From NCBI GenBank assembly GCA_001723765.1, contig MAYW01000001.1, forward strand, positions 1 through 64,000: a stretch of 64,000 bases of DNA, read 5' to 3'. Position 1 is the stretch's first letter; each line of letters begins with the position of its first letter. The DNA comes from Candidatus Scalindua rubra (GTDB lineage Bacteria; Planctomycetota; Brocadiia; Brocadiales; Scalinduaceae). Below the pieces are notes generated by a model. The model was given only the letters and a program-made list of their open reading frames with translations. It was not told the DNA's origin and made no database searches. This document shows positions 1 through 64,000 of this stretch, piece after piece. The translations under genes and the position numbers were made by a program.

Positions 1-67
1 CAGATTTTTCAACATCGTTAAAAAGTTTGAGAATTTTCTCTTGTCGTTCGGTTTTTGTAAAATTCAA
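1..67 (-). CDS. N-terminus of an unknown protein, cut by the window edge
   Basis: Reading leftwards, a TTG start at 67-65 follows a strong AGGAGG Shine-Dalgarno (about 72-77, spacing near 5) and opens a frame beginning MNFTKTERQEKILK that runs off the window. Only about 22 residues are visible. They look like a soluble helical N-terminus; no family can be named. The good ribosome binding site is the main reason for calling it a gene. Confidence 0.45.
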   Translation of the reverse strand, partial: MNFTKTERQEKILKLFNDVEKS

Positions 68-449
68 CGAGACCTCCTTTTTCTTAAGGTTTTACTCCTT
101 GCAGTTTAAGGAGAACTCGTCGATAAGTCAATCAAAATATCATTAATATTTTTCTAATATATATTTAGCCGATAATTATGTATTATTAGAAACAGGTGTA
201 TGAAGGAAGCTTGAGGAATCCATCTAATAGGAAAAGTATGTTTTCTCTTGATTTATATCTCTATAAGTGACCCAAATTGATCTTCTCTAAATCTTTTAAT
301 CTCAGCTACCGGGTAAAGATTTAGTATGTATAGGGCACCATATAAGAGTCGCACAAGAACGGGCGTGATTTTACTTCTAAAAACCGCCTTAAATGTAGTT
401 TTCAAGTTGTTGAATGGTAAACTAAAAATAGGCTGATTATGCTATACAA
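68..449. other. Intergenic stretch between divergent-end genes
   Basis: No convincing gene is seen in these 380 bases. They are very AT-rich. A small hairpin (ctcctt / aaggag, 95-113) lies just upstream of the truncated gene at the left edge and could be a regulatory or terminator-like structure. Nothing else can be supported. Confidence 0.4.
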
Positions 450-1013
450 CTAGGCTTTGTTTAAAGACAAATCAAAGCCGACATTTATTTCGTTTTTTAT
501 CTTCAAAGTACCCAACATAGCCTTGAAAGGTTTTATTCCATAGTCCTTCTGTAGCAAGGTAATCATTCCTTTTAAATTTTCACCATTAGTATCTATATCA
601 AAATCTATAGGTTTCGTAACGCCGTGTAAACTCAAATCTCCATTTATTTTATAGCCGCCTTCTTTTTCTTGAATAGCTTTAGATCTGAAATTAGCAGCAG
701 GATATTTATCTGGATGTAATACTTTACCATTCATATCCTTTTCAATATCCGCTATATCTTTTTCTTTTAACGTATCGGGTTGACGTTCTCCATCTTTCAT
801 AGCACAAATTACTTTTAAAGAATTTGTCTGTAACTCCAGTTCCAAACTTCCTGAAGCAAAACCGGCTTCCGGTACATTTAAATTAACTTTGAAATTAGTT
901 ACATCAATTAATAAATCATGTGCTAATTTACTAAGCAAACCTTCCTTAAAAGTATAAACATACAAATTCCCAGAATTTGCACTTAAACAATATGAACCAG
1001 CTTTTAAAGACAT
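450..1013 (-). CDS. YceI-like polyisoprenoid-binding domain protein
   Basis: This 187-residue protein has the YceI pattern: an N-terminal strand with the F-K-E-G-L-L-S-K-L-A-H-D motif (about residues 23-34), a central insert, then G-Y-K-I-N-G-D-L-S-L-H-G-V-T-K-P (about 121-136), typical of the second half of the lipocalin-like barrel. Family members bind long isoprenoid or amphiphilic molecules such as ubiquinone-8. Most YceI proteins are periplasmic, but no signal peptide is visible here, so a cytoplasmic location is inferred. A purine-rich stretch precedes the ATG at 1013. No operon partner; the gene stands alone among repeats. Confidence 0.8.
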   Translation of the reverse strand: MSLKAGSYCLSANSGNLYVYTFKEGLLSKLAHDLLIDVTNFKVNLNVPEAGFASGSLELELQTNSLKVICAMKDGERQPDTLKEKDIADIEKDMNGKVLHPDKYPAANFRSKAIQEKEGGYKINGDLSLHGVTKPIDFDIDTNGENLKGMITLLQKDYGIKPFKAMLGTLKIKNEINVGFDLSLNKA

Positions 1014-1749
1014 TTTTTTCCCTCCTCAATTTCTTCTTTGTCTAAAATAGTCAATAATCTATAATAATATGTTTTAGTGCTTAATAGATATGCCGTAACC
1101 ACCTTACTTCTATTTCAAGCTTAATCAGTTTTTAAGGACGTAATCTATGACATCTAAAAAATTCGCATTCTTTGCAATATTAAACACTTTTTATTATGAT
1201 ATGTCAACTGTATTTTGCCTTTAGCCCTTAATAGTTTTCGTGCCCCCTTCCCCGGCATAAGACTGAAGTTAGGCAGCCGTTTCTTCGGCAGGTTTCTCTG
1301 TCTGGCATCCTAGCGTGAGTTTATTAAGAACAATAGACTAAATCTTCAAGACTGCGCCTGAGTAAGTATTCACAAGTAGTTGTCTTTGCCCAATTCCACC
1401 AACCTCTTTTGCTGGTAGGCATACAAACCCGTCCGATGGCTCCCAGCAAGAGAGTAATTGCTCAATATCAAGTGGAACATCATGCTCCGCAAACTGAAGT
1501 CTTTGGTAAGGATGGAGAAATCTATCTTGTACCAGGGCATCGGCTGGCTCGCAAGAGAAGGCAAAATATCCGTAACCAGGGATGGATGGAGGACAAAGAT
1601 AAGCCTCATCAAATGATGAATTGAGGAATAAAAAAATAAAATTCGAAGTTTAAACATTTTTGCTTTAACGCCTAACCGCCAGAATCATCCGTCAAGAGGC
1701 ATATTCTGGCAATTAAAAAATACCTTTTTTATATAAGAGGAAAAACAAC
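1014..1749. other. Mostly non-coding; possible gene remnant at 1409-1624
   Basis: No intact gene is supported. Plus-strand positions 1409-1624 can be read as a 71-residue basic peptide, but it matches nothing I recognise, has no ribosome binding site, and overlaps an equally long antisense frame. Bases 1458-1475 (ttgctcaatatcaagtgga) recur at 2652-2670, the left arm of an inverted-repeat element, so part of this stretch is repeat-derived. I regard the area as decayed sequence. Confidence 0.35.
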
Positions 1750-1878
1750 ATGTCTGTATTAATAGTTGGTGGAGACCACCTTGGCAGCATCCCAAAAAAG
1801 CTTAAGAAGATCGGGGTAGATGATATAAGGCACGGGAACGGCAGGAATAGAAACGTCATTAAGGAGGAATGCCGATGA
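1750..1878 (+). pseudogene. DUF2325 remnant (N-terminal half only)
   Basis: A 42-codon frame begins MSVLIVGGDHLGSIPKKL, which resembles the start of DUF2325 proteins (normally 90-100 residues). It has a ribosome binding site (aagagg, about 1735-1740). The frame stops after the first third to half of the domain, and the conserved remainder, including the late V-I-V-L-Y-D-F-type strand, is not found downstream. A truncated gene remnant is the simplest reading; a functional micro-protein is possible but unsupported. Confidence 0.5.
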
Positions 1879-1953
1879 CTATGTATCTGATTATAGTATT
1901 ACATGACTACGTAAATCATATTCTCTGTTTATTTGCATGAAAAAGAAATTGCT

Positions 1954-2024
1954 GGTTCAGGCTTGCAGCCTGAACCGGAACATTTAGGTTCAATCTACAA
2001 AGCTTAGCTTAGCAAGATTGAACC
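1954..2024. repeat. Two adjacent palindromes of the GGTTCA-TGC-TGAACC family
   Basis: Positions 1954-1976 form a perfect 10-bp stem (ggttcaggct / agcctgaacc) with loop TGC. A second copy at 1987-2024 has the stem ggttcaatct / agattgaacc with a longer loop. The same element, with stem gttcaatct / agattgaac and loop TGC, lies inside the lysA coding region at 48913-48933. This is therefore an interspersed palindromic family, not a single hairpin. Confidence 0.8.
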
Positions 2025-2150
2025 AGCATGAAATAATAATATTCCGCCATCAACACCTTAACTACACTTAAATTCTGATAATTGCTTGACAAAAATATAT
2101 AGTCTTTGTTAGCATCCATCACCCAAAACCAAAAACTCTTTTACAATACT

Positions 2151-2645
2151 ATGTCCACCTTAAAAATATTATTAATAATACCATTGTTTTTCTTAATCGG
2201 ATGTTCTCTATTTGGTAGTTCTTCAAGATATCAAGCTCAGGATGATCGTTCTGCCGGTTCTCAATCTTCAAGATATACAAGGACTTTTAATGATGGCTTT
2301 GAGGATGTGTGGTCGGCTGTTATTATGTCACTGGGAGATATGCCCCTGGACAAAATAGACAAGGAGAAGGGTATAATCAGAACCGATTGGGTTGAAGGCT
2401 TCTCACAGAGGAAAGCAAGAAGCATAATGACAGATCGATTCCTTGATGATTACTGGAAAGAAAGGCATCGAATCACAATCAACATTTCCGGTAGCAATTT
2501 GATTAGTTCTGTAAAGGTAAGATGTCAGATTCAGGAAAAAGCAAGGGGTGGAAGTGCGGCATACAGATGGGAAAGGAAAAAATCTACAGGAGAACGAGAA
2601 GAAGAGGCTTTAATGAGAATCGAAGAAATTCTTACCGGGAGCTAA
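2151..2645 (+). CDS. BamC/NlpB-like lipoprotein
   Basis: A lipoprotein signal peptide is clear: MSTLKILLIIPLFFLIGCS, with the lipobox L-I-G-C placing the acylated cysteine near residue 18. The mature part (about 145 residues) has a motif seen in BamC-like outer-membrane assembly proteins: R-T-F-N-D-G-F-E-D-V-W-S-A-V near the start, then D-K-I-D-K-E-K-G-I-I-R-T-D-W-V. BamC belongs to the machinery that folds outer-membrane proteins; this short form probably contains a single helix-grip domain. The ATG at 2151 is preferred over an upstream TTG at 2106 because it places the signal peptide at the N-terminus. Confidence 0.65.
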   Translation: MSTLKILLIIPLFFLIGCSLFGSSSRYQAQDDRSAGSQSSRYTRTFNDGFEDVWSAVIMSLGDMPLDKIDKEKGIIRTDWVEGFSQRKARSIMTDRFLDDYWKERHRITINISGSNLISSVKVRCQIQEKARGGSAAYRWERKKSTGEREEEALMRIEEILTGS

Positions 2646-2658
2646 GGGTATTTGCTCA

Positions 2659-2774
2659 ATATCAAGTGGAGTTTCATGCTGTTTGGCGAGAGTATTAACC
2701 CCGCTTTCGCAGGAATTCCATGAGTTATCGCTGGAATCCTTCCGAAAGGAAGGGTACTTAACTCCACTTGATAT
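2659..2774. repeat. 116-bp inverted-repeat element (MITE-like)
   Basis: The ends are a perfect 15-bp inverted repeat: atatcaagtggagtt at 2659-2673 and its reverse complement at 2760-2774. There is no coding capacity inside. The left end recurs at 1458-1475. It lies directly upstream of the FMN-binding/ApbE gene, so an alternative TTG start at 2768 would fall inside the repeat. Confidence 0.65.
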
Positions 2775-2803
2775 CGAATAATTACGTTAAGGGTTTATAT
2801 AGA

Positions 2804-4579
2804 ATGAGAAAAGCAAACCCCGTAAAAATAGGGTCGGCCAATAGCCCCCACGCTAGTTATCTATTTTTTATTCCGATCACAGGAAGAGGCTTTCTTTCTA
2901 ACGGGGTAAACGCATATTTAATATTAATATTGGCGTTAGTGTTTGAAATTACTTTGCCATGCAGTGCGCAGGTAGGTTTTGAAGAAGAACCAGCCAACAA
3001 CTATCAAATTCAGGTTTTTCTAACAGAAGAGCAGTCATTGATGAAGGTATTTCCAGATTGTGATGAAGTTGTATACGATGAGATAATCCTTACAGATGAA
3101 GAAAAGAATCGAATTCAAAACAGGTTGGGTCGAAGAATCTTTGAAGAGAGTTTTATAGTCTTTGTGGGTATTAATTCTGGTGAGGTAGTTGGATATGCAA
3201 TAATTACTGAGGAGATCGGCAAGTTTCATCCTTATACATTTATAGTCTCAGCAAATCCAAAAGGGAAGATCAGGGATATAGCCATACTCGTTTACCGCGA
3301 AAGCAGGGGTGCTGAGATTGCCCATAAGAGGTTTCTTTACCAGTTTAAGGGCAAGTCCCTTAAAAACCCCTTAAGAATAAACAAAGACATTATTAATATC
3401 ACAGGTGCAACCATGTCTGTTGTCACCATGTGTTCAGGCGTGAAAAAGGTTCTTGCTGTGATTGATGAATTTTATCTAAGTGGTAAAAGAACGGATATGA
3501 TTGCTTCCCTGGAAAGGGTGAAGTTTGGTGTCGAGGAACAAAAAGGAGAATTAACATTATTCAAAAAGGCAACACTGAGCATGGGAACAACCTTCGAGGT
3601 TTCCGCCTATGTGTCTGATAAATATAAAGCCGAAAAGGTATTTAATGACGTCTTTAAAGAAATAAAAAGGCTTGATTACTTAATGAGTAATTACAAAGAA
3701 GAAAGTGAACTCTCAAAAATTAATAAAAATGCTGCGTCTGAACCAACCTACTGCGACGATGAGCTTGCTTATGTAATCGAACAATCTTTACATTATAGTA
3801 ATATCACAGACGGAGCTTTTGATATTACAATAGGTCCTCTCATGAAAAAGTGGGGATTTTTTAAGGGGCAGGGAAAAATACCTGGTAGAGAAGAATTAGA
3901 ATCAGTACTAGAATCCGTTTCTTATAAAAACATTATTATCGAAGAAAAAGTTAAAAAATCATTCTTCCGAGGCCCGAGTATTGCAAAGACAGTATTCTTC
4001 AAGAATCCCGATACCCAGATTGATCTGGGCGGAATTGGTAAGGGTTATGCAGTTGACATGGCAATAAGGGTACTCAAAGGGAATGGTATAAAGTCAGCAT
4101 TGATAAACTTTGCCGGAAATATATATGCTTATGGTACACCACCTGGAAAAGATTCATGGATTATAGGTCTACAACATCCGCGCAAGAGTGAGGATCTCCT
4201 TGGCACGTTTGAGATTAAGGATAAAGCCGTATCTACCTCTGGCGACTACGAGAAATTTTTTACTATCAATGGAGAACGGTATTCGCACATAATCGATCCC
4301 AGGACAGGTAATCCTGTTACGGGCATCGTGAGTGTAACAATAGTTACAGACAATGCGACTAAGGCAGATGCGCTCTCTACAGGAGTCTTTGTCCTGGGGT
4401 TGGATAAGGGCATGAACCTGATCGAAAAGTTGCCAGATGTTGAAGGCGTTATTATCTATGAGGACATCAATTCAAAGTTATCTATTCAAACTTCAAGTGG
4501 AATGGAAGCACTTTTCAAAATTAACATTAAAGAGTCCCTGAAAGATGTAGAATCAGACGTAATCATTACAGGTAGTTAA
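2804..4579 (+). CDS. Exported FMN-binding domain fused to ApbE flavin transferase
   Basis: An N-terminal hydrophobic export segment (about residues 30-57, ending C-S-A-Q) is followed by an FMN-binding domain of the RnfG/NqrC type (about 90-230), whose I-T-G-A-T-M-S motif is the usual site of covalent FMN attachment to threonine. Residues about 250-590 form an ApbE domain (FAD:protein FMN transferase), starting M-G-T-T-F-E-V and containing D-L-G-G-I-G-K-G-Y-A-V-D and a late D-A-L-S-T-G-V-F segment. ApbE moves FMN from FAD onto such threonines, so the protein may flavinylate itself. The ATG at 2804 with AAGGG upstream is preferred over TTG 2768 in the repeat. Likely role: periplasmic electron transfer. 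Confidence 0.85.
   Translation: MRKANPVKIGSANSPHASYLFFIPITGRGFLSNGVNAYLILILALVFEITLPCSAQVGFEEEPANNYQIQVFLTEEQSLMKVFPDCDEVVYDEIILTDEEKNRIQNRLGRRIFEESFIVFVGINSGEVVGYAIITEEIGKFHPYTFIVSANPKGKIRDIAILVYRESRGAEIAHKRFLYQFKGKSLKNPLRINKDIINITGATMSVVTMCSGVKKVLAVIDEFYLSGKRTDMIASLERVKFGVEEQKGELTLFKKATLSMGTTFEVSAYVSDKYKAEKVFNDVFKEIKRLDYLMSNYKEESELSKINKNAASEPTYCDDELAYVIEQSLHYSNITDGAFDITIGPLMKKWGFFKGQGKIPGREELESVLESVSYKNIIIEEKVKKSFFRGPSIAKTVFFKNPDTQIDLGGIGKGYAVDMAIRVLKGNGIKSALINFAGNIYAYGTPPGKDSWIIGLQHPRKSEDLLGTFEIKDKAVSTSGDYEKFFTINGERYSHIIDPRTGNPVTGIVSVTIVTDNATKADALSTGVFVLGLDKGMNLIEKLPDVEGVIIYEDINSKLSIQTSSGMEALFKINIKESLKDVESDVIITGS
2816..2907 (+). repeat. Palindrome-bounded segment encoding the export signal region
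   Basis: Inside the FMN-binding/ApbE gene, 92 bases run from aaccccgt to acggggt (inverted ends). A similar 95-base segment with the same ends lies at 58845-58939 in a TPR gene that is otherwise unrelated. Shared stretches include a tattttttA block and ggctttctttct-acggggtaaa. Both copies encode the basic N-terminal part of an export signal with a G-F-L-S-x-G-V motif. Confidence 0.6.
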
Positions 4580-4589
4580 GACTTCTTAA

Positions 4590-5326
4590 AATAGGGACAC
4601 ATCCCATTTATCCTTGACAATAGTTGTTGAAATGATATAAATAACAGACCATGCCACGGATAGCAAGGATAGTAGCAACAGGATATCCTCATCACATTTT
4701 ACAACGAGGTAACAACAGAGAAAAAGTCTTTGTAGCTAAGAAAGACTTCAAAAAGTACCTATCCCTTCTTGAAAAATACTCTACTGAAAAAGATGCCGTG
4801 ATACTTGCATATTGCCTTATGTCAAACCATATACACTTACTAGTAAAACCTTTAGGTGAAGAGAGTCTATTCAAGATGATGCAAGGTATCACACTTTGTT
4901 ATACCCAATATTTCAACAGAAAGAACAAACGAACTGGACGTCTTTGGGAATGTAGGTATCATTCTACCATAATTGATGGAGAGAAGTATTTGTGGGCAGT
5001 AAGCCACTATATAGAAAAGAATCCCGTAAGGGCTGGGATAGTTAAGAATGCCGAAGACTATCCTTACTCCAGTGCCAGAGCCCACATCTTAGGAGAGAGT
5101 AATGTTCTTCTAAGTGAACCGCTATTTGATGAAGGTGAAGTATCCAGTTACAGGAGATTTATAGTAGGAGAGGAGGATAAAGTGAGTTTAAATGATATAA
5201 GAAGGCAGACGAGATTAGGCAAGCCTCTTGGGGATAGAGGGTTTTTAGAAATACTTTCTAAGAAGTTAAGTTGCAATTTAGACTTTAGGCCTAAAGGTAG
5301 ACCTAAAAAAGGGATGTGTCCCTATT
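4590..5326 (+). mobile_element. Y1-transposase element with 16-bp inverted ends
   Basis: Perfect 16-bp inverted repeats (aatagggacacatccc at 4590-4605; reverse complement at 5311-5326) bracket one REP-associated tyrosine transposase gene. The right repeat overlaps the final codons and stop of the gene. No target duplication was sought, since IS200/RAYT-type elements do not make one. The single-strand hairpins normal for this family are likely built from these ends. Confidence 0.75.
4614..4641 (+). promoter_or_regulatory. Sigma70-type promoter of the Y1 transposase
   Basis: TTGACA (4614-4619) and TATAAA (4636-4641) are separated by 16 bp and lie just upstream of the ATG at 4651. The match to consensus is good and the position suits the transposase gene, although the implied 5' leader would be almost absent. 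Confidence 0.45.
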
Positions 5327-5328
5327 AA
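4651..5328 (+). CDS. REP-associated tyrosine transposase (Y1_Tnp)
   Basis: At 225 residues this has the size and motifs of the RAYT branch of IS200/IS605 transposases: an N-terminal Y-P-H-H-I-L-Q-R-G strand, the HUH-type S-N-H-I-H-L-L-V motif (about 57-64), G-R-L-W-E-C-R-Y, and Y-I-E-K-N-P-V-R-A-G (about 119-128), where a nearby tyrosine acts as nucleophile. It cuts and joins single-stranded DNA at hairpins. The frame looks intact, and its stop lies inside the right inverted repeat, so element end and gene end co-evolve. Probably still active or recently active. Confidence 0.9.
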   Translation: MPRIARIVATGYPHHILQRGNNREKVFVAKKDFKKYLSLLEKYSTEKDAVILAYCLMSNHIHLLVKPLGEESLFKMMQGITLCYTQYFNRKNKRTGRLWECRYHSTIIDGEKYLWAVSHYIEKNPVRAGIVKNAEDYPYSSARAHILGESNVLLSEPLFDEGEVSSYRRFIVGEEDKVSLNDIRRQTRLGKPLGDRGFLEILSKKLSCNLDFRPKGRPKKGMCPY

Positions 5329-5346
5329 CTCTATTAACTAATAAAG

Positions 5347-6864
5347 ATGGATAGAAAGCTCGTAAAAAATGAATGTTATAAAAACAAAAAGGTAACAGTG
5401 ATGGGATTGGGGTTATTTGGTGGAGGGGTTGGTGCCACCAAATTCCTTGTTTCTCAGGGTGCAGATATAACAGTAACAGACCTAAAAAGTGCTGACGGAT
5501 TATCAGCTTCTCTTAAACTGCTAAATGGTTTACCCGTCAAGTTTCGACTCGGGAAACACTATGAAGAAGATTTTTCTAACATAGACCTGTTGATTGTTAA
5601 CCCTGCTGTTTCGAATGATTCGAGATTCTTACAAATAGCAAGAGATAACGATGTCTGCATTGATACGGAGCTGAATATATTTTTTAAACTTTGTCCAGCA
5701 CCCGTAATAGGGGTTACGGGAAGTAATGGCAAGTCCACAACCACAACATTATTAGGAAAGATGCTAAAGGAAGGAAAAATTAAAACATGGATTGGCGGAA
5801 ACATAGGTGTTTCATTATTGGAATATCTTGGTGAAATAAAACCAAATGATGTAGTTGTCATTGAGATATCAAGTTTTCAGCTTGAATACCTCTCCAGGAT
5901 AGAGATAAGTCCACATATAAGTATAGTAACAAATATAGCACCAAATCACCTTGACAGACACAAGACCCTGGAGAACTATATAGACGCTAAAAAGGCAATT
6001 ATTCATTATCAAAAGGAGGATGATTACGTAATACTTAATTATGACGATCCGATATTGAGAAAATGGGAGAGCGAAATTAAAAGCAGTGTTCTATGGTTCA
6101 GTACTATGAAAGAAATGGAACAAGGGGCTTTCCTGAATAAAAATGAAATTGTTTTTAATCATAATTCTAAAAGTACCGTTATTCCTTGTTCAAAAAAAAT
6201 TAAGATAAAAGGTATTCATAACTTACAAAACATAATGGCAGCATCATGTGCTGCAATCGTAATGCATGCAGATGTCGAGGCTATTAATAATGTGATTACA
6301 AATTTTTCAGGGTTGGAACACCGATTGGAGTATGTATGCAGTATTAATGGGGTACAGTATTACAATGATTCAAAGGCAACTACACCTGAAGCCGCAATTG
6401 CAGGAATAAGGGCTTTTGATAGTCTATGTGAATCTGATCAATATCAAGCAGGTAACCTCGTTAGAGGCGGGCAAAGAGACCACCCCTTTTCCCCTCCTTT
6501 AAAAGGAGGGGATATAGGGGAGGTAGTTTTAATTGCAGGTGGTTATAATAAGAAAGTCAGTCTTCATCAGTTTGCGCAAGAGTGTGTAAAAAATACAAAA
6601 TACGTAATATTGATCGGAGAGACCGCTAAAAATATACAGGAACTTATTCAAAACATGAAAGGTGAAAAGGCACAACCGGAGGTTTATGTGGCAACATCTC
6701 TTGATGAGTCGGTGAGAAAGGCATCCGAAGTTGCTGAAGCCGGCGATGTCGTTTTACTATCTCCGGCATGCGCAAGTTACGATATGTTTACAAACTACGA
6801 AGAAAGAGGTAAAAAGTTTAAAGAACTCGTTGCCCAGTTGGATATTTGTAATCCTGCTAGTTAA
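5347..6864 (+). CDS. murD: UDP-N-acetylmuramoylalanine--D-glutamate ligase
   Basis: MurD adds D-glutamate to UDP-MurNAc-L-Ala in the cytoplasm, an early step of peptidoglycan synthesis. Visible marks: an N-terminal Rossmann motif V-M-G-L-G-L-F-G-G-G (about 18-27), the ATP loop G-V-T-G-S-N-G-K-S-T-T-T (about 122-133), E-I-S-S-F-Q-L-E, N-I-A-P-N-H-L-D-R-H, and late Y-N-D-S-K-A-T. At 505 residues it is longer than the usual 440-460. The excess is an in-frame insertion of about 30 residues (roughly 357-390) between R-A-F-D and V-V-L-I-A-G-G, encoded by a palindromic repeat. The frame stays open. The gene is not in a dcw cluster, which is unusual for murD. Confidence 0.93.
   Translation: MDRKLVKNECYKNKKVTVMGLGLFGGGVGATKFLVSQGADITVTDLKSADGLSASLKLLNGLPVKFRLGKHYEEDFSNIDLLIVNPAVSNDSRFLQIARDNDVCIDTELNIFFKLCPAPVIGVTGSNGKSTTTTLLGKMLKEGKIKTWIGGNIGVSLLEYLGEIKPNDVVVIEISSFQLEYLSRIEISPHISIVTNIAPNHLDRHKTLENYIDAKKAIIHYQKEDDYVILNYDDPILRKWESEIKSSVLWFSTMKEMEQGAFLNKNEIVFNHNSKSTVIPCSKKIKIKGIHNLQNIMAASCAAIVMHADVEAINNVITNFSGLEHRLEYVCSINGVQYYNDSKATTPEAAIAGIRAFDSLCESDQYQAGNLVRGGQRDHPFSPPLKGGDIGEVVLIAGGYNKKVSLHQFAQECVKNTKYVILIGETAKNIQELIQNMKGEKAQPEVYVATSLDESVRKASEVAEAGDVVLLSPACASYDMFTNYEERGKKFKELVAQLDICNPAS
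6455..6526 (+). repeat. Palindromic repeat inserted in frame in murD
   Basis: The core is a perfect palindrome at 6491-6511 (cccctccttt / aaaggagggg around one base), flanked by looser complementary arms (cacccctttt and ataggggagg). It encodes a Pro/Gly-rich stretch (P-F-S-P-P-L-K-G-G-D) absent from ordinary MurD. The outer limits of the insertion are inferred from where MurD similarity stops and resumes. Confidence 0.75.
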
Positions 6865-6893
6865 TCATCTAAAAACACTTATTGAACTAACAC

Positions 6894-7563
6894 TGTCCGA
6901 CTGTTCAACTGTCGGACACATAAAATAAAAGCAGTTCTACTGCTATTACGTGGTGGCAGATAATCATGAAACCGTATACGATAAGCCATAGTAACGGTAT
7001 ATATTTTTGCACAGACACGATAATAAGTTTTGCCTATGTCTTCATGGAGATTGAATTTTTCGAGATAATTATCGATTCTCTGAAATATTGCCAAAAAGAA
7101 AAAGGGCTAAAACTTATAGCATATGTTATTATGCCCAATCACGTCCATACCATTGTGAATGCAAACAATGGTAATCTTTCTGATATCTTACGTGATTACA
7201 AACAATTTACTTCGCGAAAGATTACTGAGACTCTCCGTCAAAGTGGAAAATCCCAAATTCTTTCCCTTTTTAAATCAGCGGCAAAACATGCTGAAAAAGG
7301 TAATCAATACAAAGTATGGCAATCGGGTAGCCATCCTCAATTGATGGATTATGATGAAAAGTTATTTCAAAAAATTGAATACATTCACAATAATCCAGTA
7401 CGAAAAGGTTATGTTGAGAAACCTGAATGTTGGATATATTCGAGTGCACGGAATTATATCATTAATGATGATTCGGTTATAGAAATTCAGAAGATATTGT
7501 AAAGAATATGAAAGAGTAGAACTCTAACAATCTTCCATGTTCGACAGTAGAACTGTCGAACAG
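6894..7563 (+). mobile_element. RAYT unit bracketed by REP-like hairpins
   Basis: A left hairpin (6894-6918: tgtccgac / gtcggaca) and a right hairpin (7539-7563: tgttcgac / gtcgaaca) with equal 9-base loops flank one Y1 transposase gene. In addition cagttctactg at 6932-6942 is the reverse complement of 7546-7556 within the right loop. This arrangement, a transposase with diverged copies of its palindrome at both ends, is the hallmark of REP/RAYT systems. Confidence 0.75.
6966..7502 (+). CDS. REP-associated tyrosine transposase (Y1_Tnp), second type
   Basis: A 178-residue Y1-type protein clearly different from the one at 4651-5328. Motifs: N-G-I-Y-F-C-T near the start, the HUH motif M-P-N-H-V-H-T-I-V (about 57-65), K-V-W-Q-S-G-S-H-P, then Y-I-H-N-N-P-V-R-K-G-Y-V (about 139-150) with W-I-Y-S-S-A-R-N. 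This is the standard order for small RAYT proteins that process REP palindromes. The frame is open and full length, with adjacent hairpins as expected substrates. Confidence 0.88.
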   Translation: MKPYTISHSNGIYFCTDTIISFAYVFMEIEFFEIIIDSLKYCQKEKGLKLIAYVIMPNHVHTIVNANNGNLSDILRDYKQFTSRKITETLRQSGKSQILSLFKSAAKHAEKGNQYKVWQSGSHPQLMDYDEKLFQKIEYIHNNPVRKGYVEKPECWIYSSARNYIINDDSVIEIQKIL

Positions 7564-7588
7564 TAAAATTGGGGAAAATTACAAAATT

Positions 7589-8959
7589 ATGAAGAAGATA
7601 AATGACAAAGCCGAGCTTGGCTCACGTAAAAATCTACTTAAAGAAACTGCTATAGACATAGTTAAGCGTCTTAGAAAAAGGGGCTTCAGTGCGTTATTTG
7701 CAGGTGGTTGTGTTCGTGATATGCTGATGGGCAGTGTCCCGGAAGATTATGATATTGCCACAGACGCCCGCCCCAATGATATTTTAAATATATTCAAAAG
7801 GACTGTTCCCGTGGGCGTACACTATGGAGTAGTCTTAGTTATAGAGAATGATTCCGAATTCGAGGTTGCTACGTTCAGGTCAGATGGCACATACTCCGAT
7901 GGTCGCCACCCTGATACAGTAACATTCTGTGATGCCAGGGGTGATGCCTTGAGACGCGATTTTACCATAAACGGAATGTTTTATGACCCGATTGATGATA
8001 AATATTTTGATTATGTTGGAGGTAGGAATGATCTAAAGGCCCATATTATTCGAGCCGTTGGTGACCCTTTTGAGAGATTTAACGAAGATAGATTACGAAT
8101 GATAAGGGCTGTTCGTTTTGCTTGCAGATTTAACTACAATATTGAAGGCCAAACAGCAGAGGCCATAAAAAAACTTTGTGATAAAGTATTGACCGTAAGT
8201 GCAGAAAGGATTAGAGATGAACTAGAAAAGATTTTAATGGGCCCAAATCCACATACTGGCATCAAAATGCTGGATGATCTAAACCTCCTGAATGAGGTCC
8301 TTCCAGAGGTAACGGCAATGAAGGGCGTAAGGCAACCAGATAACTACCATCCAGAAGGTGACGTATTTATACATACACTGCTTGCATTATCAGAGTTGGA
8401 TACCACTCGAAAGTCTAAAGATTTACTTGGCAGTTTGGAGTTAGCTATGGCAGTGCTACTCCATGATATCGGCAAACCAGTAACCTTTGAGATTGCAGAC
8501 CGCATAAGATTTAACAATCATGATAATATTGGCGCTGAGATGGCTGAAAAGATATGCGAGCGTTTAAGAATGTCAAATGCAGAAAAGGAGCGCATAACAT
8601 GGCTGGTAAAGAAACATTTATATCTAAGAAATGCACAGAAGATGAGGATAAGTAAACTTAAGAGGCTTTTCGCACATGAAGGATATCCTGAGCTTGCAGA
8701 GCTATACAGGGTAGATTCTCTTTCAAGTACAGGGAATCTTGATGATTACGCCTTCTGTCAGGATATGTTTGAAAAATTGAAAGAAGAGGAAATAAAACCC
8801 GAACCTCTTATTAACGGTAATGATTTAATAGCATTGGGACTTAAACCTGGTCCAATTTTCTCAAAAATCTTAGATACAATAAAGGATGAACAGCTAGAAC
8901 AAAAGATTACGACAAAAGAAGAGGCATTAAAAAGAGCAAAAGAACTTGTAACATCATAA
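7589..8959 (+). CDS. cca: CCA tRNA nucleotidyltransferase / poly(A) polymerase family with HD domain
   Basis: The 456-residue protein has the class II nucleotidyltransferase head: F-A-G-G-C-V-R-D-M-L-M-G (about 37-48) and D-Y-D-I-A-T-D-A with the two metal aspartates (about 54-61), then R-R-D-F-T-I-N-G-M-F-Y and E-D-R-L-R-M-I-R-A-V-R-F-A of the neck. An HD hydrolase domain follows, with L-L-H-D-I-G-K-P (about 289-296). Such enzymes build or repair the 3'-CCA of tRNA; some homologues are poly(A) polymerases (PcnB) and sequence alone does not separate them. The HD part probably removes 2',3'-cyclic phosphate. The ATG lies shortly after the REP hairpin of the preceding element. Confidence 0.85.
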   Translation: MKKINDKAELGSRKNLLKETAIDIVKRLRKRGFSALFAGGCVRDMLMGSVPEDYDIATDARPNDILNIFKRTVPVGVHYGVVLVIENDSEFEVATFRSDGTYSDGRHPDTVTFCDARGDALRRDFTINGMFYDPIDDKYFDYVGGRNDLKAHIIRAVGDPFERFNEDRLRMIRAVRFACRFNYNIEGQTAEAIKKLCDKVLTVSAERIRDELEKILMGPNPHTGIKMLDDLNLLNEVLPEVTAMKGVRQPDNYHPEGDVFIHTLLALSELDTTRKSKDLLGSLELAMAVLLHDIGKPVTFEIADRIRFNNHDNIGAEMAEKICERLRMSNAEKERITWLVKKHLYLRNAQKMRISKLKRLFAHEGYPELAELYRVDSLSSTGNLDDYAFCQDMFEKLKEEEIKPEPLINGNDLIALGLKPGPIFSKILDTIKDEQLEQKITTKEEALKRAKELVTS

Positions 8960-9356
8960 ACTAGTTAAACAGGACACAGATTTTCACAGCGCAGCGAAGC
9001 CGCAACCAAAAGTAGGTCGGGTTTCCATACCCGACAACAATCTAAAAAAACAAGGTTTTACAGATTTGTAGTACAGATACATACAGATAGCTATTTTTTT
9101 ATATTAAAAACCTTACGCTTAAAATCCTCATAATCTGTATCCAAAATTGAAATTTTTATACATTAAATTCGCGCTCTTCTGACCTGTATCTGGAGGGACA
9201 ATTTGCTGTATTTTTTGTCATTCCCGTGGTATTACCCGAATAGCAGGCAGACAGGGAATCTAGAATCTTTATGATTCGTGTGCTACAATGTGGCAGGGAA
9301 AATAACACCATTTTATAGAATTTCTGTGACGCAATACTCTGAAAGGCAAGAAAATA
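8960..9356. other. Repeat-rich intergenic region
   Basis: No gene is seen. The stretch carries fragments of several repeats that recur elsewhere in the window: cagcgcagcgaagccgcaacca near 8986 (similar near 51700), a gtcgggt...acccgac hairpin near 9016-9036 (related to 63520-63540), and a gtcattcccg / gggaatct block near 9218-9264 (compare 17680-17740 and 25600-25720). Confidence 0.6.
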
Positions 9357-9935
9357 ATGAAGGTCATAATAAAAGACGTAAAAAGGGAATACGATGGAAT
9401 TTTTAAGGTAGATAAGGCAATCCTTCAGCATGAGAAATTTGATGGTTCGATGAGCAAGGAGATTGTCAGGTTAAACTTTAATAGAGGGGACTCTGTAGCC
9501 GTTCTTCTCTATAATAAAACTAATAAATCAGTTGTTCTGGTCAAGCAATTTCGTTATCCAACGTACTTGGATAATGGCCCCGGTTGGTTGATAGAATGTG
9601 TTGCAGGAATCAAAGACAACGGTGAAATTTCTGTTGCAAGTAAAGAAGCGCTGGAAGAAACTGGCTATAAGGTCGATAAACTAAAATATCTAACGCAATT
9701 CTACCCGAGCCCCGGAGGATGCTCTGAAAGAATATTCGTTTATCTTGCTTATGTTGAAGCAAAGGATAAGATAAAAAAAGAAAAATACATGGGTACGGGA
9801 AATGAAGATATTCAGGTTATGGAAATACCTATCAGCGAGACATTCGAGATGATTAAGAATGGTGAAATTTGTGATGGGAAAACCATAATCAGCCTTTTTT
9901 TCTTACGTGATGAATTAGCTATTGAGACTACCTAA
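9357..9935 (+). CDS. NUDIX hydrolase, NudK/ADP-ribose pyrophosphatase type
   Basis: A 192-residue NUDIX protein. After a short N-terminal beta domain, V-A-V-L-L-Y and V-K-Q-F-R-Y-P lead to the NUDIX helix G-I-K-D-N-G-E...E-A-L-E-E-T-G-Y (about 86-106), two residues shorter than the classical box, as is common in the NudK and ADP-ribose branch; F-Y-P-S-P-G-G-C-S-E and Y-V-E-A follow. These enzymes hydrolyse nucleoside diphosphate sugars such as GDP-mannose or ADP-ribose in the cytoplasm. Nucleotide-sugar specificity is an inference from the S-P-G motif. The gene stands alone. Confidence 0.85.
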   Translation: MKVIIKDVKREYDGIFKVDKAILQHEKFDGSMSKEIVRLNFNRGDSVAVLLYNKTNKSVVLVKQFRYPTYLDNGPGWLIECVAGIKDNGEISVASKEALEETGYKVDKLKYLTQFYPSPGGCSERIFVYLAYVEAKDKIKKEKYMGTGNEDIQVMEIPISETFEMIKNGEICDGKTIISLFFLRDELAIETT

Positions 9936-10062
9936 TCGTATATATCAGAAATTCTATAATCTACCAGCCCGACATGTCGTTCTGGCGGGTTGATATATTT
10001 TATCTTAATGGAACTTTATGAATTTCCCTGCAGAGATAGTATATAGTATTCAGTGTGTAATT

Positions 10063-10113
10063 CATCTTGCGGAGCAAGATGCCATAAATTAGCAACCGAA
10101 GGGAGCTAATTTA
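10063..10113. repeat. Palindromic repeats supplying the downstream ribosome binding site
   Basis: A hairpin (catcttg / caagatg, 10063-10082) is followed by an inverted repeat taaattagc (10085-10093) / gctaattta (10105-10113). The same family appears at about 17750-17780 and at 18869-18921. The right arm begins with gggag and ends exactly at the ATG of the next gene (10114), so the repeat provides its Shine-Dalgarno sequence. Confidence 0.65.
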
Positions 10114-10710
10114 ATGAAAAATAAAACTGTGTTCGTTGACATAGATACTCAATTTGATTTCATGAATCCCAAAGGGACTCTTTATGTTCCAGATGCTGAA
10201 GACATAATTGACAACATTAAGAAACTTTTTGATTATGCAAAAGAAAACAAAATTAAAATATTATCTTCAATAGATGCACATAAGGTTGATGACCCAGAAT
10301 TTCAGACCTTTCCCTCTCATTGTGTGAAAGGCACTCCAGGCAATCAAAAGGTAGATGGAACTACATGCAAGGATAGTATCGTTTTTGAAAATAAGAGACA
10401 TGATATTAATCAAACTGTCCTGAATCATGATCAAATAATCGTAGAAAAGCAGTCTTTTGACATCTTTGACAACATAGATACAGACAAGATTATCATAAAT
10501 TTAGATGCGAGTAATTATGTCGTATTCGGCGTGGCAACAGACTATTGTGTTAAGGATGCTGTGCTTGGGCTGCTAAGACGCGGATATAAAGTTTCTCTGG
10601 TAACAGATGCGATTAAGGCTGTGAACAAAGAAGGAGAAAGAGAAGCTTTAAAGGAAATGAAAGATGCCGGAGCTGTTTTTATAACTACAGAGGATATTAC
10701 AAAAGTGTAA
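10114..10710 (+). CDS. Nicotinamidase/isochorismatase-family cysteine hydrolase
   Basis: At 198 residues it fits PncA-like amidases. The nucleophile-supporting aspartate lies in V-D-I-D-T-Q-F-D-F, the metal site pattern D-A-H...F-P-S-H-C-V-K-G-T-P-G (about 52-75) matches the Asp-x-His...His of nicotinamidases, a lysine sits in V-E-K-Q-S-F-D, and the catalytic cysteine is in V-A-T-D-Y-C-V-K-D (about 144-152). Nicotinamide deamidation in NAD salvage is the likely reaction. Two truncated copies of the 3' third of this gene lie at 11581-11760 and 15989-16144. Confidence 0.82.
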   Translation: MKNKTVFVDIDTQFDFMNPKGTLYVPDAEDIIDNIKKLFDYAKENKIKILSSIDAHKVDDPEFQTFPSHCVKGTPGNQKVDGTTCKDSIVFENKRHDINQTVLNHDQIIVEKQSFDIFDNIDTDKIIINLDASNYVVFGVATDYCVKDAVLGLLRRGYKVSLVTDAIKAVNKEGEREALKEMKDAGAVFITTEDITKV

Positions 10711-10874
10711 CCCTCAACTAAAAAAATTACTTTGTAGTAAATATGCTAAAAATTGTAAGTAGACATTCCTATCTTGTCTTTCCCTCTCTGGTTCAGTAAA
10801 ACGTTTCAGAATGTCAAATTGGTAAGGATATCTGTACTTTACTCCGTTTCGAATAAATTATCAAAGAGGAAAAG

Positions 10875-11564
10875 ATGGCAAAGAATCATGAAGAATGGTT
10901 TAAACAGGCTAATTATGATATAAAAACAGCTGAAATCATGTTCGACAACAAAAGATATATTTATGCAGTCTTTATGTGTCACCTAGCTATCGAAAAGGTT
11001 CTTAAAGGTTTATATACAAAGAAACTTTATAAATTACCCCCGAAAACACACAACCTTATTTATCTTATAGAAAGAATTAAACTTAAACTTCCTGAAGAGC
11101 TATATGATTTCATCTTTACTCTTAGCGGAGTAAGTATCCATACGCGCTATCCAGATGAGTTGCAAAGGATAAGTAAATACTATAATAAAACTAAGACAAA
11201 AGTATTGCTTGAAAAAAAGCAAAGGAGCGTTAAGATGGCTAAAAGCAACGTTAAAAAAGTAATTAAATTTTTAGAAGAGAGTTTAAGAGACAGTGGCTTG
11301 GAAGTGATTAAAATTATACTTTTCGGGTCGCATACAAGGAGAGAAGCAAATAGTGAAAGTGACATAGATGTGGTGATTGTGTCAGAGGATTTCCGTAATA
11401 AAGATATCTTTGAGAGGGTAAAGTTAATTAAAGAAGCCGAAATAAAGACGATTAAAAGATTTATGATACCCCTTGATATTATAACAATGACCCCTGAGGA
11501 ATTTGAAAGTGAGACCTCCCTAATCAGTAATTATGCCAGAAATGGTAAAGTGATTTATGGATAG
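10875..11564 (+). CDS. Single-chain HEPN-MNT protein (toxin-antitoxin type fusion)
   Basis: Residues 1 to about 118 are a HEPN domain (W-F-K-Q-A-N-Y-D-I-K-T-A-E at the start; H-L-A-I-E-K-V-L-K-G-L-Y; T-R-Y-P-D near the end). Residues about 121-229 are a minimal nucleotidyltransferase with the exact GSx10DxD motif (G-S-H-T-R-R-E-A-N-S-E-S-D-I-D). In HEPN-MNT systems these are usually separate genes, the nucleotidyltransferase neutralising the HEPN RNase by AMPylation. No clear RX4-6H catalytic motif is seen in this HEPN, so RNase activity is doubtful. An internal ATG at 11235 has its own AGGAG site (11223-11227), so the MNT part may also be made alone. Confidence 0.8.
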   Translation: MAKNHEEWFKQANYDIKTAEIMFDNKRYIYAVFMCHLAIEKVLKGLYTKKLYKLPPKTHNLIYLIERIKLKLPEELYDFIFTLSGVSIHTRYPDELQRISKYYNKTKTKVLLEKKQRSVKMAKSNVKKVIKFLEESLRDSGLEVIKIILFGSHTRREANSESDIDVVIVSEDFRNKDIFERVKLIKEAEIKTIKRFMIPLDIITMTPEEFESETSLISNYARNGKVIYG

Positions 11565-11580
11565 GTAAGGATAATTTCTT

Positions 11581-11760
11581 ATGGCAACAGATTATTGTGT
11601 AAAGGCAGCCGTCCTTGGGCTGCTAAGACGCGGATATAAAGTTTCTCTGGTAACAGATGCAATTAAGGCTGTGAACAAAGAAGGAGAAACAGAAGCCCTG
11701 AATGAAATGAAAGATGCCGGAGCTGTTTTCACAACCACAGAGGACATCATAACAACGTAA
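11581..11760 (+). pseudogene. Partial copy of the nicotinamidase 3' end (copy 2)
   Basis: An open 59-codon frame starting M-A-T-D-Y-C-V-K matches the last third of the intact hydrolase at 10114-10710 almost residue for residue (L-G-L-L-R-R-G-Y-K-V-S-L-V-T-D-A-I-K, then E-M-K-D-A-G-A-V-F). Nucleotide identity is also high and extends slightly past the stop. It keeps the catalytic cysteine but lacks the aspartate, metal-site and lysine segments, so it cannot be an active enzyme. A duplication remnant. Confidence 0.8.
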
Positions 11761-11921
11761 ACCTCAAATAAAATGATAAAATAACATTTTCTTTTGTAGA
11801 GTACATTTTTTGTAAAACAAAATCCATGCTTATTAGCATATTTGAAGATCACTTCCAACAACCCAAGAATCTTGTACTTATGAAAAGTAAAAAAATATAC
11901 CCTAAAGCTATTTGCAACTAG

Positions 11922-12243
11922 CCGGAAGATGATAGACCGAGGGAAAAGTTGCTAAAATACGGTGAGCATACCTTGAGTAATGCTAAATTACTGGGTATTC
12001 TTACTCAGAACAGGAATCGATGGAAAAAGTGCTGTTGATATAGCAAGAGAATTGTTTCAGAAGTTCAAAACATTACGTACTATGAGTGGTATTGATATTA
12101 TTGAATTCAAAAAGATATCAGGCCTTAAAGATGCTAAAATTGCCCATATCAAGGCTGCTATTGAATTGGGAAGACGAATGATGAGCGAGGAAAAGGCATT
12201 TGAAGGTTTGATTGAAGAATATGAAATTCATGCAGTAAAATAA
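11922..12243 (+). pseudogene. RadC N-terminal remnant with a frameshift
   Basis: The first frame (from 11922) reads P-E-D-D-R-P-R-E-K-L-L-K-Y-G and N-A-K-L-L-G-I-L, the usual beginning of RadC/UPF0758 proteins but without a start codon. A shift near 12000 moves to the frame L-L-R-T-G-I-D-G-K-S-A-V-D-I-A and the helix-hairpin-helix part (I-S-G-L-K-D-A-K-I-A). The protein then ends; the JAB-type metal domain with its H-x-H motif, about the last 120 residues, is missing. Non-functional remnant. Confidence 0.75.
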
Positions 12244-12325
12244 TCTTATGGGTGGAGGTGTTTGATTATTAAAGACAAAGAGATTTTTAAACATATTGCA
12301 TCATAACATTAAGGAGAAAAACATT

Positions 12326-12580
12326 ATGAATATTCAAATAGAAAAAGAATTAGAATATCTTGTCAACAAAACTGGCAAAGAAACTACTCTACTACTGGCT
12401 GAAGCTGTTAAAGAAGGTATTCATGCTCTATATAAGAAATATATAACTGAAGCTTATATGTTGGAGAAGATAGACAGAAAAGAAGCTGTTGAATTATTGG
12501 GTGCAACTTTAATAGATGAACTCGATTATGCTTGGCGTAGTATAGAAAATGATATTAAATGGGGTATGAAGGTTGGATAA
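12326..12580 (+). CDS. Small antitoxin-like protein upstream of a PIN remnant
   Basis: An 84-residue acidic helical protein starting MNIQIEKELEYL, with a good AAGGAG site (12311-12316) that decides this ATG over an upstream one at 12296. I cannot name the family with certainty, but its size, the K-E-A-V-E-L-L-G and D-E-L-D-Y-A-W segments, and an 8-base overlap with a downstream PIN-type frame are typical of antitoxin genes of PIN toxin pairs. Its partner is damaged, so this may be an orphan antitoxin. Confidence 0.55.
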   Translation: MNIQIEKELEYLVNKTGKETTLLLAEAVKEGIHALYKKYITEAYMLEKIDRKEAVELLGATLIDELDYAWRSIENDIKWGMKVG

Positions 12581-12893
12581 AGCAATATCTGATACAAGTC
12601 CGCCAATCCATCTAAATCAGATTGGTTATCTACATCTTCTTGGAATATTCAATCGAATGTTTATTACTGAGCAGGTAAAAGATGAATTGCAAGGATATAA
12701 TTTATTTAATACCCTGAAGCATGATAAAGCAATAAAATTACAGGAAGAAAATGTAAATGAGCAAAAACTAAACAAAGAGGAACTGGGCAAATGTGTGGAA
12801 CTTCTCTTTAATGATAGTTCTTTGTATTTAAGTAGTGCATTTCGTATGCGTGTGTTAAGGCTGATCGAAGAGATCGAAGAAGAAAAAAGGTAG
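12573..12893 (+). pseudogene. PIN-domain (DUF3368/VapC-like) toxin with its core deleted
   Basis: The start carries the PIN signature I-S-D-T-S-P-P-I-H-L-N-Q-I-G with the first catalytic aspartate, then F-I-T-E-Q-V-K-D-E-L. The expected middle, with the conserved acidic residues of the second and third catalytic positions, is missing, and the chain jumps to a C-terminal-like helix (R-M-R-V-L-R-L-I-E-E-I). At 106 residues it is about 50 short. An internal deletion product, probably inactive as an RNase. Confidence 0.6.
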
Positions 12894-12900
12894 ATTCTAC

Positions 12901-13362
12901 ATGTCTAGACTTTCAAAAAAAGACCGTCAAAGAATCATTGAAATAATCGAATCCGGCGAAGAACTTCCCTAGATTATAAACATATTCTTTTCCCTCCTGA
13001 AAAGAAGGAGTATGAATTGGTTTATGCTGGAGGAACGTGATAAGGATATCCAGGTTGATACCATGACAGTGCCCTTTTCAGCTATTAAAAAGCGAATAAG
13101 GGAATTTAATATGCCAAATATTAACGAAGCGACAGGTACAGATTTAAAAGTAATTGAAGAACTTACAAACATTGGCTGGAAACGCGGGGATACTTTGCTC
13201 TATCAGCAAGAATATCTCCTCACACCAGAACAGAAAAAAATATATGAAGGTAAAAAAAGCATAAAGCCTGATATTACATTAACGCAGTTAGATGATCAAA
13301 AGAAGCTTGCTATAAAAACGTTTTTAGATACTGTCGATGGGAAAATAAATGATCGTTTTTAA
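12901..13362 (+). pseudogene. Restriction-modification gene remnant, multiple frameshifts
   Basis: Three frames join into one decayed protein: M-S-R-L-S-K-K-D-R-Q-R-I-I-E (12901), then after a shift near 12970 D-Y-K-H-I-L-F-P-P-E-K-K-E-Y-E-L-V-Y-A-G, then E-R-D-K-D-I-Q-V-D-T-M-T-V-P-F. This resembles the N-terminus of proteins encoded beside type III-like DNA methylases. From about 13107 the text changes to M-P-N-I-N-E-A-T...R-G-D-T-L-L-Y-Q-Q-E-Y-L-L, which resembles the N-terminus of a restriction R subunit, so two different genes may be joined. Bases around 13107-13130 recur at 16176-16200. Confidence 0.6.
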
Positions 13363-13431
13363 GAATTCATATGTAGACAAACTCGTGGCTGTATATTGAA
13401 TTAGATTCAGTAGATAATAGAGGTGAATCGG

Positions 13432-14080
13432 ATGGTAAGGAAGAAAAAATCCGACAAGAAACCTATTGAGCAATTTGACCATAAAGAGAAGAAGAGGGTT
13501 AATAATCCTCCTGTCGGACTTGTAACACCTGAAACCGATAAAGAAGGTAAGAAAAAGACCTATACATATGACCCTCACCTTGACCCACAACTCCAGTGGG
13601 CTGGCAAGGTACCTGCTGATGGATGATCTTAAAAAGAAACGTTCAAGTAATGATAGCTTCTGGCTTATGGGACAACCAGATGTAAGAGTAGAAAACATTA
13701 AAGAAGGGAAGGACAAGGGTAAATCCTCGACTAAGACATTCGAGGACAGGTATCGTGTGGAGGTGCAGGGGTTCGATTATTATAATACCAAGACCGGTAC
13801 GATTGAATCAGGTGGCACGGAAAGGATAGCTATGTGGATGTTGGACACCGACTATGACGGTAGAAGCTTATTTCCATGACAGGTGTTTTTCCAGATGGCA
13901 GGAGAAAAGGAAGGCTGGTCACGTCTGGCAAAGAATCTGAAGGCTGAGATAGATGAAAAACTAGTCGAGGCATATCGTGGCGCTGTTTCATTACCTTTTA
14001 CAAAAGGAGATCATCAGCACTTTGCTGTTAAAATAGTAGATGATAGAGGTATTGAAAGTCTTAAGATATTAGAAATATAG
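13432..14080 (+). pseudogene. Site-specific DNA methyltransferase remnant (core deleted)
   Basis: The N-terminal part (M-V-R-K-K-K-S-D-K-K-P-I-E-Q and N-N-P-P-V-G-L-V-T-P-E-T) and the C-terminal part (R-Y-R-V-E-V-Q-G-F-D-Y-Y, W-M-L-D-T-D-Y-D-G, and V-K-I-V-D-D-R-G-I-E-S-L-K) match type III-like modification methylases. The whole catalytic middle is absent. There is a frameshift near 13600 and an in-frame TGA at 13877-13879. The family is normally several times longer. Clearly dead. Confidence 0.7.
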
Positions 14081-14090
14081 ATAATAATTT

Positions 14091-14963
14091 ATGAAATATG
14101 AATTTCCTCAGAATATAAGGAGTAGCTTTGAAGGTTATAATGTCTTTATAGACTTTTATAATAAAACAGACGATATTTTCTTTGATGAAATTATACTGGA
14201 TTTAAAGAACACAACCTGGATTGAGGCGAATCTCTCAGCAATATTGGGCGCTATCTTAAACAAGATTGAGAATGAACTAAACGATGTAAAAATAATAAAT
14301 CCTTCGGATAAGATAGAAAAGTTGTTGGAAAGGAATCATTTTCTCAGCAATTTTGGAGGATATAAAATACCAGATATTTATGAAACGACAATAAAATACA
14401 GAAAGTTTAAGACGACTGAGGAAAAACTTTTTAAGGAGTATCTTGACAGGGAATTACTTTCAAAAGAGGCTATGCCTGAAATGTCAACTTTGCTAAGAAA
14501 AAAAATAAATGAGAGCATCTTTGAAATCTTCAATAATGCTATAATACATGGAAATTGTAAAAATATATTTAGTTGCGGCCAGTATTATCGAACTAAAAAA
14601 AGATTGGATTTTACTATAGTTGATCTTGGAAGAACAATCAAATCAAATGTAAAAGACTATGTTAACCAAGACATTTCTGGAAAAGATGCTATTAAATGGG
14701 CTATAGCTGAAGGAAACACAACAAAACTTGGAGAGATCCCAGGGGGGTTGGGATTAAGTTTGATAAGAGAGTTTTTGGGAAAAAACAATGGCAAGATTCA
14801 GATAGTTTCAGAAGATGGATACTGGGAACAAAAAGGATGTAATGAAAGAGAAGAATGTTTTAGTCAAATTTTTCCGGGAACAATTGTTAATCTGGAATTT
14901 AATATTGATGACAAAAGTTATTATTATCTATTGTCTGAAATAAACGAAGATGAAATATTCTGA
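14091..14963 (+). CDS. GHKL ATPase with STAS-like N-terminus (module gene 1)
   Basis: A 290-residue protein. Residues about 20-75 resemble a STAS fold (I-I-L-D-L-K-N-T-T-W-I-E-A-N-L-S-A). Residues about 135-275 are a GHKL-type ATPase: N-box E-I-F-N-N-A-I-I-H-G (about 147-156), D-L-G-R-T, and G-G-L-G-L-S-L-I-R-E-F-L (about 221-232). No phosphoacceptor histidine or transmembrane part is seen, so it is closer to anti-sigma kinases than to sensor kinases. It is followed after 15 bases by a STAS-like gene and then a PIN gene in overlap, implying one operon. Role unknown; a regulatory switch controlling the PIN nuclease is an inference. Confidence 0.7.
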   Translation: MKYEFPQNIRSSFEGYNVFIDFYNKTDDIFFDEIILDLKNTTWIEANLSAILGAILNKIENELNDVKIINPSDKIEKLLERNHFLSNFGGYKIPDIYETTIKYRKFKTTEEKLFKEYLDRELLSKEAMPEMSTLLRKKINESIFEIFNNAIIHGNCKNIFSCGQYYRTKKRLDFTIVDLGRTIKSNVKDYVNQDISGKDAIKWAIAEGNTTKLGEIPGGLGLSLIREFLGKNNGKIQIVSEDGYWEQKGCNEREECFSQIFPGTIVNLEFNIDDKSYYYLLSEINEDEIF

Positions 14964-14978
14964 AAGGGGAAGAGAGAG

Positions 14979-15329
14979 ATGAAAGAAATTAAAATAATCA
15001 TTTTTGAGCATATTGGCAGTAGCGCTGCGGTCTCAACTGATGATGGTGAATTATTGTTTGAAAGAGTTATTAAGGCATTAGAGAATGATGTTAGGGTGAT
15101 ACTCGATTTCAACAATATCGAACTTATTACATCAACCTTTCTGAATGCGGCAATCGGTCAGTTATACAGTAAATATGACAGCCCTTTTTTGAGAAATCAT
15201 CTTAAAGTAAACAATCTTTCAAATGAAGATCTGAATCTCTTAAAAAAAGTTGTTGATAGAGCAAAAGATTATTTCAAAGATAAAGAACGAATGGAGAAAA
15301 ACATTTCAAAGGTATTGGATGATGAATAA
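14979..15329 (+). CDS. STAS-like DUF4325-type protein (module gene 2)
   Basis: A 116-residue protein with the pattern of STAS-like DUF4325: an N-terminal strand, a helix (G-E-L-L-F-E-R-V-I-K), then V-I-L-D-F-N-N-I-E-L-I-T-S-T-F-L-N-A-A-I-G-Q-L-Y (about 37-61), where the serine/threonine after the strand corresponds to the usual STAS phosphorylation region. The ribosome binding site is strong (gaaaggggaagagagag). In other bacteria STAS domains pair with GHKL kinases as antagonists, which suits its position between the ATPase and PIN genes. Its last codons overlap the PIN start. Confidence 0.72.
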   Translation: MKEIKIIIFEHIGSSAAVSTDDGELLFERVIKALENDVRVILDFNNIELITSTFLNAAIGQLYSKYDSPFLRNHLKVNNLSNEDLNLLKKVVDRAKDYFKDKERMEKNISKVLDDE

Positions 15330-15885
15330 CATCGCTGCTATTGACAGTTTTCAACCTCAAGAAAAAGACAAATTCTTCTTTGATACAAATATATGGATGT
15401 ACCTGTATTGCCCTATGGGTGGTCACAACCGTAGTATTATAAAAAAATATGATGCATTTCTTAAGAAAGTTATACAAGCGAGGTCTTCTATTTATATATC
15501 TTCTCTGGTACTTTCAGAATTCTTTAATGCTTACACTAGGCTGGAGTTCAACATACTTAAGGGAAAAGAGCCTACTAAATATCATGATTTTAAAAAGGAT
15601 TTTAGAGGGACTTCTGATTATAAAAAATTGGTATTGGATATAAAAACAACTGTTGAGTCTTATATATTAAAGTTGGCCAAAAGGTTAGATGATAATTTTA
15701 GTAGCATTGACCTGGACGACCTTTTTGAGGATATTGAAAAATCTGACTTTAACGACAACTATTGTTTAATACTCGTTGCTGGAGAAAATATAAAGGTAGT
15801 AACCAATGACTATGATTTTGTTTCAACAAAAAAGATAAAAGTACCAATTCTAACTGCAAACGATAAGTTATTGAAAGGAACATAA
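15319..15885 (+). CDS. PIN-domain nuclease (module gene 3)
   Basis: A protein of about 188 residues with what looks like a complete PIN catalytic set: F-F-D-T-N-I-W-M-Y-L (first aspartate, about 20), L-V-L-S-E-F-F-N-A (glutamate), D-F-N-D-N-Y-C-L-I-L (late aspartates) and V-T-N-D-Y-D-F. PIN proteins are metal-dependent RNases; VapC toxins are smaller (about 130-140). The ATGATG at 15319-15324 overlaps the stop of the STAS-like gene and follows an AAAGG site, so coupled translation is likely. This start is preferred over a TTG at 15250. Unlike the other PIN remnant nearby, this one looks intact. Confidence 0.75.
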   Translation: MMNNIAAIDSFQPQEKDKFFFDTNIWMYLYCPMGGHNRSIIKKYDAFLKKVIQARSSIYISSLVLSEFFNAYTRLEFNILKGKEPTKYHDFKKDFRGTSDYKKLVLDIKTTVESYILKLAKRLDDNFSSIDLDDLFEDIEKSDFNDNYCLILVAGENIKVVTNDYDFVSTKKIKVPILTANDKLLKGT

Positions 15886-15988
15886 TTTATTGTCAGGCAC
15901 TATAAATCAACTCATTATCAATTCACCCTATGAAGAGTCATAGCAATATTGAAACTATAATCGAGAAATAGGTCTTTCGCCTTTAAAT

Positions 15989-16144
15989 ATGGCAGCCATC
16001 CTTGGGTTGATAAGACGTGGATATAAAGTTTCTCTGGTTACAGATGCGATTAAGACTGTTAACGAAGAAGGAGGAGAAGCCCTGAATGAAATGAAAGATG
16101 CCGGAGCTGTTTTCACAACCACAGAGGATATCATATCAAGGTAA
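15989..16144 (+). pseudogene. Partial copy of the nicotinamidase 3' end (copy 3)
   Basis: A 51-codon frame (M-A-A-I-L-G-L-I-R-R-G-Y-K-V-S-L-V-T-D) repeats the C-terminal part of the hydrolase at 10114-10710. It shares A-V-F-T-T-T-E-D-I-I with copy 2 rather than with the intact gene, so it probably derives from copy 2 or from a common ancestor of both. It lacks even the catalytic cysteine. Remnant only. Confidence 0.78.
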
Positions 16145-16175
16145 ACCCCAATCAGAAAGATAACTGTATATTAAG

Positions 16176-16366
16176 AATGCCAAATATTAACGAAGCTACA
16201 GATACAGAATTTTGGTAATATAAAATTTTAAAAGCAAATAGTTGAAAAGTTAGATAAGCAAATGCAGGCATTGGAAAGCGTTCGACTTTTGCGCAAAGAA
16301 GCAGAAAAAAGAATCGAGGAAATCCTGACGGAAGTTTGGGGAGAGGATGGTTCTACAAAAGAATAA
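16176..16366 (+). pseudogene. Joined restriction-gene fragments, ending in an HsdS-like C-terminus
   Basis: Bases 16176-16200 repeat the M-P-N-I-N-E-A-T coding stretch found at about 13107. From 16232 another frame reads K-Q-I-V-E-K-L-D-K-Q-M-Q-A-L and R-L-L-R-K-E-A-E-K-R-I-E-E-I-L to a stop at 16366. This is the coiled-coil C-terminus typical of type I specificity subunits (HsdS). Only about 45 of some 400 residues remain. Confidence 0.6.
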
Positions 16367-16391
16367 AAAGTGGATTGAAAAATAGGGATAG

Positions 16392-16589
16392 TTGTCCCTA
16401 ATTATTGCAGTAGAGGAGATAATAATTATAAAATTGGATAATTATCGCAAAATTAGTTCATATCTCTGGAGAGAAAGTTGTTTGTCTTCAGAAAGTAGTC
16501 TCCACCAAATTGCTCCGTACATTGGAAAGATGAAATCAACAATGGCTAGAACATTAATAGAAACATATTCCTATCCTGGGGATAGATAA
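16392..16589 (+). pseudogene. DNA methylase N-terminal fragment
   Basis: The frame contains S-L-H-Q-I-A-P-Y-I-G-K-M-K and A-R-T-L-I-E-T-Y-S-Y-P-G-D. In DNA methylases this segment directly precedes the cofactor motif (V-L-D-P-F-x-G-S-G). Here the frame ends right after Y-P-G-D, at the junction with the fic fragment on the other strand (from 16571), so the catalytic part is lost. Only the last 40 or so residues match the family. Confidence 0.5.
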
Positions 16590-16918
16590 TCCTTTTGTGT
16601 TTCTATTACCGTTTTCGCTACAAAATTAACAAAAGGTTTGTCGTCTGTATGCGCCGTTTCTAAACATTGTATGTATTCCGCTCTTAATACAGGTGGTATT
16701 ACAGCTAAACCGTACCCTTCCTGAAGTAATGCAAGATTCATCAAAAGTCTTGCAATCCTTCCATTTCCATCAATAAATGGATGAATAAAAACAATATTAT
16801 ATCGAGTTAGTGCATCCTGCACAACTCTTTCAAAATGGCTACAACGACATCCATGTCGTTGCTTCACGCCCTTTTGGATATGTGCTTCCGCACAAAAAAA
16901 TGTAATCCATTGATTCAT
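16571..16918 (-). pseudogene. Fic-family protein fragment containing a palindromic insertion
   Basis: A 115-residue frame holds an intact Fic motif, H-P-F-I-D-G-N-G-R-I-A-R-L-L-M-N (about 46-61), the AMP-transferase active site, preceded by F-E-R-V-V-Q-D-A-L-T-R-Y. Fic proteins are normally at least 190-350 residues, and the usual N-terminal helices are missing. The segment K-Q-R-H-G-C-R-C just before the domain is encoded by a perfect palindrome (16842-16861). The C-terminus meets a methylase fragment of the opposite strand. Probably inactive, though the Fic core is unbroken. Confidence 0.65.
16842..16861. repeat. Perfect palindrome inside the fic fragment
   Basis: caacgacat and atgtcgttg form a 9-bp stem with a two-base loop. 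On the coding strand the palindrome translates to Q-R-H-G-C-R-C, which does not belong to Fic proteins. It keeps the frame open, like the insertions in murD and lysA. Confidence 0.65.
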
Positions 16919-16999
16919 TTACACTTAAAATGGAAATTCCTATATAATTAAATTATTGAAATTACCAAAATCAATCCTTTTTCAAATATTCACGTGATA

Positions 17000-17656
17000 T
17001 CATAGTTCTACATACTCTCCGGGTTTTAATATCAACACCTCGGCCATATTTTCTACAAGACTCTTAAACTCGTTTGGGTCAGCTTGAATTATTGGAAATG
17101 TATTATAATGTATTGGTATAACCTTTTTGGGTTTTAAATATTCCACTGCCTTAACAGCAGATCTTATCCCCATTGTATAGCGATCACCGATCGGTAATAA
17201 GGCAAGATCAATATCAAAGAATTCACCGATTATACACATATCACCAAAAAGACCTGTATCACCCGTATGATAAATTGTCACATCCTCTATCTCTATAACT
17301 ACACCGGTAGCATGACCGCTCAAGCTTGAATGTTCAGCATTTACCATGTTTATGATTACACTCTCTATATTTATTGTCCCGCCTATATTCATTCCTTCAG
17401 CTTGAATACCAGCATTTTCGGCATCAACTGCTATCTCATGGATTCCAACTAAAACAGCACCTGTCCTTTTACAAATTTCATAAGCATCACCAATATGGTC
17501 TGCGTGATTATGAGTAACAACAACAATATCAGCAGTATTTATTTGATCCAGGGAAATTTCAGCAACTGGATTTTCATTTAAGAACGGGTCAATATAAATA
17601 GTCTTGAGTCCTTCGATACATACCGCTGAATGTCCAAGAAAAGTTACTTTTACCAT
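17000..17656 (-). CDS. UPF0173-type metal-dependent hydrolase
   Basis: A 218-residue metallo-beta-lactamase-fold protein of the UPF0173 type. It begins V-K-V-T-F-L-G-H-S-A, has the metal motif T-H-N-H-A-D-H-I-G-D (about 48-57), a second histidine in N-A-E-H-S-S (about 109), Y-H-T-G-D-T-G-L-F (about 133-141), and a final I-P-I-H-Y-N-T-F-P (about 180-188). Length and motif order match the family, whose substrate is unknown; members are cytoplasmic hydrolases binding two metal ions. No signal peptide and no operon partner. Confidence 0.88.
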   Translation of the reverse strand: MVKVTFLGHSAVCIEGLKTIYIDPFLNENPVAEISLDQINTADIVVVTHNHADHIGDAYEICKRTGAVLVGIHEIAVDAENAGIQAEGMNIGGTINIESVIINMVNAEHSSLSGHATGVVIEIEDVTIYHTGDTGLFGDMCIIGEFFDIDLALLPIGDRYTMGIRSAVKAVEYLKPKKVIPIHYNTFPIIQADPNEFKSLVENMAEVLILKPGEYVEL

Positions 17657-18067
17657 AATTCTAAATCTCCAGATTCACGGGAATGACATGAAGCGCAACG
17701 CATTGTCATTCCGACCTTGATCGGGAATCTTTTTTAGGACCAAAACAGAATAAATTAGTGAACAACGGGAGCCAATTTATAATTTATATATAATAAAGTT
17801 TTTTTCTATGAAGTTCATTAAATCTTATCGATCATTACTACATAACCCAAAAACATATTTATGGATAAATAATCATATCAATAAATATTAGCAAGGCAAG
17901 AAACTTTTATTAAAACAACAGACACTGATAATGTTCAAAAAGTTGGAAAAAAGGAAGGGATTGTATTGTATTATATCCGAAGTGTTACCGTGGTGTTTTA
18001 AAAGAATTGTTTGAGGAAGTCTATGAATATTTTGATTTTGTCTTGTTTGAATACTTTTAAGAATATT
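17657..18067. other. Repeat-bearing intergenic region
   Basis: No gene is supported. Bases about 17675-17740 carry the cgggaatgaca ... tgtcattcc ... gatcgggaatct repeat also found near 25650-25715. Bases about 17750-17780 carry a diverged copy of the taaattag ... ctaattta repeat. The rest is AT-rich without recognisable similarity. Confidence 0.55.
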
Positions 18068-18639
18068 TTATGTCCATATCTTTGGTTTAAATCCTTCTTT
18101 ATTCAATATTACCATGTTTTCCCCCGATGGTCTGATGATGTAAAGTCCGTGCCTTTCTGCGTATTCCTTAACTCCTTTAGTCAGTCTTACTCCTCCGACC
18201 ACACCGATTACTTCCCTATTGCGGTAGGCGCTAAAAAACTCATGGAAGTTTTCTAAATCAATTATACACTTCTTAACATCTCTTACACCAAGATTACTCT
18301 GAACCTGAACAACAATTACCACTTTCTTTCTATCACTCTTTCTTCTGCCCACTGCTAGAATATCTATTTCTAATTCCCGCCCATTTATGTGGCTTATTGC
18401 CCTTTGATAGGTCTCCGTAATCTTTATTCCAAGTTTTTTAAACAGTACAGGAATTGATGGCTCAACAAATCCCTCTACAAACTTACCCCAGCCATCCGTA
18501 ATCTTTCCGACCTGTTCTCCAACGTTTTTCAATTTTTCATCCGTCTTTTTTAGTTTGTTCGTCTGTCTTTCTTTGCTCCTTTGGCAATCTCTTTTATCAG
18601 TATCTTTATTTCGTCTATCTCATGATTGTCTTTTCTCAT
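18068..18639 (-). pseudogene. DUF3782-like PD-(D/E)XK nuclease-type protein with a frameshift
   Basis: From the ATG at 18639 the frame reads M-R-K-D-N-H-E-I-D-E-I-K-I-L-I-K-E-I-A and stops; a shift near 18550-18580 restores a second frame (K-T-D-E-K-L-K-N-V-G-E-Q-V-G-K-I) that runs to 18068. The combined protein, about 190 residues, has the coiled-coil start and restriction-endonuclease-like body of DUF3782 proteins (E-L-E-I-D-I-L-A-V-G and V-V-I-V-V-Q-V-Q-S). One indel separates it from an intact gene, so a sequencing error is possible; translation from a TTG at 18532 cannot be excluded. Confidence 0.6.
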
Positions 18640-18788
18640 ACGATTAACCTTTTATAAAATTTAACTCATTTCATCATCTAAATACACCTGAACGAGTCAG
18701 ATTAATAGGAAACTCTATAACCTATAGAAACATATACCCTTATTCCCTTAGAATACATATTTTCTATTTCGTTTTGCGGAGGCAAATG

Positions 18789-18921
18789 GCAATTCGGCAA
18801 AGCTGAGCTTAGCTCTGCAAAGCCGAATTGCTTAAGCAATTTTTCTTTGAAAAATTGCCGTAATGGCATAAATTAGCGATTGCCTGTCCGACATTGTTTA
18901 GTCGGGAAAGGAGCTAATTTA
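18789..18921. repeat. Cluster of palindromic repeats
   Basis: Two structures lie in tandem: gcaattcggc (18789-18798) / gccgaattgc (18822-18831), and taaattagc (18869-18877) / gctaattta (18913-18921). The second pair is the family found at 10085-10113, here with a longer spacer containing gtccgac...gtcggga. The cluster sits at the 3' end of the ferredoxin gene and overlaps its stop region. Confidence 0.65.
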
Positions 18922-19122
18922 TCTGTAAACATCAATAGCAAAATCTGGACACATCATACCACAAAATTTGCACGCAGTGCATTCTTTACCATTTACAAAT
19001 TGTGCAGTATGATAGCCAAAATGATTTACTTCTACAGACATCTCTATAAGCCCATAAGGACATGCCTCAACACAAAGTTCACATCCTTTACATCTATCTT
19101 CATTAATTATGATTTTTCCCAT
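18919..19122 (-). CDS. 2x[4Fe-4S] ferredoxin, KorD/VorC-like
   Basis: A 67-residue ferredoxin with two CxxCxxC...CP motifs: C-K-G-C-E-L-C-V-E-A-C-P (about 11-22) and C-T-A-C-K-F-C-G-M-M-C-P (about 47-58). The order and spacing resemble the delta subunit of 2-oxoacid:ferredoxin oxidoreductases, but no alpha, beta or gamma subunit is adjacent, so it may act as a free low-potential electron carrier. The ATG at 19122 gives the usual family start; an ATG eight codons upstream (19146) is possible, and neither has a clear ribosome binding site. Confidence 0.85.
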   Translation of the reverse strand: MGKIIINEDRCKGCELCVEACPYGLIEMSVEVNHFGYHTAQFVNGKECTACKFCGMMCPDFAIDVYR

Positions 19123-19280
19123 TTTTATATCTATATTAAAAAACATTTATCAAAATTTAGTTTACATAATTTTAAATAATCCTTTTCTCTGAATCAACAA
19201 TAAAAATAGTCCTTCATACAATAGCAAATATATGACAATTACCAAATATGTCAACATATAATTAACATATTTATTCATAT

Positions 19281-20157
19281 ATGCTTACTACCAAATGTTT
19301 TTTAAAACTCAACCGTTATTACAAGAAAAGCCTTAAAAAGCTTAAAGAAGATATTGTTAATGACATAAAGACCATCGGACTGGATGGCATTAGTAAAAAT
19401 GCTCATGATTATTGGTCTCGTTTTGAATCACTATGCAGGATTATAGACAAAGGAGATACAAGATAACTCTCCCAGGCTCTGGAAATATTTAAAACAAATT
19501 ACTTACTTAAATCCCTTCCCTATCCGCCGTATCTCTTTTGTTACTCCAAAAAAAGAAAGTGAGAAATTACTTAAGGAAGTTAAAAATCATTACAAGAAGT
19601 TTGTTGGCGTAGGAAATACAGATACCATTCTTTATTTTGTGAAATCCAGATTGAAAAAAGAACACCACCCAGATCTTGAGTTTGTCAAAAAGCATAATGC
19701 CGATCATCTTAATAAAGATTGGCAGATCCCTGAAGGAGCTTTGTGGGAGCAGTCCGATGTAGTGCATGACATACTTACATTCCTTGCCGAGCAAATGATT
19801 GTGATGAATAAAGAAAAACAAAAAGAAATTAGAGGTTTTCTGAATTGGTTTGAAGGATATAACAGGATTAAAATAGAAGACATGAAGAATAAGACAAAGA
19901 TAAAATCATATTATGGATTAAACTGGAATGAGTTTCTGGATATACTCGTGCAAAACGAGTCAAAAATCACAAAACGTAACATTAACGATCTCAAAATTAA
20001 GGAACATATTGAAGGAGAGTACGAAAACTCATTGGCTAAACTCAATCCTTTACTTGATAAGATCAAATCTACTGATCGTCTTATAAACCAAATTGTTTAC
20101 AAACTATATGGTTTGACTGATGAAGAAATAGCCATTGTGGAGAGAGAAAATAGTTGA
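19281..20157 (+). pseudogene. C-terminal part of a type IIG/Eco57I-like restriction enzyme, frameshifted
   Basis: Two frames make one protein fragment. The first (19281 to about 19460) ends W-S-R-F-E-S-L-C-R-I-I-D-K-G; after a shift near 19460 the second reads F-P-I-R-R-I-S-F-V-T-P-K-K-E, then E-Q-M-I-V-M-N-K-E-K-Q-K-E and ends L-Y-G-L-T-D-E-E-I-A-I-V-E. This last motif is the conserved end of the specificity part of type IIG restriction-methylation enzymes. The methylase and nuclease domains, normally over 600 residues, are missing upstream. A remnant; only the 172-residue frame from 19639 could still be translated. Confidence 0.65.
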
Positions 20158-20173
20158 AGTTAAAATAAGCCTT

Positions 20174-20647
20174 TTATATTGTTGTACGTTTAGAAGTTGG
20201 GAAATTTATTCTATGATACTGATAAAAATCAACTTGTTGGGGTGTTAAATAATGATAAATTTGTGGTGGGTGGAAATTAGGCCACTTTTCTTTCAAATTT
20301 TCCAAATGTAGTGGTTCAGTAAGTTGCCAAGCTTTTTTAAGAAAAATACCATAACCAACTATTGCACCAGTATAGTAACTGTTAAACTCTTTGCGATTAA
20401 TACAAGCGTAATTTTGTACCTTTTTCCAGAGTAAGTCGGGTCGAGCTTTGATAATTTTTCCTACCTCAAATTCACCCACTAATGCCTTCACTGGAGATGA
20501 TACATATACTAAAACAAGATCACCCTCTATTACTTTAGGGCAGAAGCGGCGTAATTCAACTGTTTTTGTGCCTTTAAAAATTTTATCTGCATATTTTGGC
20601 TTAATCGATAGTAATACCATGTTATTTGTTGTAGCGTTTCCTTTCAT
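20174..20647 (-). CDS. ASCH-domain protein partnered with the GNAT-PIN gene
   Basis: A 157-residue protein whose first half is an ASCH/PUA-like RNA-binding fold: V-L-L-S-I-K-P-K-Y-A-D-K-I-F-K-G-T-K-T-V-E-L-R-R (the K-P-x-x-A-x-x-I-x-x-G-x-K-x-x-E-x-R pattern, about 11-34), D-L-V-L-V-Y-V-S-S-P and G-E-F-E-V-G. ASCH domains bind or modify RNA and some are nucleases. The ATG overlaps the stop of the upstream GNAT-PIN gene by four bases (ATGA), a sign of translational coupling, so the two probably act together. Function otherwise unknown. Confidence 0.75.
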   Translation of the reverse strand: MKGNATTNNMVLLSIKPKYADKIFKGTKTVELRRFCPKVIEGDLVLVYVSSPVKALVGEFEVGKIIKARPDLLWKKVQNYACINRKEFNSYYTGAIVGYGIFLKKAWQLTEPLHLENLKEKWPNFHPPQIYHYLTPQQVDFYQYHRINFPTSKRTTI

Positions 20648-22737
20648 TTTAATTGCTGACCTATGGAATAAATTTCCGAGAAAATTTGACTTGAAACCTG
20701 ACGAGGGGATCGAAAATTAGGTAGGTAAGCAGCTTTTGTCAAAATAGATTTAACTCTCTTTAACGGTATTGGGTTTGTAAAAAGCTCAGTATCACTAAAG
20801 CGAATTGCCATAATATTCAGATTATTATCTTTTTTAGCTATGCTAAAGATGTTTTCCCACTTGTACACTCCCAAGCGACGAAATTGTTTGTATAAAGTTT
20901 TAGGTTGGCCAATTGTAATTTCATCAAGTCTGGAGCAGGCTCGGATATGCTTTGTCCCAAAATACTTAGGATCACTACTAATATACCATAAGATTCTACC
21001 TGGAGCCTTTAAACCAGCAGGAAAATGTTTTGAACGATAATATACACTTTCACGATTAAAAGCAAGCGCAAGTTTTGCTCCAAAAAGTGTCTGATTTGCT
21101 AAGTTCTTATCAAACAAATGATGTGCCCACAAAGCCTTGATTGGTACTATAAATGTGGGGATGTTAGCATTTGCTATTTTGGCAGGCCAAAGAGCTTGTT
21201 CAATATCTGCCATAGTCTTAGAATCATTAATTGAACTATCTTGTTGGAGAATAGTAGCCAGTTCAGAAAGAATGTTATATTCCTTATCATTAATAGAGCT
21301 TAAATTTAGTAGGCGCTTTGCTAATAAATCGGAAGTTTCTAAAACTGCCAAATTTGCCTTCAACCAGCTATTCTTAACTTGGAAAAAGCCATCTTCCTGT
21401 AGCGCAACAAGAATAATGTCTTCCAAAAATGGATCGGTAACTTTGGTAAATGTTCTTTGTTCTTTAGATGATAGAATTACGGATTGAAAAATTAAGTATC
21501 TTGCAAGTGTGCCAGCCAGAGAGCCACGCTTAACGCGGAACATTGGTATTCCTAATTCGTGAAGGTTTTGTTTCTCATACACAACCAATGCGAGTGGTGT
21601 ATCTTTTTTATCTAAGGCAACTTTACAAGTATATCTCTCTGGATATGCTATGTATTGACGTAAACGTTGTTGAAATTTGACTTTGGTTTCTCCTAGATTA
21701 GAAGGTTGAAAGTACTGAGTCAGGACAGTTTCTTCACCACTTTGAACTCGTTTTGTTTTTGAAAGTGTACCCGCAAAACGGGATGCCTTGTATTCAGTTT
21801 CACGGCGAAATTCATCAAGTTTACTTATGAGACCCGCCGGACTAACTATTGATATACCAAAAGTATCGTATATTTGTTCTGCTCTCTTCTCCAACATATT
21901 TCCATCTCGTGTGACAAAAAATTGGGTCTCGGAAGCTATTGTTTTAGCAAGCTGATATAGATCAGACTGATCACTTTCTGTGATTTTTTTTGGAAACAGA
22001 TGTCGTATGGAAGCAGTTACCTTTTCGACCTGTACAGGTTGGCAGTTAACACATGTGTATCTATTTCGTGCTAGATTAAATTTTTTTCTTCTCTCTAGAG
22101 TATTTTCATTACGATTGATTTCATTAAATAATTCGTCAGTGATGCACAATTCCAAATTATCTTGTAACCAATCTGCTTGTAAGGCTTTCGATTCTTCATT
22201 ACCATTTTTGTCATTTAGGTCAAAAAAAATGTTAGCATCAATGACTACTTTTAACTTAGATACTACTTGATTTTTAACTGCTAGGGTAAATAAATTTGGG
22301 TGTCCGTAATCAAGCCACCAAACTGTCAATTCTTTACCCTCTTTATTTTTACCAGGTATGTTGCTTTGAGCAACAAACCCCAATCTTGGCCATATTTTAT
22401 TAGCCTCAAAGTCACGGCGACATGACAGTCTTATACCATAATGATCTTTTGTTATAGTTTTTAGATAAGCAACTAATTTCTTTGCAATGCCTTGGCCTCT
22501 CATTGCTTTATTAATGCACAAATGGTGAATAGTAACAACACGACCACGATAACTTCGGTATAGTAAATAACCAATGCACCTGTTTTCATCGTCAATGGCT
22601 ACAAGAATATTACGTTTCGCAGCATACTCTTCAAAAGCACCATCTGGGAAAAACCCAAGTGTAGTTGAACTTGTTCGCCACAACAATTTTACAGATTGCA
22701 AGTATGGAGATTCACTATCGACGACTTCTATTTTCAT
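20644..22737 (-). CDS. GNAT acetyltransferase-PIN fusion with large C-terminal region
   Basis: A 697-residue multidomain protein. Residues about 1-150 are a GNAT acetyltransferase (H-H-L-C-I-N-K-A-M-R-G-Q-G-I-A-K-K-L, with the acetyl-CoA loop R-G-Q-G-I-A). Residues about 160-310 are a PIN nuclease (V-V-I-D-A-N-I-F-F-D-L; D-E-L-F-N-E-I; D-Q-S-D-L-Y; F-V-T-R-D-G-N). The remaining 380 residues hold no domain I can name firmly, but the end (I-L-W-Y-I-S-S-D-P, then R-A-C-S-R-L-D-E) looks EVE/PUA-like. The ATG at 22737 has a strong AAGGAAGG site. Together with the overlapping ASCH gene it forms a two-gene unit among toxin and restriction remnants, so a defence or RNA-targeting role is inferred. Confidence 0.75.
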   Translation of the reverse strand: MKIEVVDSESPYLQSVKLLWRTSSTTLGFFPDGAFEEYAAKRNILVAIDDENRCIGYLLYRSYRGRVVTIHHLCINKAMRGQGIAKKLVAYLKTITKDHYGIRLSCRRDFEANKIWPRLGFVAQSNIPGKNKEGKELTVWWLDYGHPNLFTLAVKNQVVSKLKVVIDANIFFDLNDKNGNEESKALQADWLQDNLELCITDELFNEINRNENTLERRKKFNLARNRYTCVNCQPVQVEKVTASIRHLFPKKITESDQSDLYQLAKTIASETQFFVTRDGNMLEKRAEQIYDTFGISIVSPAGLISKLDEFRRETEYKASRFAGTLSKTKRVQSGEETVLTQYFQPSNLGETKVKFQQRLRQYIAYPERYTCKVALDKKDTPLALVVYEKQNLHELGIPMFRVKRGSLAGTLARYLIFQSVILSSKEQRTFTKVTDPFLEDIILVALQEDGFFQVKNSWLKANLAVLETSDLLAKRLLNLSSINDKEYNILSELATILQQDSSINDSKTMADIEQALWPAKIANANIPTFIVPIKALWAHHLFDKNLANQTLFGAKLALAFNRESVYYRSKHFPAGLKAPGRILWYISSDPKYFGTKHIRACSRLDEITIGQPKTLYKQFRRLGVYKWENIFSIAKKDNNLNIMAIRFSDTELFTNPIPLKRVKSILTKAAYLPNFRSPRQVSSQIFSEIYSIGQQLK

Positions 22738-23222
22738 AAAAACCTTCCTTAGGCCGCAATACATTACTTTTGTTTAGTAAAACAATTTTCACTCACAAAG
22801 TCAAATCAACTCTTGACTCAACCGAAAGCTACGAATGCCATGCACATTAGCCACAACGCAATAACACTGACAGTACCGTAGTAGCAACCTATTACATAAT
22901 CAATTCTCTTATGGTACTATCAAAAAATTGAGTAATAAGGTACGGTCTGGTTTTTCATTTCTTACTTAACAACTCTATTTCAATATGCTGCACAATTACT
23001 GAAATAAACCTGTCCTGACGCTTGTCCTGATGAAAATCAGGGACAGGTCAGGATTCAGCACAAGCTTTTTTAGCCTTCTTTTTTCGGAGTTCATAAAAAC
23101 TTGCTTTTTAGCAAGAAGAAATTTATACTAGAAATGTTTCTTTTTGAACAACGAGAACCAATATTGCCAAAAACAATTGATGCCGTATATGGAAATGGCG
23201 CCTTTTAATGGAGGTGGATTAA
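22738..23222. other. Intergenic region with a widespread repeat
   Basis: No gene is supported. Bases about 23009-23065 hold cctgtcctga ... tcaggacagg-type complementary arms followed by attcagcacaag; a shorter version is at about 63557-63590. The remaining sequence is AT-rich. A ribosome binding site (tggaggtgg, about 23210-23218) belongs to the gene starting at 23223. Confidence 0.55.
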
Positions 23223-23510
23223 ATGTCAAGCCTTTTAAATATGGTTGAAAAAGAGTTAAAAATTCCTAAAAAGCAGTTGATTGAAGAAGGAGTAAAATAC
23301 TTTCTTGAGGTAGAATTGAGAAACTTGTCTATTGAGATTAAAAAAAATTCTTCCCGTTACGGTGTAAATTCTTTTAATGAATTATGGGAAAAACTTGAGT
23401 CTGGTGAACTCACAGAATCAGAGTGCTTTGACGATTTAAGCAGACTTGAGTATTTAGAATTAGAGAAGGAAAAAGTTGTTAAATTGCTGGAGAAAACAAA
23501 AAGAGGATGA
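23223..23510 (+). CDS. Small helical protein, probable antitoxin of a damaged pair
   Basis: A 95-residue acidic helical protein (K-K-Q-L-I-E-E-G-V-K-Y-F-L-E-V-E; S-F-N-E-L-W-E-K-L; D-D-L-S-R-L-E-Y-L-E-L). I do not know a named family; it resembles short proteins encoded immediately upstream of a small toxin-like gene. It has an AGGTGG ribosome binding site, and its stop overlaps the ATG of a severely truncated second frame (23507). Its partner is lost or reduced to 24 residues. Antitoxin assignment is an inference from size, acidity and coupling. Confidence 0.55.
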   Translation: MSSLLNMVEKELKIPKKQLIEEGVKYFLEVELRNLSIEIKKNSSRYGVNSFNELWEKLESGELTESECFDDLSRLEYLELEKEKVVKLLEKTKRG

Positions 23511-23581
23511 GCAATTTGAGCGACAATCCCGAAGAGGCTATAAAAACTGTCTTAGAATTTGTAAGGACAATTATTAAATAG
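23507..23581 (+). pseudogene. Truncated partner gene of the small antitoxin-like protein
   Basis: An ATGA overlap starts a 24-codon frame (M-S-N-L-S-D-N-P-E-E-A-I-K-T-V-L-E) that stops early. The coupling and the helix-like start suggest the beginning of a toxin-type gene whose remainder has been deleted. Too short for family assignment. Confidence 0.4.
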
Positions 23582-23691
23582 TATTTATTTCTTTTTATAT
23601 ACTTTTACACTTTTACAATAATCTTACTTATAACTATCCATCAAATAAAAGTAATTTCATTTAAAAATGCAAAAAAAGATTTCAACCAATT

Positions 23692-23886
23692 CTAAGTATA
23701 AATAATTAAGTATTGTGTCCCCAGAATTTGCAGAATTTGTCCCCAGAATTCCCTAGTTACTATAATCGCCTGATGGTAGTTTTCATAATCAGCCATTGCT
23801 TGTAAAACTAATTCAGCATCACAATTACCTTTAACCTTACCACCTTTTAACTCATGTATAGGCTTAAAAACCAAAATAAATCCCAC
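23692..23886 (-). pseudogene. NYN-domain nuclease fragment
   Basis: A 64-residue frame reads I-L-V-F-K-P-I-H-E-L-K-G-G-K-V-K-G-N-C-D-A-E-L-V-L and D-Y-E-N-Y-H-Q-A-I-I-V-T. This is the middle of NYN (PIN-like) domain proteins, including the D-A-E-L catalytic-site segment. The N-terminal half is absent, and after I-I-V-T the sequence loses the expected G-D-G-D-F motif through a shift. Upstream, 23926-24027 holds a 33-codon frame (minus strand) that I cannot assign and that may be another remnant. Confidence 0.6.
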
Positions 23887-24031
23887 GGAACTGAATCCAC
23901 TTTTTGATTTCTGCGCTTTTTTCAGCTAAGAGTTTAATTCTTGAAGCACTGTTTTTTTTGTTTGTTTGGGCAGTCCGCCTTCTTCCAGCTCCCTTACTAC
24001 AGTGATAAAAGTTAAATCTGACTTCATATTT

Positions 24032-25078
24032 TTATTCTCTCAATTTGTTCATTTTCTCCTGCACCATACTATTCGTCACCCTATTTGTTGAAATATCTTT
24101 TTCCCTGGAAACAGAAATAATCTTTCGTATCCTTTGGTAAATCTTTGAAATGTTTTCATACACATTTTCCATTTTCATACCCTCATACTCAGCGACGACA
24201 TGTATAAGCCCACCAGCATTTATGACGTAATCCGGCGCATACAAGATTCCCCGCTGGTGTAGTAAATCAGCATCCTCCTCCTTCGAAAGCTGATTGTTAG
24301 CACCTCCAGCTATTATGTTGCATTTGAAATGAGGGATAATATCCTCATTTACGGTATTTGCCAGCGCACATGGTGACAATATATCTACCTCCTGATAGCA
24401 AATCTGCTCAGGAGAAATTATCTTTACATCAATCTCACTACCCAATCTTCTCGTCTTTTCAGCATCAACATCTGATGCTATTAATTTAGCATCTTCTTTA
24501 TGGAGCAGTAGGGCTAAGTGATAGCCAACATTGCCTACTCCCTGAATAGCAACTGTCTTGTTTTTCAAAGAATTATTGCCATAAAGTTCAATCAAACACG
24601 CCTTCATACCCCAAACAACACCAAGTGCTGTGATTGGAGAAGGATCTCCAAGACCTCCCATTTCTACTGGTACACCGGTTACATGTCTTGTCTCCGAACG
24701 AATGCTAATCATATCAGCCATACTTGTACCGGAGTCTACTGTAGTAATATACCTTCCATTCACAGATTCAACAAACCTACCAAATGCCCTTAAAATTCCG
24801 TCCCTATCTTCACATGAATTACTTTTTATTATCACTGCCTTTCCCCCACCATAAGCGAGTTCACTCACAGCAGATTTATAAGTCATTGCCTTTGAAAGTC
24901 TAAGGACATCCTTTATAGCTTCGTCCTCGGAATGATACTCTAAAAAACGACATCCCCCTATGGCTGGCCCTAATTTGGTGCTATGTATATCGATTATGGC
25001 CCTTAACCCTGATGTGTTATCATTACAAAACACCAATTTTTCATGGTCACCATTTTGCATTTCTCTAAAGATATCCAT
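24032..25078 (-). CDS. Leucine dehydrogenase-type amino acid dehydrogenase
   Basis: A 348-residue member of the Glu/Leu/Phe/Val dehydrogenase family. The substrate domain shows G-P-A-I-G-G-C-R-F (about 37-45), D-V-L-R-L-S-K-A-M-T-Y-K and the catalytic lysine region Y-G-G-G-K-A-V-I (about 75-82). The nucleotide domain has G-V-G-N-V-G-Y-H (G-x-G-x-x-G, about 172-179), and N-A-G-G-L-I-H-V-V-A-E-Y-E-G follows near residue 290. The family catalyses reversible NAD-linked oxidative deamination of branched-chain amino acids. Length and motif spacing fit leucine rather than glutamate dehydrogenase. The ATG at 25078 matches the usual M-x-I-F start better than an ATG 12 codons upstream. Confidence 0.85.
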   Translation of the reverse strand: MDIFREMQNGDHEKLVFCNDNTSGLRAIIDIHSTKLGPAIGGCRFLEYHSEDEAIKDVLRLSKAMTYKSAVSELAYGGGKAVIIKSNSCEDRDGILRAFGRFVESVNGRYITTVDSGTSMADMISIRSETRHVTGVPVEMGGLGDPSPITALGVVWGMKACLIELYGNNSLKNKTVAIQGVGNVGYHLALLLHKEDAKLIASDVDAEKTRRLGSEIDVKIISPEQICYQEVDILSPCALANTVNEDIIPHFKCNIIAGGANNQLSKEEDADLLHQRGILYAPDYVINAGGLIHVVAEYEGMKMENVYENISKIYQRIRKIISVSREKDISTNRVTNSMVQEKMNKLRE

Positions 25079-25367
25079 GTTGCAAAGCCTATCAAATGGT
25101 AAAGCGTGTGTCAATATTTCGTTTCCAAACCATCTAAATATAAATAAAAATATAACTCTTCAAAATTATACAGTGTACGATATAATAATAATTTCAAAAT
25201 TATATTCTAAATGATCTGAAAAGTCTTCTTGACTTTAAAAATATTTATGTGAAAATTCAAACCTTTATATTATTTTTAACAACTATCAAACTAAAAAAAT
25301 CTATATTTAGGTATGTGAATTACAATAATAAGAAACTGATTATTATTTTGAAAGGGGGTGAATTTTA

Positions 25368-25571
25368 ATGGCAGTAGCAAGAGTAACCAGAATAACAGCT
25401 TCATCACCAACTGGCTGGCAAGATGCAGTACAAGAAGGGCTGAAAAGAGCAAACCAAACTCTCAGAGGTTTAACAGGGCTGGAAGTAGTAAGCCAAAAGG
25501 CAAAGATTGTTGAAGGAAAAATAGCTGAATACCGAGTAACAATGGACATAACGTTTATATTAGAGGGTTAA
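25368..25571 (+). CDS. Dodecin
   Basis: A 67-residue dodecin, a small flavin-binding protein that assembles into a hollow dodecamer and stores or buffers riboflavin or FMN. The pattern is typical: V-A-R-V-T-R-I-T-A-S-S-P-T-G-W-Q-D-A (about 3-20) with the flavin-contacting tryptophan, then L-R-G-L-T-G-L-E-V, and E-Y-R-V-T-M-D-I-T-F. A strong ribosome binding site (aaagggggtg) precedes the ATG. In a genome region with several flavoproteins such buffering would make sense. Confidence 0.93.
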   Translation: MAVARVTRITASSPTGWQDAVQEGLKRANQTLRGLTGLEVVSQKAKIVEGKIAEYRVTMDITFILEG

Positions 25572-25599
25572 ATCCTCACGTCACATTGTGGCACCACGA

Positions 25600-25715
25600 A
25601 TGATGAAAATCTATTTTTTCAAGATTCCCTGTCTGCTGGACAGGTAGGCTGAAACCACGGGAATGACAGGCAATACAACACATTGTCATTCCCGGCCTGA
25701 TCGGGAATCTATTTT
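25600..25715. repeat. Interspersed gtcattcccg / gatcgggaatct repeat
   Basis: gattccctgtctgctggacag ... cacgggaatgacag ... ttgtcattcccggcctgatcgggaatct contains complementary arms (cgggaatgaca / tgtcattcccg). Related copies are at about 17675-17740 and 9218-9264. Here the repeat lies directly between the dodecin gene and a chimeric pseudogene. Confidence 0.6.
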
Positions 25716-25723
25716 CGGATCAA

Positions 25724-26065
25724 AGATATGAAAAAATTGCAATCAAGATTGCAGAAAAAGGAACTGTTACAGTTTCATCAGCATTAAAAATGATTATGCA
25801 TGAATGTATAAAAGATTTTGATAAAGGATTAAAAGTAGAAGCCGGCATTTTTGACAAAATATATGAAACTGAAGATTGGAGAGAAAGAGTTTCTGCCTTT
25901 TGGGTAGCAAGCTCAGTTCTGGGAATAACTTGTTTCCTTGAATTCTTACAATTATGGCATCCTCCATTTCTGGAATCTATTCGTTCCACATTTATTGGCA
26001 GCGTCTTAATTGGAACTACCTTTACATGGTGGGATTTTCCACATTATGCGTTGGTTGCTTTATAG
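25724..26065 (+). pseudogene. Chimera of enoyl-CoA hydratase tail and DUF2809 membrane protein tail
   Basis: The frame first reads Y-E-K-I-A-I-K-I-A-E-K-G, L-K-V-E-A-G-I-F-D-K and Y-E-T-E-D-W-R-E-R-V-S-A-F, which is the conserved C-terminal end of enoyl-CoA hydratases. It then passes without a break into W-V-A-S-S-V-L-G-I-T-C-F-L-E-F-L-Q-L-W-H-P-P-F-L and T-T-F-T-W-W-D-F-P-H-Y, the C-terminal half of DUF2809 membrane proteins. Neither domain is complete. An ATG at 25790 could start a 91-residue product with two membrane segments. Fusion by deletion between two lost genes is the simplest origin. Confidence 0.6.
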
Positions 26066-26108
26066 AATAACTTTAGCTCACTTCACACTTTAGGCACTTC
26101 CAACTTTC

Positions 26109-26474
26109 TTACCCGATCTTGGCCTTGATTTCTTCAATCAGCTTTTCTTTTGTAAAAGGCTTCTCAAGAAATACAAGGTTCGGGTCCATCTCCTTCAAAT
26201 TTTTGTAAGCCGTTGGGGAAAAGCTACTACATACAATAACCGGAATATCTGCATATTCCGGCATACCCTTTATATATAGGAAAAACGTATCACCAGTTAC
26301 CAAATCTAATAGTATATCTAGAAGAATCAAATCAGGTTTCTTTTCTTCCAATTTTGATAAAGCCTCATCTCCATCATAAGCGCGAATGATCTCATAGTCT
26401 GTATCTTCTAGCATCATTGTATAAAAGTCTTGAAAAGACTGTTCATCTTCAACTATCATTATAGTTTTGCCCAT
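26109..26474 (-). CDS. CheY-like response regulator (receiver only)
   Basis: A 121-residue single receiver domain: V-E-D-E (about 8-11) forms the metal-binding acidic pair, D-L-I-L-L-D-I-L (phosphoacceptor aspartate about 53), S-S-F at the conserved Ser/Thr region and E-K-P-F-T (lysine about 105). It has no output domain, so it must act by protein contact or in a phosphorelay. It lies 228 bases downstream of a haem-type histidine kinase and is closely similar to the receiver at 28473-28844 (both share V-T-G-D-T-F-F-L and K-G-M-P-E-Y-A-D-I-P-V-I), so the kinase-receiver pair seems duplicated. Confidence 0.9.
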   Translation of the reverse strand: MGKTIMIVEDEQSFQDFYTMMLEDTDYEIIRAYDGDEALSKLEEKKPDLILLDILLDLVTGDTFFLYIKGMPEYADIPVIVCSSFSPTAYKNLKEMDPNLVFLEKPFTKEKLIEEIKAKIG

Positions 26475-26702
26475 TCTTAAATACTCCTTTCATTACAATC
26501 CCATAAACGTAACTGTATTTTAGTTATTAGTATTTATCTTTGCAACAACAATCTTTATCAAATGCATCTGATGTCAATATGTTTTTATCCACCAGAATGA
26601 CTTTGCCTTTTTGAATGAATTGGATTGTTAAACATCGTGACAGATCGACTTCGCAGTGAACTCAGCAAAACGATTTCAGTTAGGATGCGCGCTTTTTTTG
26701 GC

Positions 26703-28412
26703 TTAGCCTTCTTCATTAACTTGATCTTTAACTAAATGTTCTCTCTCCGTCACCAATGGTAATGTAAATCTAAAAGTAGAACCCTTACCATTACCTTTAC
26801 TTTCAGCCCGGAGCTCTCCTCCATGAGCCTCTATGATAGCCTTACATATAGAAAGGCCGACACCGGCACCAGTGGTAGTTGCGTTTTCTTGATAAAATCT
26901 TTCAAACAACTTATAGTATTGATCTTTAGGAAGGGAAATTCCGATACCGGAATCTTTTACTGAAAATTCTAACTCAGAATTCTTTTGCTGAAGTGAAATC
27001 AAAATTTCACCACTATCGCTATATTTTATAGCATTATCTATTAAATTTGTAACTACTCGCGTAATTCCCTGTCGATCTATAAAAACATTTGGTAATTTGT
27101 CAGTTAATTGGCTCTTCAGCCTTAGGTCTTTTTCTCTTGCCAATAAAGTTGAACTCTTGACTACCTGGACGATTAACTCTTTTAACTGTGTAGATTCTTT
27201 TTCATAATCCTCCCTACCAGATTCTAAAGATGTTAATTCCAGAATGTTTTCTATAGTTTTATTAAGTCTGTTTATATTTTCCTTTATTATACCATCAAAA
27301 AGTTCTTTCTTGCTTCTATCAGTTCTGCCTTCTTTCAAATCCTCAGACCATAACTCCAAAGCTAGTCTTAATTGAGCCAATGGAGATTTCAACTCATGAG
27401 AAACATCTCTAATTATATTATCTTTCATTTTATCTAAACTCCGAAGTCCTTCATTAGCCTTTTCAAGATTATTGGAAGTTTCCTCAAGCGCTTTGGTTTT
27501 TTCTTCTATGGATTCTGCCATAATATTAAAGGATTCTGCTAATTCTCCAAATTCATCACCAGACTCCACATCAACTCTTTTTGACAAATCACCTTTGGCT
27601 ATCACCCTCGTAGCGGCAACTGTACGGGAAAGTGGCGACTTTACAAATCTTCTTATCAACAAGTAAGTTAGAAAAACTACTGAAATTGTTGAAACTATTC
27701 CAATGATGAACAGAATTAACGAATTGGTCTTGATCACAGCTTCCATATGTTCTGCCGGCGCAACTACACTTATTGCACCCCTTAGCTCACCCAACCTATA
27801 GCCTTCCTTTTTGTAACCGGTTATGTCCACTTCTCCTTCGTATTCCGGTTTGCCGTGGCACGGCATGCATTCTTCTTTTATATATAGCGGAAACATGTAT
27901 CGCATTATCTTTTTGCCATCTTCGTCATAGCCTTCACCCCATGTAGCATTTTTATTCTTTGTTGCTTGAAACTTTTTTAACATCTTTATCTCGTATTCAT
28001 CAGGAGCATTCTCAGGATTTCTGTAGTCTAAGCTTGTTTGTTTCATAATATAATTTGTAGACTCGCTAAACTTTTTAGAGATTGCCGCTCCGACTCGCGC
28101 AGGGTTTAAGTGCTTAAATGTTATGTTTCCAGTCTCAGGATCCGTATTGATTATGTCCTGCTTGTCCGCAATGTATTCGCGAACAATCTCCAATTTTTGT
28201 GCAAGAACTTCTGTCTTCTTTCTTATTTCTTCCCTGATTAAATTTTCCTCCCTTTTTATAACCCAGGTAAACACTATACCCATAACCACAATTAAAATTG
28301 GCGCAATAAAACATAATAGCTTTGTTCCTAGTTTTATTTTTGAAAACACAATTATGCCCTTAGTATAAATGCTTTGGCATATTATTGGCAAAATACCTTT
28401 TGCGTTGTCCAT
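26703..28412 (-). CDS. Sensor histidine kinase with haem-type DUF3365 sensor
   Basis: A 569-residue membrane kinase. One TM segment near 33-52, a periplasmic Tll0287-like (DUF3365) domain with a c-haem motif C-M-P-C-H (about 182-186), a second TM near 230-252, HAMP (about 253-305), a short coiled coil, HisKA with D-V-S-H-E-L-K-S-P (phospho-His about 340), and HATPase with N-L-I-D-N-A-I-K-Y and G-A-G-V-G-L-S-I-C-K. The haem suggests redox or gas (NO, O2) sensing. An AAAGAGG site precedes the ATG. It belongs to the minus-strand series with two receivers, a second kinase and FAD oxidoreductases. Confidence 0.88.
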   Translation of the reverse strand: MDNAKGILPIICQSIYTKGIIVFSKIKLGTKLLCFIAPILIVVMGIVFTWVIKREENLIREEIRKKTEVLAQKLEIVREYIADKQDIINTDPETGNITFKHLNPARVGAAISKKFSESTNYIMKQTSLDYRNPENAPDEYEIKMLKKFQATKNKNATWGEGYDEDGKKIMRYMFPLYIKEECMPCHGKPEYEGEVDITGYKKEGYRLGELRGAISVVAPAEHMEAVIKTNSLILFIIGIVSTISVVFLTYLLIRRFVKSPLSRTVAATRVIAKGDLSKRVDVESGDEFGELAESFNIMAESIEEKTKALEETSNNLEKANEGLRSLDKMKDNIIRDVSHELKSPLAQLRLALELWSEDLKEGRTDRSKKELFDGIIKENINRLNKTIENILELTSLESGREDYEKESTQLKELIVQVVKSSTLLAREKDLRLKSQLTDKLPNVFIDRQGITRVVTNLIDNAIKYSDSGEILISLQQKNSELEFSVKDSGIGISLPKDQYYKLFERFYQENATTTGAGVGLSICKAIIEAHGGELRAESKGNGKGSTFRFTLPLVTEREHLVKDQVNEEG

Positions 28413-28472
28413 AAAGCCTCTTTAGTTCCAGCTCGTTAACGTTAAGAAATGAAATATATTTTCATTTTAAAA

Positions 28473-28844
28473 CTAACTAATCAATATTTTATCTACTTCT
28501 TTAAGTAGCATCTCCTTGGTTAGATATGACTTTTCAATGTATACAAGATTTGGGTCTATCTCTTCAAGGTTCTTGTATTGTTTTTGAGAGAAAGCGCTAA
28601 TTATTATTACTGGAATATCTGCATATTCTGGCATACCCTTTAGATGCAAGAAAAAAGTGTCTCCTGTCACCATATCCAAAAGCATATCCAGGATTATTAA
28701 ATCTGGCTTATTCTGTTCCAATACCCTCATTGCTTCGTCGCCGTCATAAGCGTAAGTTATATCATAACCCTTACCTTCAAACATTATTCTATACAAATCA
28801 TGAAAAGCTTGTTCATCTTCTACTATCATCACTTTCTTATTCAT
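28473..28844 (-). CDS. CheY-like response regulator (receiver only)
   Basis: A 123-residue receiver: V-E-D-E-Q-A-F (acidic pair about 9-10), L-I-I-L-D-M-L-L (phospho-Asp about 53), I-I-S-A-F and an E-K-S-Y region holding the conserved lysine (about 105). No output domain. It sits 54 bases after the large cache-domain kinase and 60 bases before the haem-type kinase, so either could phosphorylate it. Strongly similar to the receiver at 26109-26474, its probable paralogue. Confidence 0.9.
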   Translation of the reverse strand: MNKKVMIVEDEQAFHDLYRIMFEGKGYDITYAYDGDEAMRVLEQNKPDLIILDMLLDMVTGDTFFLHLKGMPEYADIPVIIISAFSQKQYKNLEEIDPNLVYIEKSYLTKEMLLKEVDKILIS

Positions 28845-28898
28845 ATCTTACATCCTCATTTCAAAAGCCAATAAATTCGTAGTTTAAAGTTAAAGCAA

Positions 28899-31349
28899 CT
28901 ATACCTTCTTATCCTGTTTTTCAGTGTTTAAAGGTAATTTAAACTTAAATGTTGTCCCCTTTCCTTTACCTTCGCTTTCAACCCAAATTTTACCACCATG
29001 AGCCTCTACAACCTTCTTACAGATAGCAAGACCCACACCAGAACCATCACTTCTTGCTTTTTCCTGAAAGAATCTATCAAAAAGTTTATCATAATGCCCT
29101 TTTGGTAAACTTATACCAATTCCTGTATCCTTAACTGCTACTTCTATTTCCCTGGGTCTTCTCAGTGCAGAAACGATAATTTCTCCAGAATCAGAGTATT
29201 TTATAGCATTATCTATTAAGTTAGAGATAACTCTCGTAATCTCTTGCTTGTCCCCCAAAACAATTGGTAATTTGTCAGGAACTCTTGCTGTTAGTGATAA
29301 ATTTTTCTTCTCCGCCATTAATTTTAATCCTGCTGTTAATTGATACACTAACTTTTCCAGGTCTAAATGTTCCTTTTTGTATTCTACACGACCAGATTCC
29401 AAAACCGATAGAGCCAGGATACTTTGTATCGTCTTCTGTAGCCTATGTATGTTGTCACTGATTATTTTATTTAATTTTTCTCCTTTTTTTCTGTCTACAT
29501 TTTCTTTATTTACTTCATTATTCCAGATATCTATTGCCATTTGAACTTGTGCGACCGGCGACTTTAATTCATGAGATACATCTCTAATCATTGTGTCTTT
29601 CATTTTATCAAGACTACGCAATTCCTCATTTGCCTTTTCTATATCAATGTTCCTTTGTTCAAGTTCCCTATTTATTATCTTCAGATCCCTGGTCCTATCT
29701 TCAACAGTCTTTTCCAGATTCGATGTATAATTCTGAAGTTCCATTTCGAGTTTTTTCTGCGCAGTAATGTCCCTAGCAATCTTTATTATGGATTCTAACT
29801 TACCCTCATTATCTAAGATAGGATAAGACGCAATGAAGACATGTTTATTGTCTCTTTCTACATAGTGTTCTGCCGTAGCAGGTGTTAATGTTTCAATTAC
29901 CTTCATAGTAGGACAATTATCACAAATAGTTTCTCTACCTTTATAAACACAGTAGCATTTTTTCCCGATAATATCCTCACCGTAAGTATCCATTGCAACC
30001 TTATTTACTTGTATAATAGTCCCATCCTTGTTCAGGACAGTCATAGGATCTCTTATGGCATCAAACATTGATTCCATAAAAATGTTAGACGATTGGAGTT
30101 CCTCATTTCTCTTTTTTATGGTTCTGGTCATCATGTTAAAGGAATTTGCAAGCTCACCAATTTCATCTTTGGTGTCTATTTTTACATCTTGAGTAAGGTC
30201 TCCTGAAGCCATTTTTCTTGTTGCATCTGTCAAATAAACGATTGGGGCGGCCATCCTTTGTCCCATAATAAAGGCAAGCACTACTATTCCTATTGAAACT
30301 ATTACCATAATGGTGGTAACATTCCTATGTAGTTTATTAACTGCTTTATAACCTTCGTCATAATCAATTTCGGCAATTATCCCCCAGTCTAGCTCGGGAA
30401 TCCATTTCCAGAAACCTATTACCTTTACTCCCCGATAATCCAGATAGCCCTCTCCATCATAGCCTTCATATCCCTTTAAACATTCTGCCGCTGACTTGAT
30501 TAACTTTCCTGTTTCAGGGTTAATCAACTTTATTTCAAGGGCAGACCTTCTTTCTATAAAACCTTCCTTCTTTAAGTAAGGAACAAATCGAGATTCTGTT
30601 ACCATATACCCCTGTTTATTAGTAAGGTATGTCTCGCCACTTTCACCTAATTTTATGCTTCTCATCAGTTCGCTTATTGCATTTACGTCAACCCTTAGAC
30701 ATGCAACCCCCATAATTCTGTTTCGGTCAGTAATAGGAGTTGAGACAATCATGGTTGGTATACCTATTTCTAATTGTCCGAATTCATTTTCCATTGGAAT
30801 CTCTGAAGGAACTATCTGGGATACGAATGTCTCCCCGTCCATCGCCTTCTTAAAATATTCGTATTCAGAGATATCTGTAGCTACTTTACCCTTTGTGGTT
30901 GATACGTGAACAATACCTTCTGCATCACTTATAAGAATTTCCTTATAGCCATACTCGTATCTTATATAGTGAGCATATCTCAAAAGGCGCCAGAACCTTG
31001 CATCATCCATTGTGATTCTTGTAGCAAGGAGCGTAAAAGGATTTTCTGCAATAACCCTTACATCACCCTTTCTTTCTTCCATCCAACCCTTGATGAGCTC
31101 AGCCTGTTTGTATCCAACGCCTTGCAAATTCAGTATTAAAGACTCTTGCAATGCCTTTTGTGCCTTAGGATAAACTACCACCCTCATTACTAACAAAGGG
31201 ATAATAGCCAGTATTAAAAATAAAAAAATAGTCTTCTTCTTTATCGATCTTATTTCGATTGCCTTTAATACGGCGCTTCCCTTTTCAAGGATTGAAGAAG
31301 GTAATTTTCTCTTAAAGGCTTCTACAAAAAAAATATCCTTTTTCTCCAT
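28899..31349 (-). CDS. Sensor histidine kinase with periplasmic cache and cytoplasmic PAS domains
   Basis: An 816-residue kinase. TM near 40-58, a large periplasmic double-cache domain (about 60-345; W-K-W-I-P-E-L-D-W-G-I-I-A-E-I-D is typical), TM near 348-368, HAMP (about 370-420), PAS (about 430-545) with a cysteine-containing C-Y-C-V-Y...C-D-N-C-P segment that may bind a cofactor or metal, a coiled coil, HisKA with D-V-S-H-E-L-K-S-P-V-A-Q (about 595) and HATPase (G-S-G-V-G-L-A-I-C-K). It senses an unknown small periplasmic ligand. It starts 25 bases after the 910-residue FAD protein, so it is probably co-transcribed with it. Confidence 0.88.
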   Translation of the reverse strand: MEKKDIFFVEAFKRKLPSSILEKGSAVLKAIEIRSIKKKTIFLFLILAIIPLLVMRVVVYPKAQKALQESLILNLQGVGYKQAELIKGWMEERKGDVRVIAENPFTLLATRITMDDARFWRLLRYAHYIRYEYGYKEILISDAEGIVHVSTTKGKVATDISEYEYFKKAMDGETFVSQIVPSEIPMENEFGQLEIGIPTMIVSTPITDRNRIMGVACLRVDVNAISELMRSIKLGESGETYLTNKQGYMVTESRFVPYLKKEGFIERRSALEIKLINPETGKLIKSAAECLKGYEGYDGEGYLDYRGVKVIGFWKWIPELDWGIIAEIDYDEGYKAVNKLHRNVTTIMVIVSIGIVVLAFIMGQRMAAPIVYLTDATRKMASGDLTQDVKIDTKDEIGELANSFNMMTRTIKKRNEELQSSNIFMESMFDAIRDPMTVLNKDGTIIQVNKVAMDTYGEDIIGKKCYCVYKGRETICDNCPTMKVIETLTPATAEHYVERDNKHVFIASYPILDNEGKLESIIKIARDITAQKKLEMELQNYTSNLEKTVEDRTRDLKIINRELEQRNIDIEKANEELRSLDKMKDTMIRDVSHELKSPVAQVQMAIDIWNNEVNKENVDRKKGEKLNKIISDNIHRLQKTIQSILALSVLESGRVEYKKEHLDLEKLVYQLTAGLKLMAEKKNLSLTARVPDKLPIVLGDKQEITRVISNLIDNAIKYSDSGEIIVSALRRPREIEVAVKDTGIGISLPKGHYDKLFDRFFQEKARSDGSGVGLAICKKVVEAHGGKIWVESEGKGKGTTFKFKLPLNTEKQDKKV

Positions 31350-31374
31350 TTTTCCACCTTGCCATATTTTAGCA

Positions 31375-34107
31375 TTAAGGCCTTTTAATAGTTATAATTT
31401 TACTTACTGGTTTTGTCAACCATGACATAAAAGAGAATTGTTTTAAGAACCACGAAATAAAAATCTTTGTAATTTTCCAGGATAAATGTGCATTTAAGGT
31501 ATCAAAGATTATTCTCTTAAACATTTTGCTACCTGCAACTGAATCGAATAGTGCTATCCTAAACGTTTTATCCTCTTTTGCAAGTTTAACCATCGGAGAA
31601 AATAGCCCATAATGTGCACTGAATGTTGCAAGGCGTCTAACGGTTTTTCCATAAGGAAGGTCGCCAGTTATTTCAGAAAAACTATCATAGTAATCCTTAA
31701 AAGCCTCTCTGGATATGCCTACGTCCATCATAACCTCTGCAGCCCTAATACCAGTAATACACGCCGTATTTACGCCTTTTCCCTTAAAAGCACGAATTAT
31801 ACCTGCGGCATCACCTACAGTAACATATCTATCACCAAAGAGATTTTTTGCAGGTGATGTTGGAAACTGCCAACGGCTATAAGATAATTCGTGCCTCTGC
31901 ATAGCAAAGTTAGGAGGTAAAACTTTGTTCACTTGTGGCAGCAGAAGAAAGTTATCCATCCAGCGCCAATTAACCTTTGAACCCGCAATATTTATATCAA
32001 GATGGTCTATTTTGGGAGTTATGGCGCCAAATTCTATTCCCCTAAGTGAAGGAAGAAAGGCATGTATACTGTTCCCAAACTTCTCCATCTCCTCTTTTTC
32101 AGGATAAAACTTAGTCAAAATTGTACTCAAATATTGAGCCGTTCGATAACGTGTTGTTGTTTCAAACATCTTGCAAGCGCCCTCATCTAAACCAAATGCC
32201 CCAACTACCACATCAGCCCGTCTATTATCATTCTCACTATAAACCATTACTCCACTCGGCTCAATATCAGTATTTGTTACTCGGCTATGTAACACATTTA
32301 CTCCTGCATCTTTTGCTTTATGTATTAGGTAGTTGTCAAAATATATTCTCCGTACTGCGAGTGACACCTCTCCATCACCCTCTAATTTTATATCTTCATC
32401 ATCAGAATGCAGATAATACGCAGGGATTTCTTCCAGTACAAGATCATGTGGAAAAGGAATTCCCAAATCCTTTTCCAGTATTTCTTCTATTGGTGGGGAA
32501 AGCACCCCTACACATGGATTAAACTGCTCGCTTTTTCCAAAATCCTTGCCCTCATACAACACTATGTTCAAATCTATATTACGCCTTTTGGCCAATCTGC
32601 TAAGTGTGATTGCACAACTCGTCCCTGCAGGACCTCCGCCTATAATCACAACTGTTTGACCATCTTCAAGGGGACCAAGCCCCTTTTTTGCCAAATGTCC
32701 TAATCGCCTTGCATGTCGCAACTCTCTACCACCAACGGTAGATTCAATAGCCTGTCTAGTCCAGGCAGTCAAAGTAATAGGCATTAATTTAAATTGTAAG
32801 ATCGGGTCGAATGCCTTTAAAAATACCTTTTTATACGGAATACTCCCCGTACACATATTCCATACAACTTCTAACTGTTTTTTGACAATAGGCGAATCCT
32901 TGCCTGACTTAAGAAGCGCTAAGTAACTGGATGAGATGCGCCTTCTAGACGTTATATAATCATTAAGACCAAAAACCCTTCTTCCATATGAGTTATCGGA
33001 TCCAAAGAGCTTCTTGACAGGTTTATGATAACCCCTCCAAAAAGCCTTTTCTGAGACGCCCAATTCAAATATACTATCTGCGGCTATCTTAGAGGTACTA
33101 AAAGCAGATTCAATCCCATTTTTAAAATATCTGGAGATTGCCGCACTCCCTATAATAACAAATCTATCTGTAAATGGATGCCTCGCCTGTGTGATATTTA
33201 TCCTGGGAAAACAAATACAAAAACTCTTTGGTATCTTCCAATCTTCTTCTGGTAATACACGACGCACAATAGGATGATTAAGAAATTCAATCAAATGAGC
33301 CTTATTCAAATCAGTTTTTCCTATCAGGCTAACGGTTATATAATCTTCTTTGGGTGTAAAAGAGGCATACGTAATTGATTTTATGCCTAATGAAAAGATG
33401 TGAATCTTATTATCAAGGTATCTATAATCATCCTTATTACCCACATAAATCTCTGCCTGGCAAGCCCTGATAGTACGAGGTGGAATATAACCAAATTTTA
33501 ATCTTTTCATTTTTTCCAGCATACCAGTATTCAATCCAAATGCGCCTACTACCAAATCCACATTAATTTCTTCTCTTGAACCTCTCTTTCCAAAAATTAC
33601 TCTTGCTTTTTCTTTCGTATTTGATGGCAAAACCACATCACTCACAATGTCAGAACAAACGTTAACCCCCATGTTCTCTACATGACTCAAAAGAAAGTTG
33701 TCAAAGCTTATACTTTCAGACTGTTGCGAAAACATCGGCCCATCACCCCTGTAAACCGTTACTATCTTTTTTTCTGTAGATGGTCTTGGATTGTGAACTT
33801 CTATATAACCATCCTGTGTTTGAAAATGATAGCCATCAATTTCTCTTTGAATGCATCTTTCCGGGATAAGTATTTCCTGGCTTTTTAATTCGCCATAAAG
33901 TTTTTCTGAAATAACTCCTCCACACATATTGCAGCCACGAGGCCCCTTTTGGTGAAAACTTTTTCCTTCAAATATGGTTATTCCAACGTTTATGCCTCTT
34001 TCCTTAGCAAATTTTGAAGCAAAATGAGCGAAAAAACTCCCAGCAGGCCCACCACCAATTATGGCAATCTGTGAACCGTCATTCAGAAAAAAATCTTTGT
34101 CTATCAT
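31375..34107 (-). CDS. Tandem-duplicated NAD(P)/FAD-dependent oxidoreductase, geranylgeranyl-reductase-like
   Basis: A 910-residue protein made of two similar flavoprotein halves. Half one (1-460) begins I-A-I-I-G-G-G-P-A-G-S-F-F-A-H-F and has G-P-R-G-C-N-M-C-G-G-V-I-S. Half two (about 470-910) begins V-V-I-I-G-G-G-P-A-G-T-S-C-A-I-T and has N-P-C-V-G-V-L-S. Each also shows the later FAD contact (F-V-I-I-G-S-A-A or Y-V-T-V-G-D-A-A-G). Single-domain relatives of about 400 residues reduce isoprenoid double bonds or act on quinones. The fused double form is unusual. It follows a one-half paralogue and precedes a sensor kinase. Lipid or quinone modification is a guess. Confidence 0.75.
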   Translation of the reverse strand: MIDKDFFLNDGSQIAIIGGGPAGSFFAHFASKFAKERGINVGITIFEGKSFHQKGPRGCNMCGGVISEKLYGELKSQEILIPERCIQREIDGYHFQTQDGYIEVHNPRPSTEKKIVTVYRGDGPMFSQQSESISFDNFLLSHVENMGVNVCSDIVSDVVLPSNTKEKARVIFGKRGSREEINVDLVVGAFGLNTGMLEKMKRLKFGYIPPRTIRACQAEIYVGNKDDYRYLDNKIHIFSLGIKSITYASFTPKEDYITVSLIGKTDLNKAHLIEFLNHPIVRRVLPEEDWKIPKSFCICFPRINITQARHPFTDRFVIIGSAAISRYFKNGIESAFSTSKIAADSIFELGVSEKAFWRGYHKPVKKLFGSDNSYGRRVFGLNDYITSRRRISSSYLALLKSGKDSPIVKKQLEVVWNMCTGSIPYKKVFLKAFDPILQFKLMPITLTAWTRQAIESTVGGRELRHARRLGHLAKKGLGPLEDGQTVVIIGGGPAGTSCAITLSRLAKRRNIDLNIVLYEGKDFGKSEQFNPCVGVLSPPIEEILEKDLGIPFPHDLVLEEIPAYYLHSDDEDIKLEGDGEVSLAVRRIYFDNYLIHKAKDAGVNVLHSRVTNTDIEPSGVMVYSENDNRRADVVVGAFGLDEGACKMFETTTRYRTAQYLSTILTKFYPEKEEMEKFGNSIHAFLPSLRGIEFGAITPKIDHLDINIAGSKVNWRWMDNFLLLPQVNKVLPPNFAMQRHELSYSRWQFPTSPAKNLFGDRYVTVGDAAGIIRAFKGKGVNTACITGIRAAEVMMDVGISREAFKDYYDSFSEITGDLPYGKTVRRLATFSAHYGLFSPMVKLAKEDKTFRIALFDSVAGSKMFKRIIFDTLNAHLSWKITKIFISWFLKQFSFMSWLTKPVSKIITIKRP

Positions 34108-34276
34108 AGAAAAACCACCATTATAAAGTACTTAAATTGCAATTGAAATAATGTATGAAATCTTGTACTAATAAACATTAATTATGCATGCTACGTTATG
34201 GAGGTCTAAAGACCTCCTCTACATTTCAATACTGAAAGCTCGCACAAAAATAACTTGATATTTTCGCCTCTCATTT

Positions 34277-35677
34277 TCAGACCATTTTTGACCGAGCCCT
34301 TCGCCATGCATTAATGTCGTCCCTCTTTTGTCTTGCCCATGCAATCGTATCAATCGGCAACATCTTCGATACAAGATGCGGATTCATAGCCTTATAAAAT
34401 ATTTCCTTATAAGTTATGTTTCCTGTTAACATGTTCCATAATATTTCGTTAATTTGATCTGAAGTTTTTTTGTCCTTGTCGGATCTTATAACTTTTATAT
34501 GGGTATTTGCTATTTGCCTTTGAGATGATATATAATCGTTGATTTTTAACATCATAATGCCGTAAAAATTATCACGAGCCAGAACCTTTTTAGCAGGTTT
34601 AAAATAACCATTCATAAACGCCCTTTCAGATACACCATACTTAAAAGTTGTATAGGCCGATAACTTTGCCATATTAAAAGCAGATTCAATACCGCTTTTA
34701 TAGGTACGTGAAATGCTTGCATCTCCTAATACAACTATTCTGTCTGTATAAGGATGTTTTGCATAGGTTATGGGAATCTTAGAGATACACATACAAAAGC
34801 TCTTAGGTATTTCCCAATCTTTTGGCATTAATTTTCTCACCGCTTGATGACTAAGAAAGTCTATCAGATTCTTTCTTGTTAAGTCCCTCCTGCCTACTAA
34901 ATTAACGGTTACATAGTCCGCTTTTGGCGTAATTGATGCAAATTTAAGTTCCTTTTTACCCAATGCAAAAACAAAAACGTTATTACCAAACATCTTTTCT
35001 ATATGTTCATGACTCAACATTATTTCACATTGGCATGTGCGTACCGTTTTCGGCGGTTTATAGCCAAAATCCATTTGGCTAAACTTTTCCATCATGCCCG
35101 TATTCACACCAAAGGCGCCAACCACCAAATCTGCTTCAAATTCCTTTTTTGAATCTCTTTCACCAAAAATTACGTTTATAGGGTTTCCTTTCCTAGAAGG
35201 TAGTTTAATATCCTTTACAACCTCAAAAATTACCTCTACATCTTGTTTCTTAACATGATTCAAAAGAAAATCATCAAAACTGATATTACCTTCATGAGGA
35301 GATTGTATAGGGCCATTCCCGCGAAATACAGTAACAATTTTTGGCACATGCCCGGGAATAGGGTGATGAAGAAATACGCTATCATCTTGTGTCTGGAAGC
35401 AATAACCTTCTATTCTCCTTTGAATACAGAATTGAGCAATGTTTATTTCTTCTTCTTCCAATTTATTAAATAGATTTTCAGAAATGACACCTGCACACAT
35501 ATTGCAACCTCTCGGCCCCCTCTGGCAGAAACTCTTTCTGTCAAAGATTTTTATAGATATATCAATACCCATTTCTGCAGCATACCGTGATGCAAAATGC
35601 GCAAAAAAACTACCTGCAGGCCCCCCTCCAATTATCGCAATTTTAGAACCATTCCTAAGAAACAAATTATTATTCAT
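34277..35677 (-). CDS. NAD(P)/FAD-dependent oxidoreductase, geranylgeranyl-reductase-like
   Basis: A 466-residue flavoprotein, close in sequence to the first half of the 910-residue protein downstream: I-A-I-I-G-G-G-P-A-G-S-F-F-A-H-F-A (about 12-28), G-P-R-G-C-N-M-C-A-G-V-I-S (about 56-68), V-V-G-A-F-G-V-N-T-G, and R-I-V-V-L-G-D-A-S-I-S (second FAD contact). The shared C-N-M-C pair may be redox-active. It heads a minus-strand series after the bc operon, separated from it by a strong terminator, so it must have its own promoter within 35678-35790. Substrate unknown. Confidence 0.78.
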   Translation of the reverse strand: MNNNLFLRNGSKIAIIGGGPAGSFFAHFASRYAAEMGIDISIKIFDRKSFCQRGPRGCNMCAGVISENLFNKLEEEEINIAQFCIQRRIEGYCFQTQDDSVFLHHPIPGHVPKIVTVFRGNGPIQSPHEGNISFDDFLLNHVKKQDVEVIFEVVKDIKLPSRKGNPINVIFGERDSKKEFEADLVVGAFGVNTGMMEKFSQMDFGYKPPKTVRTCQCEIMLSHEHIEKMFGNNVFVFALGKKELKFASITPKADYVTVNLVGRRDLTRKNLIDFLSHQAVRKLMPKDWEIPKSFCMCISKIPITYAKHPYTDRIVVLGDASISRTYKSGIESAFNMAKLSAYTTFKYGVSERAFMNGYFKPAKKVLARDNFYGIMMLKINDYISSQRQIANTHIKVIRSDKDKKTSDQINEILWNMLTGNITYKEIFYKAMNPHLVSKMLPIDTIAWARQKRDDINAWRRARSKMV

Positions 35678-35791
35678 GTTGCTTATTATTTCTTAATTTA
35701 TAACTAAAATAATCGTCAACAAAGTCTAATTACAAATTTTATTCCTAATTATTATATAAATCAAGGTTAATAATATCTAAACTTAAGGGCA

Positions 35792-35827
35792 TAAAAAAAA
35801 GGCGCTCAGATGCGAGCGCCTTTTTTA
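35792..35827 (-). terminator. Intrinsic (bidirectional-looking) terminator of the bc-complex operon
   Basis: ggcgctc (35801-35807) / gagcgcc (35814-35820) with a six-base loop is flanked by eight or more A on the left and six T on the right. Read on the minus strand it ends the operon 40 bases after the octaheme cytochrome stop. The A/T runs on both sides would also allow termination in the other direction. Confidence 0.9.
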
Positions 35828-35866
35828 ATTAAAACAAAGAAATAATCTTTAAATTATCGTAAGTCC

Positions 35867-37645
35867 TTAATCTGTCTTTCTCTTCCTGACTGTTGCGGTA
35901 ATCCCAAAAATCACTATCGCTGAGACTACGATAATACCTCCCAATATTCCAGCCATCCTTTTTCTACCTTTTTTCCCCAGTAGCTTGTCTACTTCCTTGG
36001 CCCTTAGCAATCTTTGCTTTTCACTTTCCATTGCACTTATCTTTTTGTAAACCATTGCCGAACCATACCACCAGGATATATCCTGCTGTACGTGGGCGGT
36101 GCCTTTGTATGCAAAGGCCTTGTCACCAAACCACATGTCGGTGTATAAATTCTCTATGTATGAAGGATTATTTTTTCCAGCCATAAAAACACTATATACA
36201 CCTAAAATAGGTCCATATACAGGTATCTTACCACCTGTGGTCTTAAATGCATTATAAATAGCATCTCCTAATAATCCAGGGCCTAATGCATCTGCAAGCA
36301 CTTCTCCCATAGGAAATGGATCTCTTTCAGATACAGGAGGATCAAAGGCATCTGCCGCTGCTATCTCGTCCAGAATTAAGTGTGCCCTATCCTGAAGTTT
36401 CCACTGCTCAAACATCATATTATCCAGGTTTTCAAGGTAGAGCCTTCCCCAGCGTGGGCTATGGCAATTGGAACACATTTGTATCCATTTTTCCCTCTTC
36501 TCCTTACTTTCCGCTGAATATATATCAAGCTTATAATCCAATGGCGGTAACTTTACACCATAAGGATAACCCTTCAATGAAGACTTAAATTCAATGCCTT
36601 TTGGCGGAACAGTACCCATTCGCCATATACCCTTTGCGGCGGTAGTGTGTGTGAACTTCCCCTCCCCCTGATACATGTGGCAAAATTGACATGTAGGAGA
36701 TCTATAATCCTTCCCAGGGACTAACTGGCCAAGTGGCTTTTCCCAATTCCAATCGTGTCCCTCAAGATGATATATTACGCCCATCTTGGACTCCAGATAA
36801 GATTCAGCATCGGGATGGTCGTACCCCATGTGGCAGCTAATACAAGCCTCTGGTCTCCTTCCCTCAGCGGCGCTAAATCTATGTCTTGTATGACAAATAT
36901 CACATTTCTCAGTAGTTCCATGACAATAATCGCAACCAAACATGGTCGTAAGCAAACCCTGCCTTGCATTTTCTGGGTACCATGGTGGAACAACATTGGC
37001 GGTAAAGGTATCCACGTGATTTGGGCGGCCGTATATCATTTCATCCAGATACTCACCTACCTGCTTAGGGTGGCACTCACCACATACGTCTGGCGTTGGC
37101 ATCTTAAGCTCTTTGTGGTCCTTGCCATGGCAATTGCTGCACGTTACTTCTTTTAACTCTTTCTCTAACAGCTCTTCAATCTGGTTTGTCTTCTGTGCAA
37201 AGTATTCGTTCTTTTTAGGATCTGCATGAGTCGAGTTCTTCCAGTCCCAAACTATCCCGGGCGTCACTTCTTCATGGCATTTTACACATTCTTCCGCTTT
37301 GTATTTCTCCAGGAGTTGATCGTAATATTCTCCGTCAGGCTTCACATAATGTCTTGAGGGAAACCAATACATATGCATTGGCACAGGCTTGTAAAAATCC
37401 TGCCATGGCCCGGCGCCCTTTTCCAATCCAACATTATCGGAATACAAGGCCCTTAACTGCTCACTCGGGTAAATCTCGCTGTAATAGTTCATTGCCCTTT
37501 CTTGCATTTCTTTAGTAATAGGCTCCAGAGCAACGCTTGCCGTGGGTGCTTTTTTTGACGCTGTCGATGCGCATAAGAAATTCCCTTGCATCATAAAAAT
37601 GGTTGAAACCGAAACCACAATCGCACATGTTTTTAGAAGATTCAT
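35867..37645 (-). CDS. Octaheme HAO-like cytochrome c of the bc complex
   Basis: A 592-residue protein with a signal peptide (about 1-27) and eight CxxCH motifs: C-V-K-C-H, C-S-N-C-H, C-G-E-C-H, C-D-Y-C-H, C-D-I-C-H, C-I-S-C-H, C-Q-F-C-H, C-S-N-C-H. Order and spacing match octahaem hydroxylamine-oxidoreductase relatives. Unlike soluble HAO, it ends in one membrane helix (G-I-L-G-G-I-I-V-V-S-A-I-V-I-F-G), anchoring it on the periplasmic or anammoxosome-lumen side. Whether it has the tyrosine cross-link to haem 4 that decides oxidation versus reduction cannot be read without an alignment. Last gene of the operon; ribosome site AAAGGTAGGA. Confidence 0.9.
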   Translation of the reverse strand: MNLLKTCAIVVSVSTIFMMQGNFLCASTASKKAPTASVALEPITKEMQERAMNYYSEIYPSEQLRALYSDNVGLEKGAGPWQDFYKPVPMHMYWFPSRHYVKPDGEYYDQLLEKYKAEECVKCHEEVTPGIVWDWKNSTHADPKKNEYFAQKTNQIEELLEKELKEVTCSNCHGKDHKELKMPTPDVCGECHPKQVGEYLDEMIYGRPNHVDTFTANVVPPWYPENARQGLLTTMFGCDYCHGTTEKCDICHTRHRFSAAEGRRPEACISCHMGYDHPDAESYLESKMGVIYHLEGHDWNWEKPLGQLVPGKDYRSPTCQFCHMYQGEGKFTHTTAAKGIWRMGTVPPKGIEFKSSLKGYPYGVKLPPLDYKLDIYSAESKEKREKWIQMCSNCHSPRWGRLYLENLDNMMFEQWKLQDRAHLILDEIAAADAFDPPVSERDPFPMGEVLADALGPGLLGDAIYNAFKTTGGKIPVYGPILGVYSVFMAGKNNPSYIENLYTDMWFGDKAFAYKGTAHVQQDISWWYGSAMVYKKISAMESEKQRLLRAKEVDKLLGKKGRKRMAGILGGIIVVSAIVIFGITATVRKRKTD

Positions 37646-37803
37646 TATAAAAATCCTACCTTTCTTTTATCAAAGTTTACCACAAAAACATAAAATATTC
37701 TTAACAACTATGCCTTTTCATTTATACTTTTTACAACGTTAGTTTAATAATTACTTCTTCAAAATAACTTTTACTTTAAGATATAAACTAAAATACTTTA
37801 TAT

Positions 37804-38913
37804 TTAATTTTTCAATTTATAATGTGATTTTATTACATCTAATTTATTAATTATATTCATTTCTACAGATTCATTTAAAAATTCATCTACAAGGCGTTTA
37901 TATTTTGGTTTAAACCACTCATAAGGGTCAAGCTCTTTGTTCTCCCTGAAATACTTTACCCTCTTCTCATGCCTCCTGCTTCTATGGCAACCGGTATTAC
38001 TACCACAGACATTATAAGCAGGTGTTATTCGCGCAATTTTCGCTCCATCTAGCGCCCTACCTAAATCCATAAAGTAACCAAAAACCTCACCAGGACCATG
38101 ACACGCCTCACATGTTATACCTTCTTCAGCATATGTGCCTGTTTCTTTATCATATCCTGTTGTATGACATTCATAACACGTTTTCCTATAATTTTCATCT
38201 CCATCAATAAAATCAGGAGCCTCTTGTATAACTCTAAAGCTTTCAAACTTCACCCTCTTCCATCGTTCGACATGCGGCGCTGTTAAACCAGTATGACATC
38301 GCAAACACCTACCACTTCCCATATATATCGCCTTTTCACCTGTTATAGTTCTATTTTTAAAATCACCCCATTCAATCTCTTCTTCTGGTGAAAGTGTGGC
38401 AAATTCTTCCCACATTGCAAAAATTGCATCAGAATTCTCCAACCTTTTACGCATATCCCTCTTATGCTTAAATATATTATGGTGAGCTTGCTCTACATCC
38501 AACGCCCTTCCACTTCCACCATGGCAAACACTGCAACCATATATATCAAACGGAAATGTCTTAACAACTGTATTATGGGAAGCTTTCAGCTTTCCTTCAT
38601 CAATATGGCATGTCATACATCTATCTACTTTTTGCCCATTTCTCTGATTAGCCCAACTATACTCACCTAGCAAAAGTATTTGTTTAATCTCATATTTTGG
38701 TTTTTGCAGTTTAGCCAGTTTTACCTTTAATTTCTCTATTTCTTCAGCGCCTTTTGCGTTTTCCAGCTCTTTTTCTACCCCTTTTCGTTTCTGCTCATAA
38801 TATTCTTCCTGATACTTCTTCCAACCAGGCTCAACAACATCCTTTAACCAGATGTAAGAACTCAAAATCAACATTATACTGAACAAAAGAAACAATTTCC
38901 TTTTAATCTCCAT
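37804..38913 (-). CDS. Hexaheme-type cytochrome c of the bc complex (one atypical site)
   Basis: A 369-residue protein with an N-terminal membrane anchor (about 5-24), a charged helix, and haem sites C-M-T-C-H, C-S-V-C-H, C-L-R-C-H, C-Y-E-C-H and C-E-A-C-H. A sixth candidate, C-G-S-N-T-G-C-H near residue 305, has five residues between the cysteines instead of two. In the related Kuenenia cluster a multihaem subunit occupies this place and passes electrons between the b/Rieske core and other c-type cytochromes. If the CX5CH site is filled, this is a hexahaem protein, otherwise pentahaem. Sits between subunit IV and the octahaem gene. Confidence 0.85.
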   Translation of the reverse strand: MEIKRKLFLLFSIMLILSSYIWLKDVVEPGWKKYQEEYYEQKRKGVEKELENAKGAEEIEKLKVKLAKLQKPKYEIKQILLLGEYSWANQRNGQKVDRCMTCHIDEGKLKASHNTVVKTFPFDIYGCSVCHGGSGRALDVEQAHHNIFKHKRDMRKRLENSDAIFAMWEEFATLSPEEEIEWGDFKNRTITGEKAIYMGSGRCLRCHTGLTAPHVERWKRVKFESFRVIQEAPDFIDGDENYRKTCYECHTTGYDKETGTYAEEGITCEACHGPGEVFGYFMDLGRALDGAKIARITPAYNVCGSNTGCHRSRRHEKRVKYFRENKELDPYEWFKPKYKRLVDEFLNESVEMNIINKLDVIKSHYKLKN

Positions 38914-38953
38914 CTGATCACTTCTTTCAAAAAAATTAAAAAAGTTGCTTATA

Positions 38954-38971
38954 GCAAGGCTAAAGCCTTGC
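38954..38971. repeat. gcaaggct / agccttgc palindrome
   Basis: An 8-bp stem with a two-base loop in the short gap between subunit IV and the hexahaem gene, inside the operon. Related gcaaggctaaagcc or gcaagcctttaggcttgc sequences occur near 57437-57500, so this is an interspersed element. It could act as an mRNA stem within the operon. Confidence 0.6.
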
Positions 38972-39020
38972 CCTACGTCTATTTATTTTTTGCGTTTATT
39001 ATAAATCTCTGACTGAAATC

Positions 39021-39752
39021 TTAAATATTAAACCAGGGTGTTTGTAATACATATTTGATATTAAACTGCAACCTTAAAAACATCTTTATAATTATGCCTA
39101 TCATTATAAATAACATAATCATAACAATATTGTATCTTATAAAACCCAGTTTCTTGTAAAAATCTCGCTTTAGTATTGCTGGAATTATCAATCCTAATCC
39201 AAAATAAACAATAAGCGCAAAGGCGCCTAATATATTCGGGAAACTCTTTAATGGTGGAGGAGTTGGAAAATCAAAATTCCATTCCTCCCACGGCCAGAAG
39301 AATGTCCAGAACGGTCCTCTCATGTATACGCCTATAATTATAAGCACAAACCAGAAGGTAAATCCAAAAACGAAAACCGTAACTGCAAATTTTCTATCCG
39401 AAAAGTTGTAAACACCAATTCCTTTGGGATTCACATCCAGGTATGGAATCATCATTAGTCCAACAATTATAATGCCAGGAAGCACTACACCAGCAAACCA
39501 TGGATCAAAATAGACGAGCTCCTCCTGCAAACCCAAAAAGTACCATGGGGCCTTTGCCGGATTTTCCGGTTCCCCTGGATTGGCAAGTTCTCTCAAAGGC
39601 GCGTCAATATAAAATGCATATACGAGAAAAAAAACCGTTACGAGAATGGCGGCCAAGAATTCCTTTGCCACCAGGTTTGGCCATGTAAAAACTTTTTCAG
39701 TTTTTTTCCCAGCCTCTCTCCGTGTTTCAAGCGTTTCATCACGATTTAACAT
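39021..39752 (-). CDS. Cytochrome b subunit IV (C-terminal half of cytochrome b) of the bc complex
   Basis: A 243-residue membrane protein with about five hydrophobic helices. It contains A-P-W-Y-F-L-G-L-Q-E-E-L (about 69-80), the counterpart of the quinol-site P-E-W-Y motif, here without the first glutamate; related A-P-W-Y forms are common in split bc complexes. In b6f-type complexes the second half of cytochrome b is a separate subunit; here it has two helices more than the plant form. The ATG at 39752 with GGGAG seven bases upstream is preferred over ORF extension into the previous gene. It begins 17 bases after the cytochrome b stop. Confidence 0.87.
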   Translation of the reverse strand: MLNRDETLETRREAGKKTEKVFTWPNLVAKEFLAAILVTVFFLVYAFYIDAPLRELANPGEPENPAKAPWYFLGLQEELVYFDPWFAGVVLPGIIIVGLMMIPYLDVNPKGIGVYNFSDRKFAVTVFVFGFTFWFVLIIIGVYMRGPFWTFFWPWEEWNFDFPTPPPLKSFPNILGAFALIVYFGLGLIIPAILKRDFYKKLGFIRYNIVMIMLFIMIGIIIKMFLRLQFNIKYVLQTPWFNI

Positions 39753-39769
39753 AAAAATTCTCCCGATTA

Positions 39770-40540
39770 TTATAAAGGCCCGGAGATACCCCCGTCTTTT
39801 CTGATACGCCAGAAATGAAGTATCATTAGCCCTCCGGCAATTATGGGTATTGCTATGCAATGCCATACATAAGCGCGAAGTAAAGCCGGGGCATCAATTT
39901 GCGTACCGCCTAAGAGAGCAAAACGAACATCATTGTTTATTTTTACCCCTAAAATATCAGCAAATGGACCCTGATAACCTATAAGAGGCGTCGCCCCTCC
40001 CATATTGGTGCCAACCGTAATCGCCCAGTATCCTAGCTGATCCCAGGGCAATAAATATCCCGTAAAACTTAAGAGAAGGGTTAACACTAATAATAACACA
40101 CCCACAGTCCAATTAAATTGTCTGGGGGCTTTGTAAGAACCCGTGAGAAATACCCTGAGCATATGGACACAAACCGTTATAACCATTGCATGCCCTGCCC
40201 AGCGGTGTGAGTTCCTTAAAAGACGGCCAAAAGGCACCGCATACATTAAGTCAATCATATCTGCATATGCACGATTAACATCAGGAACATAATAAAACAT
40301 CAAAAGAATGCCTGTTATTGTCTCGTAAAAAAAGATAAAGAATGTTATACCGCCCAGACACCATGTAAATCGGATCTTCGTAGCGTACTTTGGAATCTTC
40401 ACGGGATGCAAATGCGTCCATACGTTGCTTATAGTCTGAAGTGCTCTGTTTCTGGGGGTATCCACGTAACCATGGCGAAATACAGACTTCCAGATTTCAT
40501 TGTCTGTAACCTTCTTTACTATATCCGAGATTAATTTCAT
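39770..40540 (-). CDS. Cytochrome b (b6-type, N-terminal half) of the bc complex
   Basis: A 256-residue four-helix protein that holds the two b haems of the quinol-oxidising core. In helix B the histidines of H-R-W-A-G-H...V-C-V-H are 14 positions apart; in helix D (W-H-C-I-A-I-P...M-I-L-H) they are 15 apart, the spacing of cytochrome b6 rather than mitochondrial cytochrome b. This agrees with the split b6/subunit IV arrangement. L-L-S-F-T-G-Y-L-L-P-W-D-Q-L-G-Y-W is the conserved quinone-site region. A purine-rich site (aggggatg) precedes the ATG. Confidence 0.92.
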   Translation of the reverse strand: MKLISDIVKKVTDNEIWKSVFRHGYVDTPRNRALQTISNVWTHLHPVKIPKYATKIRFTWCLGGITFFIFFYETITGILLMFYYVPDVNRAYADMIDLMYAVPFGRLLRNSHRWAGHAMVITVCVHMLRVFLTGSYKAPRQFNWTVGVLLLVLTLLLSFTGYLLPWDQLGYWAITVGTNMGGATPLIGYQGPFADILGVKINNDVRFALLGGTQIDAPALLRAYVWHCIAIPIIAGGLMILHFWRIRKDGGISGPL

Positions 40541-40721
40541 TTGAACATCCCCTTATTCACACTACTTATTCCTAACCCGAACGAGCCGGAACAAAATAAT
40601 TGAGGAATTAAAGAATTCCTGAATCCCAAAATTCCTAAATCTCAAATCGTAATTTGTTGCCAAAAAATGTCAAAATATTTTTATTAAGCGCCTAACGTCA
40701 TCATATTAGAAATTTATCTTC

Positions 40722-42545
40722 CTATAATCCTACTCCGCTTTTTTCTAGTAGTTTATTGATTTCTTTATTAGGCTCCCAAAACACACTCTTCATGGATATT
40801 GCATCCACAGGACAATCTTTACAATTACCACATCTGATACAAACATCAGTATACCTTATTACAATACCGTCTTTACTAACATGAGGCCGATAATCACCGC
40901 CAGTATCTACATCGACCTGCTCAAGCGCATCAACAGGACATACGCTGCTGCATCGGCCGCAGAGTATACAATCATCCGTCGCCACGTTAATATTAAGATC
41001 ACATTTCAGACAACGTTCGGCCTCTATTTGCGCCTGAGATTCAGTAAGGCCAAGTTCTACTAAATTAAACGTGCCCTGTCTTTCTCCCACATTTAACATT
41101 TGCATCTCTTGACGGGGCACGGCATCATAATTTCCCTCTCGCGCATTACATTCGCTATCCAAAAGCGTAACCCAAACTTTCTTCTCAGGCTCTTGAAGGT
41201 TTTCTCCCCTTATATATCTATCGATGGCCTTTGCAACTTTGTGACCATCTGCAACTGCTTCAATTACGATTCTTGGTCCGTAAGCAACGTCACCTCCCGC
41301 AAATACACCTGGTCTTGTAGTTGCAAGAGTTTCATCATCAACCTTTATTGTACCTCTTGGTGTCAACTCTATCTCAGGGCGCCCCTCTAGCCAGGATGCG
41401 TCAGGAGTCTGACCAACTGCTAATATCACAGTATCTGAAGGGATAGTACTTTCACTACCCTCAATAAATGTTGGATTAAACCTGCCGCTACTATCAAAAA
41501 CAGATTTAACATCCAGGGTTTCCAACCCCACGACCCTGTTATTTTCTCTAATGATTCTCTTGGGCCCTTTAGATGGATTAAGTATTATTCCTTCCTCCTC
41601 TGCTCCTTCAATCTCATGCTCGAATGCAGGCATCTCTTCTTTAGACTCCAGGCAGACTACGTGTACTTCTCGGGCCCCTAGACGAATTGCCATCCTCGCA
41701 GCGTCCATCTCAGCATGTTCGTATCCAACGTTTTCAGTAAACCTTACAGCGGTTCTTGCAGTATCCATTGCGACGTTCCCACCCCCAACCACTATCACTT
41801 TTTTACCCAGACTTTTCATAACACCGAGACTTACGCTTTTCAAAAATTCTAGGCAATCCATAACGCCATCCCCTTCTTCTCCAGGGATCCCAAGTTTTCT
41901 AACCTTCTGTGCGCCTGCAGCAATAAATACGGCTTTATATCCCTCTTTTAATAAATCAGAAATCGTCTTTCCTGGTTTTCCAATAGGGGTATTTGTCTTT
42001 ATCTTAACACCTCGTGCCTTAATATTATTTACATCAAACATTATTTGTTCTCGCGGTAACCTGTAAGATGGAATTGCCCACATCATCATACCGCCTACTA
42101 TAGATTCCTTTTCAAAAACAGTCACCTTGTATCCCATACCAGCGAGGCCGTTTGCTGCTGTTAATCCAGCAGGACCAGCTCCAATTATGGCAACTTTTCC
42201 TTTTCTCTTTTTTATCTTTTGGGATGGGATTTCTATTTTATTCTTGTAAATGTAGTCTGTAACAAACCGCTTTAAGGCATCAATTGCTACTGGTTTGTCA
42301 AAATCACCACGTTTACATTTGGTCTCACATGGGCGTGCGCATATATATCCACAAACGGCAGGGAATGGATTGGTTTCTAACATCAATTTATACGATTCCA
42401 GATACCTACCTTGATTAATCAGACGTATGTAACCAGGCACATCCATATGCGCCGGGCAGCGATGTTGGCAACGAATGTTTTTTTCTAACCAATCCAAATC
42501 AAGAGCTACCCGTGTCCCTTGTTTAGATATAGTCGATTGGCTCAT
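40722..42545 (-). CDS. GltD-like NAD(P)/FAD oxidoreductase with Fe-S clusters, bc-complex subunit
   Basis: A 607-residue soluble protein. The N-terminal Fe-S domain has C-Q-H-R-C-P-A-H-M (about 26-34) and C-G-Y-I-C-A-R-P-C-E-T-K-C. The FAD site is G-A-G-P-A-G-L-T-A-A (about 121-130), the NAD(P) site is V-G-G-G-N-V-A-M-D-T-A (about 247-257), and at the end are two [4Fe-4S] motifs, C-I-L-C-G-R-C-S-S-V-C-P and C-I-R-C-G-N-C-K-D-C-P (one residue short in the last gap). It resembles glutamate synthase small subunit but no large subunit is near. In an operon with Rieske and cytochrome b it probably couples quinol chemistry to NAD(P)H, perhaps reverse electron transport. Confidence 0.9.
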   Translation of the reverse strand: MSQSTISKQGTRVALDLDWLEKNIRCQHRCPAHMDVPGYIRLINQGRYLESYKLMLETNPFPAVCGYICARPCETKCKRGDFDKPVAIDALKRFVTDYIYKNKIEIPSQKIKKRKGKVAIIGAGPAGLTAANGLAGMGYKVTVFEKESIVGGMMMWAIPSYRLPREQIMFDVNNIKARGVKIKTNTPIGKPGKTISDLLKEGYKAVFIAAGAQKVRKLGIPGEEGDGVMDCLEFLKSVSLGVMKSLGKKVIVVGGGNVAMDTARTAVRFTENVGYEHAEMDAARMAIRLGAREVHVVCLESKEEMPAFEHEIEGAEEEGIILNPSKGPKRIIRENNRVVGLETLDVKSVFDSSGRFNPTFIEGSESTIPSDTVILAVGQTPDASWLEGRPEIELTPRGTIKVDDETLATTRPGVFAGGDVAYGPRIVIEAVADGHKVAKAIDRYIRGENLQEPEKKVWVTLLDSECNAREGNYDAVPRQEMQMLNVGERQGTFNLVELGLTESQAQIEAERCLKCDLNINVATDDCILCGRCSSVCPVDALEQVDVDTGGDYRPHVSKDGIVIRYTDVCIRCGNCKDCPVDAISMKSVFWEPNKEINKLLEKSGVGL

Positions 42546-42586
42546 ATATACACCTTTTGTAAGAAATATAGCCTATATATAAATAT

Positions 42587-43090
42587 TTATATAAACAACT
42601 CCGTTTCGAGTGGTACTATTTTACTTGTATCCGCAACCAACTTGCCCTCATCTGAAAGTGAAAGTTGAAAATGGTACAATGGCCTAGGCGCCGGACCTGC
42701 AAAATTTACTCCGTCCCTATAATATTTACTTCCATGACATGGACATTCAAATATGTTCTTTTCCTTTGTCCAATGCACTGCACAACCGAGATGTTGACAT
42801 ATCATTGATATTACCTTAAAGCTATTACCATCCCTTACAATAAAAACCCTCCTTGTCTTTAGTGTTGTTACTGTATTCTCCATAAAATCCGATGGCAAAC
42901 CAACGGAAAAAACTGGAGAAGGCTCAAAAAGAACCTTAGGAAAGAAAAACCCTTTAGGCCCCAATATTTCCCACGCATAAGCTAACATTGTTACAAGGAA
43001 AACCCACCATCCAGCAATAGTAAAAAAGTCTCTCCTAGCAGTATATATACCACCCTTTGACGTTTCTTTTTCTTTTACCATATTAACCAT
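42587..43090 (-). CDS. Rieske [2Fe-2S] protein of the bc complex
   Basis: A 167-residue protein with one N-terminal membrane helix (I-A-G-W-W-V-F-L-V-T-M-L-A-Y-A-W) and the two Rieske boxes C-Q-H-L-G-C (about 98-103) and C-P-C-H-G-S (about 115-120), in which two cysteines and two histidines hold the cluster and the outer cysteines form a disulphide. P-A-P-R-P-L follows. The ATG at 43090, seven bases after AAGGA, is chosen over a longer frame from 43165. This is the first gene of the operon and is 41 bases from the NAD(P) oxidoreductase gene. Confidence 0.93.
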   Translation of the reverse strand: MVNMVKEKETSKGGIYTARRDFFTIAGWWVFLVTMLAYAWEILGPKGFFFPKVLFEPSPVFSVGLPSDFMENTVTTLKTRRVFIVRDGNSFKVISMICQHLGCAVHWTKEKNIFECPCHGSKYYRDGVNFAGPAPRPLYHFQLSLSDEGKLVADTSKIVPLETELFI

Positions 43091-43421
43091 AATTAAATCC
43101 TTAATATATATAAAATAATACAGATTAATTAATTGAGTTTTTTCGTAATATGAATTTAATAACAACTACTTTTTATTCATGATAGTATGTAAACTCTATG
43201 TGAAACGGGAAAGTTTAACAAAGTGATAACTAAATAGCAATAGTGTTTTGATATTACTTTTATCCAAATAATATACACTTAATTTTTAGTATTTGTTGAG
43301 AATTGCAAAAGATGTACCATAAAAAAAAAGAAATGCAAAATAGACGTGATTGTCTAAGTACTTACTAATAATGAACATATGAATATCCGAACTCTTAAGG
43401 AAACAATTTGTTTATCATTTC

Positions 43422-43448
43422 ATTATATTCTTTTTGACAACCTGTCAA
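43422..43448 (-). promoter_or_regulatory. Candidate promoter of the bc-complex operon with overlapping palindrome
   Basis: On the minus strand TTGACA (43448-43443) and TATAAT (43427-43422) are separated by 15 bp, a little short. The -35 is part of an inverted repeat ttgac / gtcaa (43434-43448), and another perfect 6+1+6 palindrome tgacat-t-atgtca lies at 43475-43487. Such repeats look like sites of a CRP/FNR-family regulator. The leader to the Rieske ATG would be about 325 bases. Assignment is tentative. Confidence 0.3.
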
Positions 43449-43591
43449 TACATATCGTAATTAAAAAAAATGAATGACATTATGTCAGCACCTAAAAATT
43501 TTCTTGCTATTTTAAATACTGAACATTACTTCTATTGAACCAGGTGAAATATTCATTCATACCGTACACAAGACTATTGGTTTAAAATTGT

Positions 43592-43831
43592 CTATGGGCT
43601 TTTTTTTACAAATATCTTGTATCCATTATCAAATTTCTCAACCTTTATAATCCTGTGCCCTTCCTCTTTTATACTCCTTGGGACATTTCTCATCGGCTCT
43701 CCATCATCGAGGGCCACTTCCAAAACCTGCCCACTTTCCATCATCTCCAGCTTTAATTTTGTCTTAACAAAATTAATCGGACACAGAACACCTCTTAAAT
43801 CGATTTTTTCATCTATTCCATTTTCATTCAT
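43592..43831 (-). CDS. TusA/SirA-like sulfur carrier protein
   Basis: A 79-residue protein: I-D-L-R-G-V-L-C-P-I-N-F-V-K-T-K-L (about 10-26) contains the active cysteine of TusA-type persulfide carriers, although the usual C-P-x-P is C-P-I-N here. V-A-L-D-D-G-E-P and E-G-H-R-I-I-K-V follow as in the family. It lies 24 bases after the JAMM protease gene and closes a sulfur-linked operon. It probably relays sulfur in the cytoplasm; the lacking second proline is common in divergent members. Confidence 0.85.
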   Translation of the reverse strand: MNENGIDEKIDLRGVLCPINFVKTKLKLEMMESGQVLEVALDDGEPMRNVPRSIKEEGHRIIKVEKFDNGYKIFVKKSP

Positions 43832-43855
43832 TTTTTCTTTTTGCCTATCATTTTT

Positions 43856-44497
43856 CTAAAAAAAGCCTTTTAACACCACTTGTTTTAAATACTCGTAGCC
43901 TTCCTTACACGCGAAATAGATACCTATACCTGTTAAACCCCAACTAAAAAAGTAGCTAATGGAGGCTGAACCAGCTTTTACTTTTAAAGATAAAGGAAGA
44001 AAAAAAATAAGCGGAATACAGAAATAAAAAATAAAACTAAATGCTATAAGTGACACTCCTATTATAAATTTACGTCTATTTATTTTTAGTTTTTCTTCCT
44101 CAAGTGTCTGCTTTTCAGAATCAAAACACCAGGATTTCAGTTCCTCTTCTTTTCCGTTTCTAACAGATATTATTATGTACGAATACTCTGTCCATACACA
44201 TGCACATTCTTTATCAAAAGCTGATGGAGCCGCTGGATGGTCAGGATGTGAATGATAAAGGCCTATTATCTTTAGTTTTTTTTTTGTTGCTTCTCTATCA
44301 ATCTTGTCAAATGTCTTTGAATCTATCTCATATCTATCCTCTGCCCTTACCTTGTTCTTATTTTCAACCGGGTAAATTTCACATACCTCTTTTTCAGAAC
44401 CATTACTACCTACAAGAATACCACAACATTCAAAGGGATAAGCAGTCTTTGCCTCTTTTAACATCTTGTTGATTAAACTCTGATTAATATAAATCAT
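43856..44497 (-). CDS. JAMM (M67/Mov34) metalloprotease with C-terminal membrane helices
   Basis: A 213-residue protein. Residues 1 to about 135 are a JAB/MPN metalloprotease: C-C-G-I-L-V-G (about 21-27), E near 34, and the zinc motif H-S-H-P-D-H-P-A-A-P-S-A-F-D (about 79-92). In sulfur pathways such proteases trim C-terminal residues of ThiS/MoaD-like carriers so that they can be thiocarboxylated. The last 65 residues add two membrane helices (I-G-V-S-L-I-A-F-S-F-I-F-Y-F and a second near 175-195), not usual for the family. The ATG at 44497 directly follows a hairpin (44506-44526). Confidence 0.83.
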   Translation of the reverse strand: MIYINQSLINKMLKEAKTAYPFECCGILVGSNGSEKEVCEIYPVENKNKVRAEDRYEIDSKTFDKIDREATKKKLKIIGLYHSHPDHPAAPSAFDKECACVWTEYSYIIISVRNGKEEELKSWCFDSEKQTLEEEKLKINRRKFIIGVSLIAFSFIFYFCIPLIFFLPLSLKVKAGSASISYFFSWGLTGIGIYFACKEGYEYLKQVVLKGFF

Positions 44498-44505
44498 ATT
44501 TTCTT

Positions 44506-44526
44506 TACCACACTGAAAGTGTGGTA
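44506..44526. repeat. taccacact / agtgtggta hairpin upstream of the JAMM gene
   Basis: A perfect 9-bp stem with loop gaa lies 9 bases from the ATG of the JAMM gene and would hide its ribosome binding region. A close relative (ttaccacac / gtgtggtaa) is at 47016-47038, so it is a repeat family rather than a specific operator, although it may still affect translation. Confidence 0.6.
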
Positions 44527-44563
44527 GGTTATAAACTAGTTTGCTGCTGGCGGTCACCTCTCT

Positions 44564-44980
44564 CTAAATAAAGAGCTGCGTTTCAGTACCTTCAGCCATT
44601 TTCAACATTGTAGGTAAACCCAGTATGTCATCAACCTTACTATTCACCAGCTCTTCATCCAGTTCCATTAACTTTACAGCGCCGCTGCATGCGTAAATCT
44701 CCAGATTTCCCAACCTTCTTACTTCATTTAATAATTCCTTTAACCTAATTGGATTTTTGTGTTGCGCCGATTCTATTAGTCTTTTATCTTCGCCCTGAAT
44801 TTCAACAGAATACTCAATTTCATCAAGCTTGTCACTCACGAATTTCTTAAGCGCCCAAAAGAATAAAAATATATAAACTTTATTCCCCATAGAGGCTGCT
44901 GTAGTAGCTAACATTACTGCCTGATACAATTTATCATAAGTGCCACTATGCAGAAAAAGTATAAATTTTTTCTCTTTCAT
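44564..44980 (-). CDS. DsrE/DsrF-like sulfur-relay protein
   Basis: A 138-residue protein of the DsrE/F/H fold: an N-terminal strand, L-Y-Q-A-V-M-L-A-T-T-A-A-S-M-G-N-K-V-Y-I-F (helix and second strand, about 18-38), and I-Y-A-C-S-G-A-V-K-L-M (about 94-104), where the single cysteine is in the usual active position. These proteins receive or transfer persulfide sulfur, often with TusA. Its ATG meets the stop of the sulfite-reductase-like gene (44981) and the JAMM gene follows. Confidence 0.82.
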   Translation of the reverse strand: MKEKKFILFLHSGTYDKLYQAVMLATTAASMGNKVYIFLFFWALKKFVSDKLDEIEYSVEIQGEDKRLIESAQHKNPIRLKELLNEVRRLGNLEIYACSGAVKLMELDEELVNSKVDDILGLPTMLKMAEGTETQLFI

Positions 44981-45871
44981 CTAATCTGTAATAAAAGGGC
45001 GCGCAACTTCTTCTCCGTATTTTTCTAATCCAACACGATCAATAGTTGTTCCTATCCTTTCTCCTCTCTTACCATTTTTCTTATACCAATCAAGGGTTTG
45101 TTCAATAAAATCTAACACTTTTTCATCCGGCAAGAACAACATAATTTCATTTGCCTTTCTTGGATGTCTTCCATGTTTTCCTCCTGCCCGGCAACCCAAC
45201 CCTTTCGTTTTTCGGTCCATGCATTAGTAGGGCATGCTTTTTATACAATCTCCACAATACACACATTTTTCTCTATAAAAAATAGGTTTCCCATCTTCTG
45301 CCGCAACTATGGCTCCTTCCAGACATGCCTTTTCACACAGAGTACATCCAGTACATGGATCTTCTTCCCAATGCGGATCTACAATTCCCTGAAACCCCAA
45401 ATCCATTCCCCTTGTTCTAGAGCAGTCTATTGGACAACCAGAAAACGAAATCTTAAACTTGTGATGGCAAGTCGTACCAAAAAATTTTTTATCCACCTCC
45501 AACGCCTTCTTCTGAGCATCCATAATCCCTTTGGGATTATACTCACAACCACCACAAGCAGTAGGAACACGAACTCTGGGACCACAAGATGCGATTGGCT
45601 GTCCAAATTCTGCCAGTTCATTTACAACTGCATCAAAATCATCTATGTGTACACCAATAATTTCAACTGATTGCCTAAAACTGAGGTGGCAATAACCCAT
45701 TCTACTATATTTTTTCGCGACTTCGGCAATCTTGACCATCTTGTCAATGTCAAGCCTACCTCCTGGCACTCTCAAACGAACTGTAAAGAGATCTTTCTGG
45801 TTCTGTTTTATAAATCCACCAGACTTTAATTCATTAAAGTCAATCCTTTTAACATCAGTACTTTCGGGCAT
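44981..45871 (-). pseudogene. Sulfite/nitrite reductase-like sirohaem Fe-S protein, two frameshifts
   Basis: Frame one (45871-45224) has V-R-L-R-V-P-G-G-R, a sirohaem-type C-G-P-R-V-R-V-P-T-A-C-G-G-C...F-S-G-C-P-I-D-C (about 92-145) and ferredoxin motifs C-T-G-C-T-L-C-E-K-A-C and C-V-Y-C-G-D-C. It stops after S-M-P-Y. A second frame reads C-P-T-N-A-W-T-E-K-R-K-G, and a third (45220-44981) G-G-K-H-G-R-H-P-R-K-A. Together they form one protein of about 295 residues resembling AsrC-type anaerobic sulfite reductase subunits. Two small indels (near 45240 and 45195) must be undone; sequencing error or recent decay are both possible. Confidence 0.7.
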
Positions 45872-46045
45872 TAATAACCCCTTAAGACTAACAAATAATA
45901 GAATTTACTCCTATAGCTAAAAATTATGTTATCACCTATAGAGAAATGTTGCAAGTAGAAAAAAGCTTGTGGAAAAAGCTCGAAAGTGAGTGAAAAGCTT
46001 AATGATTGGTATACTACTGAGAGCATAAAGTAGTTTACAGTGATG

Positions 46046-46669
46046 TCACTCAAATATAATTTCTCTCATCTTTGCTTCTGCTTCTTTAATTCCTTTGGTC
46101 TTTACAATCTCCAGAATATCCTTTTCTGCTAGTCTTTGAAGTATCTTTCTACGTTTTGCATCATCTTTTATTTCAGATAATGCAACATTACGCATTTTAG
46201 TTAATAGATTAATATATTCACCATATTCTGGGCCAAAAACGACTTCTAATTCTTCTCTAATACTTTTAGCAAGGGCAGGACTTGCTCCACCAGTTGAAAT
46301 GCTTATGCAAAGGTCTCCCCTGTTTACGGTTGAAGGAACTATGAATGAACAAAGTTCCGGGTAATCAACTACATTCACAATTATGTTTCTTTTTCCAGCA
46401 TCTGTTGATACCTTCTTGTTAACTTCATCATCATCTGTAGCTGCAATTACAAGTAAGGCGCCATCCAAAAACCTTTCATCATAACTTTCATTTATTAGCG
46501 TAAGCCTTTTCTCCCTTGACATTTCAGGACAGACTTCAGGACAAACCACGACTACGTCTGCACCTGCCTCTTTCAGGCTGCATGCCTTTCGATATGCTAC
46601 TTTACCACCTCCAACAATAACACACTTTTTACCTTTAACATCCAAATAAAGAGGATAAAATCTGGGCAT
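46046..46669 (-). CDS. Precorrin-2 dehydrogenase / sirohydrochlorin ferrochelatase
   Basis: A 207-residue Met8p/CysG-N-type enzyme that oxidises precorrin-2 with NAD+ and inserts iron to give sirohaem. Features: P-L-Y-L-D-V-K-G-K-K-C-V-I-V-G-G-G-K-V-A (about 4-23, Rossmann motif), A-T-D-D-D-E-V-N (about 91-98), V-N-V-V-D-Y-P-E-L-C-S-F-I-V-P-S, and I-S-T-G-G-A-S-P-A-L-A. The ATG at 46669, six bases after GGGAG, is preferred over in-frame ATGs 46675 and 46687. It lies upstream of the sirohaem-using sulfite-reductase-like gene, a sensible pairing. Confidence 0.9.
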   Translation of the reverse strand: MPRFYPLYLDVKGKKCVIVGGGKVAYRKACSLKEAGADVVVVCPEVCPEMSREKRLTLINESYDERFLDGALLVIAATDDDEVNKKVSTDAGKRNIIVNVVDYPELCSFIVPSTVNRGDLCISISTGGASPALAKSIREELEVVFGPEYGEYINLLTKMRNVALSEIKDDAKRRKILQRLAEKDILEIVKTKGIKEAEAKMREIIFE

Positions 46670-46796
46670 TTCCATCTCCCATATCATATAGCCTATTGAA
46701 ATTATGTTCCTTAGGAATTGTTTTTTACTCCCTTAGATGATAAATTTTTATTGAATTTCTTCACATAGCTTATATTATATTTTAGGTTTGTATCCC

Positions 46797-46856
46797 AACC
46801 TGGACAAGCCAGAACCAAAAAGGTAAATAATTCATTTATTCTGGCTTGTCCAGGTT
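46797..46856. repeat. 60-bp element with perfect 18-bp inverted ends
   Basis: aacctggacaagccagaa (46797-46814) pairs perfectly with its reverse complement at 46839-46856, leaving a 24-base loop. No coding content. A likely transposase-dependent (REP- or MITE-like) element. Confidence 0.7.
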
Positions 46857-47015
46857 GTCAAATGAAAACCTACGGTTTTCAAACTTTCCCTTAAGTATAG
46901 AGAATAGCTAAATTATAAAATAAGGCAATTTAATTTTAGCTCAACCTGGTTGTTACTGGTTTGAAACTAAAAGAACTCTTTATTATTCCAAAGCTTTGTT
47001 ACTAAACAATTTTCA

Positions 47016-47100
47016 TTACCACACAGAAGGTGTGGTAAAACAGTCTCTAAGCCGACAATTTTCAGTCAAAAAAAGCAAGAAATTGTTGGCTTAGAGACTG
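47016..47100. repeat. Two nested palindromic repeats, second one shared with 58407-58505
   Basis: ttaccacac / gtgtggtaa (47016-47038) is followed by a 60-bp element (47041-47100) with 21-bp inverted ends starting cagtctctaagccgacaat, one mismatch, around ttcagtcaaaaaaagcaag. The same element, diverged and with an extra insertion in its loop, lies at the truncated 3' end of the second NarL-type gene. Confidence 0.75.
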
Positions 47101-47145
47101 ATTGATAATTATCAAATATTAATTAAAACGAAGATTTGAACTCGT

Positions 47146-47286
47146 AGAGCAGAGAAAAAAGAAATAAATGAAGTTGAGTATCGGTATTTAAGATGGTATC
47201 CTAATAATAGGGATGAAGAAATCATCTCTATGGCGGAAATGTACTTGAACAAAATTCATAAAAATGCAGAGGATGCCTTAAAGTAA
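47146..47286 (+). pseudogene. Unassigned gene remnant
   Basis: A frame of 46 codons without a proper start reads E-I-N-E-V-E-Y-R-Y-L-R-W-Y-P-N-N and E-I-I-S-M-A-E-M-Y-L-N-K-I-H-K-N-A-E-D-A. It has protein-like composition but is too short to name and has no ribosome binding site. Probably the 3' tail of a lost gene next to a repeat cluster. Confidence 0.3.
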
Positions 47287-47305
47287 ACGTAAAAGGAAGG
47301 TGCAT

Positions 47306-47791
47306 ATGGCTGGATTTTTAGATAAATTTAGAAAAAATGTAATTACATCTGTATGGAAAGACAAAATAGATGAGCCTAAGGTGAAAGGTATAGATGATAA
47401 AATTGCTTTGGGGGTGTTGCTATGGGTTGTAGCTGAAGCTGATGAGAAGTTTCTGGCGAAAGAAGATGAGAAAATCAGAGAAATCCTTACTTTATATAGT
47501 AAGATTTCAGAAGAGGAGATAATGACTGTTTTAGCTTCCATTAAGGAAGCTGCGAGGGAAAGAATAGATCTGCATCGTTTTACTCGTGAGGTAAGCGCGA
47601 ATCTGCCTTATGACGTTAAAATATCAATTATAGAGACTCTTTTTCGTGTAGCGTGTTGTGATGAAGAGTTAGATCATAAGGAGATTGAAATAATAAGGAA
47701 AATATCAGGCTTATTCCAAATAGCGCATAAAGATTTTATTAATGCCAAAATAACGATTAAGAAAGAATTCGGCTTAGACACCACTAAATAA
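47306..47791 (+). CDS. TerB-like protein
   Basis: A 161-residue all-helical acidic protein of the TerB/DjlA-N type. L-L-W-V-V-A-E-A-D-E-K-F-L-A-K-E-D (about 32-48) and V-A-C-C-D-E-E-L-D-H-K-E-I-E-I-I-R-K-I-S (about 114-133) are the two duplicated metal-binding helix-turn segments (A-D-x-x...E and D-x-x-x-D-x-x-E). Members bind metal ions and occur in tellurite-resistance and membrane stress systems. The ATG at 47306 follows AAGGAAGG. No other ter gene is nearby, so the role is open. Confidence 0.8.
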   Translation: MAGFLDKFRKNVITSVWKDKIDEPKVKGIDDKIALGVLLWVVAEADEKFLAKEDEKIREILTLYSKISEEEIMTVLASIKEAARERIDLHRFTREVSANLPYDVKISIIETLFRVACCDEELDHKEIEIIRKISGLFQIAHKDFINAKITIKKEFGLDTTK

Positions 47792-47870
47792 AGAGGAGAC
47801 ACGCAAGAAGCTAGAAGTGAGATATTAGATGCTAGATGGTCACTCGTCATTTGTTTTGTTTCTTTCTGTG

Positions 47871-47957
47871 TATCTCCGTGGCTAATTAATTTGCTAGCAT
47901 TCGTTTAAGAACTCCTTCTCGCCAGCAATAAAATCACCATACGTTTCCCTTCTCCTA
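47871..47957 (-). pseudogene. Partial copy of the lysA 3' end and its downstream sequence
   Basis: About 87 bases match 48601-48690, the end of lysA plus its downstream gtatctccgtggctaattaa. They encode the same tail on the minus strand (E-E-E-F-L-N-E-like) with several base changes. The copy abuts the stop codon of the coiled-coil gene, so that gene is flanked by direct repeats of the lysA end. A duplication or insertion event must have produced this. Confidence 0.7.
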
Positions 47958-48413
47958 TAGTTTTTTCTTCTTTTGGGGCTTTAAAATCTTTTTCTTTTTA
48001 ATTGAAGCTGTTGAATTCTTTTTTGTTTGAAGTGCTTTATTAATCCTATCGTCAATTTTATTTAACTTATCTTGCACCTTTGTATCAATAATGTTCTCTA
48101 CTTTATTTACAACTTCTTCTTTCTTCCCTTCTATTTCAGAAGTTAACTTTTCAATTTTTGTAGTAATCTCCTTCTTTAAATCTTTTATCCCGGTTTCTAT
48201 TTTTTCGAGAGTAACAACCGATTTTTCCTTCATTTCTACTTTCGACTCAATTGTATCATCTACATTTACATATCTTTGTTTTACTTCTTCTCGAGTTCTC
48301 ACAATTCTACGATAGATGCGCTCAATAACAATACCACTAACTATAAAGGCAATGATAATCAAATACAAATTATTCATTAATATAAAATCTTTAAAACCTG
48401 CAAGCGGATTCAT
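47955..48413 (-). CDS. Membrane-anchored coiled-coil protein
   Basis: A 152-residue protein: one N-terminal membrane helix (N-L-Y-L-I-I-I-A-F-I-V-S-G-I-V-I, about 15-30), a long charged coiled coil (about 40-125; L-E-K-I-E-T-G-I-K-D-L-K-K-E-I-T and similar heptads), and a very basic tail (K-K-K-K-I-L-K-P-Q-K-K-K-K-L). No family recognised. It resembles small structural or phage-shock-like membrane proteins only in architecture. It sits between two copies of the lysA 3' end, so it may have arrived or been duplicated there; its start has no marked ribosome binding site. Confidence 0.6.
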   Translation of the reverse strand: MNPLAGFKDFILMNNLYLIIIAFIVSGIVIERIYRRIVRTREEVKQRYVNVDDTIESKVEMKEKSVVTLEKIETGIKDLKKEITTKIEKLTSEIEGKKEEVVNKVENIIDTKVQDKLNKIDDRINKALQTKKNSTASIKKKKILKPQKKKKL

Positions 48414-48624
48414 ACGGTCGACCTCTTGAACCCCATTTATAAAAAGGGTATTTTTAACTATTTTCGTAACTGTCTGTTTTAGTGTCTGTTATGTCGCTAT
48501 CACTTATTTTACAACAATTTACAACGTAGCTATATTAAACCTATATAATGCTAATGTCAAACAATTTATTTGACCAATCATAAGGAGATAAAATCAAGGA
48601 GTATCTCCGTGGCTAATTAATTTG

Positions 48625-49968
48625 CTAACGTTCGTTTAAGAACTCCTCCTCACCGGCGATCAAATCTTCATACGTCTCCCTTCTCCTGATAGTCGAGATA
48701 TTGCCACCGTCCACCAAAATTTCACACGTACGCGGTCTTGTGTTGTAAGTAGAACTCATTGTAAAGCCGTATGCCCCCGCACTAAATATTGCAATAAGGT
48801 CGCCTTCCTTTACCTTTGGAAACCATCGCTCTTTTGCAAGGACGTCACTGCTTTCACATACAGGACCTGCAATATCTACCAGTTCCAATTCATCACTCAT
48901 ATCCCTTTGCTGGTTCAATCTTGCAGATTGAACTTTATATGACATCTCTACTTCCGGCATTGGCACATCAGTATTAACAGGCCAAACTCGATGGAAAGCC
49001 TCGTATATAGAAGGCCGAACAAGGTCATTCATCGCTGCATCACAAATGATATATTTCTTTCCCCAGGAAGAAACCTTTGTGTAAGTCACCCTGCTTACCA
49101 AAATACCCGCATTCCCTACAATAAAACGTCCGGGCTCCATTATCACTTTACATCCGAGTTTTTTTACTACGGGGATTATTTCTGTCGCAAAGGCAAGGGG
49201 ACGTTTTACTTTCTCACCTGTATACGATATACAGTAACCACCACCTATATTAATGTATTCAATTCTTTGTTTATCTTTGTCGTCCAGAACTTCCTGCAGG
49301 AACTTATTTACTTTTTCAAGAGCAAGTACATAAGGTTCAGGTTCATAGATCGGTGAACCAAGATGTACGTGTATTCCTTTTAAATCTATATTTCTATAAT
49401 TTTTAATATCTTTTATTATCTGTTCGGCAATTACGAAATCTATTCCAAACTTATTTTCCTTTTTACCAGTAGTAGTCTTGACATGGGTGTTAGGGTCTAT
49501 ATCAGGATTGATGCGTAAAGCGATTCTGGCTGTCTTGTTTAAGTCACTTGCAATCCTATCAATATTTGCTAGTTCTGATTGTGACTCAACGTTGAACATA
49601 AAAATATCATTTTCCAGTGCATATTTTATTTCCTCAGAGGTTTTACCAACACCAGCAAAAACGATCTTGTCTGGACTTACACCCAACTTTAATACCCTGT
49701 ACAGCTCCCCGCCAGAAACAACATCAAACCCGGCACCAGCATCAGCCAATATCTTACAAATTGACAAATTTGAATTGGACTTAACCGAGAAACATATCAA
49801 AGGGCTTGCCTCTGCAAATGCATCCCTGATCTCATTAAAATGTTTTAAGATAGAATTTTTGCTATAAACATATGCTGGTGTCTTTACCTTTTCAATTATG
49901 TCTTTTACCTTTACTTGTTCACAAAATAATTCATTATTTTGGTAATTAAAAAAATCAAAACTGGGCAT
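48625..49968 (-). CDS. lysA: Diaminopimelate decarboxylase, with an in-frame palindrome insertion
   Basis: A 447-residue PLP enzyme converting meso-diaminopimelate to lysine. It shows T-P-A-Y-V-Y-S (about 28-34), the PLP lysine in C-F-S-V-K-S-N-S-N (about 62-70), H-V-H-L-G-S (about 202-207), G-G-G-Y-C-I, E-P-G-R-F-I-V-G (about 280-287), and the substrate cysteine in G-P-V-C-E-S-S-D. Between D-V-P-M-P-E-V-E and L-E-L-V-D-I-A-G-P the protein has about 18 residues not expected in LysA, centred on V-Q-S-A-R-L-N-Q-Q, encoded by a palindromic repeat (48913-48933). The ATG at 49968 is the usual family start. The 3' end has a partial copy at 47871. Confidence 0.92.
   Translation of the reverse strand: MPSFDFFNYQNNELFCEQVKVKDIIEKVKTPAYVYSKNSILKHFNEIRDAFAEASPLICFSVKSNSNLSICKILADAGAGFDVVSGGELYRVLKLGVSPDKIVFAGVGKTSEEIKYALENDIFMFNVESQSELANIDRIASDLNKTARIALRINPDIDPNTHVKTTTGKKENKFGIDFVIAEQIIKDIKNYRNIDLKGIHVHLGSPIYEPEPYVLALEKVNKFLQEVLDDKDKQRIEYINIGGGYCISYTGEKVKRPLAFATEIIPVVKKLGCKVIMEPGRFIVGNAGILVSRVTYTKVSSWGKKYIICDAAMNDLVRPSIYEAFHRVWPVNTDVPMPEVEMSYKVQSARLNQQRDMSDELELVDIAGPVCESSDVLAKERWFPKVKEGDLIAIFSAGAYGFTMSSTYNTRPRTCEILVDGGNISTIRRRETYEDLIAGEEEFLNER
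48913..48933. repeat. GGTTCA-TGC-TGAAC family palindrome inside lysA
   Basis: gttcaatct / agattgaac form a perfect 9-bp stem with loop TGC, preceded by tttgctg exactly as attgctg precedes the copy at 1954-1976. It translates without stops into part of a short extra loop of diaminopimelate decarboxylase. Confidence 0.78.
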
Positions 49969-50230
49969 ACTTTTCTCCAAGTTTTAAGAACTCAACGCCG
50001 AGTTCGCAGAGACCGCTGAGTAAAACATTTTAAGATTATTTTAATGTATAGAAATTTCAATAAAGCCCACGAAACACACGAAAAGACACAAAAAATCTTT
50101 CGTGTTATTTCGTGGGGAAAATAGTATTGCCGAAGGTCATGCCAAAGGCAGATTCGCCTCGGCAATCTTTTTTTGAAGATTTTCTCTGAGTGCATCTGCG
50201 AAAATCTGCGTCCTATTTAATTTAACGAAA

Positions 50231-51622
50231 TTAACCAATCAACTTTTGAAGTTTCTTTTCCCATGCACTTATTCTTTTCTGCACTAACTTAGGAGAAGTT
50301 GAACCGTGGCTTCTATACTGTTTAATATAATTCTTCACACCTAGAGTTTCATAAATATCCTTATCAATCAAAGGAGAGAATTGCTTAAAATCTTTTATGC
50401 TTATATCACTTAATTCTTTACCGCTTTTGCTATGCTTCTTTACCATCTTACCTACAATTTCGTGAGCCTCACGGAAGGGAATACCTTTTTTAACCAAATA
50501 ATCTGCAATCCCTGTGGCATCAGGAAACCCTTTTTGACAACTTCTTTCTATGTTATCAATCTTAAACGTAGTCTTTTTTATTAACTTTTTAAGAATTATC
50601 AAACAATCCTTCACCGTATCGGATGAATCAAATATTGCCTCTTTATCTTCCTGCATATCTCTATTGTAGGAAAGCGGCAAAGCCTTCATTATAGTCAGCA
50701 GAGAAAACAAATTACCATATACACGACCACATTTGGCTCTGATTAACTCAAGCACATCCGGATTTTTCTTTTGAGGCATAATACTTGAACCCGTACAGTA
50801 AGAATCATCAATGTCCAGAAAATCAAATTCCTGACTAGACCAAATAATCCATTCTTCACTTAATCTTGAGAGGTGCATTGAAATAATAGCTAGTGAAGCA
50901 GCAAATTCCAAACAGAAGTCTCTATCACTCACTGCGTCAAGACTGTTATCAAAAGGCGAATCAAAATCAAGGAGTTTACTCGTAATCTCAGGTTTTATAT
51001 TAAGAGTCGTACCCCCCAAAGCACATGCGCCAAGCGGAGATTTATTCACACGTTTCAAGCAATCACCTAATCTTGTACGATCCCGTTCCAGCATCTCCAC
51101 ATAAGCCAGAAAATAGTGCCCAATCAGAATCGGTTGAGCATGTTGAAGGTGTGTAAAACCGGGTAATACACCTTTCCCAAATACTTTTGCTTTCAATATC
51201 ATTTCCAATTGTAAATTGGTAATTGCACCCACTACATCTTTAATCTGGTCACGAACCCAAAGTCTTAAATCCAGGGCTATTTGGTCATTTCTACTTCTGG
51301 CTGTATGAAGTTTCTTCGCCACATTCCCTATTCGTTTCACCAAAACAGACTCAACATTCATATGTATGTCTTCTTGTTCAGTTTTAAACTTAAACTTGTC
51401 AGCTTTAATATCGCTTAAGATTTCCCGTAATCCCTTGATAATCACATCTTTTTCCTTGCCTGTTATCAGATTACATTTTGCTAACATCTTTGTATGTGCT
51501 ATGCTCCCTTCAATATCGTACTTATACAAACGCCGATCATATGAAATAGATTCTGTAAAAGACTCAACTGACGAAGCAGTTTTCTTTTTGAATCTTCCTC
51601 CCCATGCCTTTTTAATTGCCAT
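50231..51622 (-). CDS. argH: Argininosuccinate lyase
   Basis: A 463-residue enzyme that splits argininosuccinate into arginine and fumarate. It has the N-terminal W-G-G-R-F (about 7-11), S-R-N-D-Q-I-A-L-D-L-R-L (about 112-123), L-P-G-F-T-H-L-Q-H-A-Q-P (about 155-166), and the superfamily signature G-S-S-I-M-P-Q-K-K-N-P-D (about 278-289) holding the catalytic serine loop. Length is normal. It is followed by lysA on the same strand after 250 bases carrying repeats, so co-transcription is uncertain. argG is not in the window. Confidence 0.95.
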   Translation of the reverse strand: MAIKKAWGGRFKKKTASSVESFTESISYDRRLYKYDIEGSIAHTKMLAKCNLITGKEKDVIIKGLREILSDIKADKFKFKTEQEDIHMNVESVLVKRIGNVAKKLHTARSRNDQIALDLRLWVRDQIKDVVGAITNLQLEMILKAKVFGKGVLPGFTHLQHAQPILIGHYFLAYVEMLERDRTRLGDCLKRVNKSPLGACALGGTTLNIKPEITSKLLDFDSPFDNSLDAVSDRDFCLEFAASLAIISMHLSRLSEEWIIWSSQEFDFLDIDDSYCTGSSIMPQKKNPDVLELIRAKCGRVYGNLFSLLTIMKALPLSYNRDMQEDKEAIFDSSDTVKDCLIILKKLIKKTTFKIDNIERSCQKGFPDATGIADYLVKKGIPFREAHEIVGKMVKKHSKSGKELSDISIKDFKQFSPLIDKDIYETLGVKNYIKQYRSHGSTSPKLVQKRISAWEKKLQKLIG

Positions 51623-51868
51623 TGATCACAAATTTTAAATATGTTCTTAATGTATTAGGACACAGATTAAGTCCGTCCTTATGATGGTCGCAGATACACA
51701 CAGCGCAGCAGAGCCGCAACCAAGTTTGAAGTGAAATGAACATAGGTTTGAGGTAATATAGCCAAAGGCATTGGTAGTGTCAAGTTCAATCTACACAATG
51801 ACATATAACCCAATGGTACAAACATTATCTCTTGAATAAAAAAATCGTTAAATATATACTTATTCAAT

Positions 51869-52549
51869 ATGAAGGTAGTAGGTATAGAAACATCTGGTTC
51901 AATCGGAAGTGTTGCTGTTTGTGATGGAGATACGTTAGTAGGCAAGAAGATTTTTGGAAAGACGTTAAGTCATGGTAAAGAGATAGTTTCTTCATTCAAG
52001 TCTATCTTTGATGAAATCAAATGGGAGCCAAATGATATAGACCTCATTGCTGTAAGTATTGGACCGGGTTCCTATACAGGTCTTAGAATCGGCGTAACAT
52101 GTGCGAAAACACTTGCATATGGATTGGGAAGACCCGTCATTGATGTTCCAACCTTAGATGTTTTAGCAGAAAACGTAAAAAGTGATGTAAAAAACCTTTG
52201 TCCTGTTATAGATGCAAAGAGAAAGAGAGTCTATGCATGTATCTATGCCAGAAACTATAACAAAAATAAAAATATTACAGACTCTTTAATTATTTCACCA
52301 AATAAACTCGTTGATATCTTGCCTGAATCTACCTTAATCTTCGGTGATGGTGTAGCACCTTACAAGGAAATCTTTGCACAAAAGAAGGTCACAATAGCTA
52401 ATGAAAAGCTGGGGATTGCTGATGCGGTTAATGTTGCCAGGTTAGGACTAAAAAGGTATGAACAGGGTAAGCGTTGTGAAATTAATTCACTGGTTCCTTT
52501 ATATTTGAGAAAATCGGAAGCTGAGGAAAGACTAGAAGTGAATCGTTAA
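51869..52549 (+). CDS. tsaB: tRNA threonylcarbamoyladenosine biosynthesis protein TsaB
   Basis: A 226-residue TsaB, partner of TsaD in making the t6A base next to the anticodon of ANN-reading tRNAs. It begins V-V-G-I-E-T-S-G-S-I-G-S-V-A-V (about 3-17) and carries I-S-I-G-P-G-S-Y-T-G-L-R-I-G-V-T (about 69-82) and G-R-P-V-I-D-V-P-T-L-D, all typical. R-K-R-V-Y-A-C-I-Y lies in the second half. Size is normal. The next gene, a porin, follows after 45 bases, but the link is probably not functional. Confidence 0.93.
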   Translation: MKVVGIETSGSIGSVAVCDGDTLVGKKIFGKTLSHGKEIVSSFKSIFDEIKWEPNDIDLIAVSIGPGSYTGLRIGVTCAKTLAYGLGRPVIDVPTLDVLAENVKSDVKNLCPVIDAKRKRVYACIYARNYNKNKNITDSLIISPNKLVDILPESTLIFGDGVAPYKEIFAQKKVTIANEKLGIADAVNVARLGLKRYEQGKRCEINSLVPLYLRKSEAEERLEVNR

Positions 52550-52594
52550 TTTTATGAACCTAAGTGCTCCTGTTCGTAAATACGGTGACGTATT

Positions 52595-53761
52595 ATGATT
52601 GACAATGGGGGAAAGATTTTATTAAGGTTAATAGTAGTTTGTTTGTTTTTAGTGATAACGTTTAGTTTCTGCTTTGCCCAGGCAAAAGCGGAACCCGTTG
52701 AAAGGGAAAAGATTGGTTTCTTTTCAAAACTCAGGGAAAATTTATTGTTTAAAAAAGAGGTAATCTTAGGCGGTTCCTGGTCAGATGAAAGAAGTCAAAT
52801 AACAGGTAGAAATTCTATTGGTTTTGAACTTTTAAAGAAATTCTCAGATAAAAAAGGTGACTGGGGGAGTACGCTTCTTCAAATGAGATTTGTGCGTTAT
52901 GACCATCAATTTATGTTAATGAATAGTAATAAAATGCTCCCTGACCATGTAGATGAAATGCATGACTGGGAGTTGGAGTTTCATGATGCCTATTTTAAAT
53001 ATAGCGGCCGATTTAAGGGAAGGCTCAATTTTAGAATTGGTCATTATGATGTGCCGTACGGGCTGGAACAAAATGTGGATACACATTCGACACTAATTCA
53101 ACTTATATCAGAACGCAATATAGGATTTAAAAAAGATTGGGGATTATCTATAGGCGGACAGTTACCTAAAATTGATTATGAATTCGCATTTACACGAGGA
53201 AGTGGCCATGAATATATAGACCGTGGGGAAAATTATCTTCTGGGTGGAAGGATAGGATCTCCTGCAGATGAGAATCTTAGTATTGGTATTTCTGGGTTAT
53301 ATGGAATGCCCATGGACTCTACGGCAGTTATGCGCGGCAAGAAGTTGGGAATGATGGGTAAACCGAATACATGGTTTGACAGCACTACTATACCTACGGA
53401 TGATATTATCAGACGATGGCGAGTAGGTTTAGATAGTATCTACCTATATGGACCTTTTACCTTTAAGGGTGAAATATCTTATGGAGAAGATGTAAATCAG
53501 GAGGTAATCAATGGTGTTTTAGAAATAGACTATCTTTTTCCCGGTATGGATGAGAGGATGGAAACGATACTACAGGTTCAGAGTGCATACCAGGACATTA
53601 ATACATCAGGCGGCGATAATGATACCTTTTTAAGGCTGGGTTTAAACTATAAAATTTCTAATGCCGTTACTCTCCAGTTTACTTATAGGCATGATTTTCA
53701 ACGATTAAAAAATACAAAAGACGAAGATATAATTGCTTTGCAGCTCTATTGCTTTTTTTGA
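52595..53761 (+). CDS. Outer-membrane porin-like beta-barrel
   Basis: A 388-residue exported protein: a signal peptide with hydrophobic core L-R-L-I-V-V-C-L-F-L-V-I-T-F-S-F and cleavage near A-Q-A-K-A (about 28-33). The mature part alternates aromatic and polar residues in strand-like stretches (L-N-F-R-I-G-H-Y-D-V-P-Y-G; F-A-F-T-R-G-S-G; F-R-L-type repeats) and ends in L-Q-L-Y-C-F-F, a terminal aromatic as expected of barrels. It resembles general porins; substrate unknown. It precedes a degenerate FMN-binding protein and a NarX-like kinase on the same strand. Confidence 0.75.
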   Translation: MIDNGGKILLRLIVVCLFLVITFSFCFAQAKAEPVEREKIGFFSKLRENLLFKKEVILGGSWSDERSQITGRNSIGFELLKKFSDKKGDWGSTLLQMRFVRYDHQFMLMNSNKMLPDHVDEMHDWELEFHDAYFKYSGRFKGRLNFRIGHYDVPYGLEQNVDTHSTLIQLISERNIGFKKDWGLSIGGQLPKIDYEFAFTRGSGHEYIDRGENYLLGGRIGSPADENLSIGISGLYGMPMDSTAVMRGKKLGMMGKPNTWFDSTTIPTDDIIRRWRVGLDSIYLYGPFTFKGEISYGEDVNQEVINGVLEIDYLFPGMDERMETILQVQSAYQDINTSGGDNDTFLRLGLNYKISNAVTLQFTYRHDFQRLKNTKDEDIIALQLYCFF

Positions 53762-53910
53762 GGACATGGATATACGCAATATTTATTGACGTGGATACTT
53801 TCATATTGGTTTTTCATAAATCAGGTATCAATATATTTTTGATAAATGCGTCTAATTTAATGTAACATATCTTTTGAAAAAATCAATATGGAAAGAAGAA
53901 GGGTGTGGGT

Positions 53911-54555
53911 ATGGATATGAAAACGATTTTAAGAACTTTCTTATTTTTTCTGGTATTGTTTTTCGTTTTGCAGAGGAGTAGTGAAGCTGCCCTCTGTGCC
54001 TTTCGTAATCCTGATAGAGATGTTTATGTTTTGTTTCTTGAAGCAACTGGCCATCGGTCGATAATAAAGGCGCTTGATTCGGAAGGGCAGAGAAAGATAG
54101 AGGAATTTTTAGGTCAACCACTTGATTATGATGAAGGCGGAGAACACACCTTTTATCTGATTTTAAAGGGTGAGGAAATAATAGGCATTATTCGTCCTCA
54201 TGCAGAACGTGGTAGGTATGGCATTGTAGAGATGGTTTGGGCCTTTACTCTTGATGGAAAGATAATAGATTTTGTTATTCAGCGTTCACGGGAGAGAGGG
54301 ACTAAGAAGCTAAAATCAGAAGAATTTCGTAAGCAATTTAGAGATAAAAGCTTAAATGACCCTTTTACCATACCAGGAACCAAGGAAATTAATACAAGTC
54401 TTATTATGCCTATGAAGGAAGCCTTTGTCGCTTCATCGATTGTTGCCTACAGCGCCAAAAAAAATCTTTTTCTATATAAGTATTTTTTTCCAGAATACAC
54501 CAGAGAATCAGAAAAGGGTGAGGGAAAGAAAGTCAAAAAGGAAAATAGAAGATGA
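53911..54555 (+). CDS. Exported FMN-binding-like protein without the flavinylation site
   Basis: A 214-residue protein with a signal peptide (hydrophobic L-F-F-L-V-L-F-F-V-L, cleavage near S-S-E-A-A). The body resembles RnfG/NqrC FMN-binding domains: G-I-I-R-P-H-A-E-R-G-R-Y-G, F-V-I-Q-R-S-R-E-R-G and F-R-K-Q-F-R-D-K-S-L-N-D-P-F align with the FMN domain at 2804-4579. At the place of the S/T-G-A-T attachment motif it reads I-N-T-S-L-I-M-P, so no covalent FMN is expected. Its last four bases overlap the start of the NarX-like kinase, so it is probably a sensory or accessory subunit of that kinase. SD agaagaaggg decides ATG 53911. Confidence 0.68.
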   Translation: MDMKTILRTFLFFLVLFFVLQRSSEAALCAFRNPDRDVYVLFLEATGHRSIIKALDSEGQRKIEEFLGQPLDYDEGGEHTFYLILKGEEIIGIIRPHAERGRYGIVEMVWAFTLDGKIIDFVIQRSRERGTKKLKSEEFRKQFRDKSLNDPFTIPGTKEINTSLIMPMKEAFVASSIVAYSAKKNLFLYKYFFPEYTRESEKGEGKKVKKENRR

Positions 54556-56384
54556 GGATAACAATTGGAAGAAAGTTATCAATCGGGTTTATAATAATTT
54601 TAATTGTAATGATTGTTATGGGTGTAAGCTCTTATATTTCCTTAAATAAGATAAAGAGAAGCACAGACACAATCGCACAATATGCACAAGAGATGAAGGA
54701 AGTAAGCAAGTTGCGATTCCCCTTAATTGAAGCGTTAATCGTAAATGATTATCTCGTCAGTGGTGAGGTAGGGAAAAAAGGACACTTTGAAGAAGTGAGT
54801 AGAGTTGTAGGAGAGGTAATGCACGATGCAAAAAGTTTTCCTTTTTCTGAAGAAGAGAAAAAGCTTTTGATGGAGATAGATAAATATTTTGGGGTGGTCA
54901 AAAATAAATCACATGAGATATTAAAATTTGCCGATTTTACTAAGAAAGAATTTACAGACCTAAGAAGTAATAAAGTAATAGAGGAAATAGATACTGCTGC
55001 CGCAATTGTAGTTGATAATATCGAAGGTCTAGATGAATTGGTCAGAAGGAACTTAATACAAGAAATAAAAAGATCGGAGAGAATCAAATTATCAGGGAAC
55101 GTGACAATTATAATCACTTCATTTACAGCAGTAGTTGTTGGAATTATAGCCTGGTTTATATTAACTCGTTCTATTACTACCCCGATTCACAGCTTAATCT
55201 CTACAACCAAGATTATGGCTAGAGGAGATTTAATTCAAAGAGCAGACGTAAGGTCTAGTGACGAAATTGGTGATTTGGCTAATTCTTTTAACAATATGGC
55301 TGAGAACTTACAGAAGACTACGGTATCTCGTGATTATGTGGAAAACATTGTCAAGACGATAGCTGATGCCTTAATTATAGTAGATCTAGATGGAAAAATA
55401 AGAACAATCAATCCAGTCACAGTAAAACTTCTAGGTTACAAAGAAGACGAGCTTATAGGCCTTCCGGTTTCTACGATCTTTGCGCAAGAAGAATTACAAT
55501 TTAAAAGAAAAGGTATTGCTGATTTAGTAGAAAAGGATTCTTTCAATAATGTAGAGAAAAGTTTTCTTGCAAAGGATGGAACAGAGATACCTGTACTTTT
55601 TTCAGCCAAAGTAATGCGGTATAATGAGGGTAAGATTCGGGAAATAGTATGTGTGGCGCTGGATATCACCGAGCGCAAACAGGCAGAAGAAAGATTTATC
55701 TCCTATCAAGAACAGCTTCAATCTCTTGCATCTGAATTGTCATTGACAGAAGAACGTGAACGTCGTCGGATTGCCTCTGATCTACATGACAGTATTGGTC
55801 AGGCCTTGATTGTCACAAAAATGAAGTTGGAAGAACTGCGAGAAATGAAAATCTCTGCTGCCGTTGATCGTCTCCTGGACGATATCTATAAGCTTCTCGA
55901 GAAGACGATTCAAGACACACGATCATTGACATTCGAACTAAGTCCCCCTGTCCTCTATGAGCTTGGTTTTGAACCGGCAGTGGAGTGGTTGATAGAACAA
56001 ATTCAAGAACAGCACGGTATCGTGATTGATTTCATGAGCGATGGTCGGTTTAAACCGCTGAATGATGATATACGTGTACTTCTCTTCAAAGCAATACGCG
56101 AGTTGCTGGTTAATGTTGTTAAGCATGCCGATGCGCAAAATGTAAAGATTTTCATAAAGAGAGATGGCAACAACATATGGATTGAGGTTGAAGACGATGG
56201 AATTGGGTCTGATACGGCCGAGTTTAACTTCTCGGTAAGCAGATCTGGCGGGTTTGGTTTATTCAACATGCGTGAGCGATTGGAACATCTTGGTGGACAT
56301 TTTGAGGTTAAGTCAGAGCCCGGACATGGAACACAGGTTACGCTGGTGGCGCCATTGAAGTGCAAGGAGGAGACCATTACATAA
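54552..56384 (+). CDS. NarX-like sensor histidine kinase
   Basis: A 610-residue kinase: TM near 10-30, a helical periplasmic domain (about 32-185; four-helix-bundle type), TM near 187-207, HAMP (about 208-262), PAS (about 265-380) with C-V-A-L-D-I-T-E-R-K, then HisKA_3 with E-R-R-R-I-A-S-D-L-H-D-S-I-G-Q (phospho-His about 417) and a HATPase with E-D-D-G-I-G-S and G-G-F-G-L-F-N-M-R-E-R. This class phosphorylates NarL/LuxR-type regulators; three lie just downstream, the nearest about 290 bases away. The start codon overlaps the FMN-binding-like gene (ATGA), indicating coupling. Confidence 0.9.
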   Translation: MRITIGRKLSIGFIIILIVMIVMGVSSYISLNKIKRSTDTIAQYAQEMKEVSKLRFPLIEALIVNDYLVSGEVGKKGHFEEVSRVVGEVMHDAKSFPFSEEEKKLLMEIDKYFGVVKNKSHEILKFADFTKKEFTDLRSNKVIEEIDTAAAIVVDNIEGLDELVRRNLIQEIKRSERIKLSGNVTIIITSFTAVVVGIIAWFILTRSITTPIHSLISTTKIMARGDLIQRADVRSSDEIGDLANSFNNMAENLQKTTVSRDYVENIVKTIADALIIVDLDGKIRTINPVTVKLLGYKEDELIGLPVSTIFAQEELQFKRKGIADLVEKDSFNNVEKSFLAKDGTEIPVLFSAKVMRYNEGKIREIVCVALDITERKQAEERFISYQEQLQSLASELSLTEERERRRIASDLHDSIGQALIVTKMKLEELREMKISAAVDRLLDDIYKLLEKTIQDTRSLTFELSPPVLYELGFEPAVEWLIEQIQEQHGIVIDFMSDGRFKPLNDDIRVLLFKAIRELLVNVVKHADAQNVKIFIKRDGNNIWIEVEDDGIGSDTAEFNFSVSRSGGFGLFNMRERLEHLGGHFEVKSEPGHGTQVTLVAPLKCKEETIT

Positions 56385-56671
56385 CACGGCTGCAACAGTT
56401 CAGCCCACCGCAAAGCTCGCAAAGTTATTATTTTTTAGAAAGTAATTCACAAGTATCAGTACATCGCTAACACATTTTTGGGATTTAAAAGAGTTTATTC
56501 AAAGAATAATCATCCTGCCCTTAAGGGCAGGCACGCTTAAAGCAACCATTAATCCTGAAGAAGAACTTCTGTCTGTTAGTATATATGAAGAAGTTATTTT
56601 TTCTCATTTTATAAAGTTTTTTCTTTGCGTCCTCTGCGTCTTTGCGGTGAACTATTACAAAGGAAGATTAT

Positions 56672-57319
56672 ATGAGTATAAAAATTTTTCTGGCTGATGA
56701 CCATAAAATTGTAAGAGACGGCCTTCGTTCGCTGCTTGAAAAGCAACCAGACATGGAAGTTGTTGCTGAAGCGGAAGATGGACGAACGACAGTGAGGCAA
56801 GTACAAAAACTGCTGCCTGATGTAGTCATCATGGATATAAGCATGCATGATTTGAATGGTATTGAGGCAACTCGTCAGATTATTGCCAAATCCCCTCGTA
56901 TTAAAGTACTTGCCTTATCGATGCATTCTGACAAGCGATTTATAGCAGGAATACTCAGTGCAGGCGCATCAGGCTATCTAATAAAGGATAGTACCTTCAA
57001 GGAACTGATCAACGCAATCCGCGCAGTAGTCTCAGATCAGATATATCTTAGTCCTCGTATAGCCGGTATCGTAACCGAGGACTATGTTAATTACCTGACA
57101 GCAACTGACTCCTCGGCTAGCTCAATCCTGACGGTCAGAGAACGTGAAATTCTTCAACTTCTTGCTGAGGGCAAGACCACAAAACAAGTAGCCTCTCAAC
57201 TTCATGTGAGTGTCAAGACTATCGAGACCCATCGCCATAGGATCATGGACAAATTGGGTATTTACAGCATAGCAGAACTTACCAAATATGCCGTACGAGA
57301 AGGGCTGACATCTCTCTAA
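56672..57319 (+). CDS. NarL/FixJ-family response regulator (copy 1)
   Basis: A 215-residue regulator: receiver domain with L-A-D-D-H-K (acidic pair about 8-9), V-V-I-M-D-I-S-M (phospho-Asp about 54), S-M-H region and I-K-D-S (Lys about 104), and a C-terminal LuxR helix-turn-helix (L-T-V-R-E-R-E-I-L-Q-L-L-A-E-G and V-S-V-K-T-I-E-T-H-R, about 151-195). It ends A-V-R-E-G-L-T-S-L. It follows the NarX-like kinase and is the most likely partner. The ribosome site is aaaggaaga. Two paralogues follow. Confidence 0.92.
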   Translation: MSIKIFLADDHKIVRDGLRSLLEKQPDMEVVAEAEDGRTTVRQVQKLLPDVVIMDISMHDLNGIEATRQIIAKSPRIKVLALSMHSDKRFIAGILSAGASGYLIKDSTFKELINAIRAVVSDQIYLSPRIAGIVTEDYVNYLTATDSSASSILTVREREILQLLAEGKTTKQVASQLHVSVKTIETHRHRIMDKLGIYSIAELTKYAVREGLTSL

Positions 57320-57642
57320 TTTGCCCACACTTCAATTAAAATAAACCCTCTAATATCAGTATGTTGTAGAATTTCTGAGACGTCATGCTATGTAAATATT
57401 CGGTAAACCACATAAAAATGATACCAAAAATGTAGGGCAAGCCTTTAGGCTTGCTTTATATAACCATAATAGGCTGTAACGCAAGGCTAAAGCCCTGCCC
57501 TACACGTGGTTCACTGAATGCTTACCATGCTATTGTGAACGTAAGTATCAGGTAAATAGAAGTTAATATTCAGTTATTTACCAATTGTCAATATATGCAA
57601 TGCTGAGTAGACTAAGTAGTCAATGTCATCGACTACAGGGTG
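57320..57642. other. Intergenic region with two palindromic repeats
   Basis: No gene is supported. Around 57433-57460 gcaagcctttaggcttgc forms a hairpin, and near 57480-57500 gcaaggctaaagccctgcc is a related element (compare 38954-38971). The rest is AT-rich up to the inverted-repeat element starting at 57643. Confidence 0.5.
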
Positions 57643-57774
57643 CATTCCCAAATTGTTGCAATACACCTATATCGGCGGGGAATATGGAGTGCATCGACCG
57701 TGTCGATGCAGGCAGTGACACGGTCACTGCACTCCAAAAAACCCAAAACAACCCGGTACAACAATTTGGGAATG
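57643..57774. repeat. 132-bp element with 16-bp inverted ends and nested palindromes
   Basis: cattcccaaattgttg (57643-57658) pairs perfectly with 57759-57774. Inside are further complementary pairs: ggagtgca / tgcactcc and accgtgtc / gacacggt. The whole could fold into a cruciform. It ends 25 bases before the ATG of the second NarL-type regulator and contains no gene. Confidence 0.75.
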
Positions 57775-57799
57775 CTCCCTTGACTACATAGGAGGCATT

Positions 57800-58405
57800 A
57801 TGAGCATAAGAATTGTCCTGGCTGATGACCATAGGATCGTGCGAGACGGTCTTCGTTCATTACTTGAAAAGCAACCAGACATGGAAGTAGTGGCCGAAGC
57901 GGAGGACGGACGAACAGCAGTACAAAAGGTACTGGAAATATTACCCGACGTGGTCATCATGGACGTAAGTATGAACAATTTGAACGGTATCGAGGCTACC
58001 CGTCAGATTATTGAGAAATCCCCCCGTATTAAGGTACTTGCCCTATCTATGTATTCTGACATGCGTTTTGTATCTGGAATGTTCAGCGCTGGCGCTTCAG
58101 GTTATCTCATGAAGGATAGTACCTTCAAAGAACTGGTTGACGCCATCCGGGTAGTAATCTCGAACCAGATATATCTCAGTCCTCGTATAACCGACATCGT
58201 AACTAAAAATTATATACATCGCTTGTCAAAAACCAACAAACCTGTTTCCCCAATCCTGACAGTCAGAGAGCTTGAGATAGTTAAACTTTTAGTTGAAGGC
58301 AAGACTATAAAACAAGTAGCAATGCACCTTAATGTGAGTGTGAAGGTTTTCGAGACTTATCGCCGGAAAATCATGGAAAAGTTGAATATTTACAAATTTA
58401 ACTGA
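57800..58405 (+). CDS. NarL/FixJ-family response regulator (copy 2, truncated C-terminus)
   Basis: A 201-residue regulator close to copies 1 and 3: L-A-D-D-H-R, V-V-I-M-D-V-S-M (phospho-Asp about 54), M-K-D-S (Lys about 104). The LuxR domain has diverged: K-V-F-E-T-Y-R replaces K-T-I-E-T-H-R in the recognition helix, and the chain ends I-Y-K-F-N, missing the last 14 residues (A-E-L-T-K-Y-A-V-R-E-G). The end coincides with an inverted-repeat element (from 58407), so insertion probably truncated it. Receiver function should remain; DNA binding is doubtful. AGGAGG precedes the ATG. Confidence 0.82.
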   Translation: MSIRIVLADDHRIVRDGLRSLLEKQPDMEVVAEAEDGRTAVQKVLEILPDVVIMDVSMNNLNGIEATRQIIEKSPRIKVLALSMYSDMRFVSGMFSAGASGYLMKDSTFKELVDAIRVVISNQIYLSPRITDIVTKNYIHRLSKTNKPVSPILTVRELEIVKLLVEGKTIKQVAMHLNVSVKVFETYRRKIMEKLNIYKFN

Positions 58406-58406
58406 A

Positions 58407-58505
58407 CAGTCTATAAGGTAACAATTTTCAGTCAAAAAAAGCCTGCCCTTGTGCGATCCGCCCTGCGGTCTGGGCCAGGGCAAGAAATTGTCGGCTTAGA
58501 GACTA
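58407..58505. repeat. Inverted-repeat element with internal insertion, shared with 47041-47100
   Basis: The ends cagtctataaggtaacaat and attgtcggcttagagact match the arms of the 47041-47100 element. Between aaaaaaagc and caagaaattgt an extra 40-base segment (cctgccc...gggccaggg) is present, itself partly palindromic, suggesting a nested insertion. It begins two bases after the stop of the truncated regulator. Confidence 0.72.
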
Positions 58506-58829
58506 ACAAGCCTGAACCAAAAAGGTTTTGTGCTTTTGATTTAAATACGTGTCAGGCATTTGGAGGTCTGTATTCAGGTATTTACTGATTGAATTCCCGT
58601 TAAATGCGAGGTATATTTATAATATATAAGATAAGAGCAAAAAAGGTTGTTCACACAAATATAGCCAAATTTGTTACTGAAAAAATGCTTCAATATGGCA
58701 AAAAACCTAATTTGGGATAATCATATCATGCTGTTTTCAAAGATGTATCAAATGCTGGCGTTACAATCGATAGAGTCAATCCAGTGCATTTGAACACTGT
58801 TTAATATATAAAAAAAAAGGAGTATACCA

Positions 58830-59351
58830 ATGAAAAGATTTGTAAACCCCGTTAGAAGGTTCAAATGGTGCGTTAGGTTCCACTCTCGCTATGTATTTTT
58901 TAACCCACACACATGGCGTGGCTTTCTTTCTTACGGGGTAAAAGTTGTTTTAATGGCGATTCTGGCCGTATCGTTTACCTTGCCTGCATATGCCCAGGAA
59001 AAATTGTGGAATGAACTAAATGATAAAGCTACTACACTTTATCAACAAGGAAAATATTCAGAGGCAATTAATGTAGCTAAAGAATCATTAAAAGTTGCAG
59101 AGGAAATATTTGGTTCCGACCATCCAAATTCTGTCACAACAATGAACAGTCTAGCGTGGTTTTATTATAGCCAGGGCAAATATGCCGAGGCCGAGCCTCT
59201 TCTCAAACGAGCACTGGAAATATCGGAAAAAGCCCTTGGCAAAGAACATCCCCAGATAGCCACAGTTCTAAGCAATCTGGCGGCACTTTATAAAGAGCAG
59301 GGCAAATATACCGAGGCCGAACCCCTTTACAACCAAGCACTTGAAATCTAA
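58830..59351 (+). pseudogene. Exported TPR protein, cut short by a stop
   Basis: A 173-residue product with a long N-terminal export region (signal core L-M-A-I-L-A-V-S-F-T-L-P-A-Y-A-Q ending near 57) followed by kinesin-light-chain-like TPR units: A-T-T-L-Y-Q-Q-G-K-Y-S-E-A, A-W-F-Y-Y-S-Q-G-K-Y-A-E-A-E-P-L-L and A-L-Y-K-E-Q-G-K-Y-T-E-A-E-P-L-Y. A TAA at 59349 interrupts the pattern exactly where G-K-A-L-G-K-E-H-P-Q continues in the same frame, and only about 30 further bases resemble the family. A normal member has many more repeats. The aaaaggag site is good, so the short protein may still be made. Confidence 0.65.
58845..58939 (+). repeat. Palindrome-bounded segment encoding the export signal region (second copy)
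   Basis: 95 bases from aaccccgt to acggggt, equivalent to 2816-2907 in the FMN-binding/ApbE gene. Shared features: the inverted ends, a tat-tatttttta block, and ggctttctttcttacggggtaaa. It encodes the residues between the first codons and the hydrophobic core of the signal peptide (R-G-F-L-S-Y-G-V). Confidence 0.6.
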
Positions 59352-59564
59352 GGAAAAGCTCTTGGGAAAGAGCATCCTCAGGATGACCTTTAGCCGTGAA
59401 GAGGTGAAACTAATGATAGAAGAAATTTTACGAGGCAATCTGAGGTGAGAGAAAAGGCAAAGATTGTTACTGAGATTAAGCTTCCTTCTATGAAGAAGAA
59501 AAAAATGTAAAGAAGGAAAAATAAGACAAAATTTTACACATTTAACTTATAGAAAGGGAAGGAT

Positions 59565-60212
59565 ATGAGTATAAGAGTTGTTGTGGCTGATGACCACAAA
59601 CTCGTGCGAGATGGACTTCGTTCGCTGCTAGAGAAGCAAAAAGGTATGGAAGTTGTTGCCGAAACCGAGGATGGAAGAACGACAGTACAGCAGGTTCAGA
59701 AACAATCTCCTGATGTGGTCATTATGGATATAAGCATGCATGATTTGAATGGTGTAGATGCCACCCGTCAAATTATTGCCAAATCTCCTCGTGTTAAAGT
59801 ACTTGCTCTATCTATACATTCCGACAGGCGGTTTGTAGCTGGAATTCTTAGTGCGGGAGCTTCGGGTTACTTGCTAAAGGACAGTGGGTTTGTGGAACTA
59901 GCCGATGCCATTCGCATTGTGGTTTCAAATCAAACCTATCTTAGCCCTCGTATTGCTGGTATCGTGGCCGAGGACTATGTAAATCGCCGGACAGCGACTG
60001 ATGCCACCGCTCACTCAATCCTGACAGCAAGAGAACGTGAAGTGCTTCAGCTTATTGCCGAAGGCAAGTCCACAAAACAAACGGCCCGTCACCTTCAAGT
60101 GAGTGTAAAGACTATAGAGAGCCACCGTCAGAATATTATGGAGAAGTTGGGAATTTATAGTGTAGCTGAACTTACCAAATATGCAGTCCGTGAAGGACTG
60201 ACATCTCTCTAA
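59565..60212 (+). CDS. NarL/FixJ-family response regulator (copy 3)
   Basis: A 215-residue regulator: V-A-D-D-H-K (acidic pair about 8-9), V-V-I-M-D-I-S-M (phospho-Asp about 54), L-K-D-S (Lys about 104), and a complete LuxR helix-turn-helix (L-T-A-R-E-R-E-V-L-Q-L-I-A-E-G and V-S-V-K-T-I-E-S-H-R). The end A-V-R-E-G-L-T-S-L is identical to copy 1. It is preceded by a good gaaagggaagg site. Copies 1 and 3 are intact and differ mostly on the receiver surface, so they may share DNA targets but differ in partner specificity. Confidence 0.92.
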   Translation: MSIRVVVADDHKLVRDGLRSLLEKQKGMEVVAETEDGRTTVQQVQKQSPDVVIMDISMHDLNGVDATRQIIAKSPRVKVLALSIHSDRRFVAGILSAGASGYLLKDSGFVELADAIRIVVSNQTYLSPRIAGIVAEDYVNRRTATDATAHSILTAREREVLQLIAEGKSTKQTARHLQVSVKTIESHRQNIMEKLGIYSVAELTKYAVREGLTSL

Positions 60213-60916
60213 ACCTCGTTTTTTCCCGCATATATTCAGAACTCAGTAAATAAATACCTTTTACAACTTTAGAATCGCAAATGAAATGTAACTCATACCT
60301 TCCCGCCCGGCCAAGCCGTTCGGACGGGCAGGTTTGAGTTGCCCTTGCTATATCCAAGCTAGGTGGCCGCCACTTTCTGTCGGCTAATTCATTCCATATC
60401 GTTTTACATACTAGAATGGCTAAAGGCTAAAGCCATGAGTTACATCTCTGCCTGTGCGATGCACGCAGACAGGGAACTCTTTAGGACAAAAAGGTGGTAC
60501 TGGATTTGCGATTGTTTTTGGTTTATGAAGGCTCATTTACTGAGTTCTGAGTATATGTTGCGGAAAGCTTGAATACCCAAAAATGTCATTCTGAACCAGG
60601 TCCTGAATTTAATTCAGGATCTCCGATTTCAGAATCTATATATGTCAATATGTTAAGAGACCCTGAAACGAGTTCAGGGTGACAATATAGTGTTTCCGCA
60701 ACAGATACTAATTACCACACTTAAAATATCAATCCTATCATTTTATTACCGCAATTCCCGATATTAATTTCAGGTATTTAGAAGTCTATAACTAGGTATT
60801 CACCAATTGTGCCATTATGTGATGGTTGATAGACTATCAACGCTATATGAAATGAAGTATTGAGTATTAATAATTTTATATGAAGAATATTTCTTTTAAA
60901 AGGAGGGAGATATAGT
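60213..60916. other. Long repeat-filled intergenic region
   Basis: Seven hundred bases without a supported gene. They carry several palindromes: cccgcccggcc...cggacgggcagg near 60302-60332, and a pair gtcattctgaa / ttcagggtgac (near 60585-60685) enclosing cctgaatttaattcagg. A purine-rich aaaaggagggag at 60898-60909 is the ribosome site of the next gene. A promoter for the cytochrome/porin gene must lie here but none stands out. Confidence 0.5.
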
Positions 60917-62506
60917 ATGAAGAAAAGAATTTTTTTAATAGGATTTTCAGTATTTGTTATTTTTGGGATGTTGATGTCAACATTGCCGAGGGAGTCTCAG
61001 GCAATCCCGCCATTTGCAAGGAAATATCAGACGGCATGTACAACATGCCACTGGGCGACGTTTCCAAAGCTGAATGCATTTGGCAGGGCATTTCGTGCAA
61101 GTGGTCTGAGGATACCCTTTGGTAACGATGAGGTTTTTGTAAGGGATAAACCTGTATCTTTAGGAGCGGATATCTGGTCATCGTTATTTCCCAAGGCATT
61201 ATGGCCATCCGATATGCCAGGATTGCCGCCTGTAGGTCTTGCTTTCAAATCTGAATTCAATATGACGAGAGAAAGAAATAGGAATCCTATGGGTGTGGGC
61301 GCTACACGACGTGACAATTTTCCTGGTAATTTTTTTAGTGGTATAGGTAGTGTAGAGCTTTTCAGTGGTGGAACGTTGGGAGAGACTCTTTCTTGGTTTG
61401 GTGTTGTTGGTATCTTTGATAATGAAGGTTTTGGAGGTAGTACAACAGATATCGACAGGGCTTACTTCAACTGGGCGCCATTTATCTTTGGTGAGCAGGG
61501 GTATGTTAATGTAAGATTTGGTCAATTCGAGCCTCGTGCAGTACCCGTTTCAAACCATAGAAGACAAATCAGGCTAACGCCTTACCTGATGGACATTTTT
61601 CCGGTCTTACCGGCAGGTAACTTCTTTGGTTTCGCGCCCACCCAGAAGGGTATTGAAATATGGGGCAGCTTGAATGGTTTTGGTGGTAAGGGTGGTCTTG
61701 AGTGGGCAGCAGGTATTGTTAATGGTCAGCCAGGAGGCGCTCTTGGCGCATTCGATGGCGCATCAGGAGTTGCAGGCACAATAAGAGACAACGTAAATAC
61801 TAGAAATAATGGACGTTTTGATGTGAACAGCGGGAAAGACTGGTATGTTACTGCCTCGTATAAGATTGGAGGTATGGGTGTACTTGGCGAAGAAGGAGTT
61901 GCTGAAAAACTGGAACTAACCGAAAACTGGCAAGATAACTCTATAAGGATAAAGGGGTATTATTATCAGGGTACTACAGGCGCATTTACTGATACTATAG
62001 GTGGTGGTATAGGAAACGCTGCTTTCCTGGGTGGCGCGACTAATGATAACTGGGACGAAGATGCAAATCAATTTAAGCGTTTTGGAGTTGTGCTTGATGC
62101 AAACTGGTGGAACTTTAATATTATAGGCGCAGCATCATATATGGAGGATGACCTAAAGGGGACTACAACCTTTAACGCAATGGGGAATATGCCGCTAGAG
62201 ACGGGTGATAAGTTCGACGTAGAGATATATACGACAGAGGTTCAGTATGTCGCAAATCCATGGCTTGTGCCTTCTTTTAGATTTGAGAAGATAAATCCTG
62301 ATTATGATGTAAGAGACCTTAATACATTTGAGCGGTATTCCTTTGATGTAGCAATCCTTGCAAGGGCAAACATAAAGTTCCTTGCCGGCGCCACATTTTC
62401 ATCCCTTCCAGATGCAAGAACAGGCACAAATGGTTTAGATATGGCAAACCCTGATTTGCCACCTTTTGATGATATGTGGAGGATTGGTGTAGATATTGAT
62501 TTCTAA
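60917..62506 (+). CDS. Monohaem cytochrome c fused to an outer-membrane beta-barrel
   Basis: A 529-residue exported protein. Signal peptide about 1-29 (hydrophobic I-F-L-I-G-F-S-V-F-V-I-F-G, cleavage near S-Q-A). Right after it comes I-P-P-F-A-R-K-Y-Q-T-A-C-T-T-C-H (haem motif about 41-45) and L-N-A-F-G-R-A-F. The rest shows porin-like strands with many glycines and aromatics (V-N-V-R-F-G-Q-F-E-P; W-Y-V-T-A-S-Y-K-I-G-G) and ends in W-R-I-G-V-D-I-D-F, a terminal phenylalanine typical of barrels. A haem-carrying porin could conduct electrons or solutes across the outer membrane. It heads the cupredoxin/CydA-like group. Confidence 0.75.
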   Translation: MKKRIFLIGFSVFVIFGMLMSTLPRESQAIPPFARKYQTACTTCHWATFPKLNAFGRAFRASGLRIPFGNDEVFVRDKPVSLGADIWSSLFPKALWPSDMPGLPPVGLAFKSEFNMTRERNRNPMGVGATRRDNFPGNFFSGIGSVELFSGGTLGETLSWFGVVGIFDNEGFGGSTTDIDRAYFNWAPFIFGEQGYVNVRFGQFEPRAVPVSNHRRQIRLTPYLMDIFPVLPAGNFFGFAPTQKGIEIWGSLNGFGGKGGLEWAAGIVNGQPGGALGAFDGASGVAGTIRDNVNTRNNGRFDVNSGKDWYVTASYKIGGMGVLGEEGVAEKLELTENWQDNSIRIKGYYYQGTTGAFTDTIGGGIGNAAFLGGATNDNWDEDANQFKRFGVVLDANWWNFNIIGAASYMEDDLKGTTTFNAMGNMPLETGDKFDVEIYTTEVQYVANPWLVPSFRFEKINPDYDVRDLNTFERYSFDVAILARANIKFLAGATFSSLPDARTGTNGLDMANPDLPPFDDMWRIGVDIDF

Positions 62507-62522
62507 GCGTTTTTCCAGCCCC

Positions 62523-62561
62523 GATAAGCTGACCCGAGCGGTAGCGAGCGGTCAGCTTATC
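62523..62561. repeat. gataagctgacc / ggtcagcttatc hairpin
   Basis: A perfect 12-bp stem with a 15-base loop lies 17 bases after the cytochrome/porin stop. It could terminate or stabilise that transcript, but it has no T-run, and a second taacttatccc-type stretch follows, so a repeat element is equally likely. Confidence 0.6.
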
Positions 62562-62664
62562 AATGTCGTTATGTTGGGGATAACTTATCCCGACCGGGGA
62601 AAAATCGTTCGGATAGGTGTGCCTAAATTTGCTAAATTTTGAGGTAAGAAAGGAGCTATTGAGT

Positions 62665-63459
62665 ATGAAAAAATCTATTTGTTTTTTTATGGTTACGTTA
62701 TTTGCCGGATTTTTCTGTGTTTTTAATCTTACCCACATTAATGACGCAAGCCAGAACGATATCGGGCTGGTATTCGGGCAGGAAGCACAGGAGGAAAAGA
62801 CGACACTTACAGAAGAAGAGGCGGAGATAGCGCAGCAAAAATTAGAAAAGGCAATGAAGGAATTAAAAAGAGAGGTAAGGACAGAGGTTAAGGTTGAAAA
62901 TGGTAGAACTATTACAGGAACTGTAAAATGTACAAGAGTCAGGTATCCTGAGAATGTAGTTGTTTATGTCGAGGAAGTAGGTGACAATAAATACCCTGCT
63001 CCAGAGGAGCATGGTGTTATAGATCAGTTGATTTTGACTTTTGTCCCTCATGTTATAGCTGTGCAAAAGGGCACGACGATTGATTTTCCAAATAGTGATT
63101 CGGTGCGTCATAGTGTATTTTCTCCTGAATACAGTTGCCAGCAGGTTAATCTTGGCACTTACGATGTGGGTGTTGTAAAACAGGTTAAATTCGAAGAGTC
63201 CTGTGAGATACCTCTTTTGTGTAATGTTCATATAGAAATGTCAGCCTTTGTTCTGGTGCTTGATAATCCTTATTTTTCAGTTACTGGAAAGGATGGGATT
63301 TTTGAGATAGAGAATGTACCGCCGGGTAACTACAAGTTGAGTGCATGGCATGAAAAGCTTAGAACGGTGACTAAAGATGTAACACTAGAAGCAGGAAAGA
63401 CGACGGCAAGTGTAAATTTTTTACTAAAGAAGAAAAAGAAGAGGAGGAAGAAAAAGTGA
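62665..63459 (+). CDS. Exported cupredoxin-like protein with Lys-rich tail
   Basis: A 264-residue exported protein (signal core F-F-M-V-T-L-F-A-G-F-F-C-V-F). After an acidic helical stretch (about 45-78) comes a plastocyanin-like domain: F-V-P-H-V-I-A-V-Q-K-G-T-T-I-D-F-P-N-S-D-S-V-R-H-S-V-F (about 130-156) and P-L-L-C-N-V-H-I-E-M-S-A-F-V (about 189-202), giving the copper ligands His, Cys, His, Met. A carboxypeptidase-regulatory-like beta domain follows (I-E-N-V-P-P-G-N-Y-K-L-S-A-W-H), then a run of lysine and arginine at the end. The ATG at 62665 has a GGAG site. It may pass electrons to or from the adjacent cytochromes. Confidence 0.8.
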   Translation: MKKSICFFMVTLFAGFFCVFNLTHINDASQNDIGLVFGQEAQEEKTTLTEEEAEIAQQKLEKAMKELKREVRTEVKVENGRTITGTVKCTRVRYPENVVVYVEEVGDNKYPAPEEHGVIDQLILTFVPHVIAVQKGTTIDFPNSDSVRHSVFSPEYSCQQVNLGTYDVGVVKQVKFEESCEIPLLCNVHIEMSAFVLVLDNPYFSVTGKDGIFEIENVPPGNYKLSAWHEKLRTVTKDVTLEAGKTTASVNFLLKKKKKRRKKK

Positions 63460-63653
63460 TACTATATTTGACATGAGATAAGCAAATAGTTGTAGGGCGC
63501 GTTTCTTACGCGCCATTATAATTATGTCGGGTAAGAAACCCGACCTACTTTGAAACCTGTCCTGACGACATGTCAGGATTCAGCACAAGTTTTAAAGTTT
63601 TTCCTTTGCGTCCTCTGCGTCTTTGCGGTGGGCTGAACTGTTACAATTAAAAT
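63460..63653. repeat. Repeat-filled gap before the CydA-like gene
   Basis: Contains gggcgcgtttcttacgcgcc and gtcgggtaagaaacccgac hairpins (about 63497-63540), a cctgtcctgacgacatgtcagga block shared with about 23009-23065, and tttgcgtcctctgcgtctttgcggtg (63603-63630), which also occurs at about 56622-56649 upstream of a NarL-type gene. No gene. Confidence 0.65.
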
Positions 63654-64000
63654 ATGAATACAAAAAACCCTTTCATAAATTTCACGTCTAAAAAGCTTCA
63701 TTTAAAAATAGCGTTCACCATATTTCTAATCATTATATTTATTGCTCTTGCATCTGGTTCTGGCATAGCACAGGAGGAAGAAGAGGCGGTCCAATACAGG
63801 AACTTTTTTGGGATTGATGCCAGGGTAACTGTTTGGATAATTGCTCAGTTGCATCTCATGTTTGCCTCCTTTGTGCTAGCGGTTCCAATCTTTGCAGTAA
63901 TTGTTGAGATTATAGGCGCAAAGAGCAATGATAAGAGGTATGACAAGTTAGCGCATGAATTCACAAAGCTTTTGTCCGCGGCTTTTGCTGCAACGGCCTC
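63654..64000 (+). CDS. Cytochrome bd subunit I (CydA)-like protein, cut by the window edge
   Basis: The first 115 residues are visible. After an N-terminal hydrophobic segment (I-A-F-T-I-F-L-I-I-I-F-I-A-L, about 20-33) and an acidic stretch E-E-E-E, a membrane helix R-V-T-V-W-I-I-A-Q-L-H-L-M-F-A-S-F-V-L-A-V-P (about 58-79) carries a histidine in the place of the first haem ligand of CydA-like quinol oxidases. F-T-K-L-L-S-A-A-F-A-A-T-A fits the following helix. Such divergent CydA-like proteins occur in anammox bacteria; whether this one reduces oxygen cannot be judged from this fragment. Confidence 0.6.
   Translation, partial: MNTKNPFINFTSKKLHLKIAFTIFLIIIFIALASGSGIAQEEEEAVQYRNFFGIDARVTVWIIAQLHLMFASFVLAVPIFAVIVEIIGAKSNDKRYDKLAHEFTKLLSAAFAATA

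Follow-up and report, generated by a model that had tools for sequence, protein, structure and literature searches.

The window, a stretch of 64,000 nucleotides from Candidatus Scalindua rubra, contains three consecutive genes on the plus strand that are designated vapK, vapS and vapC after the operon to which they are assigned below. vapK (14091..14963) encodes a 290-aa protein with a predicted STAS-like N-terminal domain and a GHKL kinase-type ATPase, vapS (14979..15329) a DUF4325 STAS-like putative antitoxin of 116 aa that ends in a predicted C-terminal helix, and vapC (15319..15885) a putative PIN ribonuclease toxin of 187-188 aa. vapK and vapS are separated by 15 bases. vapC starts with an ATG at 15319 or 15322 and therefore overlaps vapS by 8-11 bases; a longer frame that begins with a TTG at 15250 is a mechanical ORF around vapC. 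All three frames are open at these positions, which bears out the sequence-only reading of three intact genes on one strand with a 15-base gap and an overlap.

VapK is matched weakly by the Pfam HATPase_c profile (E 0.0075, below the cut-off) and strongly by phrog_3364, an unnamed phage family of PHROGs (E 2e-41). The structure models of this study were built from alignments of the window and the genome and viral-contig loci only; that of VapK (pLDDT 92, pTM 0.91) has the anti-sigma kinase SpoIIAB as its best fold match in the PDB. The nucleotide-binding motifs comprise E145 and N149 of the N-box, H153, D178 and G180 of the G1 box, and G219 and G221 of the G2 box, and across 91 kinases E145, N149, H153, G180, G219 and G221 are invariant. 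The high-confidence model and the invariant N-box and G2-box residues secure the prediction that VapK is of the GHKL kinase type. Its G1 box reads DLGRTI, compared with the usual DxGxG, and ten sequences in all carry that Thr. The N-terminal part shows weak matches to the antagonists TM1442, RsbS and SpoIIAA which, together with the model, support a STAS-like domain. The earlier description of an ATPase with a STAS-like N-terminus is upheld by the GHKL model, the SpoIIAB fold match, the invariant boxes and these weak STAS matches. Position 43, the aromatic W43 in the window, is W or F in 88 of the 91 sequences and is likely the counterpart of the ssDNA-site aromatic residue (F54 in Escherichia VapK, W68 in CapK). 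The closest relative of the window VapK, with 64% identity over 289 columns, stems from a bin of the Cloacimonadota, another phylum, which points to exchange between phyla.

VapS was recognized by Pfam as DUF4325 (E 7e-17), in agreement with its initial designation as a DUF4325 STAS-like protein. Its model (pLDDT 90) is STAS-like and places Ser52 where a helix begins; the fold is nearest to STAS antagonists such as RsbV, with no match passing E 0.001, and a C-terminal helix spanning residues 102-114 is predicted at lower confidence. Ser52 (codon 15132-15134) is the putative phospho-acceptor, and this position is occupied by Ser or Thr in 91 of 91 sequences (59 Ser, 32 Thr). VapC belongs to the Pfam PIN family (E 6e-8). 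E66, D142, D145 and D163 are invariant in 81 sequences; D21 is absent from a single row, which has a gap. The acidic residues with which the PIN gene had been credited are all present and are conserved on alignment, and the active site is complete.

In profile searches of the PDB, the best and only strong match of the STAS protein was chain A of 9Z7O (Escherichia VapS, E 2e-28), and that of the PIN protein was chain C of the same entry (Escherichia VapC, E 1e-24). The window STAS protein by itself also had VapS of 9Z7O as its best match (E 5e-16). By single sequence, the match to Escherichia VapS was at E 2e-17 and that to Escherichia VapC at E 5e-8, values that set the window copy far apart from the Escherichia system that was studied. 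Ser52 of the window VapS aligns with Ser48 of Escherichia VapS and Asp21 of the window VapC with Asp28 of Escherichia VapC; the window operon therefore belongs to vapKSC. It is very probable that the trio is a vapKSC operon that works by kinase-switched release of VapC. PADLOC 2023, NCBIfam and Pfam provided no name for the trio and PHROGs only an unknown family; matches to DrmA were weak (E 0.002-0.007).

The operon was named vapKSC by Chambers et al. (EMBO J, 9 June 2026; PMC13373217). That article lists 289 instances, 36% of which have another immune gene within 10 kb. Escherichia VapC is toxic and loses its toxicity when D28 is mutated. VapS neutralizes VapC in a 2:2 complex, the structure of which was determined with the proteins of Escherichia sp. 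E4736 (PDB 9Z7O), and neutralization is abolished by deletion of the VapS C-terminus or by the phospho-mimic S48E. vapKSC protects against phage Bas42 by about 2 logs, an effect that is lost with VapC D28A, VapS S48A or VapK F54A. Activation of VapK by ssDNA was inferred from a prediction and from the related CapK, in which it had been demonstrated; VapK itself was insoluble, and its kinase activity and ssDNA binding were not demonstrated directly. In the Escherichia system, the phosphorylation of VapS by VapK and the RNA cut by VapC are likewise inferred. The sequence-only reading had proposed a partner switch of GHKL and STAS proteins for a nuclease, of toxin-antitoxin or defence type, and had not recognized the arrangement as described. 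Given the published vapKSC homologues, the guessed mechanism holds, in agreement with what was shown or modelled in PMC13373217, and the claim of novelty falls.

According to the proposed mechanism, the STAS protein VapS binds the PIN protein VapC and blocks it, the C-terminal helix of VapS extending in the direction of the active site. VapK would be activated, most likely by ssDNA arising from DNA damage or phage infection, and would then phosphorylate VapS on the conserved Ser/Thr, Ser52 in the window copy. Phosphorylated VapS would release VapC, and free VapC would cut RNA, probably tRNA or rRNA, such that growth stops and the spread of the phage is limited. Where the operon is embedded in restriction operons, the switch may serve as a second line that is fired by restriction-made DNA ends and ssDNA. 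For the window copy, gene content, gene order, residues and family membership are established here; by analogy, it would be expressed and function like the Escherichia system.

The window operon and VapKSC of Escherichia sp. E4736 share the number and order of the genes, the domains, the phospho-acceptor Ser/Thr and the PIN active site; a C-terminal helix, present in Escherichia VapS, is predicted at lower confidence for that of the window. The window copy differs by its low identity, by its G1-box variant, by its VapK, which in the VapK tree falls in a different clade from the Escherichia-like sequences, and by the decayed type III-like methylase that adjoins it. SpoIIAB/SpoIIAA and RsbW/RsbV pair a GHKL kinase with a STAS antagonist of the same folds as in the window, but they control sigma factors, whereas the partner in the window is a nuclease and a STAS-like domain is part of the predicted kinase itself. 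VapBC likewise combines a PIN toxin with a neighbouring antitoxin gene; however, its antitoxin is the DNA-binding VapB, whereas the upstream partner in the window is a DUF4325/STAS protein that would be under kinase control. PrrC and RloC are restriction-linked anticodon nucleases with an ABC-type ATPase and another nuclease fold. They resemble vapKSC as RNA-cutting toxins in or near restriction operons, but the window VapC (187 aa) consists of one PIN domain and lacks the ABC-type ATPase fusion, and the trio has its own inhibitor. CapK and CapS are likewise a STAS+GHKL kinase and a STAS substrate with a conserved Ser/Thr; CapK has an N-terminal HTH, CapS a C-terminal wHTH, and both control transcription (PMC13373217). 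Judged by the models and the lengths of the proteins, the window VapK and VapS have no room for an HTH or wHTH.

Conservation of the trio was examined in 80 loci fetched after a scan of species genomes with the window's subfamily (the closer alignment A4). In 75 of them all three genes occur in the same order on one strand; the five exceptions comprise four contig ends and one locus whose kinase gene is truncated. The sample leans to the window's side of the family and under-samples the Escherichia-like clade; having been drawn with the window's subfamily, it gives frequencies for this part of the family. The trio is found together in unrelated genomes, and its recurrence is far beyond chance. 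The hosts belong to the Bacteroidota, Pseudomonadota, Chloroflexota, Spirochaetota, Poribacteria and Planctomycetota and include one archaeal bin; the same gene order occurs on a Deinococcus plasmid, in a Streptococcus prophage and on a faecal phage contig. No trio was found in close relatives from the genome's own family. This toxin-antitoxin family has been studied in a single strain of Escherichia; it is old and has been exchanged widely, with members in numerous bacterial phyla, one archaeal bin, temperate phages and a Deinococcus plasmid. At 6122-6649 of Streptococcus phage Javan172 (L020), VapC is unannotated and only a 120-base frame is listed; its vapKSC, which adjoins an integrase, is thereby hidden.

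About a third of the sampled loci adjoin a type I or type III restriction-modification (R-M) system. Same-strand type III components lie within reach of the trio in 15 of the 80 loci and type I components in 10; at a distance of no more than 300 bases on the same strand there remain 13 type III and 6 type I loci (19/80), and the order mod-vapKSC-res is realized in 10. A complete locus of this order is that of Nitrosomonas nitrosa (L066). The link to restriction is carried by precise position and strand and not by mere proximity. The restriction labels were confirmed with PADLOC and Pfam for representatives, except the Res of L051, for which there was no PADLOC family and which Pfam assigned to ResIII. 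In three further loci (L115, L117, L118) the trio is located within Hma helicase-methylase operons. Mapped on the VapK tree, the context labels, R-M remnants included, require 5 changes, compared with a mean of 16.3 after shuffling, which indicates that the association is old and heritable, yet arose more than once. It is one-sided, since none of 30 Mod relatives from the phylum had the trio in the fetched flanks of about 1.5 kb, where the genes found differ. In most of the sampled loci no restriction gene is within reach. In the main text of PMC13373217 restriction systems are mentioned for capKS, and no such mention was found for vapKSC. We tentatively propose, at somewhat less than even chances, that vapKSC is a cargo of R-M operons: restriction cuts would fire VapK, VapC would kill or stop the cell when restriction is losing, and second-line cassettes of this kind, able to outlast the restriction genes, would be slotted into the mod-res gap of type III systems. 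Through its placement within type I, type III and Hma operons, vapKSC points to a concrete connection of restriction with programmed growth arrest that can be tested. In L174-L181 and other Mod relatives, the downstream gap of the type III Mod holds varying genes and resembles a cargo slot.

In the window itself, the trio is directly preceded by a remnant of a type III-like DNA methyltransferase (13613..14071, plus strand) that comprises the C-terminal approximately 150 codons (its residues 599-750; 72% identity by tblastn) and is interrupted by an in-frame TGA at 13877-13879; it is not functional. Downstream lie a truncated Fic gene and, at 16240..16366 of the plus strand, a short stretch that, judging by its sequence, may be the C-terminal remnant of a restriction specificity subunit. 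No Res was found in the 14 kb of the window searched. The trio had been described as undamaged among dead restriction and toxin genes; this is true of the methylase and Fic remnants that flank it, whereas two other loci are open. One, at 10875-11564 (plus strand), is a single frame of 229 aa in which HEPN and nucleotidyltransferase (MNT), usually the domains of two toxin-antitoxin genes, are fused. The other, at 20174-22764 (minus strand), is a pair that matches the PADLOC candidate defence families PDC-M11A/PDC-M11B and consists of a 706-aa GNAT + PIN_3 protein and a 157-aa partner. An isochorismatase-family gene at 10114-10710 has its 3' end repeated twice more with 72-94% identity, depending on the piece; the copies (10532-10754, 11582-11804 and 15991-16188) flank the Mod remnant and vapKSC, as if the end of this gene were an insertion site.

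Decayed R-M genes next to open trios are found in other loci. L062 has retained residues 1-30 and 697-733 of Mod and 1-69 of Res, and L134 residues 1-58 of Mod and 1-37 of Res; in L058, L070, L071 and L096 Mod is truncated. The loci were chosen by the presence of the kinase, so that these counts give no rate of retention of the trio versus restriction genes. Intact trios beside wrecked R-M genes mean that the switch can do without the restriction enzyme. An intact trio amid decay agrees with a self-contained damage sensor and argues against silencing of the PrrC type, in which the neighbouring R-M complex would keep VapC silent and a phage anti-restriction protein that hits the complex would release it. 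Such a guard could account for the trios directly beside type III or type I genes (19/80, ten of them mod-trio-res) and for the 5 label changes against 16.3. It is nevertheless improbable, because the trio has its own inhibitor, the homologous VapC is neutralized without restriction genes (PMC13373217), the majority of the sampled loci lack a restriction gene within reach, and intact trios persist by wrecked ones in the window, L062, L070, L096 and L134. An undescribed R-M guard of the PrrC type, considered as a candidate, was overturned by the match to 9Z7O and the paper on that structure; the decayed R-M genes beside intact trios count against silencing by R-M.

The broken genes that fill the neighbourhood, the lack of the trio in close relatives from the genome's own family and the variant G1 box might suggest a relic, the frames of which are open by chance and which is neither expressed nor active in this genome. 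That is very unlikely, as three frames are open, every tested catalytic residue is kept and the G1 variant is common to relatives. Least credible is a CapKS-like transcription pair that lies by chance before a PIN gene and in which a promoter would be repressed by the STAS protein and derepressed through the kinase. The kinase and STAS families are the same as those of CapK and CapS, and the phylum has proteins in which HTH, GHKL and DUF4325 are fused; however, the 116-aa STAS protein consists of STAS and one helix and has no DNA-binding domain, the kinase has no HTH, and the homologous VapS was crystallized on VapC (PMC13373217). Kinase-switched release of VapC by a vapKSC operon is the preferred reading.

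CapS-like DUF4325 proteins of 189-202 aa, composed of STAS and a possible wHTH, are widespread in the order (L002, 1414-1983; G034 and G036-G040). In several genomes a GHKL protein is encoded approximately 4-11 kb away on the same contig, perhaps as the other half of a separated CapKS-like pair. In seven loci (L147, L151-L153, L155, L157 and L159) GHKL and DUF4325 form one chain of about 280-380 aa, several with an N-terminal HTH. The fusion with the HTH, which is common in the phylum, was rejected as a candidate; it is a different regulator, with no PIN gene within the approximately 1.5 kb fetched. The single-chain form supports a direct partnership of GHKL and DUF4325.
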